64,000 bases of DNA, taken from positions 158,965 to 222,964 of the forward strand of contig JACRLG010000002.1 of assembly GCA_016235345.1 (NCBI GenBank). The letters run 5' to 3'. Position numbers and translations under genes: made by a program. Shown here one piece after another: positions 1 through 64,000 of the stretch; position 1 is the stretch's first letter; every line of letters starts with the position of its first letter. This DNA comes from Deltaproteobacteria bacterium. Its GTDB lineage: Bacteria; Desulfobacterota; Desulfobacteria; Desulfobacterales; Desulfatibacillaceae. The notes beneath the pieces were generated by a model, which was not told where the DNA came from, ran no database searches, and saw only the letters and a program-made list of their open reading frames with translations.

Positions 1-757
1 CTGCTGCCGGGTTGTTGCCCTCCAGGAGGCTCAGGCCGGAGTAAGGAGGAAAGGGCGTGAACCTTCCCGTGTGAACCTTTGTGTAAAGGGCGAAGGGTAG
101 AAGGGCCGCAATCATTGCGCAAATGGTCAAAAGGCCAGGGCGGAGCCTTGAGGCCGACCAGGGCCAAAGGGCCTTGAAAGCGATTATTGCCAGGGCCGGG
201 AGAAAGAGCTGGGCCCGGCAAAGCACCATGATTCCGGCCAGAAGGCCCCAAAGCACGGCCATTTTCAAGGATCGCCCGGTCGCGGAACTGACGGCCAGAA
301 AAAGAGCCAGGAAAAAAAAGCCCCAGGTGTCCGGGAGAAGTTTTAAGGACTGAAAGGCGAAGGGCGCATAGTAAAGCAAAAGAACAGCGGCCCAGCGGGC
401 TGGATTTTTTCCGAAGGCTGTCAAAACCGTGCGGTAAACAAGAAAGACCGTCGCAAGGCAAAGGCCGGTCTGGAATACGTAGACGGGCCAGAAAACCGGG
501 CCGAAAAGCCAAACCGAAACGCACAGGAAAAGCGGGTAAAAGGGGGCACCGAAAAACACGCCGGGGAGAGGCTTTCCCGCAAGAACCGTATCCGTGGCCA
601 CAAGCCAGTAATAACGCGAGTCCACCAGGGGGGCCGACGCGAAAGGCGAAGAGGAAAGATAGGTCAAGAGCAGAACAAGATGGAGGCCCACCCCGAAAAA
701 AACCGCTGCGGGGAAAATCATACGGCCATGACCGGTTGAAAGACCCGCCTTCGACAT
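1..757 (-). CDS. Partial polytopic membrane protein, glycosyltransferase-family-39-like
   Basis: The frame opens with ATG at 757 and stays open to base 1, so the C-terminal part lies outside the window (252 codons visible). Residues 13-35 form the first membrane helix. A loop follows with the pattern VDSRYYWLVATD and then GKPLPGVFFGAPFYPLF, and several more hydrophobic helices. An acidic first loop followed by a PFYPLF-type segment is typical of the ArnT/PMT (GT39-like) membrane glycosyltransferase superfamily, which uses polyprenyl-phosphate sugars; that assignment is from family knowledge. Its start faces hairpin repeat R1 and the end of the next minus-strand gene. No catalytic residue can be confirmed in a fragment, so a general multi-pass membrane protein is the safe description. 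Confidence 0.6.
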   Translation of the reverse strand, partial: MSKAGLSTGHGRMIFPAAVFFGVGLHLVLLLTYLSSSPFASAPLVDSRYYWLVATDTVLAGKPLPGVFFGAPFYPLFLCVSVWLFGPVFWPVYVFQTGLCLATVFLVYRTVLTAFGKNPARWAAVLLLYYAPFAFQSLKLLPDTWGFFFLALFLAVSSATGRSLKMAVLWGLLAGIMVLCRAQLFLPALAIIAFKALWPWSASRLRPGLLTICAMIAALLPFALYTKVHTGRFTPFPPYSGLSLLEGNNPAA

Positions 758-804
758 GGCCCGCTACCCTTCTTGCAGTCCGTTGAAAAAGCCTGGATTT
801 GATG

Positions 805-861
805 AAGCCTGGATAAAAACGATGAAGCGCAACACAGCAGTTCGCGTTTTTATCCAGGCTT
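805..861 (-). repeat. Hairpin repeat R1 (stop-codon-abutting family)
   Basis: A perfect 17-bp inverted repeat (805-821 against 845-861) encloses a 23-nt loop. Read on the minus strand it begins directly after the TAG stop (862-864) of the upstream gene, then shows the box CGCGAACTGCTGTGT and, on the other side, TTCATCG. This is a short version of the family, without the second inner stem. The outer arm carries AAAAACG/CGTTTTT. A second partial copy of the arm (GCCTGGATTT) lies at 791-800. Confidence 0.8.
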
Positions 862-1773
862 CTATTTCGGGTTCCGGCCCGATATCGACGCCAGCGCCTC
901 CGAGCCGGTGATGACCCTCACGCCCTTTTTTCCCGCGTCGTACCAGGGAAGGTCCGCCTTGTCGTATTCACCGGCCTTGAACGCCCGGTCGTGGGGCTTT
1001 CTCCCGGTGATCTCCTCCAAAACCCCGGCGTCCAGAAGGTGAACGAAAATCCGGCTCCGGCCTTCCGCGTCCCAGTCCGATGCCCCGTAGGGGTCCTTGT
1101 AGATGTAACGGCGCAGGGCCCCGCCCGCGTCAAGGCCCATCTGGGCGGAATAGTAGGCGGCGGGCTCCCTCACCCGCCCCGCTCCGGGCCTTCTTGGCTT
1201 GGCTTCGCCGAAGCGCCGGGCAAAGGCCTCGGCCTTCAGGGGATACACGGCCAGCTGAATTCCACCGTGGAGAGCAAGGCCACCAAGGCGCTCCTCCAGG
1301 GTCCGGCCCTCTCCCAAAGGGCGGGCCACGAACTGCCTTGTCTCGCCCTTTTTGGTGCAATAGCCGCCGATGTCCGTCTGGGGCGGCGCAACCAGGTAAT
1401 CCTGGACTCCGGCTGAAATCTCCTCGTTCCATTCCCCGCCGGAAAGGGCGTTCACCTTTCCCGTGGCCACCTTGACGGCAAAGGGCCAGGCCAAGTCCGA
1501 ACAAGGCAGGGGCTGGGAGTAAAACTGTATGTTCACGGCCTCTTCTGGCCTTATGGGCAGCATGGCCCCCCCGTGGGCCTTCCAGGCTTCGGGCAGCCTT
1601 GCCGCGAAATCCTCCACATGGCAAAGGGGAAGCCTGCCGAAGGTTGGAGGCTGGGGGTGGTATCCGTCGTCTTCCGGGGTTCGCAGGGCCCGCGTGAAGC
1701 CCACAAGGAGCCTCGCTTCGGGATGCACCAGGGGGAAGCGGAAAAACAGGACGTCGCTGCCAAGCTCGACCAT
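862..1773 (-). CDS. Uncharacterised protein, about 303 residues
   Basis: I do not recognise a family. The frame is long and has the codon bias of its neighbours. I chose the ATG at 1773 because CTGGAGAAC lies just upstream; an ATG 18 codons earlier (1827) has no clear ribosome site. The protein is soluble-looking, rich in Pro, Gly, Arg and aromatic residues, with no signal peptide or membrane helix. Visible stretches include QPPTFGRLPLCHVEDF near the N-terminus, VNIQFYSQPLPCSDLAW in the middle and YYSAQMGLDAGGALRRYIYK towards the C-terminus. It stands alone on the minus strand and its stop codon is immediately followed by repeat R1. A 16-bp palindrome lies in its presumed promoter region. Confidence 0.6.
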   Translation of the reverse strand: MVELGSDVLFFRFPLVHPEARLLVGFTRALRTPEDDGYHPQPPTFGRLPLCHVEDFAARLPEAWKAHGGAMLPIRPEEAVNIQFYSQPLPCSDLAWPFAVKVATGKVNALSGGEWNEEISAGVQDYLVAPPQTDIGGYCTKKGETRQFVARPLGEGRTLEERLGGLALHGGIQLAVYPLKAEAFARRFGEAKPRRPGAGRVREPAAYYSAQMGLDAGGALRRYIYKDPYGASDWDAEGRSRIFVHLLDAGVLEEITGRKPHDRAFKAGEYDKADLPWYDAGKKGVRVITGSEALASISGRNPK

Positions 1774-1804
1774 GGGTTCTCCAGGCTGAAAAAGCTGTAA
1801 TATC

Positions 1805-1820
1805 TGTATGTTACCATACA
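1805..1820. promoter_or_regulatory. 16-bp palindrome upstream of the 862-1773 gene
   Basis: TGTATG and CATACA are separated by 4 nt, a perfect 6-bp dyad about 32 nt upstream of the chosen start. It could be an operator for an unidentified regulator. There is no other support. Confidence 0.3.
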
Positions 1821-2193
1821 AGACCAAGGCCCGTGGGCAAACCGGAAAGGCTTTGCGGCCCTGACTTTTTCGATATCCTGAAAATTACCTCAATTGGGCT
1901 TTATGGTCGAGAAAAATCTTCGCGGAAACAAGGGGCGAGCCGCCTGGAACCCCGGCGGAAGACAAACAAAGAGATGCGGATGAGGATGAGCACACCCGTT
2001 CCTCCTCCCGGACAGAGTTTTCTCCGGGCGACCGGGAGGATGAACGCGACGTGCAGCCGAATCTTTCGCGCCCGTCGTTGGATGCGAAAGAAGGCATTGG
2101 AAGGAGGCCCGTAAGGCGTCCTTTAATCGGAAAGCCACGCCCGGCGTGGCGCGCCTTCCGTTTTCAAGGATCGGGCGGGGCCGCGCGGGTCAG
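1821..2193. other. Intergenic region without a recognisable gene
   Basis: This stretch holds only short open frames with no recognisable protein. One compact GC-rich hairpin lies around 2132-2150 (GCCACGCC facing GCGTGGC). I see no tRNA or riboswitch pattern. Confidence 0.4.
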
Positions 2194-2216
2194 AAACCCG
2201 GCGCGTGGCCGGGTTT
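2194..2216 (-). terminator. GC-rich hairpin at the 3' end of the XRE gene
   Basis: A perfect 9-bp stem (AAACCCGGC / GCCGGGTTT, loop of 5) overlaps the last base of the stop codon of the XRE regulator. A proper T-run is missing on the minus strand, so it may stabilise the mRNA rather than terminate by itself. Confidence 0.45.
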
Positions 2217-2572
2217 CACCACTTGCCGTCCCTTACTTCCCTTATGATGCTGACAACGGCGTGATCGGGCGCATCCTTCAATTCACGAAGAAGCTGGGCG
2301 AAAAGCCTGGGCCGCTTGCGGATCACTTCCTGAATCTCCTGGCCCACCTTGTTGGACATGGCCAGAAGCACATCCTTGTCCTCGCCGAGTTCCTCGGCCA
2401 GGGCTATGATCTTTTCCTCGGAAAGGGGCGCGCGCTCGCCGCGTTCCACCTTTGAGAGGTAGGAAGGCTCGATTCCTATGCGCATGGCCACCTGGCGCAG
2501 GGAATAGCTCCGGTCCTTAGCGTAAAGCGCCATTCTCTTGTCCCGTACGTATTGTCCTATGACGATTTCCAT
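2216..2572 (-). CDS. XRE-family helix-turn-helix transcriptional regulator
   Basis: 118 residues from ATG 2572, chosen because GGTGG lies 5-10 nt upstream; an upstream in-frame start would add 31 unlikely residues. Residues 5-65 form a classical lambda-repressor/Cro-type HTH (YVRDKRMALYAKDRSYSLRQ, then MRIGIEPSYLSKVERGER). This is the SinR/XRE layout with the recognition helix around SYLSKVERG. A helical C-terminal tail (residues 70-118) probably dimerises. The gene stands alone and is followed by a strong hairpin. Upstream lies about 1 kb of AT-rich non-coding DNA, so its target could be its own promoter region. The regulated genes cannot be read from the sequence. Confidence 0.85.
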   Translation of the reverse strand: MEIVIGQYVRDKRMALYAKDRSYSLRQVAMRIGIEPSYLSKVERGERAPLSEEKIIALAEELGEDKDVLLAMSNKVGQEIQEVIRKRPRLFAQLLRELKDAPDHAVVSIIREVRDGKW

Positions 2573-3605
2573 GGGATTTCCACCTTCTCCTGTTCTTGTT
2601 ATGCACCATACGTGGAGCGCCGGGATTACAATTCGTTTTCGCGGCATCCACACCAAAAAACTCATTCGCCGGTAAGGTTCACCTTCCAGTGGCCTGACCA
2701 GTAAAGGATGCTCTTTTCAGCATCCCATGCTTTATAGTAATCATGACATATCACCCAATCAAATGCAAATAATTATTGTTAATGAGGGCTGTATGGTTTA
2801 TCAATCAACTGCAACATAATAATTATGAAAAAAACGTAAACAACCCCTAAAAACCTCCATGGCACCACTACATGTATCCAAGGACATTTCGTACATCAAC
2901 ATGTAACCTGTACATCATTCATTATGGAGCTATTGAGTTTCAATATATTCAATTATATTCCTGCAATAATGATTATGGCTTTATAAACATATTATGTGAA
3001 TCCGTTTGCAAAACATGAACGCCGTTCATCAATGCGTTGTCGCCATCTCTTTTGCTGCCTCTCCCGGCGCACAGGGAACAGTGGCCGGACCACCTGCCGA
3101 ACTTTTCGTTTTACAATACCATCCAGCCAGTTACATTGCCTTCGGCCAACCGATAACTTTCCCGGCCAGGGGCCGCTCGAACAGAGCTCCCGGTTTTGAA
3201 CGCTTGTCGGACATTCGGATTTGAAACCAGACATGAAACGCGGGGATCATTTCCCCCGAAAAACCTGAAAGGGGGCCGACAGTGTCTTGTGCGTCCGGGA
3301 GCGCGGGAGGAGAGACATGGCGAAAAAATGCACAAGACCGATCCCTTCCAATCGGGACCGGACGGAAGCTTACAGGCACTTTTTAACGATGTCTATAAAA
3401 TTTTTTCAATTTGTCCGGATTCTGCGATAAAATCACCCGATTATCCGTTAATCGTTATGGAAAGCCTGCCCGAAAACGACGCCGTTTATTCAGTTTAAGC
3501 CGGTGCCGGGCTTGAGTGGAATGTCAAATTTCACGATACCCGTTTTTTGGGCGGAGTCCTTTTTCGGGACCGCCCAGGGTATGGCGGCCATAAAGATTGA
3601 TTTGA
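2573..3605. other. AT-rich non-coding region of about 1 kb
   Basis: Positions 2700-3000 are strikingly AT-rich compared with the flanks. No open frame here gives a recognisable protein. I see TACAT/ATGTA-type short repeats around 2870-2925 (several GTACAT/ACATGT words) that could be binding sites for the adjacent XRE regulator, and a small hairpin at 3241-3258 (CGGGG/CCCCG). No tRNA, rRNA or known riboswitch pattern was recognised. Confidence 0.4.
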
Positions 3606-4352
3606 TCAGAGAAACCTTTTTACCCATTCCCTCTCAAACCTTCTTGCATCCTCATAAAGCGCAAAGCGCCTCTCCCGAACCCGGAATTCGGCGGTGTGCA
3701 CCGACTTACGGCATCCCCTTGATATCGGTGGACACAGGGCGTGTAGCACTTCATGATAAACTATATATTCCACGAAATAATCCGGTATGTCAAGGCAGTC
3801 CAGAAGGGGATGAATACGGATCAGGTTGTGAAGCGCCGAATAGCTGCCGAATCGGATGGACCTGCTTCGGGTGCGCCCCCTGAACGCGGGTGCGCCTTCG
3901 TCCTTTTGCATCCTGCCCAAGGGGTCGTTTCCGAAGGTTATGGAAAGCCCGTCCACCATAAGGGAGTATTCGTCCATCACCTTGCGGAGAATCGCAAACA
4001 GGTCACGGTGGCGGCCCTTGGTGACATGGACCACGGTGCGTCGGCGGGGAACCGGCCTTGACGAAAGAGTCCCGAAAAGCTCCCCGTGCCTCTTCACAAA
4101 ATCCGAAACGGCCTTTCGCGAGACTTGATCGGGCTTTCGGATGAAGTCCGCCAAGGCCGCGAAATCGCTCCCCGAGGCGGCCCTGAACGCGTGCTGGAGG
4201 CGCACCGTGAGGGCGCCTTCCCGGTTCTTCTTCACCCAGACCAGCTGGCGGCGGTTTTCCGTGAAAATGACCTCGCCCACCTGGGGCAGGGCCTTTTTCA
4301 ATTTTTCCCGGAATACCTGTTCGGGTACAAGCCCTGTCGGCGGCTGATCCAT
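3606..4352 (-). CDS. SprT-like / zincin-type putative metalloprotease
   Basis: 248 residues with no signal peptide. The C-terminal third has the zinc-binding motif HEVLH at residues 200-204, preceded by the hydrophobic helix YFVEYIVY and followed by a third possible ligand, His219 in VHTAEFRVRERRF. That spacing is typical of SprT/WLM-like minimal zincins, where H-x-x-E-F closes the site. The segment before it (SIRFGSYSALHNLIRIHPLLD) matches the strand-helix element that precedes HExxH in this group. The N-terminal 120 residues are basic and unassigned. It stands alone on the minus strand, upstream of the AT-rich gap. The substrate is unknown; family members process DNA-protein crosslinks or act as general proteases. 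Confidence 0.75.
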   Translation of the reverse strand: MDQPPTGLVPEQVFREKLKKALPQVGEVIFTENRRQLVWVKKNREGALTVRLQHAFRAASGSDFAALADFIRKPDQVSRKAVSDFVKRHGELFGTLSSRPVPRRRTVVHVTKGRHRDLFAILRKVMDEYSLMVDGLSITFGNDPLGRMQKDEGAPAFRGRTRSRSIRFGSYSALHNLIRIHPLLDCLDIPDYFVEYIVYHEVLHALCPPISRGCRKSVHTAEFRVRERRFALYEDARRFEREWVKRFL

Positions 4353-4501
4353 TTTTATCGCCTTTGAGATTTCATCAGGCTATTACAGGGAGCGCAATTT
4401 ATTTCCATTTTTCGTTTTCCCGAAAATGGCGGGGGAGGAAGACCGGGGCATTTCTTCCCTTTGCCGGATTTCCTAGAAAATGGAAAAGAACCATGCTCCG
4501 C

Positions 4502-4747
4502 TTAATAATCCCCGGCCTTTTGGGAAAGGAGCTTTACGAGCGCGCTTTCCACCTCGCCATCCAAAGGAAACCTCCCCAGGCTCCTTTTTGAAAACACCGG
4601 CGCGCTTTCGGCCATTACCTCGAAGTCGCCCGTCTGCCCGGTAAGGGTTTCGGTTGCGACCCCAAAGCGCTTTTCGATTTCCTCCGCGAGCCTGACCGCC
4701 CGCTCCCGGTAGCCTCAGCGACCGCAATAATATATGGTGACTTTCAA
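4502..4747 (-). CDS. SelW-like (Rdx family) selenoprotein with in-frame TGA
   Basis: The frame starts at TTG 4747 behind a strong AAGGAGG and reads 81 residues if the TGA at 4717-4715 is decoded as selenocysteine. It starts KVTIYYCGRU, then GYRERAVRLAEEIEKRFG, giving a C8-x-x-U11 redox motif after the first beta strand. This is exactly the SelW/Rdx thioredoxin-like layout (CxxU then GY), and 81 residues fits that small family. Coding character continues past the TGA with no gap and ends at TAA 4502. The start overlaps the stop of the upstream 2TM gene as TTGA, so translation is coupled. A hairpin 6 nt after the TGA could be the bacterial SECIS. The role is probably thiol/selenol redox; the partner is unknown. 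Confidence 0.82.
4685..4708 (-). promoter_or_regulatory. Candidate bacterial SECIS hairpin
   Basis: Directly after the TGA (4717-4715) the minus strand has CGGGAGC (4708-4702) facing GCTCGCG (4691-4685), seven positions with one mismatch and a 10-nt apical loop that includes GGTC. Bacterial SECIS elements lie immediately downstream of UGA within the coding sequence and carry a G/U-containing apical loop recognised by SelB. Position and shape fit; the fold was judged by eye only. Confidence 0.55.
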
Positions 4748-5010
4748 GGCTTTTCCTCCTTAAAGACGATGTTCCATTTTTTGGGACGCCACGCATGGGC
4801 GGCCTGTACGGCAAGCACCAGGCCCCAGGCCGAAAGGGGCCACATGAACCAGAATGATTCGGGCGAGGCCCCGGCGTCAACCGCCAGGAAAAAAACGTTG
4901 ACCCAGACAAAAACCCAAGCGTGCCTCAAAACGCCGGCCTTGGCGGCTGCCCTCTCGCCTGCGGCGGCAAAGGCCTTTTCAAGATCAACGGGAATTTCGC
5001 CTGAAGCCAT
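4744..5010 (-). CDS. 2TM-domain small membrane protein
   Basis: 88 residues from ATG 5010, chosen for the GGAGG just upstream. After a short helical N-terminus (DLEKAFAAAGERAAAKAG) come two membrane helices, VLRHAWVFVWVNVFFLAVDA and FWFMWPLSAWGLVLAVQAAH, joined by a short polar loop. Two short helices with a Trp-Pro-x-x-x-W-G pattern and a His-Ala-Trp end match the 2TM domain family found in many bacteria. The stop TGA overlaps the TTG start of the selenoprotein gene, so the two are one translationally coupled unit. That suggests the selenoprotein may work near the inner membrane, but no function is known for the family. Confidence 0.75.
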   Translation of the reverse strand: MASGEIPVDLEKAFAAAGERAAAKAGVLRHAWVFVWVNVFFLAVDAGASPESFWFMWPLSAWGLVLAVQAAHAWRPKKWNIVFKEEKP

Positions 5011-5487
5011 GTCGTTTCCTCCATCACAAGCGGGCCTTGGCTTACGGAAACCATTCATATCTCAAAAACCCGGCGGATACAAGAAAGAGACGGGCGGAAA
5101 CAGGGCCACCGCATTTGAAAATACCGCCATGATTTTTGGGCTGGCGGCTCGGTCATGGGGGTTGCCGAATTTTTGCCGAGAGTCGGAGACGCCCTGCCGG
5201 ACCTGGGATACGCAGATCAACAAAGGTGGGACTTGCTTCCTTGGGCGAGGCGATGACCGGGACGGTCCATATCCCGGCTGACGCGCCAAAAAGGTGGCGG
5301 ATCTGTCGACCCGTGGACCCCGAATGGCTGCGCCCCCTCAAATCAAATATACGCCTATTGAACGGGCAAATCAACACCATGCGGCTTGGCATGAGCCTGC
5401 GGAGTTGAAAGAAAGCGCGATTTGGCCTATCATGGATCACCTTTTGATATACGCAGCCCGAAACCCGATTCCGCCGACCTCAAAACC
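5011..5487. other. Divergent intergenic region
   Basis: This separates the minus-strand 2TM/SelW pair from the plus-strand TPR gene. No convincing gene is visible; the promoters of both units should lie here, but no near-consensus -35/-10 pair stands out. Confidence 0.35.
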
Positions 5488-7182
5488 ATGATTGGAATAA
5501 AGAACTTGTCCCGCGCCCGGCACCTCAAAGCCGCTGTCATTCTGGCCATCCTGGTGGCCCTGGTTTACGGAAGGACTCTTACGCACGATTTCGTGAGCTA
5601 CGACGACTCCGGCTACGTAAAGGAGAACCCCCGCGTGCTTGCTGGGCTTTCGTGGGAGGGCGTCAAATACGCCATAAGCTTCACCGAGGTGAGCTACTGG
5701 CAGCCCCTGCCCCTTTTGTCCCACATGGCCGACTGCTCCCTTTTCGGCCCGAACCCCGGCCTTCATCACATGATGAGCGCCCTATTCCACCTTGTTAACG
5801 CCTTTTTTCTCTACCTGGCCCTTGGAATGCTTACAGGCGGTTATTGGGGCAGGAGCCTTCTTGTGGCGGCCCTGTTCGCGGTTCATCCCTTAAACGTGGA
5901 ATCGGTGGCCTGGATAGCCGAGAGGAAGAACCTCCTTTCCACCTTTTTCTGGCTCGCCGCCCTCATTTTTTACGCGGCTTACGCAAAACGCCCCTCCATT
6001 ATAAGGTATTCGGGCGTTTTCACGGCCATGCTTCTGGGCCTTTTGTCCAAGCCCGCCGTGATAACACTCCCAGTGGTTCTTTTGATCCTGGATTGCTGGC
6101 CCCTGGGGCGCTATCCGGGCGGGCCGGGCCGGACGCGCAGGCTTTTAAAGCTCATCGCCGAGAAACTGCCCCTGATGGCGCTTTCCGCCGGAAGCGTCCT
6201 TTTGACCGTTCAAAGCACCAGAAAATCGGTTTTCGGCCTTTCGGTGGAAACGGACAGCGCACTTTTGATCAGGATTCAAAACGCTATAGTCTCCTCGGTC
6301 CGCTATATCGAAAACGCAATCTGGCCCGAAAACCTCGCCTTTTTCTATCCGTTCCCGTCAACCGTGCCGATTTCCCGGACACTTGCCTGCACGGCCATTC
6401 TTGCGGCCCTGGCCGCCTTATTCTGGGGCCTCAGGAAAAAGAGGCCGTATCTGCTGGCGGGATACGCCTGGTTCCTGGTGACGCTCTCCCCCATGTCAGG
6501 GCTCATCCAGTCGGGCATGTGGCCCGCCATGGCCGACCGCTTCGCCTACCTGCCCCTTATCGGCCTTTTTATGGCTGCGATGTGGCTTGGAGCAGACCTG
6601 GCGGGTTCCCGTCCCGGTGCCCGGAAGGCGGCGAGGTATGCCGGGGTGGCCGTGGTATGCGCTTTTTCGGCGGCGGCCTTTGTCCAGGCAGGGCACTGGA
6701 AAAACTCCAAGAGCCTCTACCTTCACGCCCTTGACGCCACCGGCGACAACTTCCTGGCCCACGTAAACCTTGGAGCGTTTTTTCTGGAGGAGAACGACAA
6801 CGAAAAGGCCCTGTTTCATTCCAACCGGGCCTGGCTTCTGAACCCTTCCCTGGACGAGCCTGCGGTGAACACAGGGAATGCATGGAACAGGCTGGAAAAC
6901 CCTGAAAACGCCATATTCTGGTACAGGAGGGCGCTTTCCATAAAACCCGACAGGGTGCGCACCCATCTGAATCTGGCCTCAACCCTCCTTGGCCTGAAAC
7001 GGATCGACGAGGCGGAAAAGGAGCTTCTCGAAGCCCTCAGGCTCGCGCCTTCGGACCCTGAGGCGAATTCCGGCATGGAGCTCGTGAAGAAGGCTCGCGG
7101 GGATGCGTTTTCTGCAGATCAAAATATCCGGCAGGCCGCAAGGCCGGGCGGGGGGACGGAAAAAACCCCACAGGCCCGATGA
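5488..7182 (+). CDS. Polytopic membrane protein with C-terminal TPR repeats (TMTC/PMT-like)
   Basis: 564 residues from ATG 5488; a TTG start 22 codons earlier is possible, and neither has a strong ribosome site. After the first helix (AAVILAILVALVYGRTL) comes HDFVSYDDSGYVKENP, then about ten membrane helices, including the motif VHPLNVESVAWIAERKNLLS. Long luminal loops and an acidic DD pair after helix 1 match the bacterial relatives of TMTC/PMT mannosyltransferases. From about residue 430 there are three to four TPR units (DNFLAHVNLGAFFLEEND, PAVNTGNAWNRLENPENAI, THLNLASTLLGLKRIDEAEK). Family knowledge suggests lipid-linked sugar transfer to proteins at the inner membrane; the acceptor is unknown. 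The end of the gene forms one arm of a terminator serving the convergent M24 operon. Confidence 0.75.
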   Translation: MIGIKNLSRARHLKAAVILAILVALVYGRTLTHDFVSYDDSGYVKENPRVLAGLSWEGVKYAISFTEVSYWQPLPLLSHMADCSLFGPNPGLHHMMSALFHLVNAFFLYLALGMLTGGYWGRSLLVAALFAVHPLNVESVAWIAERKNLLSTFFWLAALIFYAAYAKRPSIIRYSGVFTAMLLGLLSKPAVITLPVVLLILDCWPLGRYPGGPGRTRRLLKLIAEKLPLMALSAGSVLLTVQSTRKSVFGLSVETDSALLIRIQNAIVSSVRYIENAIWPENLAFFYPFPSTVPISRTLACTAILAALAALFWGLRKKRPYLLAGYAWFLVTLSPMSGLIQSGMWPAMADRFAYLPLIGLFMAAMWLGADLAGSRPGARKAARYAGVAVVCAFSAAAFVQAGHWKNSKSLYLHALDATGDNFLAHVNLGAFFLEENDNEKALFHSNRAWLLNPSLDEPAVNTGNAWNRLENPENAIFWYRRALSIKPDRVRTHLNLASTLLGLKRIDEAEKELLEALRLAPSDPEANSGMELVKKARGDAFSADQNIRQAARPGGGTEKTPQAR

Positions 7183-7194
7183 AGGCCCGTGGGG
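7160..7194 (-). terminator. Rho-independent terminator of the TetR-SCP2-M24 operon
   Basis: On the minus strand a stem CCCCAC/GTGGGG with an inner GGCC/GGCC pairing (7194-7166) is followed by six T residues (7165-7160). It lies 32 nt beyond the M24 stop codon and overlaps the stop codon of the convergent TPR gene. Confidence 0.7.
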
Positions 7195-7225
7195 AGCCGG
7201 AACTATCGGAACGCAAGGCGGCCTG

Positions 7226-8446
7226 TCAGGCTATTTCGTCCACCGAAAGAGGAAATTTGCTCATGGCCTCGCAGCCGCCGGAGGTGATGAGAATGGGGTT
7301 TTCGTACCGGAAGCCTATGTTCTCCTCCGGGCAGGCGTACTGCATGGCGCAGATCAGGACCTCGTTTTCAAGGTAAACGTGGTCCGGGTTGGTCCAGTAG
7401 GGAAAGGGGCCGTCGTTCAAACCTATCCGCCACTCGTCGCCCATCATGCCTATTCCGTGCTCGAAGCCGGGCACCATGTACTCGGCGAACCCGCGCGTTT
7501 CGGCAAAACCCATCATTTTATCCGCAAGCTCGGAGGGCGTGATGCCCGCCCGGTAGGTTTTGAGGGTCTCGCTCACGATGTCCACAAAATTCCGGCCGTG
7601 CCATTTCTGGCGGTCGGTGGCGGGACCTATCAGGTAGTTGTGGGAGTGATCCCCAAGGCAGAGCCTGAACATGGAGTGGATGTCCACCATCAAGGGTTCC
7701 CCCGCCCTAAGCTCCCGGCTGGTGGCGGGGGTGCACGCCCCGCCCGCGTAGCCCGTGCGGAAGCCGGACGCTATCTCGTTTCCGCCGGTGAAGCTCCACT
7801 CGAAGACGCTGCCCTCCTTCCGCATGGCAAGGGCCGCGATTCCTGCTATCTCGGTTTCGGTGCGGCCCTTCCAGCCGCCGTTGCTGATGACTTCCAGGAC
7901 GGCCTTGTGACCCACGTCCACCATGCGGGAGGCTTCCCTGAAACGGGCTATTGTTCCGGCGTCCTTTATAAGGGAGATCGCGTCCACTATGCCGTGGGCG
8001 TTCACCAGTTCCACGCCGTCAAGCGCCGCCGAAAACCTCTCGTACTCGTAGTGGGTGAGCCAGCCTTCGGGCAGGTAGTTCGACATCCCGCTTTCGATTC
8101 CAAGCCGCCCCCTGCCTTTCGGAAGCGCCTCCCGGATCACGTCGGAAATCTGCTCTATCTGGTCCTGGCCGCCCATGGGTGCGAAGCCGAAAACGTGGTC
8201 TTCATCGAGCCAGGTTTCATCCAGCACCCGCGCCGCGTCGATCACAAACGTAAAGGCCGACGGCATCCCTTCCGCCGGTATCACCACGAAGCTGCGCCAG
8301 GGGCAGAAGGTATCGAGAGTAAACGACAGGGTGCGGAGCCGGGAGCCAAGGTAGACGTCGATGTTCCGGGCCGCCATCTCCGCCTGGATTTTTTTGACGC
8401 GCCCTGGAAAATCAATGAAATACGGATCGTTAGAAGCACAGGACAT
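7226..8446 (-). CDS. M24-family (creatinase/Xaa-Pro peptidase fold) hydrolase
   Basis: 406 residues from ATG 8446, chosen because AAGGAG lies 6-12 nt upstream. It has the two-domain M24B layout: a creatinase-like N-terminal domain (residues 10-150) and a pita-bread catalytic domain. Candidate metal/active-site positions are the Asp in LMVDIHS, the Asp in GDHSHNY, the His in FEHGIGMMGDEW and the Glu in FRYENPILIT. The usual Glu in the EPG motif is not seen; the aligned segment reads LICAMQY, so it may be a one-metal or metal-free creatinase-type enzyme rather than a true peptidase. It is third in an operon after tetR and an SCP2 gene, which hints at lipid or small-molecule turnover rather than peptide recycling. 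Confidence 0.82.
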   Translation of the reverse strand: MSCASNDPYFIDFPGRVKKIQAEMAARNIDVYLGSRLRTLSFTLDTFCPWRSFVVIPAEGMPSAFTFVIDAARVLDETWLDEDHVFGFAPMGGQDQIEQISDVIREALPKGRGRLGIESGMSNYLPEGWLTHYEYERFSAALDGVELVNAHGIVDAISLIKDAGTIARFREASRMVDVGHKAVLEVISNGGWKGRTETEIAGIAALAMRKEGSVFEWSFTGGNEIASGFRTGYAGGACTPATSRELRAGEPLMVDIHSMFRLCLGDHSHNYLIGPATDRQKWHGRNFVDIVSETLKTYRAGITPSELADKMMGFAETRGFAEYMVPGFEHGIGMMGDEWRIGLNDGPFPYWTNPDHVYLENEVLICAMQYACPEENIGFRYENPILITSGGCEAMSKFPLSVDEIA

Positions 8447-8468
8447 TTCAATCTCCTTTCGCCGGGCG

Positions 8469-8870
8469 TCAATACTCTGCATCTATGGTTGCCAGGACTT
8501 TATTGATTCGATCAGCTATGGAGGCCAGTTTCAGGGCCTTTATCATGTTGCCCTTCAATTTCAATTTTCCGGTCATGAGGGCCTTTTGGGATCCAAGCTC
8601 GGCGCGGGAAATGGCTGCGAAGGTCTCGTACTTGCCGGTTATGCGGAACTCGGCTTCGGGCGGCTCGCCCTCCCCAAGCAGAAGTTCGGCGAACTTGCCG
8701 TCCACGAAATTGAAGAAAAGGAAGCGGCTTTTTCCGTCCGGGCAGCCCTCGTAGATGTTGGACATGGAGGATGTCAGGTTTTTCATCTTGTCCGGGGTGA
8801 TTTCGGCCTTCAGCTTCTTCTCGGCCTCGTCCCGCCACTCCTTGGATAGATACGCGATTTTCCCCGCCAT
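8469..8870 (-). CDS. SCP2 sterol-binding-domain protein
   Basis: 133 residues, a single SCP2 fold. Typical features are the Lys/Glu-rich N-terminus, the middle segment RFLFFNFVDGKFAELLLGEG and the C-terminal region SQKALMTGKLKLKGNMIKAL, which is the characteristic GKLKxxGdm signature of SCP2 proteins. SCP2 domains bind fatty acyl chains, acyl-CoA or sterols in a hydrophobic tunnel and act in the cytosol. It is 42 nt after tetR and 22 nt before the M24 gene, on the same strand, so the three form one unit. The ligand cannot be inferred. Confidence 0.85.
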   Translation of the reverse strand: MAGKIAYLSKEWRDEAEKKLKAEITPDKMKNLTSSMSNIYEGCPDGKSRFLFFNFVDGKFAELLLGEGEPPEAEFRITGKYETFAAISRAELGSQKALMTGKLKLKGNMIKALKLASIADRINKVLATIDAEY

Positions 8871-8912
8871 GGACGCTTCCTTTCCCTTGGATGTTTCCGG
8901 TTTTGTTTCCGA

Positions 8913-9506
8913 TCAATCGGCTTTCTTGGAAATGAAAAGGCCGCTTGTGATCAAATCGAGAATCTGCTCGAAAAGCAGCAGCCCGGCCTTTTTCTCCATC
9001 TTTATGTAGCTTCTTATGATGAGCATCTTGTAAACGGAAAAAATCGCCTCCGCCGTGGTTTCAGGGTCCACCTTGCGGAAGCGCCCCGAAGCCATCCCCT
9101 CCTTTATCATGTCGGTGAGAAGCGCCACGCTGGCCCGGTTGACGTATTCGTAAGGGTCCTTTTCCGCGAACATGGGGAAGATGTCCGGGTCCAGTATCAG
9201 AAGACGGCGCAGGGCCTCGTCCTTTTCCAGGTAGAAGACTGCGGAGCGGCACATGGTGAGGAATTTCCCCTCCGGGCTTTGCTGCTCCTCCATGTCCTTG
9301 GCCACCCTGTCCTGCCAGCGCAGAAGCGCGAAGATGACGGTCTTATGGTAAAGCTCCCTCTTGTTTTTCACGTAGAGGTAAAGATTGCTGGGAGCCATGT
9401 CCAGGCGCCCCGCCACTTCTTCCAGGGTGGTCTTTCTGTAGCCGTGAAGCGAAAACGCCGAAAGCGCCGCCTGGTAAATCCGCTCGATGTCTTCCTTTTT
9501 TTTCAT
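8913..9506 (-). CDS. TetR/AcrR-family transcriptional regulator
   Basis: 197 residues. The N-terminal 50 form the TetR HTH (AFSLHGYRKTTLEEVAGRL, then DMAPSNLYLYVKNKRELYH), with the SNLYLYVKNK recognition helix typical of the family. The remaining helical domain would bind an inducer and dimerise; its C-terminal EKKAGLLLFEQILDLITSGL fits a fatty-acid-type TetR dimer interface. It is first in a minus-strand operon with SCP2 and M24 genes. A perfect 10-bp inverted repeat starts 13 nt upstream of the start codon and is the likely autoregulatory operator. An acyl-CoA or lipid ligand is a guess from context. Confidence 0.9.
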   Translation of the reverse strand: MKKKEDIERIYQAALSAFSLHGYRKTTLEEVAGRLDMAPSNLYLYVKNKRELYHKTVIFALLRWQDRVAKDMEEQQSPEGKFLTMCRSAVFYLEKDEALRRLLILDPDIFPMFAEKDPYEYVNRASVALLTDMIKEGMASGRFRKVDPETTAEAIFSVYKMLIIRSYIKMEKKAGLLLFEQILDLITSGLFISKKAD

Positions 9507-9518
9507 GATGATCGCTTA

Positions 9519-9551
9519 ATAAATGAATGAAAACTTCTTTTATTCATTTAT
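9519..9551. promoter_or_regulatory. Palindromic operator upstream of tetR
   Basis: ATAAATGAAT (9519-9528) and ATTCATTTAT (9542-9551) form a perfect 10-bp inverted repeat with a 13-nt spacer, immediately upstream of the TetR start at 9506. Position and symmetry fit a TetR dimer-of-dimers operator that controls the whole operon. Confidence 0.7.
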
Positions 9552-9610
9552 AGATAGACTCCTTAGGTTTTGTCAAGGGGTTTTGATGCTGTCCGGTCCA
9601 AAAACGCAAA

Positions 9611-9647
9611 CCGGGGGAAAGGCTGGCTGAGCCATCCCCTCCCCCGG
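9611..9647 (-). terminator. Possible terminator hairpin downstream of eno
   Basis: On the minus strand CCGGGGG (9647-9641) pairs with CCCCCGG (9617-9611), with a smaller nested TGGCT/AGCCA. It is followed by TTTGCGTTTTT. It lies about 175 nt beyond the enolase stop, past another repeat, so the assignment to eno is uncertain. Confidence 0.35.
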
Positions 9648-9669
9648 CGTTGTCGGGTGTTATATTAAT

Positions 9670-9776
9670 GTAGGTTGGGTGGTTCTGCGCGAAGCGCAGG
9701 TTCACCCAACATCTTAGATTCATTAAATAATTGTTGGGTGAACCCTCGCCTTTCGGCTCGGAACCACCCAACCTAC
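9670..9776. repeat. Double-palindrome repeat (GTAGGTTGGGTGG family)
   Basis: A perfect 16-bp inverted repeat (9670-9685 and 9761-9776, GTAGGTTGGGTGGTTC and its complement) encloses a second inverted pair (GGTTCACCCAACA and TGTTGGGTGAACC) and a small GCGC hairpin. The whole can fold as one long cruciform or as two hairpins. Similar GGTTGGGTGAAC palindromes occur scattered in many proteobacterial and cyanobacterial genomes (recalled). It sits between eno and tetR. Confidence 0.75.
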
Positions 9777-9787
9777 TTTCTTTGCCG

Positions 9788-9821
9788 CCTGACACAGCAG
9801 TTCGCGTTTTTAGACGGGCGT
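9788..9821 (-). repeat. Half hairpin repeat R2 directly after the eno stop
   Basis: Read on the minus strand after the eno TAG stop (9824-9822): AGACGCCCGTCT, then AAAAACGCGAACTGCTGTGTCA. Only the stop-proximal half of the repeat family is present; the TTGCATTTCATCG half is missing. The outer arm forms its own small AGACG/CGTCT stem. Confidence 0.65.
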
Positions 9822-11102
<1,281 letters not shown>

Positions 11103-11319
11103 TCACTCCCTATTTAAAAAGGAAACCTTTTTGGAAACCGGCCAGGACTCGGTCCGGGGGCTTTTGTTTTCCGTCTGATTATGCTTTATGATATTCTTCC
11201 GTTACGCAGAAATTACCCGTAAGCGGGCCTTGTGTCAACAACACAGAGGAAGAACCCCATCTGCAAGCCAAAAAACGAAGAAGGCTGTACGGCTGAAATT
11301 TTAAATTCGATTTCAACAA

Positions 11320-11439
11320 GGCCGATCACAAGCGATGAAATGCTAAGGTTGACGAGCGGCGCGGGGAGGAATAGTACTTTTCGTACATGACGACCCGCGC
11401 CGAGAAGTCTGACACTTAAGTTCGCGCTTGTGGACGGTC
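11320..11439 (-). repeat. Hairpin repeat R3, long form
   Basis: Outer arms GGCCGATCACAAGCG (11320-11334) and CGCTTGTGGACGGTC (11425-11439) pair imperfectly. The inner stem GGCGCGGG/CCCGCGCC (11358-11365, 11394-11401) encloses AGTAC/GTAC. The boxes GCGATGAAATGC and AAGTTCGCG match the family, though the second box is damaged (ACTTAAGTTCGCG). Unlike most copies it lies between two divergent genes, 20 nt before the 11459 start, and does not follow a stop codon. Confidence 0.75.
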
Positions 11440-11458
11440 GCATAAGGAAGAACCCTTC

Positions 11459-11872
11459 ATGGACAAGCTCTCGCCCTATTATCAGGCCCATCTGATTGCG
11501 GCAGCCGCACGACTCATGCAGCACAAGACCGGAGCGCCCCCCACGGCCTCGGAAATTGCAAAGGAACTCGGCCAGAATATCGAAGACGTCATCCACACGG
11601 TAAATTCCCTGTGCCGCGCAGGAGTGCTTGAAACGGTGGCCTCGGCCACGGGCGACCGCATTTTCGTGGCCGACCCGAAACCCATTGAAGACCTTCCACG
11701 CGAGCGCCAGGCGGCGGGCATGGAAAAGGACATCGAAAAATTCGCCGCCGAAAAAAAGGCCGCCCTAAGCCGCATAGAAAGCCTTGCCAAGGGCGAAGGC
11801 GCGCGGAAAAAGGATCTTTTCGCGGCAATTGAAGAACAATTGAAGGAGCAGGTCAAAAAAGGAAGGCAATAA
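11459..11872 (+). CDS. Small winged-helix-like protein with a helical tail
   Basis: 137 residues. The first 75 resemble a winged HTH: a helix, the turn segment GAPPTASEIAKELGQNIED, the recognition-helix-like VIHTVNSLCRAGVLETV and the wing GDRIFVADP. The C-terminal half (residues 80-137) is a charged amphipathic helix rich in Glu, Lys and Ala, probably a coiled coil. No cofactor or ligand site is visible. It is the first gene of the plus-strand envelope cluster, 15 nt before the next gene, so it may regulate that cluster; this is inferred from position only. Confidence 0.65.
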   Translation: MDKLSPYYQAHLIAAAARLMQHKTGAPPTASEIAKELGQNIEDVIHTVNSLCRAGVLETVASATGDRIFVADPKPIEDLPRERQAAGMEKDIEKFAAEKKAALSRIESLAKGEGARKKDLFAAIEEQLKEQVKKGRQ

Positions 11873-11887
11873 GATCAGCGATCGGCC

Positions 11888-12415
11888 ATGAAAACCTTCT
11901 CCACTTTTTTTATCGTAGTTCTGGTTTTTATCGCGGGGACTTCTTTTTACGCTTATTTGGACAACCCCCAAACCGATTTCTGGTGCCGCCATATTGACAT
12001 CAACATTAAAACTGGCCAAGTCCGGGAAACCAGGATGCGATTTTACCGCCCGGTCAGTCAGAAGATTGAAGATACCCTAATTACGAATATCCTGGCGGGA
12101 ACGGTCGTAAATGTAAAACCAGAAATTGATCCCTGGCAGCGCGTATACAGCCGAGGTGGCGGCCCTTATAAAATGTTCTATTCCCCTCATTACAGATTTC
12201 ATTCGGCTACATCGCAGATAACAGAGCTGGAGACCATTTTTGAAGTAAAAAAATTCTTGGACGCGGAGAAGAAGGAAATAGTCACCAAGGTGCTTACCCT
12301 CTGGCAGCAGTCCGGCCGGGACAACGAGGGAGGACTCTACATAATGAGTCTTTTAGATCATTACAGAGCCGGCCCGCTTGCGCATACGGCAGAATCTGCG
12401 CCCCAAAACAGGTAA
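11888..12415 (+). CDS. Uncharacterised membrane-anchored or secreted protein
   Basis: 175 residues. An N-terminal hydrophobic segment (FFIVVLVFIAGTSFYAYL, residues 7-24) is either a membrane anchor or an uncleaved signal. The rest is a soluble alpha/beta region that I cannot place, starting NPQTDFWCRHIDINIKTGQ and ending in a helical tail. It looks like a periplasm-facing anchored protein. Its local base composition is lower in GC than the genes that follow. It lies 15 nt after the winged-helix gene and 16 nt before the ABC permease gene, so it is likely co-transcribed with the exporter. Confidence 0.6.
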   Translation: MKTFSTFFIVVLVFIAGTSFYAYLDNPQTDFWCRHIDINIKTGQVRETRMRFYRPVSQKIEDTLITNILAGTVVNVKPEIDPWQRVYSRGGGPYKMFYSPHYRFHSATSQITELETIFEVKKFLDAEKKEIVTKVLTLWQQSGRDNEGGLYIMSLLDHYRAGPLAHTAESAPQNR

Positions 12416-12431
12416 TCGATAAAAGGTAGCC

Positions 12432-13658
12432 ATGCTCGTTAAACTGGCCTTCCGCAACATCTGGAGAAACAAGCGGCGCACCATTGTGACCATGATTTCC
12501 ATGGCCTTCGGGCTTGCCCTGGCCATTTTCTTCGTGTCATGGGGAGCGGGCGTCTACGCCAAGCTCATCGATCAGGCCGTGAGGCTACAGGCCGGGCACG
12601 TCACCCTTGAGCACCGGCTCTTTCGCGACGCCCCCGCCATTGACCTGTACGTGGAAAAATCGTCGGAAATCGTCAAAGCCGTTTCCGGCTGGCCCGAAGT
12701 GGAGGAGGTAAAGCCCATAGTCATGGGCCAGGGCATGATTAAATCCGGGGCCGGAAGCCTTGGGGCCGCCGTCATGGGGGTTCTGCCCTCGGCGGAATCG
12801 GCGGCGTCCCCGCTGGTCAAAAGCATCAAAAAGGGCGGCTACCTTGAAGACTCCGACGGGGCGTTAGCTGTTGTTGGAAGCAAGCTCGCGGCAAAGCTCA
12901 ATCTTGATGTCGGGAAAAAATTCGTCATCGCCACAAACGACGTTTCCGGCAACCTCACCGAGGAGCTTTGCCGGGTAAAGGCCATTTTCGAGACAAAATC
13001 GGATGAGATGGACACCTACGTAATCCAGGTTCCCATTAGTTTTGCCCGGAGCCTGTTCAGGATGCCGGAGGATTCGGCCACCCAGCTTGGCGTGATCCTC
13101 AACAACGCCAAGTTCCAGAAGCCGGTGAAAAAAAGGCTCGCCGCAACATTGCCGGAGACCCGCGCAGCAGTTCGCGCCTGGCAGGAGGTCATGCCGGAGG
13201 TGGCCTCCTACATTAGAATGGACCGAAGCTCCAACTGGATTTTCCAGGCCATTCTGCTCTTTCTGGTCCTTTTCACCATATTCAACACCGTTAGCATGTC
13301 GGTTCTGGAGCGGCGGCGGGAGTTCGCCATTTTGATGGCCATAGGCACAAGGCCCGGCCAGCTTGCTTCCGTGGTGTTCCTGGAATCGGCCTTTCTGGGG
13401 GCCCTGGGCTGCATTTCGGGGATAGTGCTGGGTGGAATAATCGCCTGGATTTTCAACGTGGTGGGCATAGACCTCGCCTGGTTCGTGGAGGGCGGCATAT
13501 CCATTTCGGGCTTTGCGGTCTCCACCCGCATTTTCACCATGGTAACGCCCGGAATACTTTTCGTGCCTGCGGCCCTGGTTTTCGCGGCAACGCTTTTGGT
13601 GAGCATCTTTCCCATGCGCCGGGCCATCAAGATCGCCATTGCCGACTATTTGAGATAA
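12432..13658 (+). CDS. FtsX/MacB-type ABC transporter permease (LolC/E-like)
   Basis: 408 residues with the classic layout: an N-terminal helix (TIVTMISMAFGLALAIFFVS) after the FRNIWRNKRR motif, a large periplasmic MacB_PCD domain (about residues 45-260), then three C-terminal helices (FQAILLFLVLFTIFNTVSM; FLESAFLGALGCISGIVLGG; ILFVPAALVFAATLLVSIF). The ERRREFAILMAIGTRPGQL segment is the coupling helix typical of LolC/LolE/FtsX permeases. This family drives mechanotransmission, moving lipoproteins or other amphipaths out of the inner membrane. It sits 16 nt before its ATPase and is followed by a beta-barrel gene, consistent with an envelope lipid or lipoprotein export role. Confidence 0.9.
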   Translation: MLVKLAFRNIWRNKRRTIVTMISMAFGLALAIFFVSWGAGVYAKLIDQAVRLQAGHVTLEHRLFRDAPAIDLYVEKSSEIVKAVSGWPEVEEVKPIVMGQGMIKSGAGSLGAAVMGVLPSAESAASPLVKSIKKGGYLEDSDGALAVVGSKLAAKLNLDVGKKFVIATNDVSGNLTEELCRVKAIFETKSDEMDTYVIQVPISFARSLFRMPEDSATQLGVILNNAKFQKPVKKRLAATLPETRAAVRAWQEVMPEVASYIRMDRSSNWIFQAILLFLVLFTIFNTVSMSVLERRREFAILMAIGTRPGQLASVVFLESAFLGALGCISGIVLGGIIAWIFNVVGIDLAWFVEGGISISGFAVSTRIFTMVTPGILFVPAALVFAATLLVSIFPMRRAIKIAIADYLR

Positions 13659-13674
13659 CGAAGGGGGAATCGCA

Positions 13675-14361
13675 TTGGATCCCATCAATCCAATCATAAA
13701 GGTGGAAAACGTCGTCAAAACCTACGGCTCGAACTCCGTGACAACTGCCGCCCTGCAGGGGGTGAGCCTCTCGCTTTGTTCGGGCGATTTCACGGTGATG
13801 GCCGGGCCTTCGGGCTCCGGGAAAAGCACCCTTTTAAACATCATCGGCGGCTTGGACAGGCCAACTTCGGGCCGGGTGGAAATAGAGGGCCGCGACCTTT
13901 CGGCCATGAAGGACTCCGACGTGAGCCTTTTGCGGCGCGACCGCATAGGCTTCATTTTCCAGGGATACAACCTGATTCCAGTGATGACGGCCATGGAAAA
14001 CGCCGAGTACGTGATGATGTTAAAGGGTGTGCCGGTTGCCCAACGCCGTGAGAGGGTGCGGGAGGTCCTTGATCAGGTGGGGCTTTCCGGCCTTGAAAAC
14101 CGCTTTCCCCGCGAGCTTTCGGGCGGCCAGCAACAACGGGTGGCCATAGCAAGAGCCATTGCCGCCGAGCCCGCCCTGGTCCTGGCCGACGAGCCCACCG
14201 CCAACGTGGATTCCAAGACCGGCGAGGCCCTTATAACGCTGATGCGAAGCCTTAACGAGAAGGGCGTCACCTTTCTTTTCTCCACCCACGACCACGCCAT
14301 CATGCGCCAGGCCCGGCAGATGATAGTTCTGAAGGACGGAAGGATAGAGTCGGAAAGCTGA
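13675..14361 (+). CDS. LolD/MacB-type ABC transporter ATP-binding protein
   Basis: 228 residues starting at TTG 13675 behind AAGGGGGAA. Walker A is GPSGSGKST, the Q-loop FQGYNLIPVMTAMEN, the signature LSGGQQQRVAIARAI, Walker B ALVLADEPT and the switch His is in STHDHAIM. Spacing and the QGYNLIPVMTA Q-loop place it in the LolD/MacB/FtsE subgroup that partners with FtsX-type permeases. It energises the permease encoded 16 nt upstream. The following beta-barrel gene starts 16 nt after the stop, so permease, ATPase and outer-membrane protein form one transcription unit. Confidence 0.93.
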   Translation: MDPINPIIKVENVVKTYGSNSVTTAALQGVSLSLCSGDFTVMAGPSGSGKSTLLNIIGGLDRPTSGRVEIEGRDLSAMKDSDVSLLRRDRIGFIFQGYNLIPVMTAMENAEYVMMLKGVPVAQRRERVREVLDQVGLSGLENRFPRELSGGQQQRVAIARAIAAEPALVLADEPTANVDSKTGEALITLMRSLNEKGVTFLFSTHDHAIMRQARQMIVLKDGRIESES

Positions 14362-14377
14362 TAAGGAGAAATCTCGG

Positions 14378-15694
14378 ATGCTCTCCATCCCCTCCCCGAA
14401 AAGCCTGCGAAAAGCCGCGATAACAGCCTTAGTGGCCGCAGCCCTGATGCTTCCCCGTCCCGCTTTCGCCCTTCTGGGCGACTCCGACAAGGCCTTCGGG
14501 CTGGCAGGGTCGGTGCGGGGTATCGCCCTATATAGCGATCCGTATGATTTTCCGGCCTTTTTCGGAACGGACGGCGACGCCGACACCACCCTCTCCGGCA
14601 TTCTCCGGGTCACGGCCCTGGGGCGTCCCACCGAAAAATTCTCGTACGAATTCCATGCCGTTACCCATTACGACCATTTTTCCGCAAGCGGCGGGGACGC
14701 CCTTTCATCATCGGGAAAGCCGCAATACCGGGCCTGGGACGAGGCCTGGGACATTTCGAGCGGCGAACACCATGCATCCTCCCTTTCCATCGACCGGGCA
14801 AGCGTGAAAATCTCCCTAAGGCGCGCCGACCTCACCATAGGCAGGCAGGCCGTCACCTTCGGCAAGGCCTGGTTCTGGAATCCGCTGGACCTCTTTTCCC
14901 CCTTCGACGCCACCCAGTTCGACCGGGACTACAAGGCAGGAGTTGACGCCATACGCCTGGACGCCCCATTTTCCGACTTTTCCGGGGCCACCGTCATTTA
15001 CGTTGCAGGTAGGGAACTGGACGGGTCGGGCGGCTACAAGACAAACGACAACATCGACGCCTCGTGGAGCGGCTCGGCCCTGATCGGGCGGCTTTACGCC
15101 ACGGTCAGGGGCTTTGACCTGGCCCTTTCGGGCGGAAAGGTTTACGGCGGCTTCCACGCCGGGGCCGGGGCCAGCGGAGAAGTGGGGCAGCTTGCCCTGC
15201 GCTTCGAGGCGGCTGGCTTTTTCGCGGACGACAACGGCCCCGCCCTTCCCTTCCCCCTTGCGGGCGATCTTTACGAGGACAGCGCAACGGCTGTAATCGG
15301 CATTGGCCACAGGTTCGACAACAGCCTGGACATCGAGGCTGAGTACCTGATCAATTCCGGCGGGGCCGGTGAAGACTGGAACGAGGCTTTCAGCCGCTTT
15401 CAGAAAGGGGCCATACCCCAGATGTCCCGGAACGTCCTGGGCTTTTCCGCCTCCTACGAGATAAACCCCCTGGCCACGGCGCGGATTTCCGTCATCCAGA
15501 GCCTTTCGGCCCCCATATCCACCAATATATCGCCGAATCTCACCATCAGCCTTTCCGACAACGCCGAAGCAATAATGGGGGCTTCCATAAACGCCGGAAA
15601 AAGGCCCAAGGCCCCCTTGGGAGCGCCCGACATCAAAAGCGAGTTCGGCTCCTTCCCCTCCCAGTTTTACGTTGAAATCAAACAATATTTCTGA
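14378..15694 (+). CDS. Outer-membrane beta-barrel protein
   Basis: 438 residues. It has a signal peptide with a clear hydrophobic core and AFA cleavage (AALMLPRPAFALLG), alternating amphipathic beta strands throughout, and a C-terminal aromatic ending FYVEIKQYF, the signal used by the BAM complex. The segment DLTIGRQAVTFGKAWFWNPLDLFSPF resembles porin-like or DUF1302-type barrels (RxxxxWG-type strand followed by NPxDxF). It directly follows the LolD-like ATPase gene, which suggests the barrel is the outer-membrane partner of the exporter. The substrate is unknown. Confidence 0.8.
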   Translation: MLSIPSPKSLRKAAITALVAAALMLPRPAFALLGDSDKAFGLAGSVRGIALYSDPYDFPAFFGTDGDADTTLSGILRVTALGRPTEKFSYEFHAVTHYDHFSASGGDALSSSGKPQYRAWDEAWDISSGEHHASSLSIDRASVKISLRRADLTIGRQAVTFGKAWFWNPLDLFSPFDATQFDRDYKAGVDAIRLDAPFSDFSGATVIYVAGRELDGSGGYKTNDNIDASWSGSALIGRLYATVRGFDLALSGGKVYGGFHAGAGASGEVGQLALRFEAAGFFADDNGPALPFPLAGDLYEDSATAVIGIGHRFDNSLDIEAEYLINSGGAGEDWNEAFSRFQKGAIPQMSRNVLGFSASYEINPLATARISVIQSLSAPISTNISPNLTISLSDNAEAIMGASINAGKRPKAPLGAPDIKSEFGSFPSQFYVEIKQYF

Positions 15695-15882
15695 TTCGCC
15701 GAATCATGGGCTTCTCCGTCAGATTGCCGTTGTGGCGTCTTCGGTTTCGTGGTATGTGTGTATGAAAAAAACCTATTCACATAAATGCGGCAAGGCCCGC
15801 TGAAAAAAAGATTCCTTGGGGCTCCTTTAACCCGGACGCCGGAAAAAGACCCTCAAGCCACCCAAAAGCATGGAGACCGGCA

Positions 15883-16644
15883 ATGTCACGAAACCGAGCG
15901 AAAATTTCCTTGTGCCTCATGGCCGCAGCCGTGGCGCTCGCCCTGGCCGCAAGCCCGGCCTTCACCGAGCAGAAGAAGGCCCAACCGGCAAAAGCCCAGG
16001 CCGTGAAAGCCGCGCCCGTCGTGGCCCTGCCGCCCAACGCGGTTGCCGACGGAGACCTTGTGAGGCTCAAGAACATCACCATCAACAAAAAGACCAGGGA
16101 AATCAGGATCGCCGTAAAAACCGCCATCGACCGTGGCATCCTGGAATACCTCCTGGTGGGCGAAAAGGGCAAGGCCTACGAATCTGCCTTCAAGACGGTT
16201 GACGCGCTGCCCTCGGAGCTTCATTTCGCCCTTATTCTCATCGGTTGCGAAGCCCTGCCCTTCGACAATTTCATGAGGCTTCTGGAAACCGCCAAAGGGC
16301 GGGATGAGTTGAAAAAAAATTTCCCCCAGACTCTTTTGACCCTGGAAATAGCGCAAAAAGGCAAGCCCGTCCCCCTGTCCACTGTGGTGCGCGACCGCGA
16401 GGGTAAAAAGGATCCCCTTATCTGGGTCCACACCGGCGGGCGCTTTCTTGGGGAAACCCCGTACAGGGCGGACCAGGAGCTTTCCTTCATCGGCGTGTGG
16501 CCCGATGTTTCCGCCGTGATAAACCTGTTTTCGGGCCGCCAGAACCCATACCGGGGAAATTTCGGCTTTGAAATGAACACCAGGGCCAAGGGTCTTAAAA
16601 AGGACCTGGACTATGAAATCGTGATCAGGAGGTACTCCAAATGA
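15883..16644 (+). CDS. Secreted YdjY-domain protein
   Basis: 253 residues. A signal peptide spans residues 1-28 (LMAAAVALALAASPAFTE), then an Ala/Lys/Pro linker. The domain at residues 60-160 has the YdjY hallmarks: NITINKKTREIRIAVKT, then a Gly-Ile-Leu-Glu-Tyr-Leu-Leu-Val core followed by GKAYESAFKT and LHFALILIGCEALPF. YdjY domains occur in periplasmic proteins near redox or envelope functions; no activity is established. The stop overlaps the ATG of the squalene-cyclase-repeat gene (ATGA), so the two proteins are co-translated and probably work together. Confidence 0.75.
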   Translation: MSRNRAKISLCLMAAAVALALAASPAFTEQKKAQPAKAQAVKAAPVVALPPNAVADGDLVRLKNITINKKTREIRIAVKTAIDRGILEYLLVGEKGKAYESAFKTVDALPSELHFALILIGCEALPFDNFMRLLETAKGRDELKKNFPQTLLTLEIAQKGKPVPLSTVVRDREGKKDPLIWVHTGGRFLGETPYRADQELSFIGVWPDVSAVINLFSGRQNPYRGNFGFEMNTRAKGLKKDLDYEIVIRRYSK

Positions 16645-17831
16645 AGTTGAAAAAAGCGGCTGCCGTTCTTGTTGCGGCGGCATTCATTCTTGCTCCGGTG
16701 GTTTACGCCAAGCAAAAACCCGTCACCATAGGAAAGGCTGCGGCCAAAGGGAAGGTTTCGGTTTCCCTGGAGCAGCGGGCCATGGCGGGCCTGAGAAGCG
16801 CCACCAAGTATTTCATGACGGCCCAGAAGCCCGACGGCTCCTGGAACGACGACCCGGCCATTACGGCCCTGGTGGCCTACAGCCTCATGCTGGACCCGGT
16901 CTACACGCCGGATAAAAAGGTTCCGGCGGCCATCCAGAAGGGCCTCAATTACGTGGCGAAATTCGCCCAGCCCGACGGCGGCATCTACCGCAAGGAATTG
17001 TCCAACTACACAACCGCAGTCTGCCTCATGGCGCTTACCCGGTCCAACCAGAAGCAGTATGGGAACGTGATCGCAGGCGCAAGGAAGTACCTCATCGAAA
17101 CCCAGGTTGACGAGGGCGAGGGCTACACAAGCGACAAGGTCTACTACGGCGGCCACGGCTACGGCGGAGCCAACAGCGACGGCAGGCCCGACATGAGCAA
17201 CACCTGGCTCGCCCTTTCGGCCATCAGGGCGGCTGAGCAGTATCAGGACCGCTTCTCCGGCGTGGTTCCCAAGGACAAGGGACAGGTGGAGCGTGAGGAG
17301 AAGGAGATGGGGCTTCACTGGCAAAAGGCCCTTGCCTTCATCAACCGCTGCCAGAACAACAAGGCGGTCAACGACCAGCCCTACACGATGGACGACGGCG
17401 GCTTCATATACGAAACCGGCACGTATAAAAAGGAGCGCAGCCACTCCTACGGCTCCATGACCTACGCAGGCGTAATGAGCCTTCTGATAGCCCGGACCGA
17501 CAAGAGCGATCCCAGGGTGAAGAAGGCCGTGGAGTGGATAAGGGCCAACTACACCTTGGACACCAACCCCGGCTTCGGCACGGAATCCATTTTCTACTAC
17601 TACACCACCTTCGCCAAGTGCATGGACCTCATCAACGAGGACGTTATAACCGACACTATGGGCAAGCAGCACCGCTGGCGCGAGGAGCTGGTCCACAAGC
17701 TGGTCTCCCTTCAAAAGGGCGAGGGCTATTGGCAGAACCCCAACAACCGCTACATGGAAAACATGAAGGAACTGGCCACGGCCTATTCCGTGATCGCCTT
17801 GAAACACGCGCTACGTCACCAGAGCCTGTAA
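16641..17831 (+). CDS. Secreted prenyltransferase/squalene-oxidase-repeat protein
   Basis: 396 residues with a signal peptide (AAAVLVAAAFILAPVVYA). The body has alpha/alpha-barrel repeats of the squalene-cyclase/prenyltransferase type: QKPDGSWNDDPAITALVAYS, QPDGGIYRKELSNYTTAVCL, YSLMLDP and TYAGVMSLLIARTDKSDP. I do not see the DxDD catalytic motif of squalene-hopene cyclases, so a cyclase activity is not supported. Such secreted repeat proteins are often binding or scaffold proteins. It is coupled by a 4-bp overlap to the YdjY gene. Repeat R4 starts about 10 nt after its stop. Confidence 0.78.
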   Translation: MKLKKAAAVLVAAAFILAPVVYAKQKPVTIGKAAAKGKVSVSLEQRAMAGLRSATKYFMTAQKPDGSWNDDPAITALVAYSLMLDPVYTPDKKVPAAIQKGLNYVAKFAQPDGGIYRKELSNYTTAVCLMALTRSNQKQYGNVIAGARKYLIETQVDEGEGYTSDKVYYGGHGYGGANSDGRPDMSNTWLALSAIRAAEQYQDRFSGVVPKDKGQVEREEKEMGLHWQKALAFINRCQNNKAVNDQPYTMDDGGFIYETGTYKKERSHSYGSMTYAGVMSLLIARTDKSDPRVKKAVEWIRANYTLDTNPGFGTESIFYYYTTFAKCMDLINEDVITDTMGKQHRWREELVHKLVSLQKGEGYWQNPNNRYMENMKELATAYSVIALKHALRHQSL

Positions 17832-17839
17832 ACGGATAA

Positions 17840-17922
17840 CAGCCTGTCTAAAAACGCGAACTGCTGTGTTGCACTTCATCGTTTTTATCCAGGCTTCATA
17901 TTTAGCCTTTTTCAACGGGCTG
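17840..17922 (+). repeat. Hairpin repeat R4
   Basis: Stem arms GCCTGTCTAAAAACG (17842-17856) and CGTTTTTATCCAGGC (17880-17894) match at 13 of 15 positions. They enclose CGCGAACTGCTGTGTTGCACTTCATCG. A further outer pairing CAGCC..GGGCTG (17840 to 17922) and an AGGCT/AGCCT hairpin extend it. It begins 8 nt after the stop codon of the preceding gene, in the standard orientation. Confidence 0.75.
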
Positions 17923-18018
17923 GTAAAAAAAGAACCTTTCCTTATGATCCTTGGGCCGGCGGATGCTTAACAGCGCCTCCGGCCCGTTTTCCCTCCATGA
18001 AAGCAGGGTGGGCTCACC

Positions 18019-19110
18019 ATGAAACATCCCCGACATCGTGCGGACAGCCCCGCCAAAAAAAGCGGCGGGCGATTTCCAATCGCGGCCATAGTCTTTTCCG
18101 TGTTCCTTCTGGTGTCCGGCGCTGTGGACGCCGCCGTTGCGGACACGGCCAAGCCAGCCCAGAAGGCACCGCGTTTTTACTGGAAATTCGGCACAATGGC
18201 CCCGGACGGGGTGGGCTACTCCAACCAGATCAACACCTACGTCATGCCCCTGGTCACCTCGGTGAGCCGGGGAGAGGTGAAGGTAAAGGTCCACTGGGGC
18301 GGCTCGATGGGGGACGACCAGGACATCATGCGCAAGATGCGCTTCGGATACCTGAACGGGGCCGGCCTTTCCGGCCAGGGCGTCACCTTTCTCTGCCCCG
18401 AAACCTCCGTGCTTTCACTTCCCTTCCTTTTCAACGACTACGAAGAGGTTGACGCCATAGTAAAACAGATGGGCTCGCGCTTTGAAAGCTACATGGAAAA
18501 GAGCAACGTTTTCCTTTTCTCGTGGCTGGACCAGGATTTCGATCAGATATATTCCAACAGGCCAATAACCAAGCTCTCCGATTTTTCCAAAATGCGATTT
18601 CTCACCTGGTACGGAACCCTGGAAGAGGAGGTCCTGAGGGCCCTGGGAACCAAGCCCGTGCCGGTGTCCGGCACCCTCATCGCCCCGGCCATCAAGCAGG
18701 GGCAGGCCGACGCCGTTATCTCGCCAGCCATCTTCATAGTGGGAAGCCAGATGTTCACACAGCTGAAGTACGCAAGCACCTTGAACATCCGCTATTCCCC
18801 GGCCATGGTGGTGATCCGCTCGGAGGACTGGCGGAGCCTTCCTGCCGAATACGTGAAAAAATACTACGAGCTTCGGGGCGCGGTGCGGGAAAGGATGCTC
18901 CAGGACGTGAGGCGCAACAACAAGAGGTTCTTCGCCGCCATAACCAAGTACGGAATAGTCGAATCCCGCATCTCCGAAAAGGACAAGGATGAAATAAGGA
19001 GGGCCGTAACGCCTCTTTGGAGGAAGATGTCCGGCAGGCTCTACCCGGCCGATCTTCTGGACGAGCTTCTGGTCACCCTTGCCCGATACAGGGCTTCCAA
19101 GGCCGAGTGA
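18019..19110 (+). CDS. TRAP-type (DctP family) periplasmic substrate-binding protein
   Basis: 363 residues with an N-terminal signal (AAIVFSVFLLVSGAVDAAVA). The DctP fold is visible: FYWKFGTMAPDGVGYSNQ at strand 1, VKVHWGGSMGDDQDIMRKMR, the long connecting helix, then SGTLIAPAIKQGQADAVISP where the family normally has GEIYTALQTGVVDGxE. TRAP binding proteins capture organic acids in the periplasm. No DctQ or DctM membrane subunits are adjacent; instead an RND/MMPL exporter gene follows. It may therefore act as an orphan binding protein or sensor for the envelope cluster, which is inference from gene order. Confidence 0.85.
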   Translation: MKHPRHRADSPAKKSGGRFPIAAIVFSVFLLVSGAVDAAVADTAKPAQKAPRFYWKFGTMAPDGVGYSNQINTYVMPLVTSVSRGEVKVKVHWGGSMGDDQDIMRKMRFGYLNGAGLSGQGVTFLCPETSVLSLPFLFNDYEEVDAIVKQMGSRFESYMEKSNVFLFSWLDQDFDQIYSNRPITKLSDFSKMRFLTWYGTLEEEVLRALGTKPVPVSGTLIAPAIKQGQADAVISPAIFIVGSQMFTQLKYASTLNIRYSPAMVVIRSEDWRSLPAEYVKKYYELRGAVRERMLQDVRRNNKRFFAAITKYGIVESRISEKDKDEIRRAVTPLWRKMSGRLYPADLLDELLVTLARYRASKAE

Positions 19111-19195
19111 CAGGACGGCTCAACCGGAAGACACCCGCCGGACCGAACCATCGACCGGCCTTTTAAGCAATTTACGAACGGACTTGAAAAAAACA

Positions 19196-19666
19196 ATGGG
19201 AAGCGCCAGCCCCGGCAGGCTCCGAAAAATTTCAAAGGCCCTTGATTACGACAGGTGCTTGAACTGGATAGTTCTCCATCCCCTTGTTGTGGTGGCAATG
19301 ATCCTTTTGTGCACCGTAGCCCTGGGATGGCGGCTCCCCAAGCTCCAGATAAGGGCGAGCTCGTATGAAATAGCCATAAAGGACATCGAGGCCACAAAAA
19401 ATTACGAAAACTTCCTCAGGGAATTCGGCGGCGGCGAATACATCCAGGTCATAGCGAAAACAAGCATTTCGGTTTTCGAGCCCGAAGTTTTCAGGCATCT
19501 CGAAGCGCTTGCCGACAGTTTGGCCAAGATTCCCGGCGTGGTGAAGGTGGTGAGCCTTCCGGACGCCAAAAGGGACATGGACCTTTTGGACGAATGGTCC
19601 GTGGCGCAATTCGAGAAAATAATCAAACCCGTAAAACTCTTCTCGTTTCGGCTGTGGACGCAATAA
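19196..19666 (+). CDS. N-terminal fragment of an MMPL/RND-family exporter (frameshifted)
   Basis: About 156 residues from ATG 19196 (a TTG at 19079 inside the dctP gene is an alternative). It carries the first membrane helix of an RND protein (LHPLVVVAMILLCTVALG) and the start of the first periplasmic porter domain, including the RND-like EFGGGEYIQVIAKT and LAKIPGVVKVVSLPD. The frame ends at TAA 19664 just where the porter domain should continue; the continuation is found in another frame from about 19621. The junction lacks roughly 20-40 residues expected in this family, so a net deletion with loss of frame is likely. It belongs with the next entry as one broken gene. Confidence 0.7.
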   Translation: MGSASPGRLRKISKALDYDRCLNWIVLHPLVVVAMILLCTVALGWRLPKLQIRASSYEIAIKDIEATKNYENFLREFGGGEYIQVIAKTSISVFEPEVFRHLEALADSLAKIPGVVKVVSLPDAKRDMDLLDEWSVAQFEKIIKPVKLFSFRLWTQ

Positions 19667-22320
19667 TCAAAAACGAAAAAAGCGGACTTTTCAGCCTTTA
19701 CTCAATAGGGATGCCCATAGTCTCCCAGACCCTTCTGGCCACCATTAAGAGGGATTTCGCCGTACTGCCGCCCATCACCCTCCTGGTGATGATTTTAACC
19801 CTTTTCGCCTTTTTCCGGTCGGTGCGCCTGATCATTCCGCCGGTGGCCACCATACTGGTCTGCCTTGTGTGGACCTTCGGAATAATGGCCTGGACCGACA
19901 AGCCGGTTTCCTCGCTGTCGCTTGTGGTGCCCATAATCCTGATGGCCGTGGGAACCGCCTACTGCATGCACGTCCTGTCGGAATACGTGCAGGTGGCCAA
20001 GACCGCGCGCACAAGGGCGGAGGCCGCAGCCGAGTGCATAAGGCAGGTCCAGCTTCCCACCATCCTCACCATAGCCGCCTCCCTCATAGGTTTCGCGCCC
20101 CAGCTCTTTTCGCCCATGCAGATAATACGGGAGTTTTCCCTGCCGTCCTGCCTGGGAATCCTGGCCTTTCTGATCCTCATAGTCACCTTTTTTCCGGCGG
20201 TTCTGGCCATCTTTCCCCTGCCGGGCGAGGAAAAACGGCGTTTCGTGGGCAAGGACCGCCTGGACCGGCTGCTTTCCGCCATTCTGGCGCTGGCCACCAA
20301 AAAGCGGCGCACCAACCTGATAGTCTTCGCAATTTTGACCGTGATCGGAACCGTGGGCGTCGCAAAGCTCAAGATCGAGGCCGACACCACAAAGTATTTC
20401 CGCGACAACTCGCCGGTGACGCGGCATTTCCACGATGTCTACAAGGACATGTCCGGCAGCTTTCCCATCAACGTGGTTCTTGACGCGGACAAGGAGAACT
20501 ATTTCCGCAATCCGGCCAACCTGGCCAAGATCATGGAGGTTCAGAGATACCTGGAGTCGGTGCCCGGAATCGACAAGACCATCTCCTTTTCCGACTACAT
20601 GATGCTCATCAATTACTCGGTCAACAACTACGGTCCGGAATCCTACTCCCTGCCGCGAGACGAATCCATAATCCCCAACCTTCTGAATCTTTACAAGATG
20701 GTTCTTGGCAAAGAGATTTCAAAAAGGTTCATGCGGGATGATTTTTCCAAGACATCCATACTCATGATGATGCACATCTCAAGCTCCCACCAGTGGCTGG
20801 AAACCGAAAAGCTCATCCGGGAGTACTGCCAGAAACGATGGGGGCAGGACTTTTCGGTCAACCTCACCAGCATGGGGGTGGTGGTGGCCCACTCCAACGC
20901 CGTCATCACGGCGAACCTGATCCAGGGCCTTTTTTACGTCATCGTGCTCCTTTTCTGCATAATGCTGGTTTTGTTCCTTTCCCTGAAGGTGGGCCTCATC
21001 GCCATCATTCCGTCCATTTTTCCCCTTGTGGTGGTTTTCGGGCTCATGGGCTGGCTCGACATAGAGCTTTCCATGAACACGGCCATGATCGCAACCATAG
21101 CCATCGGCCTTGCTGTGGACGACACCCTGCATTTCCTTTCCCGATACAACACATCCTTCAAGACCCACCTGGACCAGGAGCGGGCGCTTTCCGAGGCCAT
21201 GAGTTCCGCAGGCAGGGCCAAGATACTGACCACGGTGACCATCTGCCTGGGCTTTTCCATACTGATGCTATCGAGCTTCAAGCCAACGGCCATGTTCGGA
21301 GGTCTTCTGGTGGCAACGCTCATGGCCTCCATCTTGGGCGATCTCATAGTGCTCCCCTCGGCCCTCATGAACGTGGAATTCCTCACCGCCTGGGACCTGG
21401 TGAGGGTGAGGCTGGGGCCGGAGCCCACAAGGCTGATTCCGCTTTTTTCGGGCCTTTCGCGCTTCCAGGTGCGGACCATTCTGGGTTCGGGAACCATCGT
21501 GGACTTTCCCGAAAACCACGTCTTTTCGCTCAGTGGGTCGGACAGAGAATTTCTGCACACCATTTTGTCGGGAGAGGTGGGCATCTACTACGCCCAGTCG
21601 GCCCAAGACGCCAGGAACGGCATCAGGGTCACCACCTTCCGCACGGGCGACGTTATAGCGGACGTGCCCACCGATCGCTGGTACAAGGAAAGCGCCTTTT
21701 TCGTGTGCGCCACGCCGGTCGAGATGCTCATGATAAACCCGCGCACCATAAGGCGGCTGCAGTGGCTTTACCCGCCTGCGGCGTCCAGGTTCATCACCAA
21801 TTACATAAGCATCCTGGCAGACCGCCTGGACCGCACCACGCGGATGCTTGCCACATCCGGCTACCGCGACGACATAACGGGCCTCACGAGCCCGGTCACC
21901 TTCCCTCACGCGGTGGAGATCGAGACCGAAAGGATCAGGCGCTACGGCGGCAAGCTCTCGGTACTGATACTGGAGGTGGTGAGTTGGCGGGAGATGCTTC
22001 GTTCCAGCGGCTTTTCGGCCAGCGACAAGGCCCTTTCCATCCTGGCCCAGAACCTTGCGAGCCAGCTTAGGTGCTTTGACATCATGTGTCGGCTGGACGA
22101 CTGGAGGTTCGCCGTGCTTTTAGTTCATGCCGGGCCTGCCGAGACCGCCGCAGTGACCCGAAGGCTCAAGGCGCTCTCCGCCAAGCTGATGGAGGAGGGC
22201 CTGCCCCCGCTGGTGCTTGCGTCGGGCGCGGCCTATTACGCCTCTGGAATCGCCCCCTCGGCCCAGGAGCTCATTAGCTACGCCATAAGCGACCTTGAAC
22301 GGGACAGGCTGGAAATCTGA
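19594..22320 (+). CDS. MMPL/RND exporter body fused to a cNMP-binding and a degenerate GGDEF domain
   Basis: This 908-codon frame continues the exporter; the ATG at 19594 is only the first in frame and lies upstream of the homologous region. Residues 45-600 hold RND helices 2-12 with two porter segments (LPPITLLVMILTLFAFF; the second helical block contains IAIGLAVDDTLHFLSRYN, the family's conserved Asp pair). After about residue 615 a Crp-like cNMP-binding barrel follows (SGLSRFQVRTILGSGTIVDF to IADVPTDRWYKESAFFV). From about residue 756 a GGDEF-type domain follows (YRDDITGLTSPVTFPHAVE), but the catalytic loop reads RLDDWRF in place of GGDEF, so it should not make c-di-GMP. It may sense nucleotides and gate export of an unknown lipid-like substrate. 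Confidence 0.8.
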   Translation: MVRGAIRENNQTRKTLLVSAVDAIIKNEKSGLFSLYSIGMPIVSQTLLATIKRDFAVLPPITLLVMILTLFAFFRSVRLIIPPVATILVCLVWTFGIMAWTDKPVSSLSLVVPIILMAVGTAYCMHVLSEYVQVAKTARTRAEAAAECIRQVQLPTILTIAASLIGFAPQLFSPMQIIREFSLPSCLGILAFLILIVTFFPAVLAIFPLPGEEKRRFVGKDRLDRLLSAILALATKKRRTNLIVFAILTVIGTVGVAKLKIEADTTKYFRDNSPVTRHFHDVYKDMSGSFPINVVLDADKENYFRNPANLAKIMEVQRYLESVPGIDKTISFSDYMMLINYSVNNYGPESYSLPRDESIIPNLLNLYKMVLGKEISKRFMRDDFSKTSILMMMHISSSHQWLETEKLIREYCQKRWGQDFSVNLTSMGVVVAHSNAVITANLIQGLFYVIVLLFCIMLVLFLSLKVGLIAIIPSIFPLVVVFGLMGWLDIELSMNTAMIATIAIGLAVDDTLHFLSRYNTSFKTHLDQERALSEAMSSAGRAKILTTVTICLGFSILMLSSFKPTAMFGGLLVATLMASILGDLIVLPSALMNVEFLTAWDLVRVRLGPEPTRLIPLFSGLSRFQVRTILGSGTIVDFPENHVFSLSGSDREFLHTILSGEVGIYYAQSAQDARNGIRVTTFRTGDVIADVPTDRWYKESAFFVCATPVEMLMINPRTIRRLQWLYPPAASRFITNYISILADRLDRTTRMLATSGYRDDITGLTSPVTFPHAVEIETERIRRYGGKLSVLILEVVSWREMLRSSGFSASDKALSILAQNLASQLRCFDIMCRLDDWRFAVLLVHAGPAETAAVTRRLKALSAKLMEEGLPPLVLASGAAYYASGIAPSAQELISYAISDLERDRLEI

Positions 22321-22379
22321 ATCCTTCAACAGACAACAGGCCGGAAAACCTTGTCCTCACCAGGGTCACCCGCCACGAG

Positions 22380-22622
22380 GTGCTGAAAAGGCGGGAGCGG
22401 GTGCTGATCGACCTCCACGAGGTTCTGGAAGGCCGCACCGAACGCCCCTTTGCGGCCATTCCGGTGACCGCCGCAGGGGCATGGTCCCAGAAGCGCTTCT
22501 GGGGGACCGGGTACTCGGCCCAGGAGGCCCTTTCCGGCTGCATGGAAAAAATCCGCGACGCTGATTCCGCCTCGCTGTTCGCCCAACTGCCCACGGGCGG
22601 GGACCCGGAACCTGCGCCATAG
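22380..22622 (+). CDS. Small uncharacterised protein downstream of the exporter
   Basis: 80 residues from GTG 22380. The same frame reads back with coding character to about 22317, where a CTG overlaps the exporter stop codon, so the true start may be a non-standard CTG coupled to the exporter. It is charged and soluble with RRERVLIDLHEVLEGRTERP, then AGAWSQKRFWGTGYSAQEAL. I recognise no family. Its position suggests translation with the exporter gene. The stop codon is followed at once by repeat R5. Confidence 0.5.
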   Translation: MLKRRERVLIDLHEVLEGRTERPFAAIPVTAAGAWSQKRFWGTGYSAQEALSGCMEKIRDADSASLFAQLPTGGDPEPAP

Positions 22623-22717
22623 CAGCCTGTCTAAAAACGCGAACTGCGGCGTTGCACTTCATCGCCCAAGTTCAAATTGATATCCAAGCTTCGCATCGCG
22701 CTTTTTTCAACAGGCTG
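22623..22717 (+). repeat. Hairpin repeat R5 (degenerate)
   Basis: CAGCCTGT (22623-22630) pairs with ACAGGCTG (22710-22717). The proximal box TAAAAACGCGAACTGCGGCGTTGC and TTCATCG are present, but the distal arm has decayed (ATATCCAAGC). It begins on the base after the preceding TAG stop. Confidence 0.65.
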
Positions 22718-22916
22718 ATAGCCCCCCGCGTTCACCGGCCCGTCGCCCCATTTTCCCTGCACCTGAAAAATTTTTTCCCACCCCATCCAATATTTTCTTG
22801 GCTCCGCCTCCCAATTGTGTTAAATCCAACAAAATTTTCCACTCGTCAAAAAAGTGTTCGCCCGGCCAGTCCAAGCATCACCCTTATGCAATCAATTGGT
22901 AACCAACGGTGACCTA

Positions 22917-24422
22917 ATGAAAAATCACGGTGTTAGCATTTTAGTGACGGCTTTGTTCATCGGCCTTGCCACGCTTTTCTGGGGGTTCGATGGAGCCTTG
23001 GCGGCCAAAAAGGCCGGTGTGCAGGCTCCCCAAAAGGCCATGAAAAAATTCGTCACCAAAGACGCCGGTTTCGTGCTCTACATGCCCGCAGGCTGGAGCG
23101 CTGCGGAGGAAAGCATCAAGGACGGGCGAAGGCTTTCGGTGGCGGACCCCCAAAAGAGCTTTTCCGCCGAAATGACGGTGGGAAACCTGGGCCAGGGGGC
23201 CTTGGCGGCTGACGCGGCCAGGCTCTGCCTGTCGCCCTTCCGAAAGAGACACCCGGACCTGGATTTTCCGGGCGGAATTTTCACGTCAGACGCCGGGCGA
23301 AGGCTCCATTTTTCGGGCGCTTACGCCTCCGGCAAAAAAGGACGCCGGGAAATAAGAGGCTGGGTTTCCACCGGGCCTGACGGCGGCTTCGTCTTTTCGG
23401 CCATTGAGGGGCCATTCGGAAAGCTGGAGGGAAAAAGGCAGGAGCTTCTCACCATCCTTTCCAACGTGAGGGTCATGAAGGCCGCATCCGGGCCTGCAAG
23501 GGGAACGGCGCAAATGGCGGAGCTAAGAAGCCACCGCATGTCGGACGGCTCGGCCAGCTTCATGATTCCCAGTAACTGGCAGGTCACCGAGTTCGGCGCA
23601 GGCTGCTTCCTGGCCAAGGACCCCACCGACAGCCGGCATTTTCTTGTAGCCAGCGCAGAGGTCCTCTCCCCCAGCCTTGGGGTCAGGGTACCCAACACCC
23701 CGGTTTCGCCCTATCTTCCGCCCCACAGGGCCATGGAGTTTCTGCTGGGCTTCCAAAGGCTCGCCTACGGAGTCAAATTCCTGGAGGTGAATCAGCGGCC
23801 CGAAATCGTGAGGGAGATGTCGTCCCAGTACACCGTGGGGCCGGTCCTGGTGGAGGATTTCCGCTACACGTGCACCAGCGCAAGGGGCGACAGGCGCAAG
23901 GCCTTCACCTTCGGCGTATCCTTCGGCTCGCGCATGAACACGGGCTGGCGCTTCTTCCACATGTCGGTTTTCGCTCCCGAAAACGAATTCGATTCCTTTG
24001 TTCCCACCTTCATCAAAATGCTTGAATCCTACAGGATCAACGACCAGTTCGCCCGAAGCTACATAGCGGCGGGTATGGCGAGGCTTCGGGAGATGGAAAA
24101 GGAGACCGCCCGGAAGGTGTCCCGAAACGCTGCCGAGATACGCGAGATGATGCAGGCGGCCTACGACGAGCGGCAGAGAAGCCAGGATTACATCGACTAC
24201 CAGCGCACCGGCTACATCAGGGGCCAGATGGACTGGGTCAGCGAGGCCGAGGGAGGCCAAGTCTATCACACCGATTCCTGGGGAACCCAAAACACCGCCA
24301 CGGGCGAATATTACCAGGGCGCGCCCTACGATTACGTGAACTTTTCGGGCCGGAACCCCAAGTACAACGAGGATATGCAGCCCATAAATTCAAGGGAGCT
24401 TTGGGAAAGGCACGCAAGGTAG
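22917..24422 (+). CDS. Uncharacterised secreted protein, about 501 residues
   Basis: The start is ATG 22917, chosen because the signal peptide begins there (VSILVTALFIGLATLFWGFDGALA). The mature protein has two related alpha/beta segments: residues 45-185 (FVLYMPAGWSAAEESIKDGR) and 205-390 (SHRMSDGSASFMIPSNWQVT). Both resemble the PsbP/DUF1795-type fold, in which a D/G-x-x-F-x-x-P-x-x-W motif opens each domain. A helical charged region with MEKETARKVSRNAAEIREMM follows, then a Tyr/Gly-rich tail. Tandem copies of such a domain suggest ligand binding in the periplasm. It ends the plus-strand envelope cluster; the next gene, an acyl-CoA synthetase, starts 118 nt later. Confidence 0.65.
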   Translation: MKNHGVSILVTALFIGLATLFWGFDGALAAKKAGVQAPQKAMKKFVTKDAGFVLYMPAGWSAAEESIKDGRRLSVADPQKSFSAEMTVGNLGQGALAADAARLCLSPFRKRHPDLDFPGGIFTSDAGRRLHFSGAYASGKKGRREIRGWVSTGPDGGFVFSAIEGPFGKLEGKRQELLTILSNVRVMKAASGPARGTAQMAELRSHRMSDGSASFMIPSNWQVTEFGAGCFLAKDPTDSRHFLVASAEVLSPSLGVRVPNTPVSPYLPPHRAMEFLLGFQRLAYGVKFLEVNQRPEIVREMSSQYTVGPVLVEDFRYTCTSARGDRRKAFTFGVSFGSRMNTGWRFFHMSVFAPENEFDSFVPTFIKMLESYRINDQFARSYIAAGMARLREMEKETARKVSRNAAEIREMMQAAYDERQRSQDYIDYQRTGYIRGQMDWVSEAEGGQVYHTDSWGTQNTATGEYYQGAPYDYVNFSGRNPKYNEDMQPINSRELWERHAR

Positions 24423-24540
24423 CATGCTTTTTGGAGGATATTCCGGGCTATGCGCCCGATGATTTTTCATGGCGACGGCTTTATTCACGGAAGGCTTATC
24501 CAAGGGCGGTTAACGAAAAAGCTAAGGAGCGGGGAGAAAA

Positions 24541-26346
24541 ATGGCATCAAAAAGATTCACCACAGCTCAGGTGTTGGGCCTTATCTCCGAGATTCCCAAG
24601 ATGGAGTCGGCACGGTTCCATTTGAAGCACATGGCCAAAACCGCCGGTTTTTCGGGGCTTTTGCAGTTTCTGAGCCCAACGCTTCTTTACCGCCTTTTTT
24701 CCATGGGCCTGTCGAACGCCCTGCCCACGCTTCTTTTATTTTTGATGGAAAAAAACGGGGACAGGGAAGCCCTGGTCTCAGGCTCCACCCGTCTAAGCTA
24801 CGCCCAGTTCAAGGACCGGGGTTTAAGGCTCGCCAATTTCCTCCTGGACAAGGGTATAGAGCCCAAGGAAAAAATCGCCACTTACATGTTTAACTCCCAC
24901 CAGGTGCTTGAGATGCTCTTTGCAGGAAGCCTGGCCGGCTGTCCCTGCCCCGGCGTCAACTGGCATTTGTCCGGGCCTGAGCTTGTAAAGACCATAAACA
25001 TCACCAAGCCACGCGTGCTGGCCGTGGGCGAGGAGTTCGTTGACAGGGTTGTTGCAATCAAAGACGAGATTCCGTCCGTCAAGGTTTTCCTGGTGGCGGG
25101 AAAAAAAGTGCCCCCAGGAATGACACCCTACGAGGAGGCGGTGACGTTTCACGGCACCGAAATCCCCAGGGAGCGCTTCATACTGGCCATATCGCCCTAC
25201 ACGTCTGGCACCACGGGCATTCCCAAGAGCGTCAACCTGCACGACGGGGTGAGCTTTCTTTTCAACGACAAGGCCGAGGCCCCGCGCACGAATCTCAAGG
25301 AATACACAGACCTCCTGTTTAAAGCTCTTAACGCAAGTTTTCACCTTGGGGTTCACAAGATTTCCAAGCCGCGCTCCATGGTGGTGACCCCCCTTTACCA
25401 CGCGGGCACCATAGCAGGCTTCCTGCCCGTGCTGTTCGGCGCGACCCTGGTCCTGGTGCCCCAGTTCGACCCGGAAAAAATCCTCAAAACCATCCAGGAC
25501 GAACGCATCTCCTGGACCTTCATGGTCCCCACAATGCTTAGGCGCATAGCGAACCTGCCCGACGACGTGAAGGCCAAATACGACCTTTCGTCCATGAAAT
25601 CCCTCATCAGCGCCGCCGCCCCCTGCCCTCCCGCCCTCAAAAGGGAGATGAACGAGCTTTTCATTTCGCGAGGGGCGGCAGGCCCGGTCTTTCACGAGTA
25701 TTACGGAAGCTCCGAAACCATGATAGTGACGGTCCTGAATCCCGACGACTACGCCGAAAAGCCCGAACGCATAAATTCCGTGGGCAAGGTGAGAAGCGGG
25801 GACCTGAAAATAATCGATCCCCTGAACGTGAAGGAGCTTCCGGACGGACGGGCGGGCTCTGTCTGCATTCGCACCGTGAGCACCCTTACTCTCAATTACG
25901 GAGGCGAGGAGGACCTGCTCAAGAAATCCTACTACAAGCTGGACGACAGGGAATACTACATCGACGGGGTCATCGGCTACAAGGACGAGGACGGCTTCGT
26001 CTATCTCACCGACCGCATAAAGGACATGGTGATTTCGGGCGGGGTGAACGTTTTTCCGGGCGACGTGGAAAAGGCCCTCATCAAGCACCCCTCCGTGGAC
26101 GACGTGGCCGTGTTCGGAGTGCCGGACGACGATCTTGGCGAGGTGATGCGGGCCGAGGTCCAGCTTCTGCCCGGACACTCGTCCAGCGAAAAGGAGATGC
26201 TGGACTTTCTGAAAAAAGAGGGGCTTTTCGGCTACAAGCTCCCGAAATACGTGGGCTTCATGGAAAAGTTGCCAAGGCGCATAGACGGCAAGATGATGAA
26301 GCGGGAACTGAAATCCAAGTACTGGCCCGACGGGACTAGGGGATAG
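24541..26346 (+). CDS. AMP-forming acyl-CoA synthetase
   Basis: 601 residues of the ANL superfamily. The start ATG 24541 follows GGGGAG. The phosphate-binding A3 motif is YTSGTTGIPKSV, followed by A5 (HEYYGSSETM) and A7/A8 (YLTDRIKDMVISGGVNVFPG). The catalytic Lys is in PRRIDGKMMKRELK near the C-terminus. It activates a carboxylic acid to acyl-AMP and then acyl-CoA; the N-terminal 60 residues are an extra helical region. The substrate (medium/long fatty acid or aromatic/alicyclic acid) cannot be read from sequence. Its last codons form the outer arm of repeat R6. Confidence 0.92.
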   Translation: MASKRFTTAQVLGLISEIPKMESARFHLKHMAKTAGFSGLLQFLSPTLLYRLFSMGLSNALPTLLLFLMEKNGDREALVSGSTRLSYAQFKDRGLRLANFLLDKGIEPKEKIATYMFNSHQVLEMLFAGSLAGCPCPGVNWHLSGPELVKTINITKPRVLAVGEEFVDRVVAIKDEIPSVKVFLVAGKKVPPGMTPYEEAVTFHGTEIPRERFILAISPYTSGTTGIPKSVNLHDGVSFLFNDKAEAPRTNLKEYTDLLFKALNASFHLGVHKISKPRSMVVTPLYHAGTIAGFLPVLFGATLVLVPQFDPEKILKTIQDERISWTFMVPTMLRRIANLPDDVKAKYDLSSMKSLISAAAPCPPALKREMNELFISRGAAGPVFHEYYGSSETMIVTVLNPDDYAEKPERINSVGKVRSGDLKIIDPLNVKELPDGRAGSVCIRTVSTLTLNYGGEEDLLKKSYYKLDDREYYIDGVIGYKDEDGFVYLTDRIKDMVISGGVNVFPGDVEKALIKHPSVDDVAVFGVPDDDLGEVMRAEVQLLPGHSSSEKEMLDFLKKEGLFGYKLPKYVGFMEKLPRRIDGKMMKRELKSKYWPDGTRG

Positions 26347-26470
26347 GCTGAATAAAAACGCGAACTGCTGTGTCAGGCAAAGCAGGGCGGGTCGTTATGT
26401 ACGAAAAGTACACGGCCTCCCCGCCCTGCTTCACCTTCCTTGCATTTCATCGTTTTTATCCAGGCTATCC
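26341..26470 (+). repeat. Hairpin repeat R6, long form overlapping a stop codon
   Basis: Outer arms GGATAGGCTGAATAAAAACG (26341-26360) and CGTTTTTATCCAGGCTATCC (26451-26470) pair at 18 of 20. The first six bases contain the TAG stop of the acyl-CoA synthetase gene. The inner stem AGCAGGGCGGG/CCCGCCCTGCT (26381-26391, 26420-26430) encloses GTAC/GTAC. Both boxes are present: CGCGAACTGCTGTGTCA and TTGCATTTCATCG. Confidence 0.85.
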
Positions 26471-26524
26471 GAGCCGACATTTTTTCGGCGTGCTTAGTGA
26501 AATATGTAAAAGAAATAAAGGCAG

Positions 26525-28675
26525 TCAGATTTTCTCCACCCTGACCGGCACGCCGTTGTAAACGGCGTTGCCGGACACGGGGTCCATGACCTCGTTATCG
26601 GTGATGTCGTTGGCCGAGACCCCGGCGTGGGCCTCTGCCACCTTCATTCGAGTGCCCTCCCGGTGATGGCCCCAGCCGTGGGGGATGCTCACAACCTTGG
26701 GCATCACCTTGGCCGATACCTCGGCCGTAAGTTCCACCGCCCCTGACCTCGATGACACCCGCACCCTGTCCCCGGATTTGATCTTGAGCCTTCTCGCGTC
26801 TTCGGGGTTTATGATGGCCGTGCATCTGTTGGAGCCCTTGTGAAGGCGCTCGGTATTATGGAACCAGGAGTTGTTGGAGGAAAGGTTCCTTCTTCCGATC
26901 AGAAGCATGTCGAAAGACGAAAGCTCCGCAAGTTTGAACTCCGTGAGCGAGCGCGCCCTGTCTATGTCCTTCACGAAAACGGGGGGAGCCAGATTGATGC
27001 GCTTGCCGCTTGTGTAGAGCCTTTCCGGCAGGGCGGGGGTGAGCGGCCCTAAGTCCAGGCCGTGGGGGTGCTTTTTGATCTCGTCCAGCGACAGGCCCTT
27101 TTTGAGGGGCGAAAAGCCCTTTCCGTGATGGCCGAAACGCACCAGGAAACGGAGAATCCTTTCCGGCTCCGCAAGGGAAAAGGCCAGCCTCTTGGCCGGG
27201 TTCTTTTCCACCCGCAGAATCAGCTCCCGGAATATCCGCCAGTTGGGAAGAAGGTCCGGCTCCGGCGGAAAGATGGCCGGGGAATACTTCACGTTGTTGC
27301 GCACGGAAAATGACTGGAACACGAAATCGAAATGATCGTGGGCGAAAAGGCTTGCGGGCGGCAGGATGATGTCGGCGTGCCTTGTGGTCTCGTTTATGTG
27401 GGTATCGAAGGATGCCATGAAATCGAGTTTTTCCAGGGCCTTTTCGATGAGCTTTCCGTTGGGGGCCGAAAGCGCGGGGTTTCCGGCGATTGTGAAAAAG
27501 GCCCTGATTTGGCCCGGGCCTTCGGTCAAAATTTCATCCGCCAGAGTGGAGATCGGAGCCTCGCCGGAAAATTCGGCAAGCCCCTTTACCCTCGTTTTCC
27601 ACAGGCCGTGATGCCCGGTCTCGTTCACAAGGGCCGTCAGTTTCACCAGGTCCACGGCTGGCTTTGGGAACATGAAGCCTCCCGGCCTGTCCAGGTTTCC
27701 CGTAAGGATGTTCAGCGCAAGTATGAGCCAGGTGGTGGTGACCCCGAATTCCTGCGTACAGGTTCCCAGGCGGCCATAAGCCACGGCCGTTGGGGCGGCG
27801 GCGAAGTCCCTGGCAAGCTGCGCGGTGTCGCTGGCGGCTATTCCGGTGAAGGGTTCGGTTTTTAAGGGGGAAAAATCCGCCGCGCATTCGGCGAGCCTTT
27901 CGATGCCGTCCGTGAAGGCCGCAAGCCTTCCGGGCCTTATGAGCTTCTCCGAAAAAAGCACGTGGATCAAGGACAACAGAAACAAAACGTCGGTTCCGGG
28001 TTTTATGAAAAGGTGCTGGTCGGCCAACTCGGCGGTTTTGGTCCTGAATGGGTCAACCACCACCACCCGGCCCCCGCGCTGCCTTATGTCGCCTATCCGC
28101 CCCACCATGCCGGGGGCTGTCATTATGGAACCGTTGGACACCGCCGGGTTGCCTCCCAGGATCATGAAAAAATCCGTGCGGTCGATATCGGGTACCGGAA
28201 ACATGAACTGGTGGCCGAAAAGGTAGTGGCAGGCCATCATCAGGGGCAACTGGTCGGTGGACGAGGCCGAATAGCGGTTGCGGGTCTTTAGCGAATCGAT
28301 GAAGGGAAGCCCCATCAATAGCGCGCCCGGAAGGTGGGCCGTGGGGTTTCCCACGTAAATGCCCATTGCGTCCCTGCCGTGCTTTTTTTGGGTGGCGCAA
28401 ATCCTGCGCCCGGTCTCGTCCAGGGCCTCTTTCCACGAAACCCGCTCGAAACTCCGCCCCTTGCGCCTCACCGGATGCCGAAGGCGGTCCGGGTCTGAAT
28501 GAAGCTCCTTCAAGGCCGTGGCCTTGGCGCACACGTGGCCCTTGGAGAAGGGGTCGTCCCTGTCCCCCGTTATGGAGACTATCTCCCCGCCTTCCGTCTT
28601 CACCACTATGCCGCACATGGCCTCGCAGATGTTGCAGGATCGGAAGAAGGTTTGGGTCTCGGAGGAATTTGTCAT
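26525..28675 (-). CDS. Molybdopterin-dependent oxidoreductase (formate-dehydrogenase-like family)
   Basis: 716 residues from ATG 28675, chosen because GGAG lies upstream. The N-terminal [4Fe-4S] motif is SCNICEAMCGIVV with the fourth Cys in GHVCAKATALKE, as in the DMSO-reductase superfamily. The bis-MGD region follows (IGDIRQRGGRVVVVDPFRTK, FFTIAGNPALSAP, HADIILPPASLF) and the C-terminal MopB_CT barrel has SGDRVRVSSRSGAVEL. The active-site ligand is not obvious: no Cys or Sec is seen in the usual place, where TDQLPLM and similar occur. It has no partner subunits beside it and no twin-arginine signal, so a cytoplasmic orphan enzyme is likely. Substrate unknown. Confidence 0.88.
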   Translation of the reverse strand: MTNSSETQTFFRSCNICEAMCGIVVKTEGGEIVSITGDRDDPFSKGHVCAKATALKELHSDPDRLRHPVRRKGRSFERVSWKEALDETGRRICATQKKHGRDAMGIYVGNPTAHLPGALLMGLPFIDSLKTRNRYSASSTDQLPLMMACHYLFGHQFMFPVPDIDRTDFFMILGGNPAVSNGSIMTAPGMVGRIGDIRQRGGRVVVVDPFRTKTAELADQHLFIKPGTDVLFLLSLIHVLFSEKLIRPGRLAAFTDGIERLAECAADFSPLKTEPFTGIAASDTAQLARDFAAAPTAVAYGRLGTCTQEFGVTTTWLILALNILTGNLDRPGGFMFPKPAVDLVKLTALVNETGHHGLWKTRVKGLAEFSGEAPISTLADEILTEGPGQIRAFFTIAGNPALSAPNGKLIEKALEKLDFMASFDTHINETTRHADIILPPASLFAHDHFDFVFQSFSVRNNVKYSPAIFPPEPDLLPNWRIFRELILRVEKNPAKRLAFSLAEPERILRFLVRFGHHGKGFSPLKKGLSLDEIKKHPHGLDLGPLTPALPERLYTSGKRINLAPPVFVKDIDRARSLTEFKLAELSSFDMLLIGRRNLSSNNSWFHNTERLHKGSNRCTAIINPEDARRLKIKSGDRVRVSSRSGAVELTAEVSAKVMPKVVSIPHGWGHHREGTRMKVAEAHAGVSANDITDNEVMDPVSGNAVYNGVPVRVEKI

Positions 28676-28741
28676 TATGCACTCCGTTAGAGGCGTGTTA
28701 AAGTGTGAGGTTCTCACAAAGCTGTTTTCAAAGTTGTACAA

Positions 28742-29533
28742 TCATATGCCTTTTGGTGCGATATATACTATAACTTTAAAGTCATCTTTTTCTTGATTGA
28801 GATCATTTTCTATACCTCTTGGATTCGCTATACGCCCATCAGGATCATAAACAAAGCATACTAATGTTTTGCACGAAGGATGAGTTTGATACTTTTGAAT
28901 ATCGACTAATAACTGCTCACCTAATTGCTTTGTTGAAAGACCATTTCTAGTTTTTTTAATTTCAATAATTGTTTCTTCTTGTTTTAATAAAAAATCTACC
29001 CTTGAACATGAGCCAGCATAGCTAGGCGTCCACTCTTCTTTTCGGATATCATCAAAAAATAAACACAGAAGTGCATGAAATAAATCTTGAACATCATATT
29101 CATCTTCTACATTTAATGTATCACGGTCATTGTATCTCTCTCTAATTTGTCTAACTACCAAATGGAATCTGTTACATAAAATATCAATATCACTAATGCC
29201 GTATAATTTATTTTGAGTCATAGATTCGTCTTCAAAAAATTCATCAATCTCCTGAATTAATGATGCTAAAATAGATTTTGCATTATCAAGCCCTCTATAA
29301 TAAGCTCGTTCATAATCATCGCGGGGTGTAGAGCTAGAAAAAGACATTAAGATGTAATTTATATTATTGAAATCTTTTATATGTCGCGTGTCTTTACCAA
29401 ATATTTTTTCAATTAAGACTTGAGTATCACGATGCCATTTCTTGAAATCAGGACAAAATTTTTCCTGTTGTTTAAGGCTATCTGTTTGCGATACTTGGCG
29501 ATTAAGCTTTTCTATAGCTTCCTGCTTGTTCAT
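28742..29533 (-). CDS. PD-(D/E)XK nuclease-like protein (DpnII/MboI-type), AT-rich
   Basis: 263 residues. The C-terminal half has a restriction-nuclease core: VQDLFHALLCLFFDD, then SRVDFLL and EIKKTR, matching the D...ExK arrangement of PD-(D/E)XK enzymes; QLLVDIQKYQTHPSC follows as the next helix. The overall order resembles the DpnII/MboI-like REase family used in defence and repair islands. The N-terminal half is helical (RHIKDFNNINYILMSF). No methylase or specificity gene is adjacent, so it is not a complete restriction system. Its base composition is far more AT-rich than both neighbours, which strongly suggests recent transfer. It is placed between nrdJ and the molybdopterin gene. Confidence 0.75.
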   Translation of the reverse strand: MNKQEAIEKLNRQVSQTDSLKQQEKFCPDFKKWHRDTQVLIEKIFGKDTRHIKDFNNINYILMSFSSSTPRDDYERAYYRGLDNAKSILASLIQEIDEFFEDESMTQNKLYGISDIDILCNRFHLVVRQIRERYNDRDTLNVEDEYDVQDLFHALLCLFFDDIRKEEWTPSYAGSCSRVDFLLKQEETIIEIKKTRNGLSTKQLGEQLLVDIQKYQTHPSCKTLVCFVYDPDGRIANPRGIENDLNQEKDDFKVIVYIAPKGI

Positions 29534-29586
29534 TGAGATTCCTCATTGACTTTAACATTACCCATTCCGCATATAATTAAGCCTTT

Positions 29587-32500
29587 TCACGAACACTTTG
29601 AAAAGCCGCATGAGTGGCATACCAGACAGCCGGATTCATGGGCCAGCATCTGGCCGCAGTCCGGGCACTGGCCAGCCGGGCCCGTGGGAGTCAGCTCCGG
29701 CGAGCCGATTCTTTTTTGCAGCACCTGGGCCACGGCGTCCGGGCAGGAAAGCACCTGGCGCGAGTCCTGCCACGCGGGCGAGGGGCAGCGGATTCCGATA
29801 AGCTGCTTCACCACCTCCGCCGGGGGGACGCCGCTTCTGAGAGCCAGGGAGATGAGGCGGCCCGTGGCCTCGGTCTGGGAACTGGCGCAGCCGCCGGTTT
29901 TTCCCATCTGGGCGAAGACCTCGGCCATGCCCTCGTCATCGCGGTTCACCGTTACGTAAAGGTTGCCGCAGCCGGTCTTTATCCTCTCGGTTATTCCCCA
30001 GGTTGCAAGGGGCCGGGCGCGGGGGGCAAGCCTGCCGGGGGCCTGGACATCATCCTTCTGGGGATTGTCGGGCGTGGCGGATCCAACGCAGAGGACCTGC
30101 CTTTCCCGACTGCCGTCCCGGTATATGGTGAGCCCCTTCAGGCCCGCCTCGAAGGCCGAACAAAAGAGGTCCTTCACGTCCTCGGAGGTGGCGCTGGCCG
30201 GAAGGTTGACTGTTTTGGACACCGCGTTGTCCGTGTGCCGCTGAAAGGCCGCCTGGATGCGCACATGCCATGACGCCGGGATGTCGTGGGAGGTGACGAA
30301 AAGCCGCCTGACGGATTCCGGCACAGCCTCGATGTTTTTCACCGAACCTGTTCGGAGCACCTCCGCAACCAGGGCCTCGGAATAAAAGCCCATGCTTTTG
30401 GCGGTTTCGGCGAAAAGCGGGTGAAGCTCCGGCAGGCTGGTTCCGTCCAGCACCCGGCGGTTGTAGGCCACCGCAAAAAGGGGTTCTATGCCCGAACTGG
30501 ACCCGGCGATTATGGATATGGAGCCTGTGGGGGCGATGGTGGTGGTGGTGGCGTTGCGCATGAAGGGCGTTTCGGGGGTATCGTAAACGCTTCCCTCGTA
30601 AGCCGGGAAGTTTCCGCGCTTTTTCGCAAGTTCCGCCGAGGCGGCCTTGCTTTCGGCGTCGATGAGGCTCATCACCTCGCTCGCCGCCTTTTCCGCCTCA
30701 TCCGAATCGTAGGGAATGCCCAAGCGGATGAGCATGTCCGCGAATCCCATGACGCCCAGGCCGATCTTCCTTGTTGCCCGGGTGCGTTCGGCTATGGCTG
30801 GCAGGGGGTACTTGTTGATCTCGATCACGTTATCGAGGAAATGAACCGCAGTGCGAATGGTTTCCCGCAAAAGATCGCGGTTCAAGGCCCCGTTTTCCAC
30901 CATGCGCCCAAGGTTGATGCTCCCCAGGGTGCAGGATTCATAGGGGAGAAGCGGCTGCTCTCCGCAGTTGTGGGCCATTATTCCATTGGCGTCGAAGCGG
31001 TTGACTCCTGGAACGCCTGCGTCGAAGACCTCCTCGAACCCGTCGGGAACCAGTTCCTTGAATCTGGCGGTGAAGGTCTCGCGGTTCATGCGGCGCTTGT
31101 AGCCAGAAAGCAGAATTTTCAGGCGCGCCTGTTTCTCCTCGTGGCGAAAGCCCACAAGAGTTTGAAACCGGAGCATGTTTTCGTTGGCGATGGCCAACTC
31201 GTGCTGCGCCCTGGTGGGAAATTCCCGTTCGCCGCCTTTACCGTCGGGTAAAAGTGCAAGACCAGCCTTTCTCCGGTTTTCATAGATGACGGAGGCTATA
31301 CCGAGCCGCAAAAGCATTCTCTGGACAGCTTGAAGGGTTTCAAGGTCGCTCTGGGCAAGCCTTACGCTCACCCCCTTTTTCAGGTCCCCCTGGACCGAGC
31401 CGTCCGCGTCGAAAAGTCCGCCCAGAAAGCCCCTGTAAAAATCGCTTGAGCATTCCTCCAGGGCCTTCGTGATTCGCTTGTGACCCGGCTTAAGGCCCAA
31501 GGACGCGCACACGGCCTTCAGGGAACCGGGACTCATGCGGTACTCCCCTCGCCCTTTGACCATGGTCCAGCCGCAAAAATCGCTCCTGTGCGGAAGCGTT
31601 TTGGCAAAGGCAAGGGCTGCCTTCATCACGCCGCTTTCCTGTTCCGCCCCCCCGTTGGCCGCAAGGGGCAGAGGCCAGACGGAGAGCACGGCCTTGTCGG
31701 TTTTAAGGGTTCCATCCCCCAGAAGAAGACCCGTGAGGTAACCCTCGGCCATGCCGAACGAGCCGGGCCAGGACAGAAAATTCCGGTGATCGTTCAAGAT
31801 TATCCTGTCGCCCTTTTGAAGATTTTCCGTAGCGACGAAAGCTGGCTCCGATGCCTCGCCCGAAAAGGCCAGCACCCTGTGATCCCCGGTGAGCCTCAAA
31901 CTCAATCCTTCAAGGGTTTCCAGGCGGAACACGGGCTTTATTCCGGTGGAAAAAAATCCCCTTGCGTCGGTTTTGAAAACAGCTCCGTTTACGACGCATT
32001 CCGTCTCGATGCCTAAAAGGTCGCGGGCCATTCGCGGCCCTCTGGCGGTCATTATCCAGGTGTCGCCCGTAACGCATGGATTTGTTGCCTCGATTTTTCC
32101 GAGCGCGGGGGTGGGGTTGTCGCGGTTGATGCGGTCTATGAAAATTACGCCCGGCTCCCCGGTGGCCCAGGCCGATGAGGCGATGCGGTCGAAGACCCCT
32201 GCTGCCGGGATTCTTGCGGAGACCTCACCCGTGCGCGGATTTATGAGGTCGTAGAGGTCGTTTTTCTCCACCGCCTCCATGAAGCGGTCGGTTAAGGCCA
32301 CCGAGATGTTGAAGTTGTTGAGGATGGAAAGATCGTCCTTGGCGCTTATGAAATCCATTATGTCCGGGTGGTCCACCCGGAGTATCCCCATGTTGGCCCC
32401 GCGCCGGGTTCCGCCCTGTTTCACGGTTTCGGTGGCGGTGTCAAAGACCTTCATGAAGGATATGGGACCGGAGCTGACCCCTGCGGTGGACATCACCGTG

Positions 32501-32892
32501 TCGTTGGCGGGCCGCAGGCGCGAAAAGGAAAAGCCGGTGCCGCCGCCGCTTTTGTGGATGAGGGCGGTATGCTTCAAGGAATCGAAGATGCTTTCCAGGC
32601 TGTCTTCAACCGGCAGAACGAAACATGCCGAAAGCTGGCCCAGCCTTCGCCCGGCGTTCATGAGGGTGGGGGAGTTGGGAAGAAAGAGCCCACTTGAAAG
32701 AAGCCCGTAAAAACTGTTTTCGGTCTTGCCGGGCTCGGTTGCAGGATCAAAGGCAAGATCGGCGGAAGCCACGCTTTTGGCCACCCTCCGGAAAAGCTCC
32801 TCCGGGGTCTCCACAGTGTTTCCGTGAAGGTCCTTTTTGAGATAGCGCCGCCGAAGCACCACCAGGGCGTTTTCCGTGAGAAAGGCGGTCAT
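29587..32892 (-). CDS. nrdJ: Vitamin B12-dependent (class II) ribonucleotide reductase with intein
   Basis: 1101 residues in the precursor, 731 after removal of a 370-residue intein (residues 273-642). The host protein reduces ribonucleotides using adenosylcobalamin without oxygen. It shows NSPTLMNAGRRLGQLSACFV with one redox Cys, the GEPGVIFIDRINRDNP loop, and NPCGEQPLLPYESC, whose Cys is the thiyl-radical residue of the N-x-C-x-E motif. The C-terminus has a TSCPD-type domain (GGCASSQTEATGRLISLALR) and a zinc ribbon (CPDCGQM...CHSCGFSKC). The ATG 32892 follows GGGAG. It is last in a minus-strand run behind LysR, 40 nt away. Confidence 0.95.
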   Translation of the reverse strand: MTAFLTENALVVLRRRYLKKDLHGNTVETPEELFRRVAKSVASADLAFDPATEPGKTENSFYGLLSSGLFLPNSPTLMNAGRRLGQLSACFVLPVEDSLESIFDSLKHTALIHKSGGGTGFSFSRLRPANDTVMSTAGVSSGPISFMKVFDTATETVKQGGTRRGANMGILRVDHPDIMDFISAKDDLSILNNFNISVALTDRFMEAVEKNDLYDLINPRTGEVSARIPAAGVFDRIASSAWATGEPGVIFIDRINRDNPTPALGKIEATNPCVTGDTWIMTARGPRMARDLLGIETECVVNGAVFKTDARGFFSTGIKPVFRLETLEGLSLRLTGDHRVLAFSGEASEPAFVATENLQKGDRIILNDHRNFLSWPGSFGMAEGYLTGLLLGDGTLKTDKAVLSVWPLPLAANGGAEQESGVMKAALAFAKTLPHRSDFCGWTMVKGRGEYRMSPGSLKAVCASLGLKPGHKRITKALEECSSDFYRGFLGGLFDADGSVQGDLKKGVSVRLAQSDLETLQAVQRMLLRLGIASVIYENRRKAGLALLPDGKGGEREFPTRAQHELAIANENMLRFQTLVGFRHEEKQARLKILLSGYKRRMNRETFTARFKELVPDGFEEVFDAGVPGVNRFDANGIMAHNCGEQPLLPYESCTLGSINLGRMVENGALNRDLLRETIRTAVHFLDNVIEINKYPLPAIAERTRATRKIGLGVMGFADMLIRLGIPYDSDEAEKAASEVMSLIDAESKAASAELAKKRGNFPAYEGSVYDTPETPFMRNATTTTIAPTGSISIIAGSSSGIEPLFAVAYNRRVLDGTSLPELHPLFAETAKSMGFYSEALVAEVLRTGSVKNIEAVPESVRRLFVTSHDIPASWHVRIQAAFQRHTDNAVSKTVNLPASATSEDVKDLFCSAFEAGLKGLTIYRDGSRERQVLCVGSATPDNPQKDDVQAPGRLAPRARPLATWGITERIKTGCGNLYVTVNRDDEGMAEVFAQMGKTGGCASSQTEATGRLISLALRSGVPPAEVVKQLIGIRCPSPAWQDSRQVLSCPDAVAQVLQKRIGSPELTPTGPAGQCPDCGQMLAHESGCLVCHSCGFSKCS
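30967..32076 (-). mobile_element. Intein with LAGLIDADG homing endonuclease inside nrdJ
   Basis: The insert is exactly 1110 bp (370 residues). It begins CVTGDTWIMT (block A, nucleophile Cys1), has the block B TxxH as TGDHRV (intein residues 63-68), two LAGLIDADG-type motifs (TGLLLGDG near 115-122 and GGLFDADG near 219-226) and ends GIMAHN followed by the extein Cys (blocks F and G). The terminal His-Asn and the +1 Cys are all intact, so splicing should work. The +1 Cys is the catalytic cysteine of the reductase, so no active enzyme forms without splicing. The ends are set by the uninterrupted host motif NP/CGEQPL. Confidence 0.92.
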
Positions 32893-32932
32893 GGGCTCTC
32901 CCAGAGCTTGGCCTAAGGTGATTGACGCCGGA

Positions 32933-33835
32933 TCAGGTCTTTTCCGTCAGCCGGTCCCTCAAAAACTCCATGAAGGCGCTGCACAGGGGCGACGGGGTGC
33001 GCCTGGCGTCGCGGATCAGATAAAACGTGCGCTTAAGATCGAGTTCCGGGACGTTTATGGCGGCCAGCTCCCCGCTTTTCAACTGGCCCTCCACCGCAAG
33101 GGTGGACAGGAAGGACACCCCGACCCCCGATTTCACGGCCTCGCGCACGGACTCCGTTGAGCCCAATTGGGCCACCACCTTGAAGGAGGAAAGGCTGAGC
33201 CCCTTTTTATCCAGGGCGTTTTCCAGAAACCGCCGTGTGCCGCTTCCAGGCTCCCTAATAAGAAGCGGCAGGGACTTTACGCCCGCTATGCCTACCTCTT
33301 TTTTCGAGGCAAGGGGATGGTCGCCCGGAACCACCAGCCGTATTTCATCGCGGCCCACGGCAAGGGCCTCCAGGCGCTTGTCCGCCGGAAGCGCCCCCAC
33401 CACCCCGGCCTCGATGCGGCCCTCCATCACCATGTCCGCTATTTCCTGGGTGTCGCCTATGGAAAGGCTTAAGGAGACTTCAGGGTAAAGACTTCGGAAC
33501 CTGCCTATGGCCGCCGGCAGGATGTACGCGCCCGGAATGGTGGAGCCGCCTATGGCGAGCGTTCCAGTGGGTTTTCCCATGAAGGCCGCCATGGCGGTTT
33601 CCGCCTCGTCGGCAAGGTCCAGAAGACGCCTTGCGTAGCCGAAGAGAATCTGGCCGCCCTTGGTGGGCTTGGCGTCCTTTCCCATACGGTCGATGAGGCG
33701 GCAGTCGAAGTGCTCCTCCAAATCCTTCACGTGGCTCGATACAGTGGGCTGGGAAAGGTGCACCGCCTCAGCCGCCCGGGAAAAACTGCCAAGCTCCACC
33801 ACCTTGCAAAAAATCTTCAACTGCCACAGGTCCAT
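32933..33835 (-). CDS. LysR-family transcriptional regulator
   Basis: 300 residues. The N-terminal HTH is FCKVVELGSFSRAAEAVH then LSQPTVSSHVKDLEEHF, classical for LysR. The rest is a periplasmic-binding-protein-like effector domain with REPGSGTRRFLENAL, a motif seen in regulators of the CysB-like/CbbR subgroup. The sequence resembles LysR proteins annotated near selenium metabolism genes in anaerobes (recalled, not searched). The start at 33835 is 5 nt after the coaD stop, so it is translated from the same mRNA. Targets are unknown; a link to the selenoprotein at 4.5 kb is only a suggestion. Confidence 0.88.
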   Translation of the reverse strand: MDLWQLKIFCKVVELGSFSRAAEAVHLSQPTVSSHVKDLEEHFDCRLIDRMGKDAKPTKGGQILFGYARRLLDLADEAETAMAAFMGKPTGTLAIGGSTIPGAYILPAAIGRFRSLYPEVSLSLSIGDTQEIADMVMEGRIEAGVVGALPADKRLEALAVGRDEIRLVVPGDHPLASKKEVGIAGVKSLPLLIREPGSGTRRFLENALDKKGLSLSSFKVVAQLGSTESVREAVKSGVGVSFLSTLAVEGQLKSGELAAINVPELDLKRTFYLIRDARRTPSPLCSAFMEFLRDRLTEKT

Positions 33836-33840
33836 TATTT

Positions 33841-34332
33841 TTATCCCGCCTTAGCCCCGAATTTTTCCTCAAGGCGCTTTTTCACGATGGGCGGAACCAT
33901 GCCGTTGATGTCCCCGCCGAACTGGGCCGCCTCCTTTATAATGGAGGAACTGGTGAATATCCACCTGAGGCCGGTCATGAGATACACGGACTGAATTTCG
34001 CGCTGAAGCTTCCTGTTCATGAGGGCCATCTGGAACTCGTACTCGAAATCCGACACGGCCCGAAGCCCGCGCAGAATGGCGGTGGCGTTTTTCCTGGCCG
34101 CGAAATCCACCAGAAGACCCTGGAAGGACTCAACCTGGGTGTTGGGGGTGTCCTTCAAGACCTCCTTCAGCATCTCTTCCCGCTCTTCCACGGTGAACAG
34201 GTTGTTTTTTCGCGGGTTGACCAGAATGGCCACGATTATGGTGTCGAAGAGCTTGACTCCGCGCTTTATGATGTCCAGATGCCCGTTTGTGACCGGATCG
34301 AAGGAGCCGGGATAGATGGCTATGCGTTCCAT
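33841..34332 (-). CDS. coaD: Phosphopantetheine adenylyltransferase
   Basis: 163 residues, the usual length. It adenylates 4'-phosphopantetheine in the fourth step of CoA synthesis. The nucleotidyltransferase motif is AIYPGSFDPVTNGHLDIIKR (TxGH as TNGH), followed by AILRGLRAVSDFEYEFQMAL and TSSSIIKEAAQFG near the end, the family's ISSTxxRE-type segment. The order rsmD-coaD is widely conserved, which supports both calls. Its stop is 5 nt before the LysR start. Confidence 0.97.
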   Translation of the reverse strand: MERIAIYPGSFDPVTNGHLDIIKRGVKLFDTIIVAILVNPRKNNLFTVEEREEMLKEVLKDTPNTQVESFQGLLVDFAARKNATAILRGLRAVSDFEYEFQMALMNRKLQREIQSVYLMTGLRWIFTSSSIIKEAAQFGGDINGMVPPIVKKRLEEKFGAKAG

Positions 34333-34431
34333 GTGACATGCTCCGGGTTATGGGATGCGGCCTTGCTGCCCTTATGCGGTCGGCTTTCCGGTTGGCCGGG
34401 CCTTGTTACGGGATTTGGCCGGTCTGTTGGC

Positions 34432-34695
34432 TCATAACACGTGATTAAAAAACGAGACAAGGCTTTTCCCGTACTTCCGGCGGTCGGAAAGAACAAGATT
34501 TGAAGGAGGGGATGGCGGATCCGTTAGCGCGCTGTGCTCGGCCACCACCGTGGCCCCGCTGGCAAGGCACCCGGAATCCGCTATGTTTTTCAGGGTTCGG
34601 GAAAGGGCGTCGGCCTTGTACGGAGGGTCGGCGAACACCAGATCGAAGGGTCCGGGAAGCCCCGCCAGAGCCCCCGGGCGCAGAACGTCCCTCAA
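34432..34695 (-). CDS. rsmD: C-terminal fragment of RsmD (frameshifted)
   Basis: About 87 residues in the second frame. It contains the methyltransferase catalytic motif FDLVFADPPY of RsmD (guanine N2 methyltransferase for 16S rRNA G966) and the C-terminal half to a normal end. It joins the N-terminal fragment across a run of seven T at 34694-34700 on the minus strand. Adding one T would make a continuous reading (…RQNIRFFLRDVLRPG…), but even then the segment between motif I and DPPY is shorter than usual. The ATG given here is internal; on its own this piece cannot fold as a methyltransferase. Confidence 0.7.
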   Translation of the reverse strand: MRDVLRPGALAGLPGPFDLVFADPPYKADALSRTLKNIADSGCLASGATVVAEHSALTDPPSPPSNLVLSDRRKYGKSLVSFFNHVL

Positions 34696-34955
34696 AAAAA
34701 CCGAATGTTTTGCCTCAAAAGGGCTATGCTCTCCCGGTTGGAATCCACGAAAACGGCCCTGGCCGCTCCGCGCGAGAGGCTTTCCAGGCCGAGCGCCCCG
34801 GTTCCGGCGAAAAGGTCCAGGACCGCCGCGTCCGTTACAAGCCCACCAAGGATGGAGAACACCGCCTCGCGGGTCTTGTCCGCAGTGGGCCGCACGGGCG
34901 CGCCCTTAACCGCGCCAAGCCTTCTGCCCCTGTATTGCCCTGCTATTATCCTCAT
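34692..34955 (-). CDS. rsmD: N-terminal fragment of RsmD (frameshifted)
   Basis: 87 residues with the RsmD start MRIIAGQYRGRRL, the substrate loop VRPTADKTREAVFSIL and the SAM-binding motif I VLDLFAGTGALGLESLSRGA. It ends prematurely in NIRFF* after the T7 run. The ATG overlaps the stop codon of the response regulator (ATGA), so the unit is translationally coupled. A broken rsmD is tolerable in many bacteria because G966 methylation is not essential, but a sequencing or assembly indel in the homopolymer is equally possible. Confidence 0.8.
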   Translation of the reverse strand: MRIIAGQYRGRRLGAVKGAPVRPTADKTREAVFSILGGLVTDAAVLDLFAGTGALGLESLSRGAARAVFVDSNRESIALLRQNIRFF

Positions 34956-36292
34956 TCCATCCCGCGCAGTTTCTTTTCAAGGCTTTTGGTTTCGATGCCA
35001 AGAGCCTTGGCCGCCGCAGAAGGGCTGTTTTCATGGCGCAGAAGGGCCGCCTGGATGTAGGCCTTTTCAAAGGCCTTCCTGGCTTCCTTCAAGGGCTCCA
35101 CCCGCATGATCTCGTCAGCCGTAAGGCAGGCCCTCGCCTCGTTCACCGGCGGAGGGATGTGTCCTGGCTCTATGGTGTCTTCCTCTACTGTTATGACGAG
35201 CCTTTCGGCCAGGTTCTTCAGTTCCCTCACGTTTCCGGGCCAGTGGTAGGACGTGAGCACGGACAGGGCCTCCGGGGAGACGGCCTTGGCCTCAGCCCCG
35301 TTTTCCGAGGCGAACTCCGCCAGAAAGGCCGAAAACAGCACGGGCACGTCCTCCGACCGCTCCCGCAAGGGCGGCACCTTTATGGGTATCACGTTAAGCC
35401 GGTGATAGAGGTCTTCCCGGAAATTGCCCTTTTCGATCTCGTCCTCCAGGTTCTTGCTGGTGGCCGCGATGACCCTTACATCGGCCTTCTGGGGCCTGCC
35501 CCCGCCCACCCGCGAAAAGGCCTCGCCCTCTATGGCCTTTAAAATCTTTCCCTGGGTGGCCATGTCCATCTCGCCCACGTCATCGAAAAAGAGCGTGCCC
35601 TTGTGGGCCATTTCCAGCTTGCCGCGCCTTCTGCGCCCTGCCGGGCTTCCCTTTTCGTAGCCGAAAATCTCGCCCGCCAGCCAGTCGGAGTTCATGGTGG
35701 CGCAGTTGACCGTTATAAGAGGATACTCGCTTCGGTTGGAAAGCTGGTGGACCGTTCGGGCCACCAGTTCCTTTCCAGTGCCGTTTTCCCCGGTGATCAG
35801 GACCCAGGCGTCGGTGGGGCTCGCGATGTGAATCTGCTGCATGAGTTGGGCCACGGGCTGGCTTTGCCCGGTTATGGAGTGCTTTTCCAGGGTCTTTTTG
35901 CGGAGGTAGCGGTATTCCTCCTCCAGGCGGCGGAAATTCAGGGCGTTATTTATGGTCACCACCACCTTGTCTATGGAAAGGGGCTTTTCGATGAAGTCGT
36001 AGGCCCCCAGTTTCACCGCCTGGACAGCCGCCTCCACCGAGCCGTGCCCGGTTATGAGCACAACCGGAAGATATGGGTAATCCTTCCTTATCTCCTTCAA
36101 AGTTTCGATGCCGTCCATTCCGGGCATCCAGATGTCCAGCAAAACCAGGTCCGGGTAGTTCTGGCCTATGGATTTGAGGGCCTCGTAGCCGGTCTGGGCG
36201 GTTTCGACCTCGAAGCCTTCATCCGAGAGGATTCCCGCAAGGGTTTTCAGGATCGGGATTTCGTCGTCAACGATGAGGATATTGGGAAACAA
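34952..36292 (-). CDS. NtrC/NtrX-type response regulator with a degenerate GAFTGA loop
   Basis: 446 residues: a receiver domain (1-120; phospho-acceptor Asp53 in LLDIWMPGMDG, Lys in IEKPLS), an AAA+ domain (145-385; Walker A GENGTGKE, Walker B TLFFDDVGEMD, arginine finger region FREDLYHRLNVIPI) and a FIS-type HTH (SPSAAAKALGIETKSLEKKL). The loop that contacts sigma-54 normally reads GAFTGA; here it reads GSPAGR within YEKGSPAGRRRRGKLE. That change is expected to abolish sigma-54 activation, as in NtrX-like proteins. No histidine kinase is adjacent. The stop overlaps the rsmD start. It follows the 5-FCL gene by 51 nt. Confidence 0.9.
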   Translation of the reverse strand: MFPNILIVDDEIPILKTLAGILSDEGFEVETAQTGYEALKSIGQNYPDLVLLDIWMPGMDGIETLKEIRKDYPYLPVVLITGHGSVEAAVQAVKLGAYDFIEKPLSIDKVVVTINNALNFRRLEEEYRYLRKKTLEKHSITGQSQPVAQLMQQIHIASPTDAWVLITGENGTGKELVARTVHQLSNRSEYPLITVNCATMNSDWLAGEIFGYEKGSPAGRRRRGKLEMAHKGTLFFDDVGEMDMATQGKILKAIEGEAFSRVGGGRPQKADVRVIAATSKNLEDEIEKGNFREDLYHRLNVIPIKVPPLRERSEDVPVLFSAFLAEFASENGAEAKAVSPEALSVLTSYHWPGNVRELKNLAERLVITVEEDTIEPGHIPPPVNEARACLTADEIMRVEPLKEARKAFEKAYIQAALLRHENSPSAAAKALGIETKSLEKKLRGME

Positions 36293-36343
36293 GGAGTTCC
36301 TCCGGGGCTGGCCGCAAGGAAAAACCGGAGCCGGCCCGAAAAG

Positions 36344-36931
36344 TCAGATTTTATAGATCACGCGTTTTTCGGTGATGATGATGTCGATGAAGCGGTCGTG
36401 GGCCTCCATGGGCACCTGGTTCACCACCTGGGCCTCCAGGGCGAGCGCCACCTTGCGGGTGGTGAGGGGAAGCTGGGGGATGAGCCGGTCGTAGGTGCCC
36501 TGGCCGTAGCCGATGCGGCCCCCGCGCTCGTCGAAGACCGAGCCCGGAATGAGGGCCAGGTCCACGTATTGCAGGGGAACGTGCTTGGTGGCGCGGGGGT
36601 CCGGCTCCATGCGCCCGAAGACGTTGGGATAAAGCTCGGGGTTGGCGGAATCGATCTTGAAGGGCAGAAGCTCGAAGGTCTTTGTGTTCAAAACCGGAAT
36701 GAGGGTGATCTTGCCCTGGGCCACGCAGTCCGCGAGTATGGCTCTGGTGTCGGGCTCATTGGGGAGGTTCATGTATAACAGAACGGACTGGGCCTCCTCG
36801 AAATTGGCGAAATCAGCCAGCCGTTTTCGTATCTCGTCGCAGCGGAAGCGGTATTCCTCTTCGGAAAGCTCCTCGCACCGCTTCTGGGCCGCCGACCTCA
36901 ATTCGCGTTTTTTCAATCTTGCGTCTTCCAT
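36344..36931 (-). CDS. 5-formyltetrahydrofolate cyclo-ligase
   Basis: 195 residues from ATG 36931, chosen because GGGGGAG sits just upstream; a start 7 codons earlier is weaker. The N-terminus KKRELRSAAQKRCEELSEEE and the ATP-binding C-terminal motif GGRIGYGQGTYDRLI are those of the MTHFS family. It converts 5-formyl-THF to 5,10-methenyl-THF with ATP, rescuing a folate pool that otherwise inhibits folate enzymes. It is the first gene behind a near-consensus promoter and probably starts the transcript that continues into the response regulator, rsmD and coaD. Confidence 0.93.
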   Translation of the reverse strand: MEDARLKKRELRSAAQKRCEELSEEEYRFRCDEIRKRLADFANFEEAQSVLLYMNLPNEPDTRAILADCVAQGKITLIPVLNTKTFELLPFKIDSANPELYPNVFGRMEPDPRATKHVPLQYVDLALIPGSVFDERGGRIGYGQGTYDRLIPQLPLTTRKVALALEAQVVNQVPMEAHDRFIDIIITEKRVIYKI

Positions 36932-36990
36932 GGCTCCCCCTGGCCGGACCATGTTGAGCGTTTCCTATATTTTACCTTTCATAACTTCCA

Positions 36991-37020
36991 ATTATACCCC
37001 ATAACAAGCAAAAATGTCAA
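36991..37020 (-). promoter_or_regulatory. Near-consensus sigma-70 promoter
   Basis: On the minus strand TTGACA (37020-37015), an 18-nt spacer and TATAAT (36996-36991) form a perfect-hexamer promoter about 60 nt upstream of the 5-FCL start. It should drive 5-FCL and probably the downstream genes. Confidence 0.85.
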
Positions 37021-37042
37021 TCTCCAATGCATTCCGGGCCAA

Positions 37043-37100
37043 GAACGGCGGCGTGCCGACCTCAATGCTGGCGCAACAGGGCGGAAGGCACGCCCGGTTC
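37043..37100. repeat. Inverted repeat between serpin and 5-FCL
   Basis: GAACGGCGGCGTGCC (37043-37057) faces GGCACGCCCGGTTC (37087-37100), a 14-bp imperfect stem with a 29-nt loop. It lies 60 nt beyond the serpin stop and 23 nt upstream of the -35 box on the minus strand, so it may insulate the two units. No T-run is present. Confidence 0.45.
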
Positions 37101-37159
37101 AAATACGCGGGCAGCTATCTTCAACAGTCCGGCAAACAGGCATAGGGCGCGGGATGAGG

Positions 37160-38446
37160 CTATGCTTTTTGGGTGGGATCGATGACCCTGCCGATGAAAA
37201 GTATGTTCCCGTTTTTCATATCCTGGATGAGAAAAATAAAAGGATGGTCGACCGTTACCACCACAGGTTCAGGCGGAGCCGCCGCACATCCCAATGTTCC
37301 GTGGGTTACTGCGGCGGCCTCGGTCCCTTTTTCGTTAACGTCAACAAAGGTCTGATGTTTGAATTGCTGGATGAAAAGTGACTTGGTTCCATCTATTCCC
37401 GAAAAATCGGCACTATTCCCGAATGCCGAGCCAAGTCCCATTTTGGACAATATCTCCTCCAACGAATATCCTGTTCTGAAAGTAAATTTCGGCATGGAGA
37501 ACTCAAGGCGCGCACACTCAATTTTACTTCTCCATTTCTTCAGATTTTCCAATGTAAGTTCTTTTTCGACTGCAGGCAGGTCGTTTGTAACAGGGAACAG
37601 AATTAACATGGACATGGCATCTCCAGTATACGGCAACTCAATAATATTGAGAAAATTTCTATCACGATAATATCCAAAATGTTCAGTTTCGCCCATCATT
37701 GAGCTTTTTACGACCTTATTTCTGTCAACTCTGAAATCCTGGTCAAACCATCCTATCTTTTTTAGAACTGTTTCCCATGTAGCCTTAAAATAAATTGCAT
37801 TTGTAACAATAAGTTGTGTTGTATTGTCAATTTCATTTCTGTCAACAGCGTCATGGATTTTATTGTTGGTGTTGTCTTCAATCCAGTCATTAATTATATT
37901 AGCTGCGTTATCAGGCTCATTCACAAAATCAATGTTAAAAATTTTTCCATCATAATATTTTTTTGTAATATCCAAGTAATCGGAACGGAACCTGTGGCCT
38001 TGTTGCGCCCACAGTGCGTTGGCCATGGTCAATATGTAATCCGGCCTTGGCTTTGTCAGTTGGTTAAAAATTGATGCTGTTGCATCCCTTCTGAGTGTTG
38101 CGTCGTTTGCCTGATGAAAAACGGCCTTAAACTCGTCCGCCGTCTTCCCGCGTGCGCCCTCGGATAGAATTGATAGAACCATAGAAATGCTGTAAGGCGA
38201 AAAGAAAATATTGCCTTCGTCACTCTTCAACTGCGTGTAAAGGTCCAGGGCGAAACGATTGTTTGAGTCGATAACCTCCGCTTCGCCCGGTTTCAAGTCC
38301 GGCTGTGCGGCTTCGTCGGATGGAGAACCATCCTCTGCTTCCTCTGGAAAAGTGCTGAAGGTGATTACCTCGTTTGATGAATATGAGACCGTAAAACAGC
38401 TTAGAACCAACAATATGGCAAAAATGATCCAATACCTTTTTTTCAT
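37160..38446 (-). CDS. Serpin-family serine protease inhibitor, exported
   Basis: 428 residues from ATG 38446, chosen because CAGGAG precedes it. The N-terminus (KRYWIIFAILLVLSC) is a signal with a possible lipobox Cys, so it may be a lipoprotein. The serpin body is clear: NIFFSPYSISMVLSILSEGA, then FNIDFVNEPDNAANIINDWI, LIVTNAIYFKATWE and the C-terminal VDHPFIFLIQDMKNGNILF. The hinge VNEKGTEAAAVTHGTLG fits an inhibitory serpin (small residues at P12-P9); the reactive loop runs on to CAAAPPEP. It would trap proteases outside the inner membrane. Composition is AT-richer than its neighbours, which suggests transfer. Confidence 0.9.
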   Translation of the reverse strand: MKKRYWIIFAILLVLSCFTVSYSSNEVITFSTFPEEAEDGSPSDEAAQPDLKPGEAEVIDSNNRFALDLYTQLKSDEGNIFFSPYSISMVLSILSEGARGKTADEFKAVFHQANDATLRRDATASIFNQLTKPRPDYILTMANALWAQQGHRFRSDYLDITKKYYDGKIFNIDFVNEPDNAANIINDWIEDNTNNKIHDAVDRNEIDNTTQLIVTNAIYFKATWETVLKKIGWFDQDFRVDRNKVVKSSMMGETEHFGYYRDRNFLNIIELPYTGDAMSMLILFPVTNDLPAVEKELTLENLKKWRSKIECARLEFSMPKFTFRTGYSLEEILSKMGLGSAFGNSADFSGIDGTKSLFIQQFKHQTFVDVNEKGTEAAAVTHGTLGCAAAPPEPVVVTVDHPFIFLIQDMKNGNILFIGRVIDPTQKA

Positions 38447-38694
38447 TTTCAACTCCTGAAATGGCAAGGAATCAACAAGCAGTGTTTATAGCATAATAAA
38501 TAATATAGCCGACTCTTATTTGCAAGCAATTTTAGCTTTGCATGAAGTATAGCTTATCATCAAGGCTGGAAACAACACTTCCTCACTCGTTATCCCTCCT
38601 TTGGTCTTGACCCCGGTGTGTCCTTTCCTGTAGCTTGGCGGGTGGTTTTTTCGGAAAAAAATCCTTTCGGCAAATTTTGGCGGATTATGGAGCC

Positions 38695-38716
38695 TATCCA
38701 TCATAAGTTATGGATA
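38695..38716. promoter_or_regulatory. Palindrome upstream of the crotonase gene
   Basis: TATCCAT and ATGGATA are separated by 8 nt and lie 35 nt before the crotonase ATG. It is a candidate operator for the carboxyltransferase operon; no regulator can be named. Confidence 0.4.
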
Positions 38717-38750
38717 AGCCACTGATCCCGGACGCTTCAAGGGGGCTTAA

Positions 38751-39530
38751 ATGGACAGTTGCGTTATTGCGGAAAAAAGGGGGCAGGTGGCGCTCATCAC
38801 GCTCAACCGGCCCGAATTGATGAACTCCGTCAACTTCGACCTTCTATTGGGCCTGAAGGCGGAAATTGACCGGGTGCGGTTCGATACCGACACAAGGGTC
38901 GTGATAATAACCGGCGCGGGGGAAAAAGCCTTCTGCGCGGGCGCGGACTTAAAGGAGCGGGCCACCTACCCGGAAGCCAAGGTGCGCGAATTCATCTTCA
39001 CCATCCGAAGCCTTTTTTCCTCCATCGAAACCCTTCCCCAACCGGTGATAGCCGCTGTTAACGGCGTGGCCCTTGGCGGCGGCACGGAACTCTCGCTTGC
39101 CTGCGACATCCGCTACGCATCAAAAACCGCCACCCTTGGGCTTACCGAAACGCGGCTTGCCATTATCCCCGGAGCGGGCGGCACCCAGAGGCTTCCAAGG
39201 CTCATCGGGCGGGGCCGGGCCAAGGAGCTTATTTTCACGGGCCGCCGGGTGAGCGCGGACGAGGCCCTTAATCTCGGCATGGTAAACCGTGTTTGCGAGC
39301 CGGGCCAATTGATTGATGACTGCATGGCTTTGGCCGACGAAATTCTGGGCTGCGGTCCCATCGCCATCGCCCAGGCCAAATACGCCATAAACGCCGGGAT
39401 AGAGACGGACATCGCAACGGGCATGGCGATAGAAAGTAACGCCTACTGGCTCACCATACCCACCGAGGACCGCCTGGAAGGCCTTGCCGCGTTCCGCGAA
39501 AAGCGCAAACCCGTTTACAAGGGAAAATAG
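38751..39530 (+). CDS. Enoyl-CoA hydratase (crotonase family)
   Basis: 259 residues with both catalytic Glu positions in place: GVALGGGTELSLACDIRYAS (first Glu, oxyanion helix) and GLTETRLAIIPGAGGTQRLP (second Glu). The ETRLAIIPGAGGTQRLPR segment resembles methylglutaconyl-CoA hydratases, but that subtype cannot be proved by eye. It hydrates an enoyl-CoA in the cytosol. The stop is 2 nt before the carboxyltransferase start, so the two enzymes act in one pathway: glutaconyl- or methylcrotonyl-type CoA metabolism fits. Confidence 0.92.
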   Translation: MDSCVIAEKRGQVALITLNRPELMNSVNFDLLLGLKAEIDRVRFDTDTRVVIITGAGEKAFCAGADLKERATYPEAKVREFIFTIRSLFSSIETLPQPVIAAVNGVALGGGTELSLACDIRYASKTATLGLTETRLAIIPGAGGTQRLPRLIGRGRAKELIFTGRRVSADEALNLGMVNRVCEPGQLIDDCMALADEILGCGPIAIAQAKYAINAGIETDIATGMAIESNAYWLTIPTEDRLEGLAAFREKRKPVYKGK

Positions 39531-39532
39531 AA

Positions 39533-41134
39533 ATGTCCGATTCTTATGCAGAAAACCGCGCCCACTGGCTTGCTGAGGAATTGAAACTTGACGAGCGCGT
39601 GAACGAGGCCCTTTTTTCCGGCGGCCAGAAGGCCATAGACCGGCTTGCCAAGCAGGGCAAGCAGGCCGTGCGCGACCTTATCTATAAGCTCATAGACCCT
39701 GACACCGAATTTTTCGAGCTTTCCAGCATAGCCGGTTTCGGCATGGACTACCCCGAAGCCGAGGATGTCCCCTGCGCGGGTTTGGTCACGGGCCTTGGCA
39801 TGATCCACGGCAATTGGACCATGATCTTCGGCAACGACCCGCGAATCAAGGCCGGAACGTATTTTCCCATAACGCTTAAAAAGCACATGCGCGCCCAGGC
39901 CATAGCAGAGCGCTGCGGCTTGAACTGCGTCTATATCGCGGACTCAGGCGGGGCGTTTTTGCCCATGCAGGCCGACGTTTTCCCGGACGACCAGCAATTC
40001 GGCTCCATGTTTTACAACATGGCCCGCATGAGCGCAAAAGGTATAAAGCAGATAACCCTTTCCACGGGGGGGAACACGGCGGGCGGGGCCTACATCGTTT
40101 TCATGGCCTGCGAATCGGTGATGATTGATAAGCTCGCCTACTCCTTCCTTGGCGGGCCGCCGCTTGTAAAGGCCGCAACCGGCGAGGACATCACAGCCGA
40201 AGCCCTTGGCGGGGCCAGGGTCCACACGGGGGTTTCGGGCGGGGCGGACCATTTCTGCGGCGACCAGGACGAGGCCGTACAGAGGGTGCGGGACATCCTA
40301 AGCCTTACCCGTCCCCAGACCCTGTATACCCACCGCTACGAGGAAGAAGCTCCGCTGGTTCCCGAAGACAGCCTGTACGACATCCTGCCCGCAAACATCC
40401 ATCAGGCCATTGACGTGCGCGAGGTCATCGCGGCAATCGCCGACGGCAGCGATTTCATCGAGTACAAGAAGGATTACGCCAAGGGCCGGGGCGACAACAT
40501 AGTAACCGGCAGGATGCGCATAAGGGGAATCCCCATCGGGGTTGTGGCCTCAAACCGCGTGGGCATAATATTTGTGGAGGCGGCCCGCAAGGCGACGGAG
40601 TGGATAATCCGCTGCTGCAACGAAAAGCTGCCGCTGCTTTTCATCCAGAACTCGCCCGGCTACATGGTGGGCTCGGACTCCGAGCATTCCGGCATGGGCA
40701 AATACGGCGCGGACATGGTGCGCTCCGTGGCCTGCGCCCAGGTCCCGCGCGTTCAGCTCGTGATCGGCCCGGACAACGGCGCGGCCAACTACGGCATGTG
40801 CGGCAGGGGCTACCGCCCGCATTTCCTCTTTTCCACCATGCGGGCAAGAACCAGCGTGATGAGCGGCAAAAGCGCCGCCGAGGTCTTGTTGTCCATCGAA
40901 AAGCGCAAGAGGGAAATCTCCGGCAAACCCATGACGGAAGCTGAACTGGCCGAATTCAAGCAGATGATGACCGATAAATACGACGGCGAGGCCCACCCCT
41001 TCTACTGCGGGGCGCGGCTTTTAAACGACCGGGTGCTGAAATTCTCCGAGATAAGGCAGTGGCTTGGCATGGCCTTTGAGGTGAGCCTTTTGCAGCCGAT
41101 CCCGGACCCCTCATTTGGAAATTTAAGGTTCTGA
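39533..41134 (+). CDS. Acyl-CoA carboxyltransferase, beta/alpha-fused type (MccB or GcdA-like)
   Basis: 533 residues with two crotonase-like carboxyltransferase halves. The N-terminal half has CVYIADSGGAFLPMQADVFP and GGNTAGGAYIVFMACES; the C-terminal half has GIIFVEAARKATEWIIRCC and GADMVRSVACAQVPRVQLVI. Such proteins move carboxyl groups between biotin and acyl-CoA. Length and motifs fit both the methylcrotonyl-CoA carboxylase beta subunit and the alpha subunit of glutaconyl-CoA decarboxylase. No biotin carboxylase or biotin carrier is adjacent. Given the nearby dehydratase genes I favour a glutaconyl-CoA-type role, but this is inference. A strong terminator follows 31 nt after the stop. 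Confidence 0.9.
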   Translation: MSDSYAENRAHWLAEELKLDERVNEALFSGGQKAIDRLAKQGKQAVRDLIYKLIDPDTEFFELSSIAGFGMDYPEAEDVPCAGLVTGLGMIHGNWTMIFGNDPRIKAGTYFPITLKKHMRAQAIAERCGLNCVYIADSGGAFLPMQADVFPDDQQFGSMFYNMARMSAKGIKQITLSTGGNTAGGAYIVFMACESVMIDKLAYSFLGGPPLVKAATGEDITAEALGGARVHTGVSGGADHFCGDQDEAVQRVRDILSLTRPQTLYTHRYEEEAPLVPEDSLYDILPANIHQAIDVREVIAAIADGSDFIEYKKDYAKGRGDNIVTGRMRIRGIPIGVVASNRVGIIFVEAARKATEWIIRCCNEKLPLLFIQNSPGYMVGSDSEHSGMGKYGADMVRSVACAQVPRVQLVIGPDNGAANYGMCGRGYRPHFLFSTMRARTSVMSGKSAAEVLLSIEKRKREISGKPMTEAELAEFKQMMTDKYDGEAHPFYCGARLLNDRVLKFSEIRQWLGMAFEVSLLQPIPDPSFGNLRF

Positions 41135-41164
41135 AAAAACCAATTGATGCTCCAGAAGAAGGCG

Positions 41165-41207
41165 AAAGGGTCGTCGAGTAAAGAAATTGCTCGGCGACCC
41201 TTTTTTT
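41165..41207 (+). terminator. Rho-independent terminator after the carboxyltransferase gene
   Basis: AAAGGGTCGTCGAG (41165-41178) pairs with CTCGGCGACCC (41190-41200) with one wobble, then seven T follow. This separates the crotonase/carboxyltransferase unit from the MarR operon. Confidence 0.85.
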
Positions 41208-41238
41208 ATTTCCATAAATCTTCGCTACAAAAAAGTCC

Positions 41239-41266
41239 TTGACAATATAGTTCGCATACGTAATAC
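41239..41266 (+). promoter_or_regulatory. Promoter with possible MarR operator
   Basis: TTGACA (41239-41244), a 16-nt spacer and TAATAC (41261-41266) form a likely sigma-70 promoter 25 nt before the MarR start. The spacer holds an imperfect dyad around TTCGCATACGTAA, a plausible autoregulatory MarR site. Confidence 0.6.
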
Positions 41267-41290
41267 TTTGATCAGGAAAGTGAGGATAGC

Positions 41291-41812
41291 ATGGATTTCA
41301 TATCTCCACAGGAATGTCCGTATTTTTTGGTGACCAGGGCCGGGCTCGCGGTTACGTCGGCCCTCAAAAAGGGCTTTGCCGAGGCCGGAATCGAAAACGT
41401 CCGCCCCGCCTACATGGGGGCCTTGATGACCCTCTGGGAGGAGGACGGCCAGAAGGTGGTGGACCTTGCGCGCGGCGCGGGCCTTGAGCCCTCCACCATG
41501 ACGGGGCTTCTGGACCGCATGGAGCGCGACGGGCTGGTGAAGCGCGAGGCCGACCCCGAAGACCGCAGGGTACTGCGCATCTTTCTGACGGAACAGGCCA
41601 AGGGAGCGTGGCCGGTGGTGATGAGGGTGGCCCTTTCGGTGGTTGCCGAGGCCTTCTCTGGAATCGAGCCGGAACGCCTTGAAGTCGTAAAGGATGTTTT
41701 GCGCACCGTGCTTAAAAACGCCCACGAGGAAAAATGCTCATGCTGTGATGTCGGGCGGCTTTCCAGTGTTTTTCGGTCGCTCAAGAACGCTCACGAGGAA
41801 AACGACAAATGA
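41291..41812 (+). CDS. MarR-family transcriptional regulator
   Basis: 173 residues. The winged HTH is recognisable by ARGAGLEPSTMTGLLDRMER, then DGLVKREADPEDRRVLRIFL (the wing with the conserved DxRxxxxxLT pattern). The C-terminal extension carries two Cys pairs (KCSCCD) not typical of MarR, which may sense redox or metals. The stop overlaps the start of the dehydratase subunit gene (ATGA), so the regulator heads the dehydratase operon and is likely autoregulated through the promoter just upstream. The effector may be an aromatic or fatty acid CoA ester, by analogy only. Confidence 0.9.
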   Translation: MDFISPQECPYFLVTRAGLAVTSALKKGFAEAGIENVRPAYMGALMTLWEEDGQKVVDLARGAGLEPSTMTGLLDRMERDGLVKREADPEDRRVLRIFLTEQAKGAWPVVMRVALSVVAEAFSGIEPERLEVVKDVLRTVLKNAHEEKCSCCDVGRLSSVFRSLKNAHEENDK

Positions 41813-42855
41813 CCGGCTCCAATCTTCCGAAACTTGGCTACGCCTGCGCCTACGCCCCGCTTCCGCTTATCGAGGCGGCGGGCTTCGCGCCCAAAAGAAT
41901 TCTGCCCCTTGGGGATTTCCCGGACCAGGCGGGGCGCTATCTTCACGACACCCTTTGCCCCCACGTGAAAAAAATTCTGGATCGGGCCATTTCAAACGAC
42001 CTTGGCGACCTAAAGGGCATGGTTTTCATCAACTCCTGCGACGCCATGAGACGGTGTAACGATGCCTTCCGCCGCGAGGGAATCGAAACCTTTTTCCTGG
42101 ACCTTCCCGTCACCGGCGGCGAGCGCTCCACAGCCCGCTATGCGGCTGACATGCGCACCCTTTACGGCGACCTTTGCGAACTCTCCGGCCTTGCCCCGGA
42201 TGAATCGCGCCTTTCCGAAAAAATGGCGGAATACGGCGAGCTTCACGACCTTCTGGAAAAGGCCCGCACCCGCCGCGACCAGGGGAGCCTTTCCGCCGAA
42301 AAATTCCAGGCCCTCGTGAACACGATATCGGCCCTTCCCGCCAAGGATGCGGCGGCGGAAATAAACAGGGTGCTTGGCGAGGCCCCCCAAACGCCCGACC
42401 CGAAGGCCGTTCCGGTCTACCTTTTCGGCAATGTCTTTCCCGATCCCCTTGCCTTTTCCATGATCGAATCATGCGGGGCGCGGGTGTGCGGCGAGGATTT
42501 CTGCACCGGTTCGCGCTTTCTGGCCCCCATGCAGGAAAGCGAGGGCGATGCTTTCATCAGGCTTTCCAGGAGCATCCTGGAAAAGCCGCCATGCGCCCGC
42601 ACCCTCGATCCCGCCCGCCCCGGCGGAATCGGCCAGGACGTTCTGAAAGCGGCCACAGATGCGGGAGCAAAGGGAGTCATCGCCCAGTTTCTCAAGTTCT
42701 GCGACCCCTATCTTGCCCGGATGCCCCTTATCCGTCAGGCGCTCAAAGATGCGGGAATCCCGCTTTTGGTGCTTGAAGGAGACTGCACCCAGGGGTCCAT
42801 CGGTCAGAGTCGCACCAGGATCGAGGCGTTCCTGGAAATGTTGAAGGACGCCTGA
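41809..42855 (+). CDS. 2-hydroxyacyl-CoA dehydratase subunit (HgdB/BcrB-like)
   Basis: 348 residues of the HGD-D family. The cysteine ligands of the [4Fe-4S] cluster are recognisable: VFINSCDAMRRCND, then GEDFCTGSRFLAP and QFLKFCDPYLARM, which match the three-Cys arrangement of HgdB/BcrB/C subunits. The enzyme removes water from 2-hydroxyacyl-CoA by radical chemistry after one-electron activation. Its partner subunit (43712) and the activator (44935) follow. The start overlaps marR by 4 bp. Alternative substrate classes (phenyllactyl-CoA, lactyl-CoA, benzoyl-CoA) cannot be excluded. Confidence 0.9.
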   Translation: MTGSNLPKLGYACAYAPLPLIEAAGFAPKRILPLGDFPDQAGRYLHDTLCPHVKKILDRAISNDLGDLKGMVFINSCDAMRRCNDAFRREGIETFFLDLPVTGGERSTARYAADMRTLYGDLCELSGLAPDESRLSEKMAEYGELHDLLEKARTRRDQGSLSAEKFQALVNTISALPAKDAAAEINRVLGEAPQTPDPKAVPVYLFGNVFPDPLAFSMIESCGARVCGEDFCTGSRFLAPMQESEGDAFIRLSRSILEKPPCARTLDPARPGGIGQDVLKAATDAGAKGVIAQFLKFCDPYLARMPLIRQALKDAGIPLLVLEGDCTQGSIGQSRTRIEAFLEMLKDA

Positions 42856-42955
42856 AACAGCCCCTAATGAAATGGCGGATTTGTTCGGAAGGCAAACGGA
42901 TGCCGTTCAATTTTTGAGCAATCAGCCCTAAATCTTTGAAAGTACGAGGAAAATC

Positions 42956-43630
42956 ATGGATATCCTGGAAGCCATAAATAAGCGGAAAAGCATACGCCAC
43001 TTTTTGCATAAGCCGGTGACAAAGGAAGTCATGACGCGCCTTCTTACAGCCGCCGTGCGCGCGCCCTCGGCCAACAACACCCAGCCCTGGGAGTTCGTGG
43101 CCGTGGCGGGCAAGGCCCTGGACCGAATCCGCGAGAAAAACACCGCCCTTTTGCGGGCCATGACCATGCCCAACCCCGACCACTCCCTTGTGAGCTGGGC
43201 CAAAGACAGCGTCTACAGAAAAAGGCAGGTGGACCTTGCCAAGGAGCTGTTCCGGCTGATGGGGATAGCGCGGGAGGACAAGGAGGCGCGGGGCGAATGG
43301 CTTGAACGCGGTTTCCGCTACTTCGAGGCCCCGGCGGCGCTCTTCGTGCTGGCTGACAGGAGCCTCTCGGAAAGCGGCCCCCTCATGGACATAGGGGCGG
43401 CAGTGGAAAACTTCTGCATCGCGGCCCTCACCGAGGGCCTTGGAACCTGCATCGAGGACCAGGGCGTGATGTACCCGGACGTCCTGCGGGAGGAACTTTC
43501 CATCCCGCCGGAAAAACGCATAGTCATAGCGGTTGCCGTGGGCTTTCCCGATCCGGACTTTCCCGCCAACGCCCTTATAAGCGAACGCGAGCCGGTGGAA
43601 AACGTAACACGCTTCGTGGATTTTTTCTGA
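42956..43630 (+). CDS. Nitroreductase-family FMN oxidoreductase
   Basis: 224 residues. The N-terminal FMN-binding motif is KRKSIRHFLHKPVTKEVM followed by AAVRAPSANNTQPWEFVAV, and the C-terminal region GAAVENFCIAALTEGLGTC is standard for the family. It reduces nitro groups, quinones or unsaturated acids with NAD(P)H; the real substrate is unknown. It is inserted between the two dehydratase subunit genes on the same strand, which suggests it handles a pathway intermediate or supplies electrons. Gaps of 100 nt before and 81 nt after it are larger than between the other genes of the unit. Confidence 0.9.
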   Translation: MDILEAINKRKSIRHFLHKPVTKEVMTRLLTAAVRAPSANNTQPWEFVAVAGKALDRIREKNTALLRAMTMPNPDHSLVSWAKDSVYRKRQVDLAKELFRLMGIAREDKEARGEWLERGFRYFEAPAALFVLADRSLSESGPLMDIGAAVENFCIAALTEGLGTCIEDQGVMYPDVLREELSIPPEKRIVIAVAVGFPDPDFPANALISEREPVENVTRFVDFF

Positions 43631-43711
43631 CAGTTTCGCCAGAACGCGCAAGGGCAGGAAGATCGGGTCAAGCCCGGAAATCCCCTCCCCGGCCCTGAAA
43701 GGATAACGGCC

Positions 43712-44932
43712 ATGATAAAATCATATTTCGACAACATGGTGGACGGCATTGAAAAAAGCCTCGCCTCCGGCGACGCCAGCGCTCGCAAGCGCTACGCCCT
43801 TTCGGTGGCGCGCCTCGGAAGCCGCCTTTATTCGGGCAAAGACAAGGTTGCCTGGTGCGGCGTGACAGCCCCCTTCGACCTTTTGAACTCCATGGGCGTC
43901 ACATCCTGCTTCGTGGAGTTCATAGGGGCCATGCTGGCGGGCATGGGCGCTGCCGACCCGCTTCTTGGGAAGATTGAGGACGCCGGATACGGCCCCGACA
44001 CCTGCGCCTATCACCGGGCAGTCATCGCCGCCGCCAAGGACGGCATGATGCCGGTTCCGGATTTCCTAGTGGCCACAAGCGCCCCATGCACGGGCGGCCT
44101 TGCGGTGATGGAAACGCTTGCCAGGGAATTTTCCCGCGACCTTTTCGTGCTGCACATTCCCCAGACCGACGACCCGGACTCGGTCAGCTACCTTGCGGAC
44201 CAGCTTCGGGAGCTTACGGATTTCGTGGCTTTTCACACCAAGGTTCCGTTCGACATGGAAAAGCTCAGGGCCGCATCCGTCCTCACCAACCAGGCGCGTA
44301 AGCTGATGGTGGACGCATACCGCCTCGCCGCCGCCAAACCTTCGCCCGTGGCAGGAAAAACCCTCAACAACTTCGGCGTGGTGGTGGCGCTTTTATTGGG
44401 CACCCAGGAGGCGGTGGACGTCTGCCGCAGCTTCCGTGACGAGTTCGCCCGAAAGGTCGAAAGGGGCGAAGCCGGGGTTCCGGGGGAAAAACTGCGCCTG
44501 TTGTGGATTCAAAACCGCATCCAGTTCAAAAACGACATAACCGACTACCTGGAAAACGAGTGGGGCGCTGTCGTGGTGGCGGACGAGCTGAACGCAGTGA
44601 CCTTCGGCCCCATTGACCCGGATGACCCCTTTCCGGGCATCGCCCGCCGGTCAATCTCGATTCCCTTGAACGGCTCCGTTGACCGCCGCCTGGAAAATCT
44701 TCTTTCCATGTGCCGGGACTACTCCATAGACGGGGCCATCAACCCCTGCCACTGGGGATGCCGCCAGGGCACCGGGGCGTCCGCCATGATCGCCACCGGC
44801 CTCAAAGCGGCGGGCGTGCCGGTTCTCAACATGGACGTGGACTGCATAGACCGGCGCAACTTCGCCCCCGGCCAGATAAAAACCCGGCTGGAAGCCTTCA
44901 TCGAGATGCTCTCGGAAAACAAGGGGGTGTGA
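43712..44932 (+). CDS. 2-hydroxyacyl-CoA dehydratase second subunit (HgdA/BcrC-like)
   Basis: 406 residues of the HGD-D family. Candidate cluster cysteines occur in DTCAYHRAV, ATSAPCTGGL and NPCHWGCRQGTG. The N-terminal KDKVAWCGVTAPFDLLNSMG is the typical opening of this fold. It pairs with the subunit at 41809 to form the heterodimeric dehydratase. The activator begins 2 nt after its stop. Compared with the first subunit it is longer by about 58 residues and has a different cysteine context (HWGCRQ), which is usual for the alpha-type subunit. Confidence 0.88.
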   Translation: MIKSYFDNMVDGIEKSLASGDASARKRYALSVARLGSRLYSGKDKVAWCGVTAPFDLLNSMGVTSCFVEFIGAMLAGMGAADPLLGKIEDAGYGPDTCAYHRAVIAAAKDGMMPVPDFLVATSAPCTGGLAVMETLAREFSRDLFVLHIPQTDDPDSVSYLADQLRELTDFVAFHTKVPFDMEKLRAASVLTNQARKLMVDAYRLAAAKPSPVAGKTLNNFGVVVALLLGTQEAVDVCRSFRDEFARKVERGEAGVPGEKLRLLWIQNRIQFKNDITDYLENEWGAVVVADELNAVTFGPIDPDDPFPGIARRSISIPLNGSVDRRLENLLSMCRDYSIDGAINPCHWGCRQGTGASAMIATGLKAAGVPVLNMDVDCIDRRNFAPGQIKTRLEAFIEMLSENKGV

Positions 44933-44934
44933 AC

Positions 44935-45726
44935 ATGAGCGGATATTTCCTGGGAATAGACATAGGAAGCCTCTCCTGCGACGCGGTCATAATAGACAAG
45001 TCGGGCCGCATCCTCTCCGCCTCGGTGGTGCCCACGGGAGCCCGCAACCGCGAGGCCATAGAGCGGGCCACCGGCGAGGCCCTGCGTGACGCGGGCCTTG
45101 CCCGCGACCGGCTGGCCGCCATGATCTCCACCGGCTACGGGCGCGACCGGGTGGAGGACCGCACCGCCGCAGTAACCGAGATCACCTGCCACGCGCGCGG
45201 CATTTTCGAGCTTCTGCCGGACGTGCGCCTTCTTATAGATATCGGCGGCCAGGACTCCAAGGCCGTGGCCCTGGGCCCCAACGGCAAGGTGGTGGATTTT
45301 GCCATGAACGATAAGTGCGCAGCAGGAACCGGGCGCTTTCTTGAAGCAATGGCCCGCGCCCTTGGGGTGGACATAACCGAGCTTGCGGAAATGGACCACG
45401 GCGCCACCCGCGAGCTCACCCTTTCCTCCATGTGCACGGTCTTCGCCGAAAGCGAGGTGGTTTCACTCATCGCCCAGGGAATGCCCGAAAACGAGATAGT
45501 ACGGGGCCTCAACCGCTCCATCGCAAGCCGCACCGTCTCCCTTGCCAAGCGCGTATGCACCGACCCCACTAGATCGGTGGTGGCCATGAGCGGAGGCGTC
45601 GCCCACAACAAGGGGGTGGTCCGGGCGCTTTCTGACTTCCTCACGACCCCGGTCAACGTGCCGCCCATGCCCGACACGGTGGGAGCTTACGGCGCCGCCC
45701 TGATTGCTAGAGATCGGGCGGTCTGA
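44935..45726 (+). CDS. ATP-dependent dehydratase activator (HgdC/BadF family)
   Basis: 263 residues from ATG 44935. It is an ASKHA-fold ATPase with GIDIGSLSCDAVIID at the phosphate-binding loop and IDIGGQDSKAVAL at the second. The Cys128 (NDKCAAGTGRFLE) and Cys167 (SSMCTVFAESEV) positions are the two ligands that bridge a [4Fe-4S] cluster between the two monomers in HgdC-type activators. It injects an electron into the dehydratase at the expense of ATP, so oxygen would destroy it. Its last codons form the outer arm of repeat R7. Confidence 0.95.
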   Translation: MSGYFLGIDIGSLSCDAVIIDKSGRILSASVVPTGARNREAIERATGEALRDAGLARDRLAAMISTGYGRDRVEDRTAAVTEITCHARGIFELLPDVRLLIDIGGQDSKAVALGPNGKVVDFAMNDKCAAGTGRFLEAMARALGVDITELAEMDHGATRELTLSSMCTVFAESEVVSLIAQGMPENEIVRGLNRSIASRTVSLAKRVCTDPTRSVVAMSGGVAHNKGVVRALSDFLTTPVNVPPMPDTVGAYGAALIARDRAV

Positions 45727-45836
45727 GAACGCGAACTGCTGTGTTGCGCTTCACGGCGCGGGTCGTCATGTACGACAAGTACTATTCCTTCCCGCGCCGC
45801 TCGCGCGCCTTGCATTTCATCGTTCTCAATCCGCCC
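45716..45836 (+). repeat. Hairpin repeat R7, long form overlapping a stop codon
   Basis: Outer arms GGGCGGTCTGAGAACG (45716-45731) and CGTTCTCAATCCGCCC (45821-45836) pair at 14 of 16 and include the TGA stop (45724-45726). The inner stem GGCGCGGG/CCCGCGCC (45755-45762, 45791-45798) encloses GTAC/GTAC. The boxes CGCGAACTGCTGTGTTG and TTGCATTTCATCG are intact. Confidence 0.85.
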
Positions 45837-45896
45837 TGACTGGTGGCGGGATTAAAGATGAACAGGCAATAAGCCCGTAAAAATGGAGGATCAATA

Positions 45897-46328
45897 ATGG
45901 AACTTTCAAAAATGAGCGGGCTGGAGCTGATAAGGGCGATGGTGCGGGGCGAAATTCCTCCGGCCACAATGGCAAAGACCATCCCCATGACCATAGCAAG
46001 GGTTGACCACGGCGACGTTGAATTTCGGGTAACCGCAAACAACGGGCACCTGAACCCAATGGGCGGGGTTCACGGCGGATTCGCGGCAACCGCTCTCGAT
46101 TCCGTCACCGGCTGCGCGGTACACACCACCCTTGGCCCCGGCGAAAGCTACGGCACCGTCGATCTGAACGTCAAGATGCTCAAACCCGTTCCGGTGGACA
46201 TCGAGCTTTCAGCAAAGGGGCGGGTAATCAACGTGGGAAAAAGAATCGGGGTTTCCGAAGGGGTGCTTTCGGACGACGCAGGAAGGATTTATGCGCACGC
46301 GACGGCCACCTGCATGATCTTTCGGTGA
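45897..46328 (+). CDS. PaaI-type hotdog thioesterase
   Basis: 143 residues. The hotdog core is visible in HLNPMGGVHGGFAATALDSV (the conserved HGG-x-x-x-x-x-D helix) and GESYGTVDLNVKMLKPVPVD. These enzymes hydrolyse acyl-CoA or aromatic acyl-CoA in the cytosol. It follows the dehydratase activator after repeat R7 and may release CoA from dead-end intermediates. The stop codon lies inside the first arm of repeat R8. Confidence 0.9.
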   Translation: MELSKMSGLELIRAMVRGEIPPATMAKTIPMTIARVDHGDVEFRVTANNGHLNPMGGVHGGFAATALDSVTGCAVHTTLGPGESYGTVDLNVKMLKPVPVDIELSAKGRVINVGKRIGVSEGVLSDDAGRIYAHATATCMIFR

Positions 46329-46397
46329 ATCCTGAATAAAAACGCGAATCGCTGTGTCAGGCATCACGGCGCTTCATCGTTTTTATCCAGGATTCAC
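46325..46397 (+). repeat. Hairpin repeat R8 overlapping a stop codon
   Basis: GTGAATCCTGAATAAAAACG (46325-46344) and CGTTTTTATCCAGGATTCAC (46378-46397) pair at 19 of 20. The TGA stop of the thioesterase (46326-46328) is part of the arm. The boxes read CGCGAATCGCTGTGTCA and TTCATCG; this is a short form without the GTAC inner stem. Confidence 0.85.
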
Positions 46398-46492
46398 ACT
46401 GCGCCTTTATTTACTATTCTTGATATGCAGCTTGATAATGAAATACTGCACATCCTGATGCATCACCCACACATCAACGAAAGGAGCCATCC

Positions 46493-47020
46493 ATGCCGCT
46501 TTTGAACATCGTTCCGCCGGAAAAGGCCGAAGGGAAGGTAAAGGACGCATACTCAATTTTCGAGAAAATGGGGATGCCCGTACCTCTGCCGCTGCAAATG
46601 ATAAGCGTGAGTCCTGAAATACTCGCCATCCAGATGAAGGTGATGATGAATTATTTCAAGCATCCCACCCTCACCCTGCCGCTTCTGGCCCACATCCGGC
46701 TCCTGGTGGCCACGGGAGAGAACTATCCCTTTTGCATGAACTTCAACCGCGAGCTTTTACGGGGTTTCGTGGGCCTTACCGATGAGCAGATCGACGCGGC
46801 GATAAAAGACCCCAAAAGCGCGGCGCTCCAGGAAAAAGACCGGGAACTGCTTGCATACGTGGTGAAAGTGGTCGCCGACCCTGCCCTTTCGGACAAAAAG
46901 GACATTGAGCGCCTTCGGGAACTTGGCTGGAGCGACGGGGACATCTTCGACGCGGTAAACCACGGCATTGGAATGGTGACGGCGGGCATGGCCTTCAAAA
47001 TCTTCAAGATGGGCGAGTGA
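46493..47020 (+). CDS. AhpD/carboxymuconolactone-decarboxylase-like protein
   Basis: 175 residues of helical AhpD-type fold: LPLLAHIRLLVATGENYPFC, then a segment that would normally carry CxxC; here only the first Cys is present (FCMNFNREL), so a peroxidase-type disulfide is not possible. ELGWSDGDIFDAVNHGIGM is the usual helix near the end. Some family members act as gamma-lactone or CoA-ester decarboxylases or have unknown roles. It has its own likely promoter after R8 and starts with a good ribosome site (AAAGGAG). The next gene is convergent. Confidence 0.7.
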   Translation: MPLLNIVPPEKAEGKVKDAYSIFEKMGMPVPLPLQMISVSPEILAIQMKVMMNYFKHPTLTLPLLAHIRLLVATGENYPFCMNFNRELLRGFVGLTDEQIDAAIKDPKSAALQEKDRELLAYVVKVVADPALSDKKDIERLRELGWSDGDIFDAVNHGIGMVTAGMAFKIFKMGE

Positions 47021-47096
47021 CGCGGATTTGACGCCGACCGGATCGGCCTTGTTCTTGACGTGTGCCCTGCTTTTTTGCGACTTCCGGGAGGCGAAA

Positions 47097-47214
47097 GGCC
47101 GATCACAAGCGATGAGCCGCAAGGCGCGCAAGCGGGCGGCGGCGGAGCGTGCTTCATGCACGTGAGCACGCCGCTCGCGTAGCGCAACACAGCGGATCGC
47201 GCTTGTGGACGGCC
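47097..47214 (-). repeat. Hairpin repeat R9, long form
   Basis: Arms GGCCGATCACAAGCG (47097-47111) and CGCTTGTGGACGGCC (47200-47214) pair at 13 of 15. Read on the minus strand it starts 3 nt after the mnmG TGA, with CGCGATCCGCTGTGTTG. The central hairpin here is GTGC TTCAT GCAC instead of GTAC/GTAC, another compensated change. Confidence 0.8.
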
Positions 47215-47217
47215 GCC

Positions 47218-49071
47218 TCACTTTTTCATTGCTATCCATAGGGCCGTCATCGCCCCCGCCGTCATCCCCTCCATGCGGGAAGCCTGACCCAGGGAGGCAG
47301 GGCGAAGGGCGGAAAGCTTCTCCTTTATCTCGGTGGTTAGGCCCGCGACGGAAAAATAATCGAAGCCGTCTGGAATCCGCCTTTTTTCCATCTTGCGGAA
47401 ATCCTCCACCTGCTTTATCTGCCGGTCTATGTAACCCTCGTATTTTACGGATATTTCCACCTGCCGCCCGACCCGTTCGGCCACCGGCTCCGGCGCGGGA
47501 GCAAGGGCCTCCACGTCGGAATAATCCGCCTCCGGCCTTTTTAGAAGCTGATCCAGGCCCACCGCCTGGGTGAGAGGCTCCATGCCGCGATTTTGAAGGT
47601 GTTCGTTGACTTCTGACAAGGGCTTTACGATGGTTTTGCGCACCCGGCCAAGCTCGGCATCCACCGCTCTTTTACGCTCCCGCAGGTCTTTTATCTCATC
47701 ATCCGATATCAGGCCCAGATCATGGCCGTACTCCATGAGCCGGAAATCGGCGTTGTCCTCCCGGAGCAAAAGCCTGTACTCGGCCCGGCTGGTGAACATG
47801 CGGTAGGGCTCACGGGTGCCCTTCGTGACAAGATCATCCACCATCACCGCGATGTAAGCCTCGCTCCGGTCCGGCAGGAAGGGCGGGCGGCCCAGAACTT
47901 TGCAGGCGGCGTTGATGCCCGCCCAAAGCCCCTGGCCTGCGGCCTCCTCGTAGCCCGATGTGCCGTTTATCTGGCCCGCCGTGAACAGGCCCGAAACCGC
48001 CTTGGTTTCGAGGGTGGGCAGAAGCTGGGTGGGGATGACGTAGTCATATTCTATGGCGTAGGCCGGGCGCACGATTTCGGCCTGTTCCAGCCCCAAAACA
48101 GAGCGGACAAGCTCGACCTGAACGTCGAGCGGCAGGCTGTTTCCAAGGCCCGACGCGTAAATCTCGCCGCTTTTTAGCCCTTCCGGCTCAAGGATCACGT
48201 GGTGGCGGTCGCGCTCGGCGAATTTCACCACTTTGTCCTCAAGGCTTGGGCAGTAGCGGGCGGAAACGCCCTTCACCACTCCGCCGTAAAGGGCCGAGCG
48301 GGAAAGATTTTTCCCTACGATTTCATGGGTTTTGGCGTTGGTGTGGCCCATGAACACCGGAACCTGTTCGACTGAAACATGATCGGTGAAAAGGCTCATG
48401 GATGAGGGATTCGGGTCGCCGTACTGGGGCTCGAACGCGGAAAAATCGATGCTCGATTTCAGAAGCCTTGCAGGGGTGCCGGTTTTCATGCGGCCAAGCG
48501 CGAACCCAAGGGATTTGAGATCGTCCGCCAGGCTGTAGGAGGCGAACTCCCCGGCCCGGCCCGCCTGCCGGGACGCAAACCCCACGTGGATTATGCCCGA
48601 TAAAAAGGTGCCGGTGGCCAGGACCACGCTTTTTGCGGCATACTCGAAACCGGTGGAATCCACGACTCCCGCCACCTGCCCGCCCTCCGTCACGAGCCGG
48701 GCCACTTCCGCCTGCCTCACGTGGATTCCGGGTTGGGCAAGGAGTATGGCGCTCATCTCCTCGTGGTATCGCGCCTTGTCGTTCTGGGTGCGGGAGGACT
48801 GGACAGCCGGGCCCTTCCGGGTATTCAAGGTGCGGTACTGGATGGCGGTCTTGTCGGTGACGCGGGCCATGAAGCCGCCCAGGGCGTCAACCTCCTTCAC
48901 CAGCTGGCCCTTGCCCGTGCCGCCAACCGAGGGGGAACAGGGCATGGCTGCAACCGCGTCCACGTTCATGGCGAACACGCAGACAGTGCACCCCATCCGG
49001 GCGGCGGCAAGGGCTGCCTCGCAGCCTGCGTGGCCCGCGCCCACAACTATGACGTCGTATTTCTCCGTCAC
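47218..49071 (-). CDS. mnmG: tRNA uridine-5-carboxymethylaminomethyl synthesis enzyme
   Basis: 617 residues. The FAD site is at the start (DVIVVGAGHAGCEAALAA), with GTGKGQLVKEVDALGGFM, VQSSRTQNDKARYHEEM, and the GidA-signature region GSNLPLDVQVELV-like segment near 300 (ASGLGNSLPLDVQVELVRSV). The C-terminal helical domain (EVNEHLQNRGMEPLTQAVGL) binds MnmE/tRNA. Together with MnmE it modifies the wobble U of several tRNAs. Its ATG overlaps the mltA stop by 4 bp. Confidence 0.97.
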   Translation of the reverse strand: MTEKYDVIVVGAGHAGCEAALAAARMGCTVCVFAMNVDAVAAMPCSPSVGGTGKGQLVKEVDALGGFMARVTDKTAIQYRTLNTRKGPAVQSSRTQNDKARYHEEMSAILLAQPGIHVRQAEVARLVTEGGQVAGVVDSTGFEYAAKSVVLATGTFLSGIIHVGFASRQAGRAGEFASYSLADDLKSLGFALGRMKTGTPARLLKSSIDFSAFEPQYGDPNPSSMSLFTDHVSVEQVPVFMGHTNAKTHEIVGKNLSRSALYGGVVKGVSARYCPSLEDKVVKFAERDRHHVILEPEGLKSGEIYASGLGNSLPLDVQVELVRSVLGLEQAEIVRPAYAIEYDYVIPTQLLPTLETKAVSGLFTAGQINGTSGYEEAAGQGLWAGINAACKVLGRPPFLPDRSEAYIAVMVDDLVTKGTREPYRMFTSRAEYRLLLREDNADFRLMEYGHDLGLISDDEIKDLRERKRAVDAELGRVRKTIVKPLSEVNEHLQNRGMEPLTQAVGLDQLLKRPEADYSDVEALAPAPEPVAERVGRQVEISVKYEGYIDRQIKQVEDFRKMEKRRIPDGFDYFSVAGLTTEIKEKLSALRPASLGQASRMEGMTAGAMTALWIAMKK

Positions 49072-50387
49072 TTTCCGCCCGCGCTTTTCAAAACGAGGAA
49101 AAACATCTCGCCCTCGCTTTTCATGCTTCCAGCCCCTTTTTCGGGTACAAGGCCGGACCCGAAGAAAAGGTCCAGCCTGCCCGGAGAACGGATGGCCCCT
49201 CCGGTGTCCTGGTTGGCAACGAAACGCGAAAAGGGCCGGTAGCCTGTCACCCTGCCGGTGGCGGGGTCCACCAAAGGCAGCTTCTGGCCCCGTATGAAGC
49301 AGAGCGCACCCATGGGGAAAAGCCTTCGGTCAGTTGCGATGCTCCGGCCCGGAGTCATGGGAACCTCGGTGAGGCCCAACGGGCCGCGCTCGGCCACCCG
49401 GTAGAAAATATAGCTTGGGTTGTAAAAAAGCACCCTGTCCCGATCCCTGGGGTTGGCGTCGACGTAGGCGCGTATGCCGTCCATGCTGGCCTTGTCCCTG
49501 GTGAGTTTGCCCTCCCTTATCAGGAGCCCGCCTATCGATCGAAACGGGCGTCCGTTTTCGGCGTCGTACTGGACGCGCATCTCGCGCCCGTCCGGCAGAA
49601 CCACCCTTCCCGAACCCTGGATGTGAAAGAAGAAAAGCGCAATGTCGTCCTTCACCCAGGCTATTTCAAGGCCCCGCCCGGCAAGGACGCCGTCGCCGTC
49701 AATGGCCTTGCGGTCGTAATATGGCACGAATCCTAGGCCGTCCACGCGCCCGTAAATGACATCCCCTTTCCACTTGGTGGAAAAAATCCCCAAATCCAGG
49801 CGCACCAGATCATCCGGCCTTCTGTAAATGGGATATTTGTACGGGCCGCCGGGGGTGAGCGAGCCTTCCATCACCGGCTCGTAGTATCCGGTAAAAAGCA
49901 TTGCGCCCTTGCCGTCGCTTCCCGTGGACCGGTAGATGGTGAACTTCTCCCGGATTGCCCTGTTGAATTCCTCAGGGTTCAAGTTGGACGTGGCGATGCC
50001 CTCGAAGACGTCCAGGGAGGCCAGAAGGTCGGCTGCGGTATAGGTATCCGGGCCGAAGGTGAATAATCTGTCCGGCTTGAAGCGGTTAAGGTATTCCCTG
50101 CTGTAATCCATTGCAATTTTTAGGGATACCATATCAAGGTCATCGGCGGAAAAATCGGGCAGGGCCTCGGATTCGGCGGGAAGCATGGGAAGGACCGCAG
50201 GAGTCACCGGCGGCGGTTCGGGTTCCTGGCAAACCGGTGTGGGCGGGCAGGGCTCGCATGGGGCGGTTACCGGGGGGGGAATGACCGTCTCAGGCTGGCG
50301 GCCTGCGCGGCAGCCGAAGCCGCCCATCAGAAACGCGGCCAAAACCAGTAAAATCAGGACTGAAAAACGCGGAACCTTGAACTTCAT
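49068..50387 (-). CDS. mltA: Membrane-bound lytic murein transglycosylase A
   Basis: 439 residues. A lipoprotein signal is present (VLAAFLMGGFGC, lipobox GFGC). The MltA domain shows FTGYYEPVMEGSLTPGGPYK, PIYRRPDDLVRLDLG, then the 3D-type domain near the C-terminus (ATDRRLFPMGALCFIRGQKL and ANQDTGGAIRSPGRLDLFFG) with the catalytic Asp in DTGGAI. It cleaves peptidoglycan glycan strands and releases anhydromuropeptides. Strong GGAGGAG upstream of ATG 50387. It follows the usher gene after 102 nt and precedes mnmG by overlap, so it may be part of either unit. Confidence 0.95.
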   Translation of the reverse strand: MKFKVPRFSVLILLVLAAFLMGGFGCRAGRQPETVIPPPVTAPCEPCPPTPVCQEPEPPPVTPAVLPMLPAESEALPDFSADDLDMVSLKIAMDYSREYLNRFKPDRLFTFGPDTYTAADLLASLDVFEGIATSNLNPEEFNRAIREKFTIYRSTGSDGKGAMLFTGYYEPVMEGSLTPGGPYKYPIYRRPDDLVRLDLGIFSTKWKGDVIYGRVDGLGFVPYYDRKAIDGDGVLAGRGLEIAWVKDDIALFFFHIQGSGRVVLPDGREMRVQYDAENGRPFRSIGGLLIREGKLTRDKASMDGIRAYVDANPRDRDRVLFYNPSYIFYRVAERGPLGLTEVPMTPGRSIATDRRLFPMGALCFIRGQKLPLVDPATGRVTGYRPFSRFVANQDTGGAIRSPGRLDLFFGSGLVPEKGAGSMKSEGEMFFLVLKSAGGK

Positions 50388-50489
50388 GGTCTCCTCCTTG
50401 ACTTTTTTCTCCCATACAATATGGCAGAAACGAGCAAGGCGGCAAGACTTTTAAAAGGAACGGGGGAAGATTTTGCGGGATTTCTACTT

Positions 50490-53186
50490 CTAATGAGGCC
50501 CGCCGTTGGTCTTTACGGGCAGGATGATGTCGCCCGCCCTGTACATGCCCTCCAATTGGGCGGGCACCTCAAAGGACGCCTGGCCGTAGGGGCTTTCGGG
50601 CGAAAGGGGCCGGATGACGCAGGGGCCGGAACCGGGCGCCATCACCAGGAAGCGCCCGTACGAGTCGGTGAAGGTCAGCTCGTTGTTGCCGCCTTCGGCT
50701 TTCGGGAATTGAATCTCGCAGGGAAGTTCCTTTACCGGCTCGCCTTTTTCGTCCACCAGGCGGCCCAAAACCTGGAACCTGGCGGTGGTTCCCACGTAAA
50801 GCACAGTTCCGCTCTTGTAGCTTGGGAAAAGGGTGGAATAGGCCTCTTTCGGGATATAGGTAAGGGGCGGCTCTTCGGGCTCGCACCTCACGTTGGCGAG
50901 CCGGTAGGAGTAAAGATCGGGAACCACTGCAGGCAGGAAAAGGAGAGATTCAGCCTGCGCGCCGTTTTTCGTGGGGTTTACGAGGATTTTTCTGCCCTCG
51001 CAGTTTTCAACTCCCTTCACCAGGAGAAAACTGTCCCGAACCGGCCTCGATATCCCGAAATTTCCGTCGGCGAATACGATGCTGCTTTGAAGGGCTAAAA
51101 GTGTGCGGTTGAAGGTTTCGCCGTCGCCGCTTCTTCTTTCGGTTATCTCGTGGGTGACGGAAGCCCTGCCAAGGTTGGATGTGTAGGACGCCCCGGCTTC
51201 GAGTTCATCCGTGTCGTCGTCCCGGCCCGCCGACACGTAGCCCCTTGCTGCTCCAGGGTTGCCGGAGGAGCTGGTCTGCCAGTCCCACCTTGCGTCCACG
51301 CCCCCGTCCCAGGCCTTGGACGCCGTAAGGCTCTGGCCCTTTTGGGGCCAGTAAAGGGAGATTCCGAGATAAGCCTCGGAACTGCTGCGCCCGTCCGGGT
51401 CCACGGCGTACCTGGCGGAAAGGCCCGCCGCCAGACACTGTCGTAATCTCCAGGAAACACCGGCCGTTGCATAATAGGATTCGGTCGCTTCGGAGTCGCG
51501 CAACAAATCGCATCCTAAGCCCATGTTGGCCGTAAGATCATTCGGCAGCCTGAATGTTGTCGAAGCCGCAGTTTTGACCTTCTGCCTGTTGTAGGGCGCC
51601 GAATTGGCGACGGTGGCGAAATTTTCGCCCAGATATTCCGCATAGACCCGCCACCTGAGATCGTAAATAAGGCCCAGATCTATCCTCCGGCTGGTGAATG
51701 ACAGCCTGCCCGCCCAGTCCTCCCCGTAATTCTCAAGGGCGCTGGCCGCAGCATCCATCTGGAAGGTGCCGAAACCGAAGGCCATTGCCGCATCACAGCC
51801 AAGCACCGCGTGATGGGACCTCGCCTGCAGAAAGCCGCCTGCGGTGAACCGGTCCGTAAGGCCCCTTTGGTAGTAGAGGGACGCTCCGGGCTCATCGCCG
51901 TCATATTCGTAGCCGCTGCCGATGGTTTTTCGCATGACCCCGGCGTTGAAGGAGAACCGGTCCCTTCCCCTGGAAAGCAGGATCGCTTCCCGGATGAAGG
52001 AAAAATTGAGGGTCTGCCGCCTTCCCGCTGCGTCCCTAATCCTGAGCTCCACCTCGTTTTCGCCGCTAACGAAGGGGAAATCCCTTAAGTCCTGGTCTCC
52101 GGCTTCGAGTTCCAGGGTATTGCGCAACACCCCGTTTATCCAGATTTCAACGGTGGACGGATTTTCAAGGTAAAAGGAAAAATCTCCGGTGGGATAGGTT
52201 ATCTCGTGGGGTTTCAAGGAATAGTCCCTGGAAACGCCAATTCCTCCAAGGCTCATCACAGACTGGTACCCGGAAACCTGGTAGCTCAAATCCCCGCCCG
52301 AAAAACGAAGGGCCCGTGGGGCAAGGTCCTTTACCAGGCGGACGTCCCTGCGGCTCCATTCGTCTTCGTTGCCCTCTTTGTAAAGCCCCGCGCCCTCAAG
52401 TACCCAGCCCTTCAACTGGAAGGCCCCGTCCAGGCCCACCCCAAGGGGCCCGCGTTCGGAGCCGCCATTCGAGGGAGGATCGTCGTACTGCTGTTGCGCG
52501 CTCCAGTTTATAAAGGCCGAAAACGGCTCCGGAGGTTTTCCGCCTGCGGTGAAGGGATCGATCCTGCCGCCCGAAAGGCTCCGGGCGCTTCTGACCAGAA
52601 GCCTTGGCGGCACCCTGAGGAAAAACCTGAATGTGGCCGGGTCCACCTCGGTTTCGATTCCAAGGGCATGGAGCGAGCTGGTGTCCATGAACCCGGCCTT
52701 GGGGGCGGCCTCATTTACGGATTTCATGATTTCGGGCTTCAACATTCCCGAAAGCACCTTCAAAAGCGGAACCGGATCGAATAAGCCCGCCGTGGGCTCG
52801 CCCGCCCAGTCCATCTCCACCTTGCAGCAGAACTTGCCGTTCACCACAGCGTATACCCAGAACCTTTGGGGCGCGATCTTGGGCATGGGGGTGTGAAAAA
52901 CCTTTTCGTAGATTTCCTCACGGGTCATCTGGGGGGGGACCGGCTTGGGCGCCTGGGTGGCAGGGCTTGGGGACCCCGGCTCCGCCGGTGAGGTTGCCTG
53001 GGCAAGCAGGGGCTGCGCCTGGATAAGGGCGAAAAAAACGAGGGACAGGACTAAAAATTGAAGCGGGCGCAAAACCCCGGAAGATGCGGAGCGGGGCCGG
53101 ACCGGGCCTGTGCGAAGAAAGGAACCTTCCCTTATCACTGGGCAGGGTTCGGCCTCCTCAGCGATTTTGTGGATAGTGGAGTCCAT
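50490..53186 (-). CDS. Fimbrial outer-membrane usher (PapC/FimD family)
   Basis: About 898 residues from ATG 53186; a GTG nearer the signal region is possible. After a hydrophobic export signal (FLVLSLVFFALIQAQPLLAQ) a proline-rich linker leads to an N-terminal chaperone-binding part. The usher barrel follows: VRLVKDLAPRALRFSGGDLS, YQVSGYQSVMSLGGIGVSRD, a plug/beta-sandwich segment (VEIWINGVLRNTLELEAGDQ) and FPFVSGENEVELRIRDAAGR. Many beta strands follow, then two C-terminal sandwich domains with YGRFLVMAPGSGPCVIRP. It exports and polymerises pilins at the outer membrane. It lies after the chaperone gene in the same direction. Confidence 0.88.
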   Translation of the reverse strand: MDSTIHKIAEEAEPCPVIREGSFLRTGPVRPRSASSGVLRPLQFLVLSLVFFALIQAQPLLAQATSPAEPGSPSPATQAPKPVPPQMTREEIYEKVFHTPMPKIAPQRFWVYAVVNGKFCCKVEMDWAGEPTAGLFDPVPLLKVLSGMLKPEIMKSVNEAAPKAGFMDTSSLHALGIETEVDPATFRFFLRVPPRLLVRSARSLSGGRIDPFTAGGKPPEPFSAFINWSAQQQYDDPPSNGGSERGPLGVGLDGAFQLKGWVLEGAGLYKEGNEDEWSRRDVRLVKDLAPRALRFSGGDLSYQVSGYQSVMSLGGIGVSRDYSLKPHEITYPTGDFSFYLENPSTVEIWINGVLRNTLELEAGDQDLRDFPFVSGENEVELRIRDAAGRRQTLNFSFIREAILLSRGRDRFSFNAGVMRKTIGSGYEYDGDEPGASLYYQRGLTDRFTAGGFLQARSHHAVLGCDAAMAFGFGTFQMDAAASALENYGEDWAGRLSFTSRRIDLGLIYDLRWRVYAEYLGENFATVANSAPYNRQKVKTAASTTFRLPNDLTANMGLGCDLLRDSEATESYYATAGVSWRLRQCLAAGLSARYAVDPDGRSSSEAYLGISLYWPQKGQSLTASKAWDGGVDARWDWQTSSSGNPGAARGYVSAGRDDDTDELEAGASYTSNLGRASVTHEITERRSGDGETFNRTLLALQSSIVFADGNFGISRPVRDSFLLVKGVENCEGRKILVNPTKNGAQAESLLFLPAVVPDLYSYRLANVRCEPEEPPLTYIPKEAYSTLFPSYKSGTVLYVGTTARFQVLGRLVDEKGEPVKELPCEIQFPKAEGGNNELTFTDSYGRFLVMAPGSGPCVIRPLSPESPYGQASFEVPAQLEGMYRAGDIILPVKTNGGPH

Positions 53187-53233
53187 GACATGTCCGATTA
53201 AAGAATCCAGCAAACTTTGTCAAGACCGCAGCC

Positions 53234-54022
53234 CTACTTTGTCGCCGTGTATTCCGAATCCGGCTCGATCTCCACCTTTACAGGCCCTTTGGGCAAGGCC
53301 TGGGGCCATGGCAGGACAATCTTTAAGGAATCCCCGGGCAGAAACTTGGTTCCCACCTTGTGGTCGGCATGGCCCACCACCACCGCCTTTTCGGCCTGAA
53401 CTCCGCCGTCCTTGTCAAGGGGGGCGATCCTAATGCAATATCCCTGCATGTTGGCAAGCCCGGTGCCACGGTTGGCGCAGGTTACGGTCAGTTCCGCCGC
53501 CTCGCCCTCCCATCCCGCAACCGACTCCACCACCACCTTCGGCTTGGCCTTTTTGGGGGTGATATAGACAATACCCCTGTAATTGAACAGGACGTCTATC
53601 TCGATCCTGGCCTTGCCCGGAGGCAGATCCTCCTTTTCCTCGCCAAGGGGAACGGGAACCTGTTTGGCCAAGATGTGGTAGCCCCTTTCCTCCTTTATGT
53701 CGCCGGGGCCGATCCAGGCCACCTGCACCAGCCGGGTTTCCTTGGGCATGAGGACGACACGGGCGGGATACAACATGAAATTTTGCATGGCGTCCTCTTC
53801 CACGCCCACGGCCTTGCCGGTTTCGTCCCTCTTGAAACGGCTGATCGTTATTTCAACGGCCACCGGCTTGTCTGCCTCGTTGCTCAAGGAATAAATCCGG
53901 CTGGAATTTTTTCCCGATGGCGAAAGGCTCGCAACCGAAGGCGAAAAGGAATAGGCGAAAGCTGGGGCCGAAAACGCCAGAAGGAGACAACATGCCGAAA
54001 TCAAACGTTTTATATGCATCAT
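53234..54022 (-). CDS. Periplasmic pilus chaperone (PapD-like)
   Basis: 262 residues from ATG 54022 behind GGGAG (a longer frame upstream lacks a signal). The signal peptide is RLISACCLLLAFSAPAFAYS. Two Ig-like domains follow: YSFSPSVASLSPSGKNSSRI, then VEITISRFKRDETGKAVG and ARVVLMPKETRLVQVAWIG, which is the conserved G1-strand/cleft region of PapD chaperones; VLFNYRGIVYITPKKAKPK opens the second domain. It caps pilin subunits in the periplasm before delivery to the usher. A hairpin separates it from the upstream pilin gene, likely lowering its expression relative to pilin. Confidence 0.85.
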   Translation of the reverse strand: MMHIKRLISACCLLLAFSAPAFAYSFSPSVASLSPSGKNSSRIYSLSNEADKPVAVEITISRFKRDETGKAVGVEEDAMQNFMLYPARVVLMPKETRLVQVAWIGPGDIKEERGYHILAKQVPVPLGEEKEDLPPGKARIEIDVLFNYRGIVYITPKKAKPKVVVESVAGWEGEAAELTVTCANRGTGLANMQGYCIRIAPLDKDGGVQAEKAVVVGHADHKVGTKFLPGDSLKIVLPWPQALPKGPVKVEIEPDSEYTATK

Positions 54023-54081
54023 GGCTCCCTCCGTTTCGATGATTATTTTATGTGCCTTCCAACTGTCCTTCAACTGGAAAG

Positions 54082-54111
54082 CCCGGCCACCCACATCAGG
54101 CGGTGGCCGGG
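54082..54111 (-). terminator. Attenuator-like hairpin between pilin and chaperone genes
   Basis: CCCGGCCACC (54082-54091) and GGTGGCCGGG (54102-54111) form a perfect 10-bp stem with a 10-nt loop, 58 nt after the pilin stop codon. It has CTTTCC rather than a strong T-run, so it may be a partial terminator or a 3' stabiliser. Confidence 0.55.
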
Positions 54112-54168
54112 TTGTTGCGGCGGGCCGGAGCTTGGCTCTCCGGGTTGGGGGTTAGGGAGCTTAGATGG

Positions 54169-54750
54169 TTAGGGGATGGAGAGGGTCAGGGTGATGGTGT
54201 TTTGATACACACCTTCCAGGAGGCTGGTATCGGCGTTCCACTGGATTTCGAGGTTGGCTGCGTAGTCCACAGTGGCTGTTGTGCCGAGGCCGGGAAGGCC
54301 GGTGTGAAAGCTCTGGGCGCCGCCGGTCATGTCCTGGTAGCCCGCAACCTGGGGATTGGTGAGGCCGGCACCAAGGGTGCCGCCGGTCTGGACGATCCGC
54401 ATCTGCTGAATCTGGATGCGGTCGGCGTAGGTGCCGGTATCAACGCCTATCAGCGCGGCCACGGTGCCGGTGCGAAGGAGCCCGCCGGAGTTGGAGGAGG
54501 TGACGTCCAGGCTCCAGCCGTCCTGGTAGTTGTTGTTGATCACGAGTCCGACCACGGCGATGTCGGTGCCGCCGTCATCCAGGGAGTTGCCGCCCGCGCC
54601 CACGGTGGTGTTGATGTCCGAGGTGTAGGTGTCGCCTGAAATGGCGTTGATGGGATCGACCTCGCCTATGATGACGCCGGCGAAAACCTGACCGGAAACG
54701 AACACCATGCCTGCCAAAATCAACGCTGTTGCCAAGAGGGCTTTCTTCAT
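54169..54750 (-). CDS. Putative pilus subunit
   Basis: 193 residues from ATG 54750 behind AAAGGAG. It has a signal peptide (ATALILAGMVFVSGQVFAG), then Gly/Thr/Asn-rich beta segments ending in VYQNTITLTLSIP; the alternating pattern near the end is typical of pilins that donate a strand. There is no cysteine pair in the mature part, unlike classical type 1 pilins. It is the first gene of the chaperone-usher set (pilin, chaperone, usher), which is the main support for the assignment. I would not call it more precisely. Confidence 0.7.
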   Translation of the reverse strand: MKKALLATALILAGMVFVSGQVFAGVIIGEVDPINAISGDTYTSDINTTVGAGGNSLDDGGTDIAVVGLVINNNYQDGWSLDVTSSNSGGLLRTGTVAALIGVDTGTYADRIQIQQMRIVQTGGTLGAGLTNPQVAGYQDMTGGAQSFHTGLPGLGTTATVDYAANLEIQWNADTSLLEGVYQNTITLTLSIP

Positions 54751-55316
54751 TTTTCTTCTCCTTTGGTGTTGGGGGGGTGCGGGGGCCAATCCCCGCTTGG
54801 TTCCGCATCTTTGCGGCTCGTTGCATTATTATAGAAGCAAAAGCCTTGCCAAAATGCCCCGGGACCCCCAAAAAAATTTCAACAGGCTGTTTTTGATATA
54901 TAAAAAATTTTTTAACCCGTGGCCGACGGACTTTTCTTCAGCAGTTCTCCGGCCCCGCCACTATCAAAACGATAGCACCCTCTCAATATTTTGAGAAAAC
55001 TATCTCAAAGAGAGACAATAATATGAATTATTATGAAGTGATAATGTCGGCACCGATACCAATAATATCCAAAACGATCCATTTTGGCTCTTTTTCCCTG
55101 AAGGGGCGCATGACCACGCCATGCAGGCTAACAAGGGCCGGGGCAGGCTCTTCCGAGAAGCCCCCCCTCGCCCTCTGTCCAAAAATTTTTTTTGAGGATG
55201 CCAGGCGGGATTGCCAATTTCACGTGGAAGAATTATATGGATTGGTGTAATATTTTCAGCTCGTATCACAGAAAAATGTCATTAACCGACACCTGGACCA
55301 CAACGGGGACATAACC
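54751..55316. other. Divergent non-coding region between pilin and PilZ-USP genes
   Basis: This is about 565 nt with no recognisable gene. AT-rich around 54890-55060, with short dyads CTATC/GATAG (54960-54974) and TCTCAATATTTTGAGA, which may be regulator sites. A CTTCCGAGAAG-type hairpin lies near 55148-55164. The two promoters must lie here. I looked for a c-di-GMP riboswitch and did not find one. Confidence 0.4.
55210..55238 (+). promoter_or_regulatory. Possible promoter of the PilZ-USP gene
   Basis: TTGCCA (55210-55215), a 17-nt spacer and TATATG (55233-55238) lie about 80 nt before the GTG start. Only fair matches. Confidence 0.35.
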
Positions 55317-56135
55317 GTGAGCCACGAAAAAAGAATCAGCCCACGAATCCCGTGCGGCCTGGAATGCACGGTGAAGGGCGTTCCGGGTGATATCGAGGTG
55401 GTGAACATAAGCGAAGGCGGCGTTTTTCTTGGTGGAAAAAACCTGGAAGCATTGCCGCTTGGGAAAAAAATCGAACTTCTTCTGCATCTCCCGCTGGAAA
55501 AGGAGCCCTTCGCCATCAAGGCCCGCGTGGTTCGGAAAGCCGCTTACGGCGTCGGCGCGGTTTTCGAGGAGTCCCCCCAGAGGCGCGAGCAGGGCCGCCA
55601 CGTTTATAATGTTCTTCGCCACACCCTGCCGGTAAGCGCCCAAACCCCTGCCAAGGCCACAGGGGAGCGTCGCGCAAGCTCCCTGCTCCGTACTCACAAG
55701 GGCAGGTCAACCGCCCTTATCCTCGCCAGCCTCAAATTCACCGCCGCCGGAGTCGCCGCAGCCAGGGCAGCCGTTGAAATGGCCCGTGACACGGGGGCAT
55801 CCGTCGTGATATTCCACGCCTTGGACGGCCACCTGGAAGGAGCGCCGGTGTCGGACCCCCGCCGCCGGTCGGCAGCCGACGAGGCGCATAAGCGTTTCGA
55901 GACTCTTGTAAGGCCGCGCCTGCCGGATTTCGAGCGCCTGGAGTTCCACTGCGAGCCGGGCTATCCCGCAGACGCCATCTGCCAGGCAGCCACCGCCTTT
56001 GGCGCCGACATGGTGGTGATAGGCTGCCACAGGGGAAAAAACATGCTCAACCTGGACAGGGTGGATATTGTTGGCATGGCGGTCTTTGAAAAATCGCCAT
56101 GCAAGGTTATGCTGGTTCCATATAAGGAGGATTGA
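55317..56135 (+). CDS. PilZ domain fused to a universal stress protein domain
   Basis: 272 residues from GTG 55317. Residues 3-105 are a PilZ domain with both c-di-GMP-binding motifs: RxxxR as RISPR (6-10) and NxSxGG as NISEGG (31-36). Residues 125-272 form a Usp domain (STALILASLKFTAAGVAAAR, ADMVVIGCHRGKNML near the nucleotide-binding G-x2-G, then PCKVMLVPY). A PilZ-USP fusion is an uncommon combination; it could link c-di-GMP signalling to a stress or nucleotide response. Together with the pilus operon next door it may relate to surface attachment. The stop overlaps the next start (TGATG). Confidence 0.85.
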   Translation: MSHEKRISPRIPCGLECTVKGVPGDIEVVNISEGGVFLGGKNLEALPLGKKIELLLHLPLEKEPFAIKARVVRKAAYGVGAVFEESPQRREQGRHVYNVLRHTLPVSAQTPAKATGERRASSLLRTHKGRSTALILASLKFTAAGVAAARAAVEMARDTGASVVIFHALDGHLEGAPVSDPRRRSAADEAHKRFETLVRPRLPDFERLEFHCEPGYPADAICQAATAFGADMVVIGCHRGKNMLNLDRVDIVGMAVFEKSPCKVMLVPYKED

Positions 56136-56944
56136 TGAAGCAGTTATCCGGGCCGACCATGAAAAAATCTCACGTTTTCGCCATGTTTTTGGCCCTGGCC
56201 GTTCTCGCTTTCTTCGCACTCTGGCCCCTGAACCCGGCGCCCGCCGCGCAGACAGACATAAGCGCCTTCAAACCCGGTGAAAAACTTATAATGAAGCTTT
56301 ACTGGGAGTTCGTCCCGGCTGGCGAGGCGACCCTGACGGTTCTTCCCGACACCGTTATAAAGGGCGAGCCCGCCCGGCATTTCATGCTCACCATAAAAAC
56401 CAACAATTTCGCCGACACCTTCTACAAGGTGCGCGACCGGGTGGACGCCTACACCGATCTTGCCATGACCCGGTCCCTGCGCTACGTGAAAAGCCAGCAC
56501 GAGGGAAGCTCCCACCACGAGGTGACGGTGGATTTTGACTGGAAGAACAACAAGGCCCTCTTCACCGAGGATGGCCGCGCGGAAAAACCCACCGGCATAA
56601 GCCCCGGCACCTTCGACCCGCTTTCCTTCTTCTACCGACTGCGCCTCATGAGCCTTGCGGCAGGCAGCAGCGTGACGCTTCCCATAACCGACGGGAAAAA
56701 ACACGTTGAGGCCATAGGCAGGGTTCTTAAAACCGAACAGATGGAAGTAATCGGCAAAAAGCGTAAGGTGGCCCTTTTCGAGCCGGAGTTGAAGCATGTT
56801 GGCGGGGTGTTCAAGCAAAGCCCCAATGCAAAACTTCACATCTGGTTTTCGGACGACGACAAAAAAATACCCGTGCGCATCAAAAGCGGCGTTGTGGTGG
56901 GGAATTTTACGGCAAGGCTCATAGAAGCCCGCAACGTCTGGTAA
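56135..56944 (+). CDS. DUF3108-family secreted protein
   Basis: 269 residues from ATG 56135, behind AAGGAGG; its first base overlaps the PilZ-USP stop. The signal peptide is VFAMFLALAVLAFFALWPLN...AA. The domain starts FKPGEKLIMKLYWEFVPAGE and shows YVKSQHEGSSHHEVTVDFDW, DPLSFFYRLRLMSLA, then VGVFK-like end strands; this is the DUF3108 beta-barrel-like fold seen in periplasmic proteins. Function unknown. It is translationally coupled to the PilZ-USP fusion, so the two may act in one envelope response. Repeat R10 begins right after its TAA stop. Confidence 0.85.
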   Translation: MKQLSGPTMKKSHVFAMFLALAVLAFFALWPLNPAPAAQTDISAFKPGEKLIMKLYWEFVPAGEATLTVLPDTVIKGEPARHFMLTIKTNNFADTFYKVRDRVDAYTDLAMTRSLRYVKSQHEGSSHHEVTVDFDWKNNKALFTEDGRAEKPTGISPGTFDPLSFFYRLRLMSLAAGSSVTLPITDGKKHVEAIGRVLKTEQMEVIGKKRKVALFEPELKHVGGVFKQSPNAKLHIWFSDDDKKIPVRIKSGVVVGNFTARLIEARNVW

Positions 56945-57070
56945 CGCGGGCTGGTCAAAAACGCGATCCGCTGTGTTGAGTGTCAAAGCCAACTCCGCCA
57001 CGTACCTTTGGTACGCTTGCTCGTTGGCTTTTCGCTCGCCTTGCGGCTCATCGTTTTTGACCAGCCCGCG
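56945..57070 (+). repeat. Hairpin repeat R10, long form
   Basis: Perfect 19-bp outer arms CGCGGGCTGGTCAAAAACG (56945-56963) and its complement (57052-57070). The inner stem AAAGCCAAC/GTTGGCTTT (56985-56993, 57023-57031) encloses GTAC/GTAC. The stop TAA ends on the base before. The box is CGCGATCCGCTGTGTTG; the distal box is CTTGCGGCTCATCG, a variant of the family box. Confidence 0.85.
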
Positions 57071-57106
57071 CGCCGTGCTTTAAAAAGGCCGTCCGATGGA
57101 TTCAAT

Positions 57107-57151
57107 AAAAAGGGGAAGCGCTTCCGGGAGACGGAGACGCTTCCCCTTTTT
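57107..57151. terminator. Bidirectional rho-independent terminator
   Basis: AAAAAGGGGAAGCG (57107-57120) and CGCTTCCCCTTTTT (57138-57151) are perfectly complementary, with A and T runs at both ends. It serves the plus-strand DUF3108 unit and the minus-strand dnaJ-like gene. Confidence 0.85.
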
Positions 57152-57179
57152 AAGAGAAATGCGGGCGGCTCGTCTGACG

Positions 57180-57206
57180 CCGCAGTTCGCGTTTTTATTC
57201 AGGCTG
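57180..57206 (-). repeat. Half hairpin repeat R11 directly after a stop codon
   Basis: On the minus strand, after the dnaJ-like TAG stop (57209-57207), CAGCCTGAATAAAAACGCGAACTGCGGCGTCA is present but no second arm or TTTCATCG box follows. This is the same stop-proximal half as R2. Confidence 0.6.
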
Positions 57207-58139
57207 CTACAGGCCGGTTTCGGCGAGCTTCTTGACCAGTTCCGCCTGGTCGGGGGAGAGTTTTTTGGGAACCGTCACCAGGATTTTCACGTAAAGGTCC
57301 CCGCGCTTTTTTGTCTGCATGTCGTAAAGACCCAGGCCCGCCATTCTCATTTTTGTCTGATGCCGGGTTCCTGGCGGAACTTTCAGGCTGTTCCGGGTTC
57401 CGTCCACAGTAGGGACTTCAACCGACGTTCCCAGAACCGAATCCGTAAGTTTGATTTCGCGGTCAACGTGAAGATCAAGGCCCTCCACCTTGAAAATCGG
57501 ATCGTCCAGAAGTTTGCTCTGGATGAAAAGGTCCCCCGCAGGGCCTCCCGATTCCCCCGGCTCGCCCTTGCCCGAAAGCCTGAGCTTGCGCCCTGAAACC
57601 ATTCCGGCGGGAATCTTCACCGTCATCTTTTCCTGGCGGCCCTTGTGGGTGAAGCTGATGGTCTTTTCCGCGCCGTGGACCACCTCGTTTAGCGTGAGTG
57701 GAAGCTCATAAACCAGGTCCGTGCCCTTTTGGGGGAAATGCGTCCCGCCCATGCCGCCGAAGGCCCCGCCGAAAGGGTCGCCGCCGCCGCCCGTGCGGAA
57801 TGAGAACTTGCGCCCGCCGCCGCCGAAGGCCCCACCCCCACCGCCGAAGCCGAAACTGCGGAGTATTTCGTCCAGGTTGGAGCCGCCGAAAATGTCCTCC
57901 TGGCTGTAGCGCTCTCGGAAACCCTCGCTTCCGAAAGTGTCGTACTGCTGGCGCTTTTCCTTGTCCGAAAGCACCGCGTAGGCCTCGCTGATCTCCTTGA
58001 ACCGCTCCTCGGCGCTCTTGTCGCCCTTGGCGTGGTCCGGGTGATATTTCATGGCGAGCTTCCGGTACGCCTTCTTTATCGCCGACTCGTCAGCGTCCTT
58101 GGCCACGCCAAGCACCTTGTAATAATCTTTTGAAGCCAT
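57207..58139 (-). CDS. DnaJ-class co-chaperone without zinc finger (CbpA-like)
   Basis: 310 residues from ATG 58139 (another start 7 codons earlier is possible). The J-domain is [20 protein letters not shown], with HPD in [21 protein letters not shown] Gly/Phe-rich region follows ([13 protein letters not shown]), then two DnaJ_C substrate-binding domains ending [19 protein letters not shown]. There are no CxxCxGxG zinc fingers, so this is the CbpA/type II class. It stimulates DnaK ATPase and binds unfolded proteins. It stands alone and is bounded by a bidirectional terminator. Confidence 0.92.
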
Positions 58140-58340
58140 AGGTTCCGCCGTTTTCACCATTATATTTAACGCAGCAAAGGCCCTCTTTTTATGCGGCAGG
58201 ATCACCCGCCGCTCCCAGGGCCTTTAAGGGGTTGATTCAATAATAAGAAAGAGGCGGTCGGGTGTCAAGGAAAGCCGGAGCGGCAAAAAATCCGGCGAGA
58301 GAATTTTTTGGGGATTCCGCACCAATCGCGGCTCTTGGGG

Positions 58341-58391
58341 AAAAAAAGGCGGGCCGGTCCTTTTCCGTCGAAACAGGGCCAACCCGCCTTT
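58341..58391 (-). terminator. Rho-independent terminator of the sucCD operon
   Basis: On the minus strand AAAGGCGGG with GGCC (58391-58374) pairs with GGCC-CCCGCC (58356-58348), followed by seven T (58347-58341). It lies 20 nt after the sucD stop codon. Confidence 0.85.
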
Positions 58392-58411
58392 ACATGCATC
58401 ACCGTTCTTTT

Positions 58412-59293
58412 TCAGATTATCTTAGCAAAAACCTCTTTGGCCAGCACTCCCAGGCCGCCAAGGTTTTCGCACACCGATATGCCCGCTTCCTTCATTGCCG
58501 CGATTTTCGCCGTGGCCGTGCCGGACGAGCCGGAAATTATGGCTCCGGCGTGCCCCATGCGACGCCCCGGAGGAGCGGTGAGACCCGCGATGAAGCCTAT
58601 CACGGGCTTTTTGACCTTGGCCTTCACAAAGGCCGCCGCGTCCTCCTCGGCGCTTCCGCCGATCTCGCCCACCATCACTATTCCGCGCGTTTCAGGGTCA
58701 TTATTGAAGGCTTCCAGGCAGTCGATGAAATTGGTGCCGTTCACAGGATCGCCGCCTATGCCGATGCAGGTGGTCTGGCCGATTCCCTGCTGCGTAAGCT
58801 GGTGCACCACTTCATAGGTTAAGGTGCCGGAGCGGGAAACCACGCCGATTGGGCCGCCCGGCTTGTGGATGACGCCCGGCATGATGCCCACCTTGCACTC
58901 GCCCGGGGTGATGATTCCGGGGCAGTTGGGGCCGATGAGGCGCGTGCTGCTGCGGGCCAGGTAATTTTTCACCCGCATCATGTCCAGAACCGGGATGCCC
59001 TCGGTTATGGCCACCACCAGGGGAATGCCTGCGTCTATTGCTTCGAGTATTGCGTCCGCCGCAAAGGGGGGCGGAACAAAGATCATGGCACAGTCCGCTC
59101 CCGTGGCTTTTTTCGCGGAGGCCACGGTGTTGAAGACCGGGATTCCGTCCACGTCCTGCCCGCCCTTGCCGGGGGTGACGCCTGCAACCACATTGGTTCC
59201 GTAGGCCTTGCAGGCCAGGGTGTGGAACTGGCCTTCCTTGCCGGTGATTCCCTGAACAACGACCCTCGTATTAGTGTTAACGAATATGCTCAT
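58412..59293 (-). CDS. sucD: Succinyl-CoA synthetase alpha subunit
   Basis: 293 residues. The CoA-binding Rossmann part begins [20 protein letters not shown], and the phosphorylated His is in [35 protein letters not shown] is the usual central motif. With SucC it makes succinyl-CoA and a nucleoside triphosphate reversibly. It starts 3 nt after the sucC stop, so the two are co-translated. In this setting it probably serves the methylmalonyl-CoA route as well as the TCA cycle, which is inference from the neighbouring carboxyltransferase genes. Confidence 0.97.
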
Positions 59294-59296
59294 GGA

Positions 59297-60457
59297 TCAC
59301 CTCACCATCTGGGCGACTTTTTGGGCCGCATCCGCCAAATCCGTTGCTCCGGTAAGCGCGAGGCCGCTTTCGGCCAGAATGCGCCGCCCCTCCTCCACGT
59401 TGGTGCCCTCCATGCGCACAACGACGGGCAACATGAGGCCGACTTTTTTCGCCGCCTCAACGACCCCCGTCGCAAGGATGTCGCAGCGGAGTATCCCGCC
59501 GAAGATGTTGATGAGAATGCCCTTCACGTTGGGGTCGGACAGAATGATGCGAAAGCCGTTTTCCACCATTTCGGCGTTGGCTCCGCCCCCCACGTCCAGG
59601 AAGTTGGCTGGCTCGGCCCCTGCCTGCTTTATGATGTCCATTGTGGCCATGGCAAGGCCCGCGCCGTTCACCATGTTGCCCACATTGCCGTCCATCTTGA
59701 TGTAGTTCAGGTTGAACCTGGATGCCTCGACTTCAAGGGCGTCTTCTTCGGCAAGGTCCCTAAGCTCGGCCAGTTCCTTGTGCCGGTAAAGGGCGGAATC
59801 GTCGAAGTTCACCTTGGCGTCAAGGGCTATGACGGAATCGGACTTGGTGAGAACCAGCGGGTTGATTTCCAGAAGCGAGCAGTCGTAGCCCAAAAAGAGC
59901 TTGTACAGGCCCTGGACAAGGCCCGTGAAGGGCTTCATGGCCCCTGCTGGAATGTTCAGGCCGTAGGCAAGCTCCCTTATATGAAAGCCCGAAAGGCCAA
60001 GGAGCGGGTCAACCGGAACCTTGATGATCTTTTCGGGCGTTGTGGCCGCCACTTCCTCTATGTCCATGCCCCCCGCCTCGCTTGCCATCAGGACGATCTT
60101 TGCCGTGGCGCGGTCGGGAACAATGGAAAAATAAAGCTCCTTGGCGATATCGAGGCCCTCTTCCACCAGGAGTTTCTGGACCAGCTTCCCTTCAGGGCCG
60201 GTCTGGTGGGTGACGAGCGTCATGCCAAGAATCTGCCCCGCGATTTCCTTGGTCTCGCCAAGGCTCTTGGCCAGCTTCACGCCTCCGCCCTTGCCGCGCC
60301 CGCCCGCGTGAATCTGGGCCTTTATCACGACGGGATAGGCCCCAAGCTCGCCTGCGGCCTCCATGGCCTCATCAACGCTAAAAGCCGCCCTTCCCCTTGG
60401 AACCGGAATGGCGAACTTCCGAAAAAGCTCTTTTGCCTGGTACTCGTGGATTTTCAT
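59297..60457 (-). CDS. sucC: Succinyl-CoA synthetase beta subunit
   Basis: 386 residues. The ATP-grasp start is [20 protein letters not shown], with [20 protein letters not shown] in the nucleotide site and [40 protein letters not shown] in the C-terminal CoA ligase domain. The nucleotide preference (ADP or GDP) cannot be decided by eye. It is first of the sucCD pair; hairpin repeats R12 and R13 lie between it and the upstream gene. Confidence 0.97.
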
Positions 60458-60472
60458 GCACTTCTCCTTCCA

Positions 60473-60552
60473 GGCGAATCGAAAACGCGAGCTACCGTGT
60501 CACGCTTTCCATCCGCATGGCGATGATCCTGCATTTATCGAGGTTTTTGACA
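60473..60552 (+). repeat. Degenerate hairpin repeat R12
   Basis: TCGAAAACGCGAGCTACCGTGTCACGC resembles the family box (CGAAAACGCGA.CT..TGTGT), and TGCATTTATCGAGGTTTTT at 60530-60548 resembles the distal box. The arms no longer pair well. It is oriented towards sucC, opposite to R13. Confidence 0.45.
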
Positions 60553-60570
60553 TTATTGCTGCTACGCCCT

Positions 60571-60689
60571 GGCCGATCACAAGCGATGAAATGCAAGGAA
60601 CGCGAGCGGCGCGGGAAGGAATAGTACTTGCCGTACATGACGACCCGCGCCGTGATGCGTGACACAGCAGTTCGCGCTTGTGGACGGCC
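60571..60689 (-). repeat. Hairpin repeat R13, long form
   Basis: Outer arms GGCCGATCACAAGCG (60571-60585) and CGCTTGTGGACGGCC (60675-60689). The inner stem GGCGCGGG/CCCGCGCC encloses AGTAC/GTAC. Read on the minus strand it begins 2 nt after the TAG stop of the pycB-like gene with CGCGAACTGCTGTGTCA. It is nearly identical to R3. Confidence 0.85.
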
Positions 60690-60691
60690 GA

Positions 60692-62773
60692 CTATCCTAT
60701 GACGCAAAGGACCGCGCCCTTGGCCACATTCTCTCCGGACTGGAAGTTGATGGCCACAATCTTTCCGGCGCACGGCGCTTCCAGGCTGTTCTGCATCTTC
60801 ATGGCCTCCAGGATCATGACGGCCTCGCCCGCCGTAACTGCGTCGCCCACGTTCTTGGACCAGGAAACCACCATGCCCGGCATGGGGGATGGAAGGGGCG
60901 TTCCCGCCACGTTTGAGGCCGGGGCGGGTGCGGCGGCTGGCGCAGGCGCTGCCGTTGCGGGCTTGGGAGCAGGGGCCGGAGCAGGTGACACCTTCGATTG
61001 CGCCCTGGTGACGGGCGCGGGCTTAAGGCCTCCCGTGGCCAGCCTGGGGCCAGCGGATTTTGCTGCGGGAGCCGGAGCCGTTACGGGGGGCTGGGTAACG
61101 CCGGTGACAAGGGGGCCGCCACCCTGGTCCTCCACTTCTACCTCGAAGTACTCGCCGTCCACGAACACGTTGAAACTCCGCGCGTTTTCGCCCTTGGCCG
61201 GGGCCTCCTTCACGGTCTTTTCCACCAGAAGCCCGGCCTTGGCCTTGCGGAGAAGCTCGGCCTCGGCCTTCACCTCTTCCATGGTGCGGGGCTTGACGTC
61301 TGCTGGCACTTCCTCCTTGCCGTATTTCCAGTTGAGGAAGCGCTTGCCCGTGACCGGGTACATGGCGTAGAGCACCACGTCGTCGATGTCTTTGGCCAGG
61401 CCCTTGGTGTCCTCCTTGGCCTTGGGAAGCTCCGGGGGCAGAACCTGGGCGGGCCGCACGGTGATGGGGGTCTCGGCGGGAACGCCCTCGCGCATGTAGC
61501 CTTTAAGGGCCTTTTTCTGGACTTCCGGGTCGATGGGCACCGCAGTCTTGCCGTAAAGGCCGTAGCACAGGTCTTTCACCTGGCTCGTGATCATCTTGTA
61601 GCGCTCGCCCGGCGTGTCGTTCAAGACGTTCATCACCGTCTGCACGCCCACGATCTGGCTTGTGGGGGTGACAAGGGGAATCTGTCCCAGTTCCTTGCGC
61701 ACCCTGGGAAGCTCGGCGTAAACTTCGTCTATGCGGTCCAGGGCGTCCATATCGCGTAACTGGTTCACGAGGTTCGAGAGCATTCCGCCCGGAGTCTGGT
61801 GCAGAAGCACGTTGATGTCGATTATGCTCATCTTGGTGTCGTCAAGAAGATGCTTGTACTTTGGCATGACCTCTTTTTCGAAGACCTCGTCGATCTGGGC
61901 CAGAAGTTTGATGTCAAAGCCGGTGTCGCGGTTGGTGCCAAGAAGGCTCATCACCAAAGGCTCGATGGCCGGGTGGCTGGTGCGGAAGGCGTAGGGGGCC
62001 ATGACAGTGTCCAAAATGTCGACGCCCGCCTCGATTGCCTTCAACTGGCTCATCTGGGCCATGCCGGATGTGAAGTGGCTGTGAAGATGAATGGGGGCCT
62101 TGCAGTTCTTTTTCAGCGCCTTGATGATGGCGTAGGCGTCGTAGGGGGAAATGAGGCCCGCCATGTCCTTAAGGCAGATGGAATCCGCGCCCATTGCTTC
62201 AAGATCTTTGGCCTTGTTGACGTAATAATCAAGGTTGTACACCTCGCCGCCCAGCCGGGGCGCTGTTAAGGTGTAGCAAATGCAGCCCTGGAAGTGCTTG
62301 CCGCAGCGCTTGATGGCCGGAACCACGGTCTCGAAGTTGCGGTAGTCGTTTAAGGCGTCGAAGGTGCGGAAGATGTCCATGCCGTTTTCCGCCGCGCGCT
62401 CCACGAAGATGTCGGCGAGGTCGTCGGCGTAGTTGCGGTACCCAACAAGGTTCTGGCCGCGCAGAAGCATGGAGAACGGCGTTTTCTTGATGTATTTTTT
62501 GAGGGTGCGGATGCGCTCCCAGGGGTCTTCGTTCAAAAAGCGGTGCATGGTGTCGAAGGTGGCCCCGCCCCAGGTCTCCAAGGCCCAGAAACCCACCTCG
62601 TCCATCATCTCGGCCACCGGGATCATGTCCTCGGTGCGGCCACGGGTTGCGAAAAGGCTCTGGTGCCCGTCTCTTAAGGACAAGTCCTCGATCTTGACGG
62701 GATTCTTGGCCTTGGGCCGGTCCTTGCCGTAGTTGACTTCAGTCAGTTCGATAAAATTGTGCTCACTCATCAT
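60692..62773 (-). CDS. Biotin-dependent carboxyltransferase (PycB/OadA, transcarboxylase 5S-1.3S type)
   Basis: 693 residues, behind AGGAG. The N-terminal HMGL-like carboxyltransferase domain shows SLRDGHQSLFATRGRTEDMI, WGGATFDTMHRFLNEDPWER and the metal-binding region LHSHFTSGMAQMSQLKAIEA. A conserved carboxylase domain follows, then an Ala/Pro linker, and a biotinyl domain with EAMKMQN (biotin Lys about residue 659). This is the order of pyruvate carboxylase subunit B, oxaloacetate decarboxylase alpha, or the 5S plus 1.3S parts of transcarboxylase. Next to an MMDA-type carboxyltransferase and sucCD I favour methylmalonyl-CoA:pyruvate transcarboxylation, but this is inferred. R13 follows the stop. 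Confidence 0.88.
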   Translation of the reverse strand: MMSEHNFIELTEVNYGKDRPKAKNPVKIEDLSLRDGHQSLFATRGRTEDMIPVAEMMDEVGFWALETWGGATFDTMHRFLNEDPWERIRTLKKYIKKTPFSMLLRGQNLVGYRNYADDLADIFVERAAENGMDIFRTFDALNDYRNFETVVPAIKRCGKHFQGCICYTLTAPRLGGEVYNLDYYVNKAKDLEAMGADSICLKDMAGLISPYDAYAIIKALKKNCKAPIHLHSHFTSGMAQMSQLKAIEAGVDILDTVMAPYAFRTSHPAIEPLVMSLLGTNRDTGFDIKLLAQIDEVFEKEVMPKYKHLLDDTKMSIIDINVLLHQTPGGMLSNLVNQLRDMDALDRIDEVYAELPRVRKELGQIPLVTPTSQIVGVQTVMNVLNDTPGERYKMITSQVKDLCYGLYGKTAVPIDPEVQKKALKGYMREGVPAETPITVRPAQVLPPELPKAKEDTKGLAKDIDDVVLYAMYPVTGKRFLNWKYGKEEVPADVKPRTMEEVKAEAELLRKAKAGLLVEKTVKEAPAKGENARSFNVFVDGEYFEVEVEDQGGGPLVTGVTQPPVTAPAPAAKSAGPRLATGGLKPAPVTRAQSKVSPAPAPAPKPATAAPAPAAAPAPASNVAGTPLPSPMPGMVVSWSKNVGDAVTAGEAVMILEAMKMQNSLEAPCAGKIVAINFQSGENVAKGAVLCVIG

Positions 62774-62785
62774 TCTCTCCTGTGC

Positions 62786-62864
62786 GGCCGTCGGAAAACG
62801 CGACCTGCTGTGTCGTGCTGCGCCGCGTGGCTTGCACTCCTTGCATCTCGTTTTCCATCCGCCT
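62786..62864 (+). repeat. Hairpin repeat R14
   Basis: The box CGCGACCTGCTGTGTCG lies after GGAAAACG (62793-62800), and TTGCATCTCG before CGTTTTCC. The arms pair over 8 bp plus weaker GGC/GCC. It lies between two minus-strand genes and is oriented on the plus strand, so unlike most copies it does not follow a stop codon in its own direction. Confidence 0.65.
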
Positions 62865-62902
62865 TACGTGTTTTAAGCCGTTAACAAAGACTGTGGTATC
62901 CG

Positions 62903-63127
62903 TTATTTCAGGCCGCGTACGGCTCGCATCTGGAACATGTTGCGCCACTGCATGGCCATCTGGCGGCCTGAGATGGCGTAAAGGCTCGGCGGCGGCATGG
63001 GCGGGGCCATTACAAAGGCCGGGGCTGCGTCTTGCGCCTGCCCGCCCGCCTGGGCTATCGCGGCCTGTTCGACCTTCAAGTACTCCATCACCCCGGCAAC
63101 GGCTGCGGCGATTTTTTTCTTGTCCAT
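62903..63127 (-). CDS. Small accessory protein of the carboxyltransferase cluster
   Basis: 74 residues from ATG 63127 behind AAGGAGG. The N-terminus KKKIAAAVAGVMEYLKVEQA is a short amphipathic helix, followed by an Ala/Pro-rich linker (PAFVMAPPMPPP) and a basic tail. It resembles the small subunits (OadG/MmdD-type) that sit between the large carboxyltransferase and biotin subunits, but lacks a clear membrane helix. The gene lies 11 nt after the upstream carboxyltransferase. It probably holds the complex together. Confidence 0.6.
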   Translation of the reverse strand: MDKKKIAAAVAGVMEYLKVEQAAIAQAGGQAQDAAPAFVMAPPMPPPSLYAISGRQMAMQWRNMFQMRAVRGLK

Positions 63128-63137
63128 TTCCGCCTCC

Positions 63138-64000
63138 TTAGACAGGGATGTTGCCGTGTTTCTTGGGTGGGCGCAGTTCCCGCTTGCCACTGAAGGCTTC
63201 CAGGGCCGCTATCAGCCGGGGCCTTGTCTCGCTGGGCCTTATCACTGCGTCAATGTAGCCCCTGGCCGCCGCCTTGTACGGGTTGGAGAAAAGCTCCTCG
63301 TACTCGGCGATCTTTTCCTTGCGCTTGGCGACCTGATCCTCAGCCGCCGAAATTTCCTTGGCGTGGATAATGTTGGCGGCCCCGGCGGCTCCCATGACGG
63401 CTATTTCGGCGGTGGGCCAAGCCATGGCGTAGTCCGCCCCAAGGTCCTTGGAGCACATGGCGAGATACGATCCGCCGTAATCCTTCCTGGTGATGAGCAG
63501 GAGCTTGGGAACCGTGGCTTCCGAGTAGCACCACAGAAGTTTCGCCCCGTGGCGGATGATGCCCCCCCATTCCTGGTCGCTTCCGGGAAGATAACCGGGG
63601 ACATCTGCAATGGTGAGCATGGGGATGTTGAAGGCGTCGCAGAAACGGATGAACCGTGTGGCCTTGTCGGAAGCGTTGATGTCCAGGCTTCCGCCCATCA
63701 CGCCCGGCTGGTTGGCGATTATGCCCAAGACCCTGCCGTTAAGGCGCGAAAAGCCCACTATGATGTTTTTGGCGAAATAAAGGTGCGGCTCGAAAAACAC
63801 GCCGTCGTCAACAATGGAGCGTATGACCGCCTTCATGTCGTAGGGGACCGAGGGGTTGTCAGGTATTATGGAATCAAGGGCCGGGTCACAGCGCTCCGCC
63901 GAGTCGGCGGGAGGAACGTAGGGAGGGTCTTCCATGTTGTTGGACGGCAAAAAGGCCAGAAGCGCCCGAATTTGCGCTATGGCGTCGGAGTCGTCCTCGC
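63138..64000 (-). CDS. Acyl-CoA carboxyltransferase large subunit (MmdA/transcarboxylase 12S-like), partial
   Basis: The frame is open to the window end; 287 codons are visible and the N-terminal half is outside. The visible part is the C-terminal carboxyltransferase lobe: NIIVGFSRLNGRVLGIIANQ, FIRFCDAFNIPMLTIADVPG, RHGAKLLWCYSEATVPKLLL and MAWPTAEIAVMGAAGAANII, all typical of methylmalonyl-CoA decarboxylase alpha, propionyl-CoA carboxylase beta and transcarboxylase 12S. It would transfer CO2 between methylmalonyl-CoA or propionyl-CoA and biotin. The small accessory gene starts 11 nt after its stop, then the biotin protein follows, which supports a decarboxylase or transcarboxylase complex. 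Confidence 0.9.
   Translation of the reverse strand, partial: EDDSDAIAQIRALLAFLPSNNMEDPPYVPPADSAERCDPALDSIIPDNPSVPYDMKAVIRSIVDDGVFFEPHLYFAKNIIVGFSRLNGRVLGIIANQPGVMGGSLDINASDKATRFIRFCDAFNIPMLTIADVPGYLPGSDQEWGGIIRHGAKLLWCYSEATVPKLLLITRKDYGGSYLAMCSKDLGADYAMAWPTAEIAVMGAAGAANIIHAKEISAAEDQVAKRKEKIAEYEELFSNPYKAAARGYIDAVIRPSETRPRLIAALEAFSGKRELRPPKKHGNIPV

Follow-up and report, generated by a model that had tools for sequence, protein, structure and literature searches.

The closest described relatives of the protein analysed here are HAE3/MMPL carriers of the RND superfamily (TIGR00921 and PF03176; HpnN, MmpL3/4/5 and NPC1), which share its carrier fold and its sequence family. Unlike the proteins described below, the known members have no Crp-like or GGDEF tail, and in our clade the acidic residue of TM4 is replaced (GTAY). 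Among transporters that carry signalling domains, Ks-Amt5 is an ammonium transporter that is fused to an active histidine kinase and acts as a sensor (PMC5764959). Like our fusion, it joins a transporter fold and, at the C-terminus, a signalling domain in a single chain, and kinase tails are also found in a sister branch of our carriers; but it belongs to another transporter family and its kinase is active, while our fusion has a dead GGDEF domain after a Crp-like barrel. The "Ammonium transporter" with a GGDEF domain in PDB entries 8qj3 and 8qpf is also from another transporter family, although the GGDEF portion of 8qj3 is matched by the profile of our tail at E = 4e-14. A third comparison is with dead-GGDEF receptors of the PelD type. 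PelD acts as a c-di-GMP receptor and serves polysaccharide secretion. It resembles our protein in that the catalytic motif is lost, the I-site is kept, and the protein is in the membrane; it differs in its role in polysaccharide secretion and in its partner domains, and our tail is a predicted receptor.

Two more systems resemble the carrier or its neighbor. In BstA/BstB/BstC sterol transport, an MMPL-family RND protein is encoded with a periplasmic lipid-binding protein, and the portion of the paper drawn on here mentions no sensory tail (PMC10942540). The BstA model matches the N-terminal fragment of our carrier at E = 0.001 only, which is far under the cut-off. TRAP transporters (DctP/DctQ/DctM) share the DctP type with the gene upstream of our carrier, but there is no DctM in the region we analysed. 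We came across no account of MMPL-cNMP-GGDEF or MMPL-kinase proteins in the open-access literature, and searches there for MMPL with GGDEF or cNMP domains, for RND/GGDEF/kinase fusions, for MMPL with NiFe hydrogenase, and for Amt-diguanylate cyclase returned nothing relevant. In other words, transporter-signalling fusions, MMPL-cNMP proteins, and dead-GGDEF receptors are already known, and it is the MMPL-cNMP-GGDEF and MMPL-kinase combinations for which our open-access searches gave no precedent.

We analysed a stretch of 64,000 nucleotides (the window) from a genome of the Desulfatibacillaceae. An earlier note, made from the sequence, had read 19196-22320 as a single frame. This is correct for most of the protein, as the carrier, the barrel and the GGDEF domain share one frame from 19594 to 22320, but the region of TM1 is in another frame:

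18019-19110, + strand: DctP-family (TRAP-type) periplasmic binding protein, directly upstream of the carrier (PF03480, E = 4.3e-40; NF037995, E = 6e-53)
19196-19666, + strand: N-terminal part of the MMPL carrier in frame 2 (about 150 residues, with TM1 and the initial periplasmic segment), ending at a premature TAA
19594-22320, + strand: remainder of the carrier, Crp-like barrel and GGDEF domain, in frame 1, with carrier homology from about 19643
19642/19643, + strand: junction of a 79-nt gap, with a frameshift relative to intact homologs (DNA alignment with L004)

The long open reading frame encodes 908 amino acids and runs from the carrier to the GGDEF domain without interruption. The nearest homolog (L004) is on a 4.5-kb contig of a deltaproteobacterial MAG from the same genus, and has a DctP gene followed by one intact carrier open reading frame of 1077 amino acids. 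(Contig G001:C245 has the same sequence as L004, so we counted the pair once.) The N-terminal fragment is 68% identical to residues 1-147 of L004. When the DNA is aligned, the window copy has a single gap of 79 nt, which removes 26 conserved codons and changes the frame; the missing sequence holds columns that are conserved among the relatives. A programmed frameshift is ruled out as the cause of the two frames, because those codons are gone and not just shifted. Protein identity to L004 is 68% before the gap and 70% after it. Since these values are about equal, the lesion is either recent or an assembly error: the window copy is a recent pseudogene or an assembly flaw, and if the assembly is correct, then it is a recent pseudogene. 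Whichever the origin of the gap, an intact carrier cannot be read from the window, and the intact first repeat with TM1, which is present in the homologs, is absent.

Given the frame break, the fusion itself might be an artefact of assembly that joined separate genes. We consider this extremely improbable. The fusion point is about 1.8 kb downstream of the break, and a search for the architecture found MMPL, cNMP and GGDEF domains in a single open reading frame in more than 15 homologs from other genomes and several families, which refutes an artefactual fusion. Within the window's family, these are L004, L036-L039, L013, L040 (which contains a run of unknown bases), and the paralogs L045 and L046. 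Others are from other families of the order (L041-L044 and L059) or from elsewhere in the phylum (L058 and L060-L062). L004 aside, identity among them is 27-40%. Distant homologs can have strong domain scores: for example, L041 has E = 1.7e-16 for cNMP and 6.4e-18 for GGDEF, and L060 has 7.9e-17 and 8e-21. In complete relatives, both domains are in the same open reading frame as the carrier, rather than in a separate downstream gene.

The carrier belongs to the HAE3/MMPL RND superfamily, with two MMPL repeats, an RND/SSD-type bundle, and periplasmic porter domains. The long open reading frame matches PF03176 (MMPL) in two stretches (E = 4.9e-24). It also matches TIGR00921 (E = 4e-59), at 200 bits, which is under the 352-bit cut-off for that subfamily. 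A full-length AlphaFold2 model of L004, whose placement of domains is unreliable (pLDDT 76.8, pTM 0.58), matches MmpL4/5, NPC1, MmpL3 and HpnN in Foldseek. The carrier fold and the analogy to BstA/BstB (PMC10942540) point to a lipid-like substrate. Throughout the clade of tailed carriers, TM4 is GTAY-like and TM10 mostly has DD, so the two helices do not each carry an acidic residue. One-sided acidic sites are also present in plain relatives (L034 and L035). Every listed member retains the Asp of TM10, and a loss of transport is therefore not obvious.

The tail has these features in the window copy:

21505-21759, + strand: Crp-like cNMP-type barrel, degenerate in this copy (PF00027, strands in the AlphaFold2 model, Foldseek, profile match)
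21646-21708, + strand: position of the phosphate-binding cassette, GDVIADVPTDRWYKESAFFVC, where the canonical GEMG...PRSAT is replaced (alignment of 19 homologs)
21772-21855, + strand: long connector helix from the barrel to the GGDEF domain (helix 132-159 of the AlphaFold2 model)
21856-22317, + strand: GGDEF fold, catalytically dead (PF00990; Foldseek match to 5euh, TM 0.83 by target)
22069-22080, + strand: I-site motif RxxD (RCFD), kept in 17/19 homologs
22096-22110, + strand: the former GG(D/E)EF motif, now DDWRF; the motif is kept in 0/19 homologs
22162-22164, + strand: Arg that aligns with the secondary I-site Arg (PleD R390), present in 16/16 scorable homologs that keep RxxD

The earlier note had proposed a cNMP-binding barrel and a degenerate GGDEF domain, and structure prediction supports both folds. 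An AlphaFold2 model of the C-terminal 313 residues, built on a 13-row alignment, has a barrel, a long helix, and a GGDEF fold (pLDDT 80.9, pTM 0.72). In Foldseek, this model matches CRP-family regulators as well as GGDEF structures, including ones with c-di-GMP bound, such as 5euh (rmsd 2.0). The profile of the tail alignment matches GGDEF chains in the PDB with E-values down to 1.9e-26, and it also matches CRP and the regulatory domains of PKA and PKG. So the Crp-like barrel of the window (amino acids ~638-722), which is weak by Pfam (PF00027, E = 0.03-0.14, under the cut-off), is backed by profile and fold searches. Its binding signature is another matter: the window copy lacks the phosphate-binding cassette and its conserved Glu and Arg. 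Outside the window's branch, as well as in L045 and L046, the cassette is canonical or close to it (Glu and Arg are found in L041, L042, L043, L044, L045, L046, L058, L060, L061 and L062). It is half decayed in L037 and L039, and the window has lost it, as have L004, L036, L040, L038 and L013. In the window's branch, the barrel has probably turned into a connector; outside it, the sequence suggests that the barrel may also sense cAMP or cGMP.

The GGDEF domain (amino acids 758-867) is clear by Pfam (PF00990, E about 1e-12 to 5e-12; 46-49 bits, compared to a cut-off of 23.8). Its loop runs RCFD-IMCRL-DDWRF, which agrees with the degenerate RLDDWRF noticed earlier: GG(D/E)EF is replaced, and RxxD is at its usual spacing, five residues before the motif. 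Among 19 MMPL-fused GGDEF domains, none retain GG(D/E)EF and just 2 have the metal-binding Asp, which rules out an active diguanylate cyclase. The Arg and Asp of the I-site are retained in all of these domains except those of the paralogs L045 and L046, and all 19 have Arg at the position that aligns with R313 of PleD. (R390 and R313 follow the numbering of PleD.) As a baseline, we considered the 9 other GGDEF domains of the window's genome: 5 have RxxD and 2 have RxxD with the second Arg. Because the GGDEF domain is dead yet its I-site is kept, c-di-GMP is the likeliest messenger for the tail. As judged from homologs that share ancestry, such residues mark a c-di-GMP receptor and not an enzyme or a relic.

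We favor, at a little short of an even chance, a lipid-type RND carrier that is under allosteric control by c-di-GMP at the dead GGDEF domain; the ligand, the direction of the signal, and the substrate are what we infer. In intact relatives, an HAE3/MMPL-type RND carrier is joined to a cytosolic tail made of the Crp-like barrel, the long connector helix, and the dead GGDEF domain. Binding of c-di-GMP at the I-site would alter the packing of the tail and turn the carrier up or down, and DctP would give or take a periplasmic, probably lipid-like, substrate. This reading draws on the loss of the catalytic motif while RxxD and the second Arg are kept, compared to the genome's baseline; on the single-frame fusions, with strong scores in distant homologs; and on the structural matches of the tail, the lipid-transporter folds matched by the carrier, and the DctP gene upstream. 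The earlier suggestion of an exporter gated directly by second messengers thus survives as a possible property of the relatives, whose architecture is conserved and whose folds are predicted; in the window, the gene is interrupted and the barrel is degenerate. Several points count against control by c-di-GMP. The homologs are not independent, retention of RxxD may be structural, the paralogs L045 and L046 lack the I-site, and the window copy gives no intact protein.

Some of these points also bear on whether the tail is just a structural or oligomerisation module that derives from signalling domains and binds no messenger. The decay of the cassette in the window's branch, the catalytic site that is dead throughout, and the two paralogs would all fit. 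We think this is unlikely, as the I-site residues have been selectively retained over large divergence relative to the baseline, and most of the distant members have a canonical cNMP cassette.

To see how the tails evolved, we considered a 57-row maximum-likelihood tree built on the MMPL portion. All of the GGDEF-tailed and kinase-tailed carriers form one clade of 30 rows (support 100/100), which lies next to MMPL carriers with a cNMP tail alone; MMPL-cNMP proteins are widespread in the phylum. Within the clade, the tails are either cNMP with a dead GGDEF domain or HisKA-HATPase, and the best tree has three changes per label, two of which are required by supported branches. A kinase tail is an output module, which suggests that the signal runs in the opposite direction from control by c-di-GMP. 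This is the basis for the main rival to that reading: the RND part would be the sensor, with its substrate-bound or proton-motive state relayed to the tail, and the dead GGDEF domain would signal by protein contact. The switching of tails within a fully supported clade fits this idea, and Ks-Amt5 is a precedent for a transporter fold that became a sensor kinase (PMC5764959). But the GGDEF tail has no catalytic output, its retained residues are those of a ligand site, and the Asp of TM10 is present in all listed members. We regard such a transceptor as a doubtful but serious possibility, and we prefer control of the carrier by c-di-GMP.

The genes near the carrier were also thought to form a cluster with it. 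In the window, a Lol-type permease, an ABC ATPase, YdjY, squalene-cyclase-like repeats and DctP are indeed nearby; a supposed beta-barrel at 14378-15694 had no match in a family search. Only DctP travels with the carrier: in the window's family, it is directly upstream in 6/7 loci with upstream sequence (the window, L004, L036, L037, L039 and L040; the exception is L038). The rest (the Lol-type ABC system, YdjY and the cyclase repeats) was not found near the carrier in same-family relatives with flanking sequence, so we rejected it as a partner. A TRAP transporter is ruled out as well, as there is no DctQ or DctM permease beside DctP, and DctM matches are elsewhere in the genome only.

We also noticed some features of the window and its genome (G000). 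The squalene-cyclase-like repeat protein (16641-17831, + strand) is weakly similar to hopene cyclases, far under their cut-offs, and stands in a run with YdjY and the Lol-type ABC system. A ribonucleotide reductase large subunit (29587-32892, - strand) has an inserted intein with LAGLIDADG and intein-splicing domains. The genome encodes 21 DctP binding proteins, with DctM permease matches at three places only, and orphan DctP genes have expanded greatly (e.g., C15:117982, C20:43515 and C28:142721); we looked for a neighbor that recurs beside these orphans and found none. One DctM match (G000:C2:269924-270952, beside a TAtT-family gene) skips about 64 profile positions inside one 368-aa frame, and is perhaps another internal deletion in this genome.

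Outside the window's branch, [NiFe]-hydrogenase subunits and/or hyp genes are present in 18/20 loci of carriers with cNMP+GGDEF or kinase tails, in many cases right beside the carrier. These include 8 of the 9 loci with cNMP and GGDEF domains (L041-L044, L086-L088 and L090, but not L089) and 10 of the 11 with kinase tails (L005, L047-L053, L091 and L092, but not L093), versus 0/9 of the cNMP-only loci. For example, L088 has the small subunit, then the large subunit, then the carrier. In L047, a structural large subunit comes first, followed by the carrier-kinase, another small and large subunit, a PAS kinase, HypD, HypE and ApbE; the second pair, with the PAS kinase, presumably resembles regulatory (H2-sensing) hydrogenases. 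In the window's genome, the hydrogenase large subunit is matched solely on another contig. It is possible, though we hold it only tentatively, that this RND clade with exchangeable tails is an undescribed part of [NiFe]-hydrogenase clusters that couples the metabolism or the sensing of H2 to transport or signalling of a lipid or quinone type, and that the window's family redeployed it with a DctP receptor.

The strong linkage points to a membrane part of hydrogenase gene clusters that has gone unrecognised. That the same carrier naturally bears a histidine kinase in place of this tail offers a direct test of the direction of the signal. If the tail binds c-di-GMP, then a second messenger would control a lipid-type RND carrier through a site on the same chain, with no need for a transcription factor.
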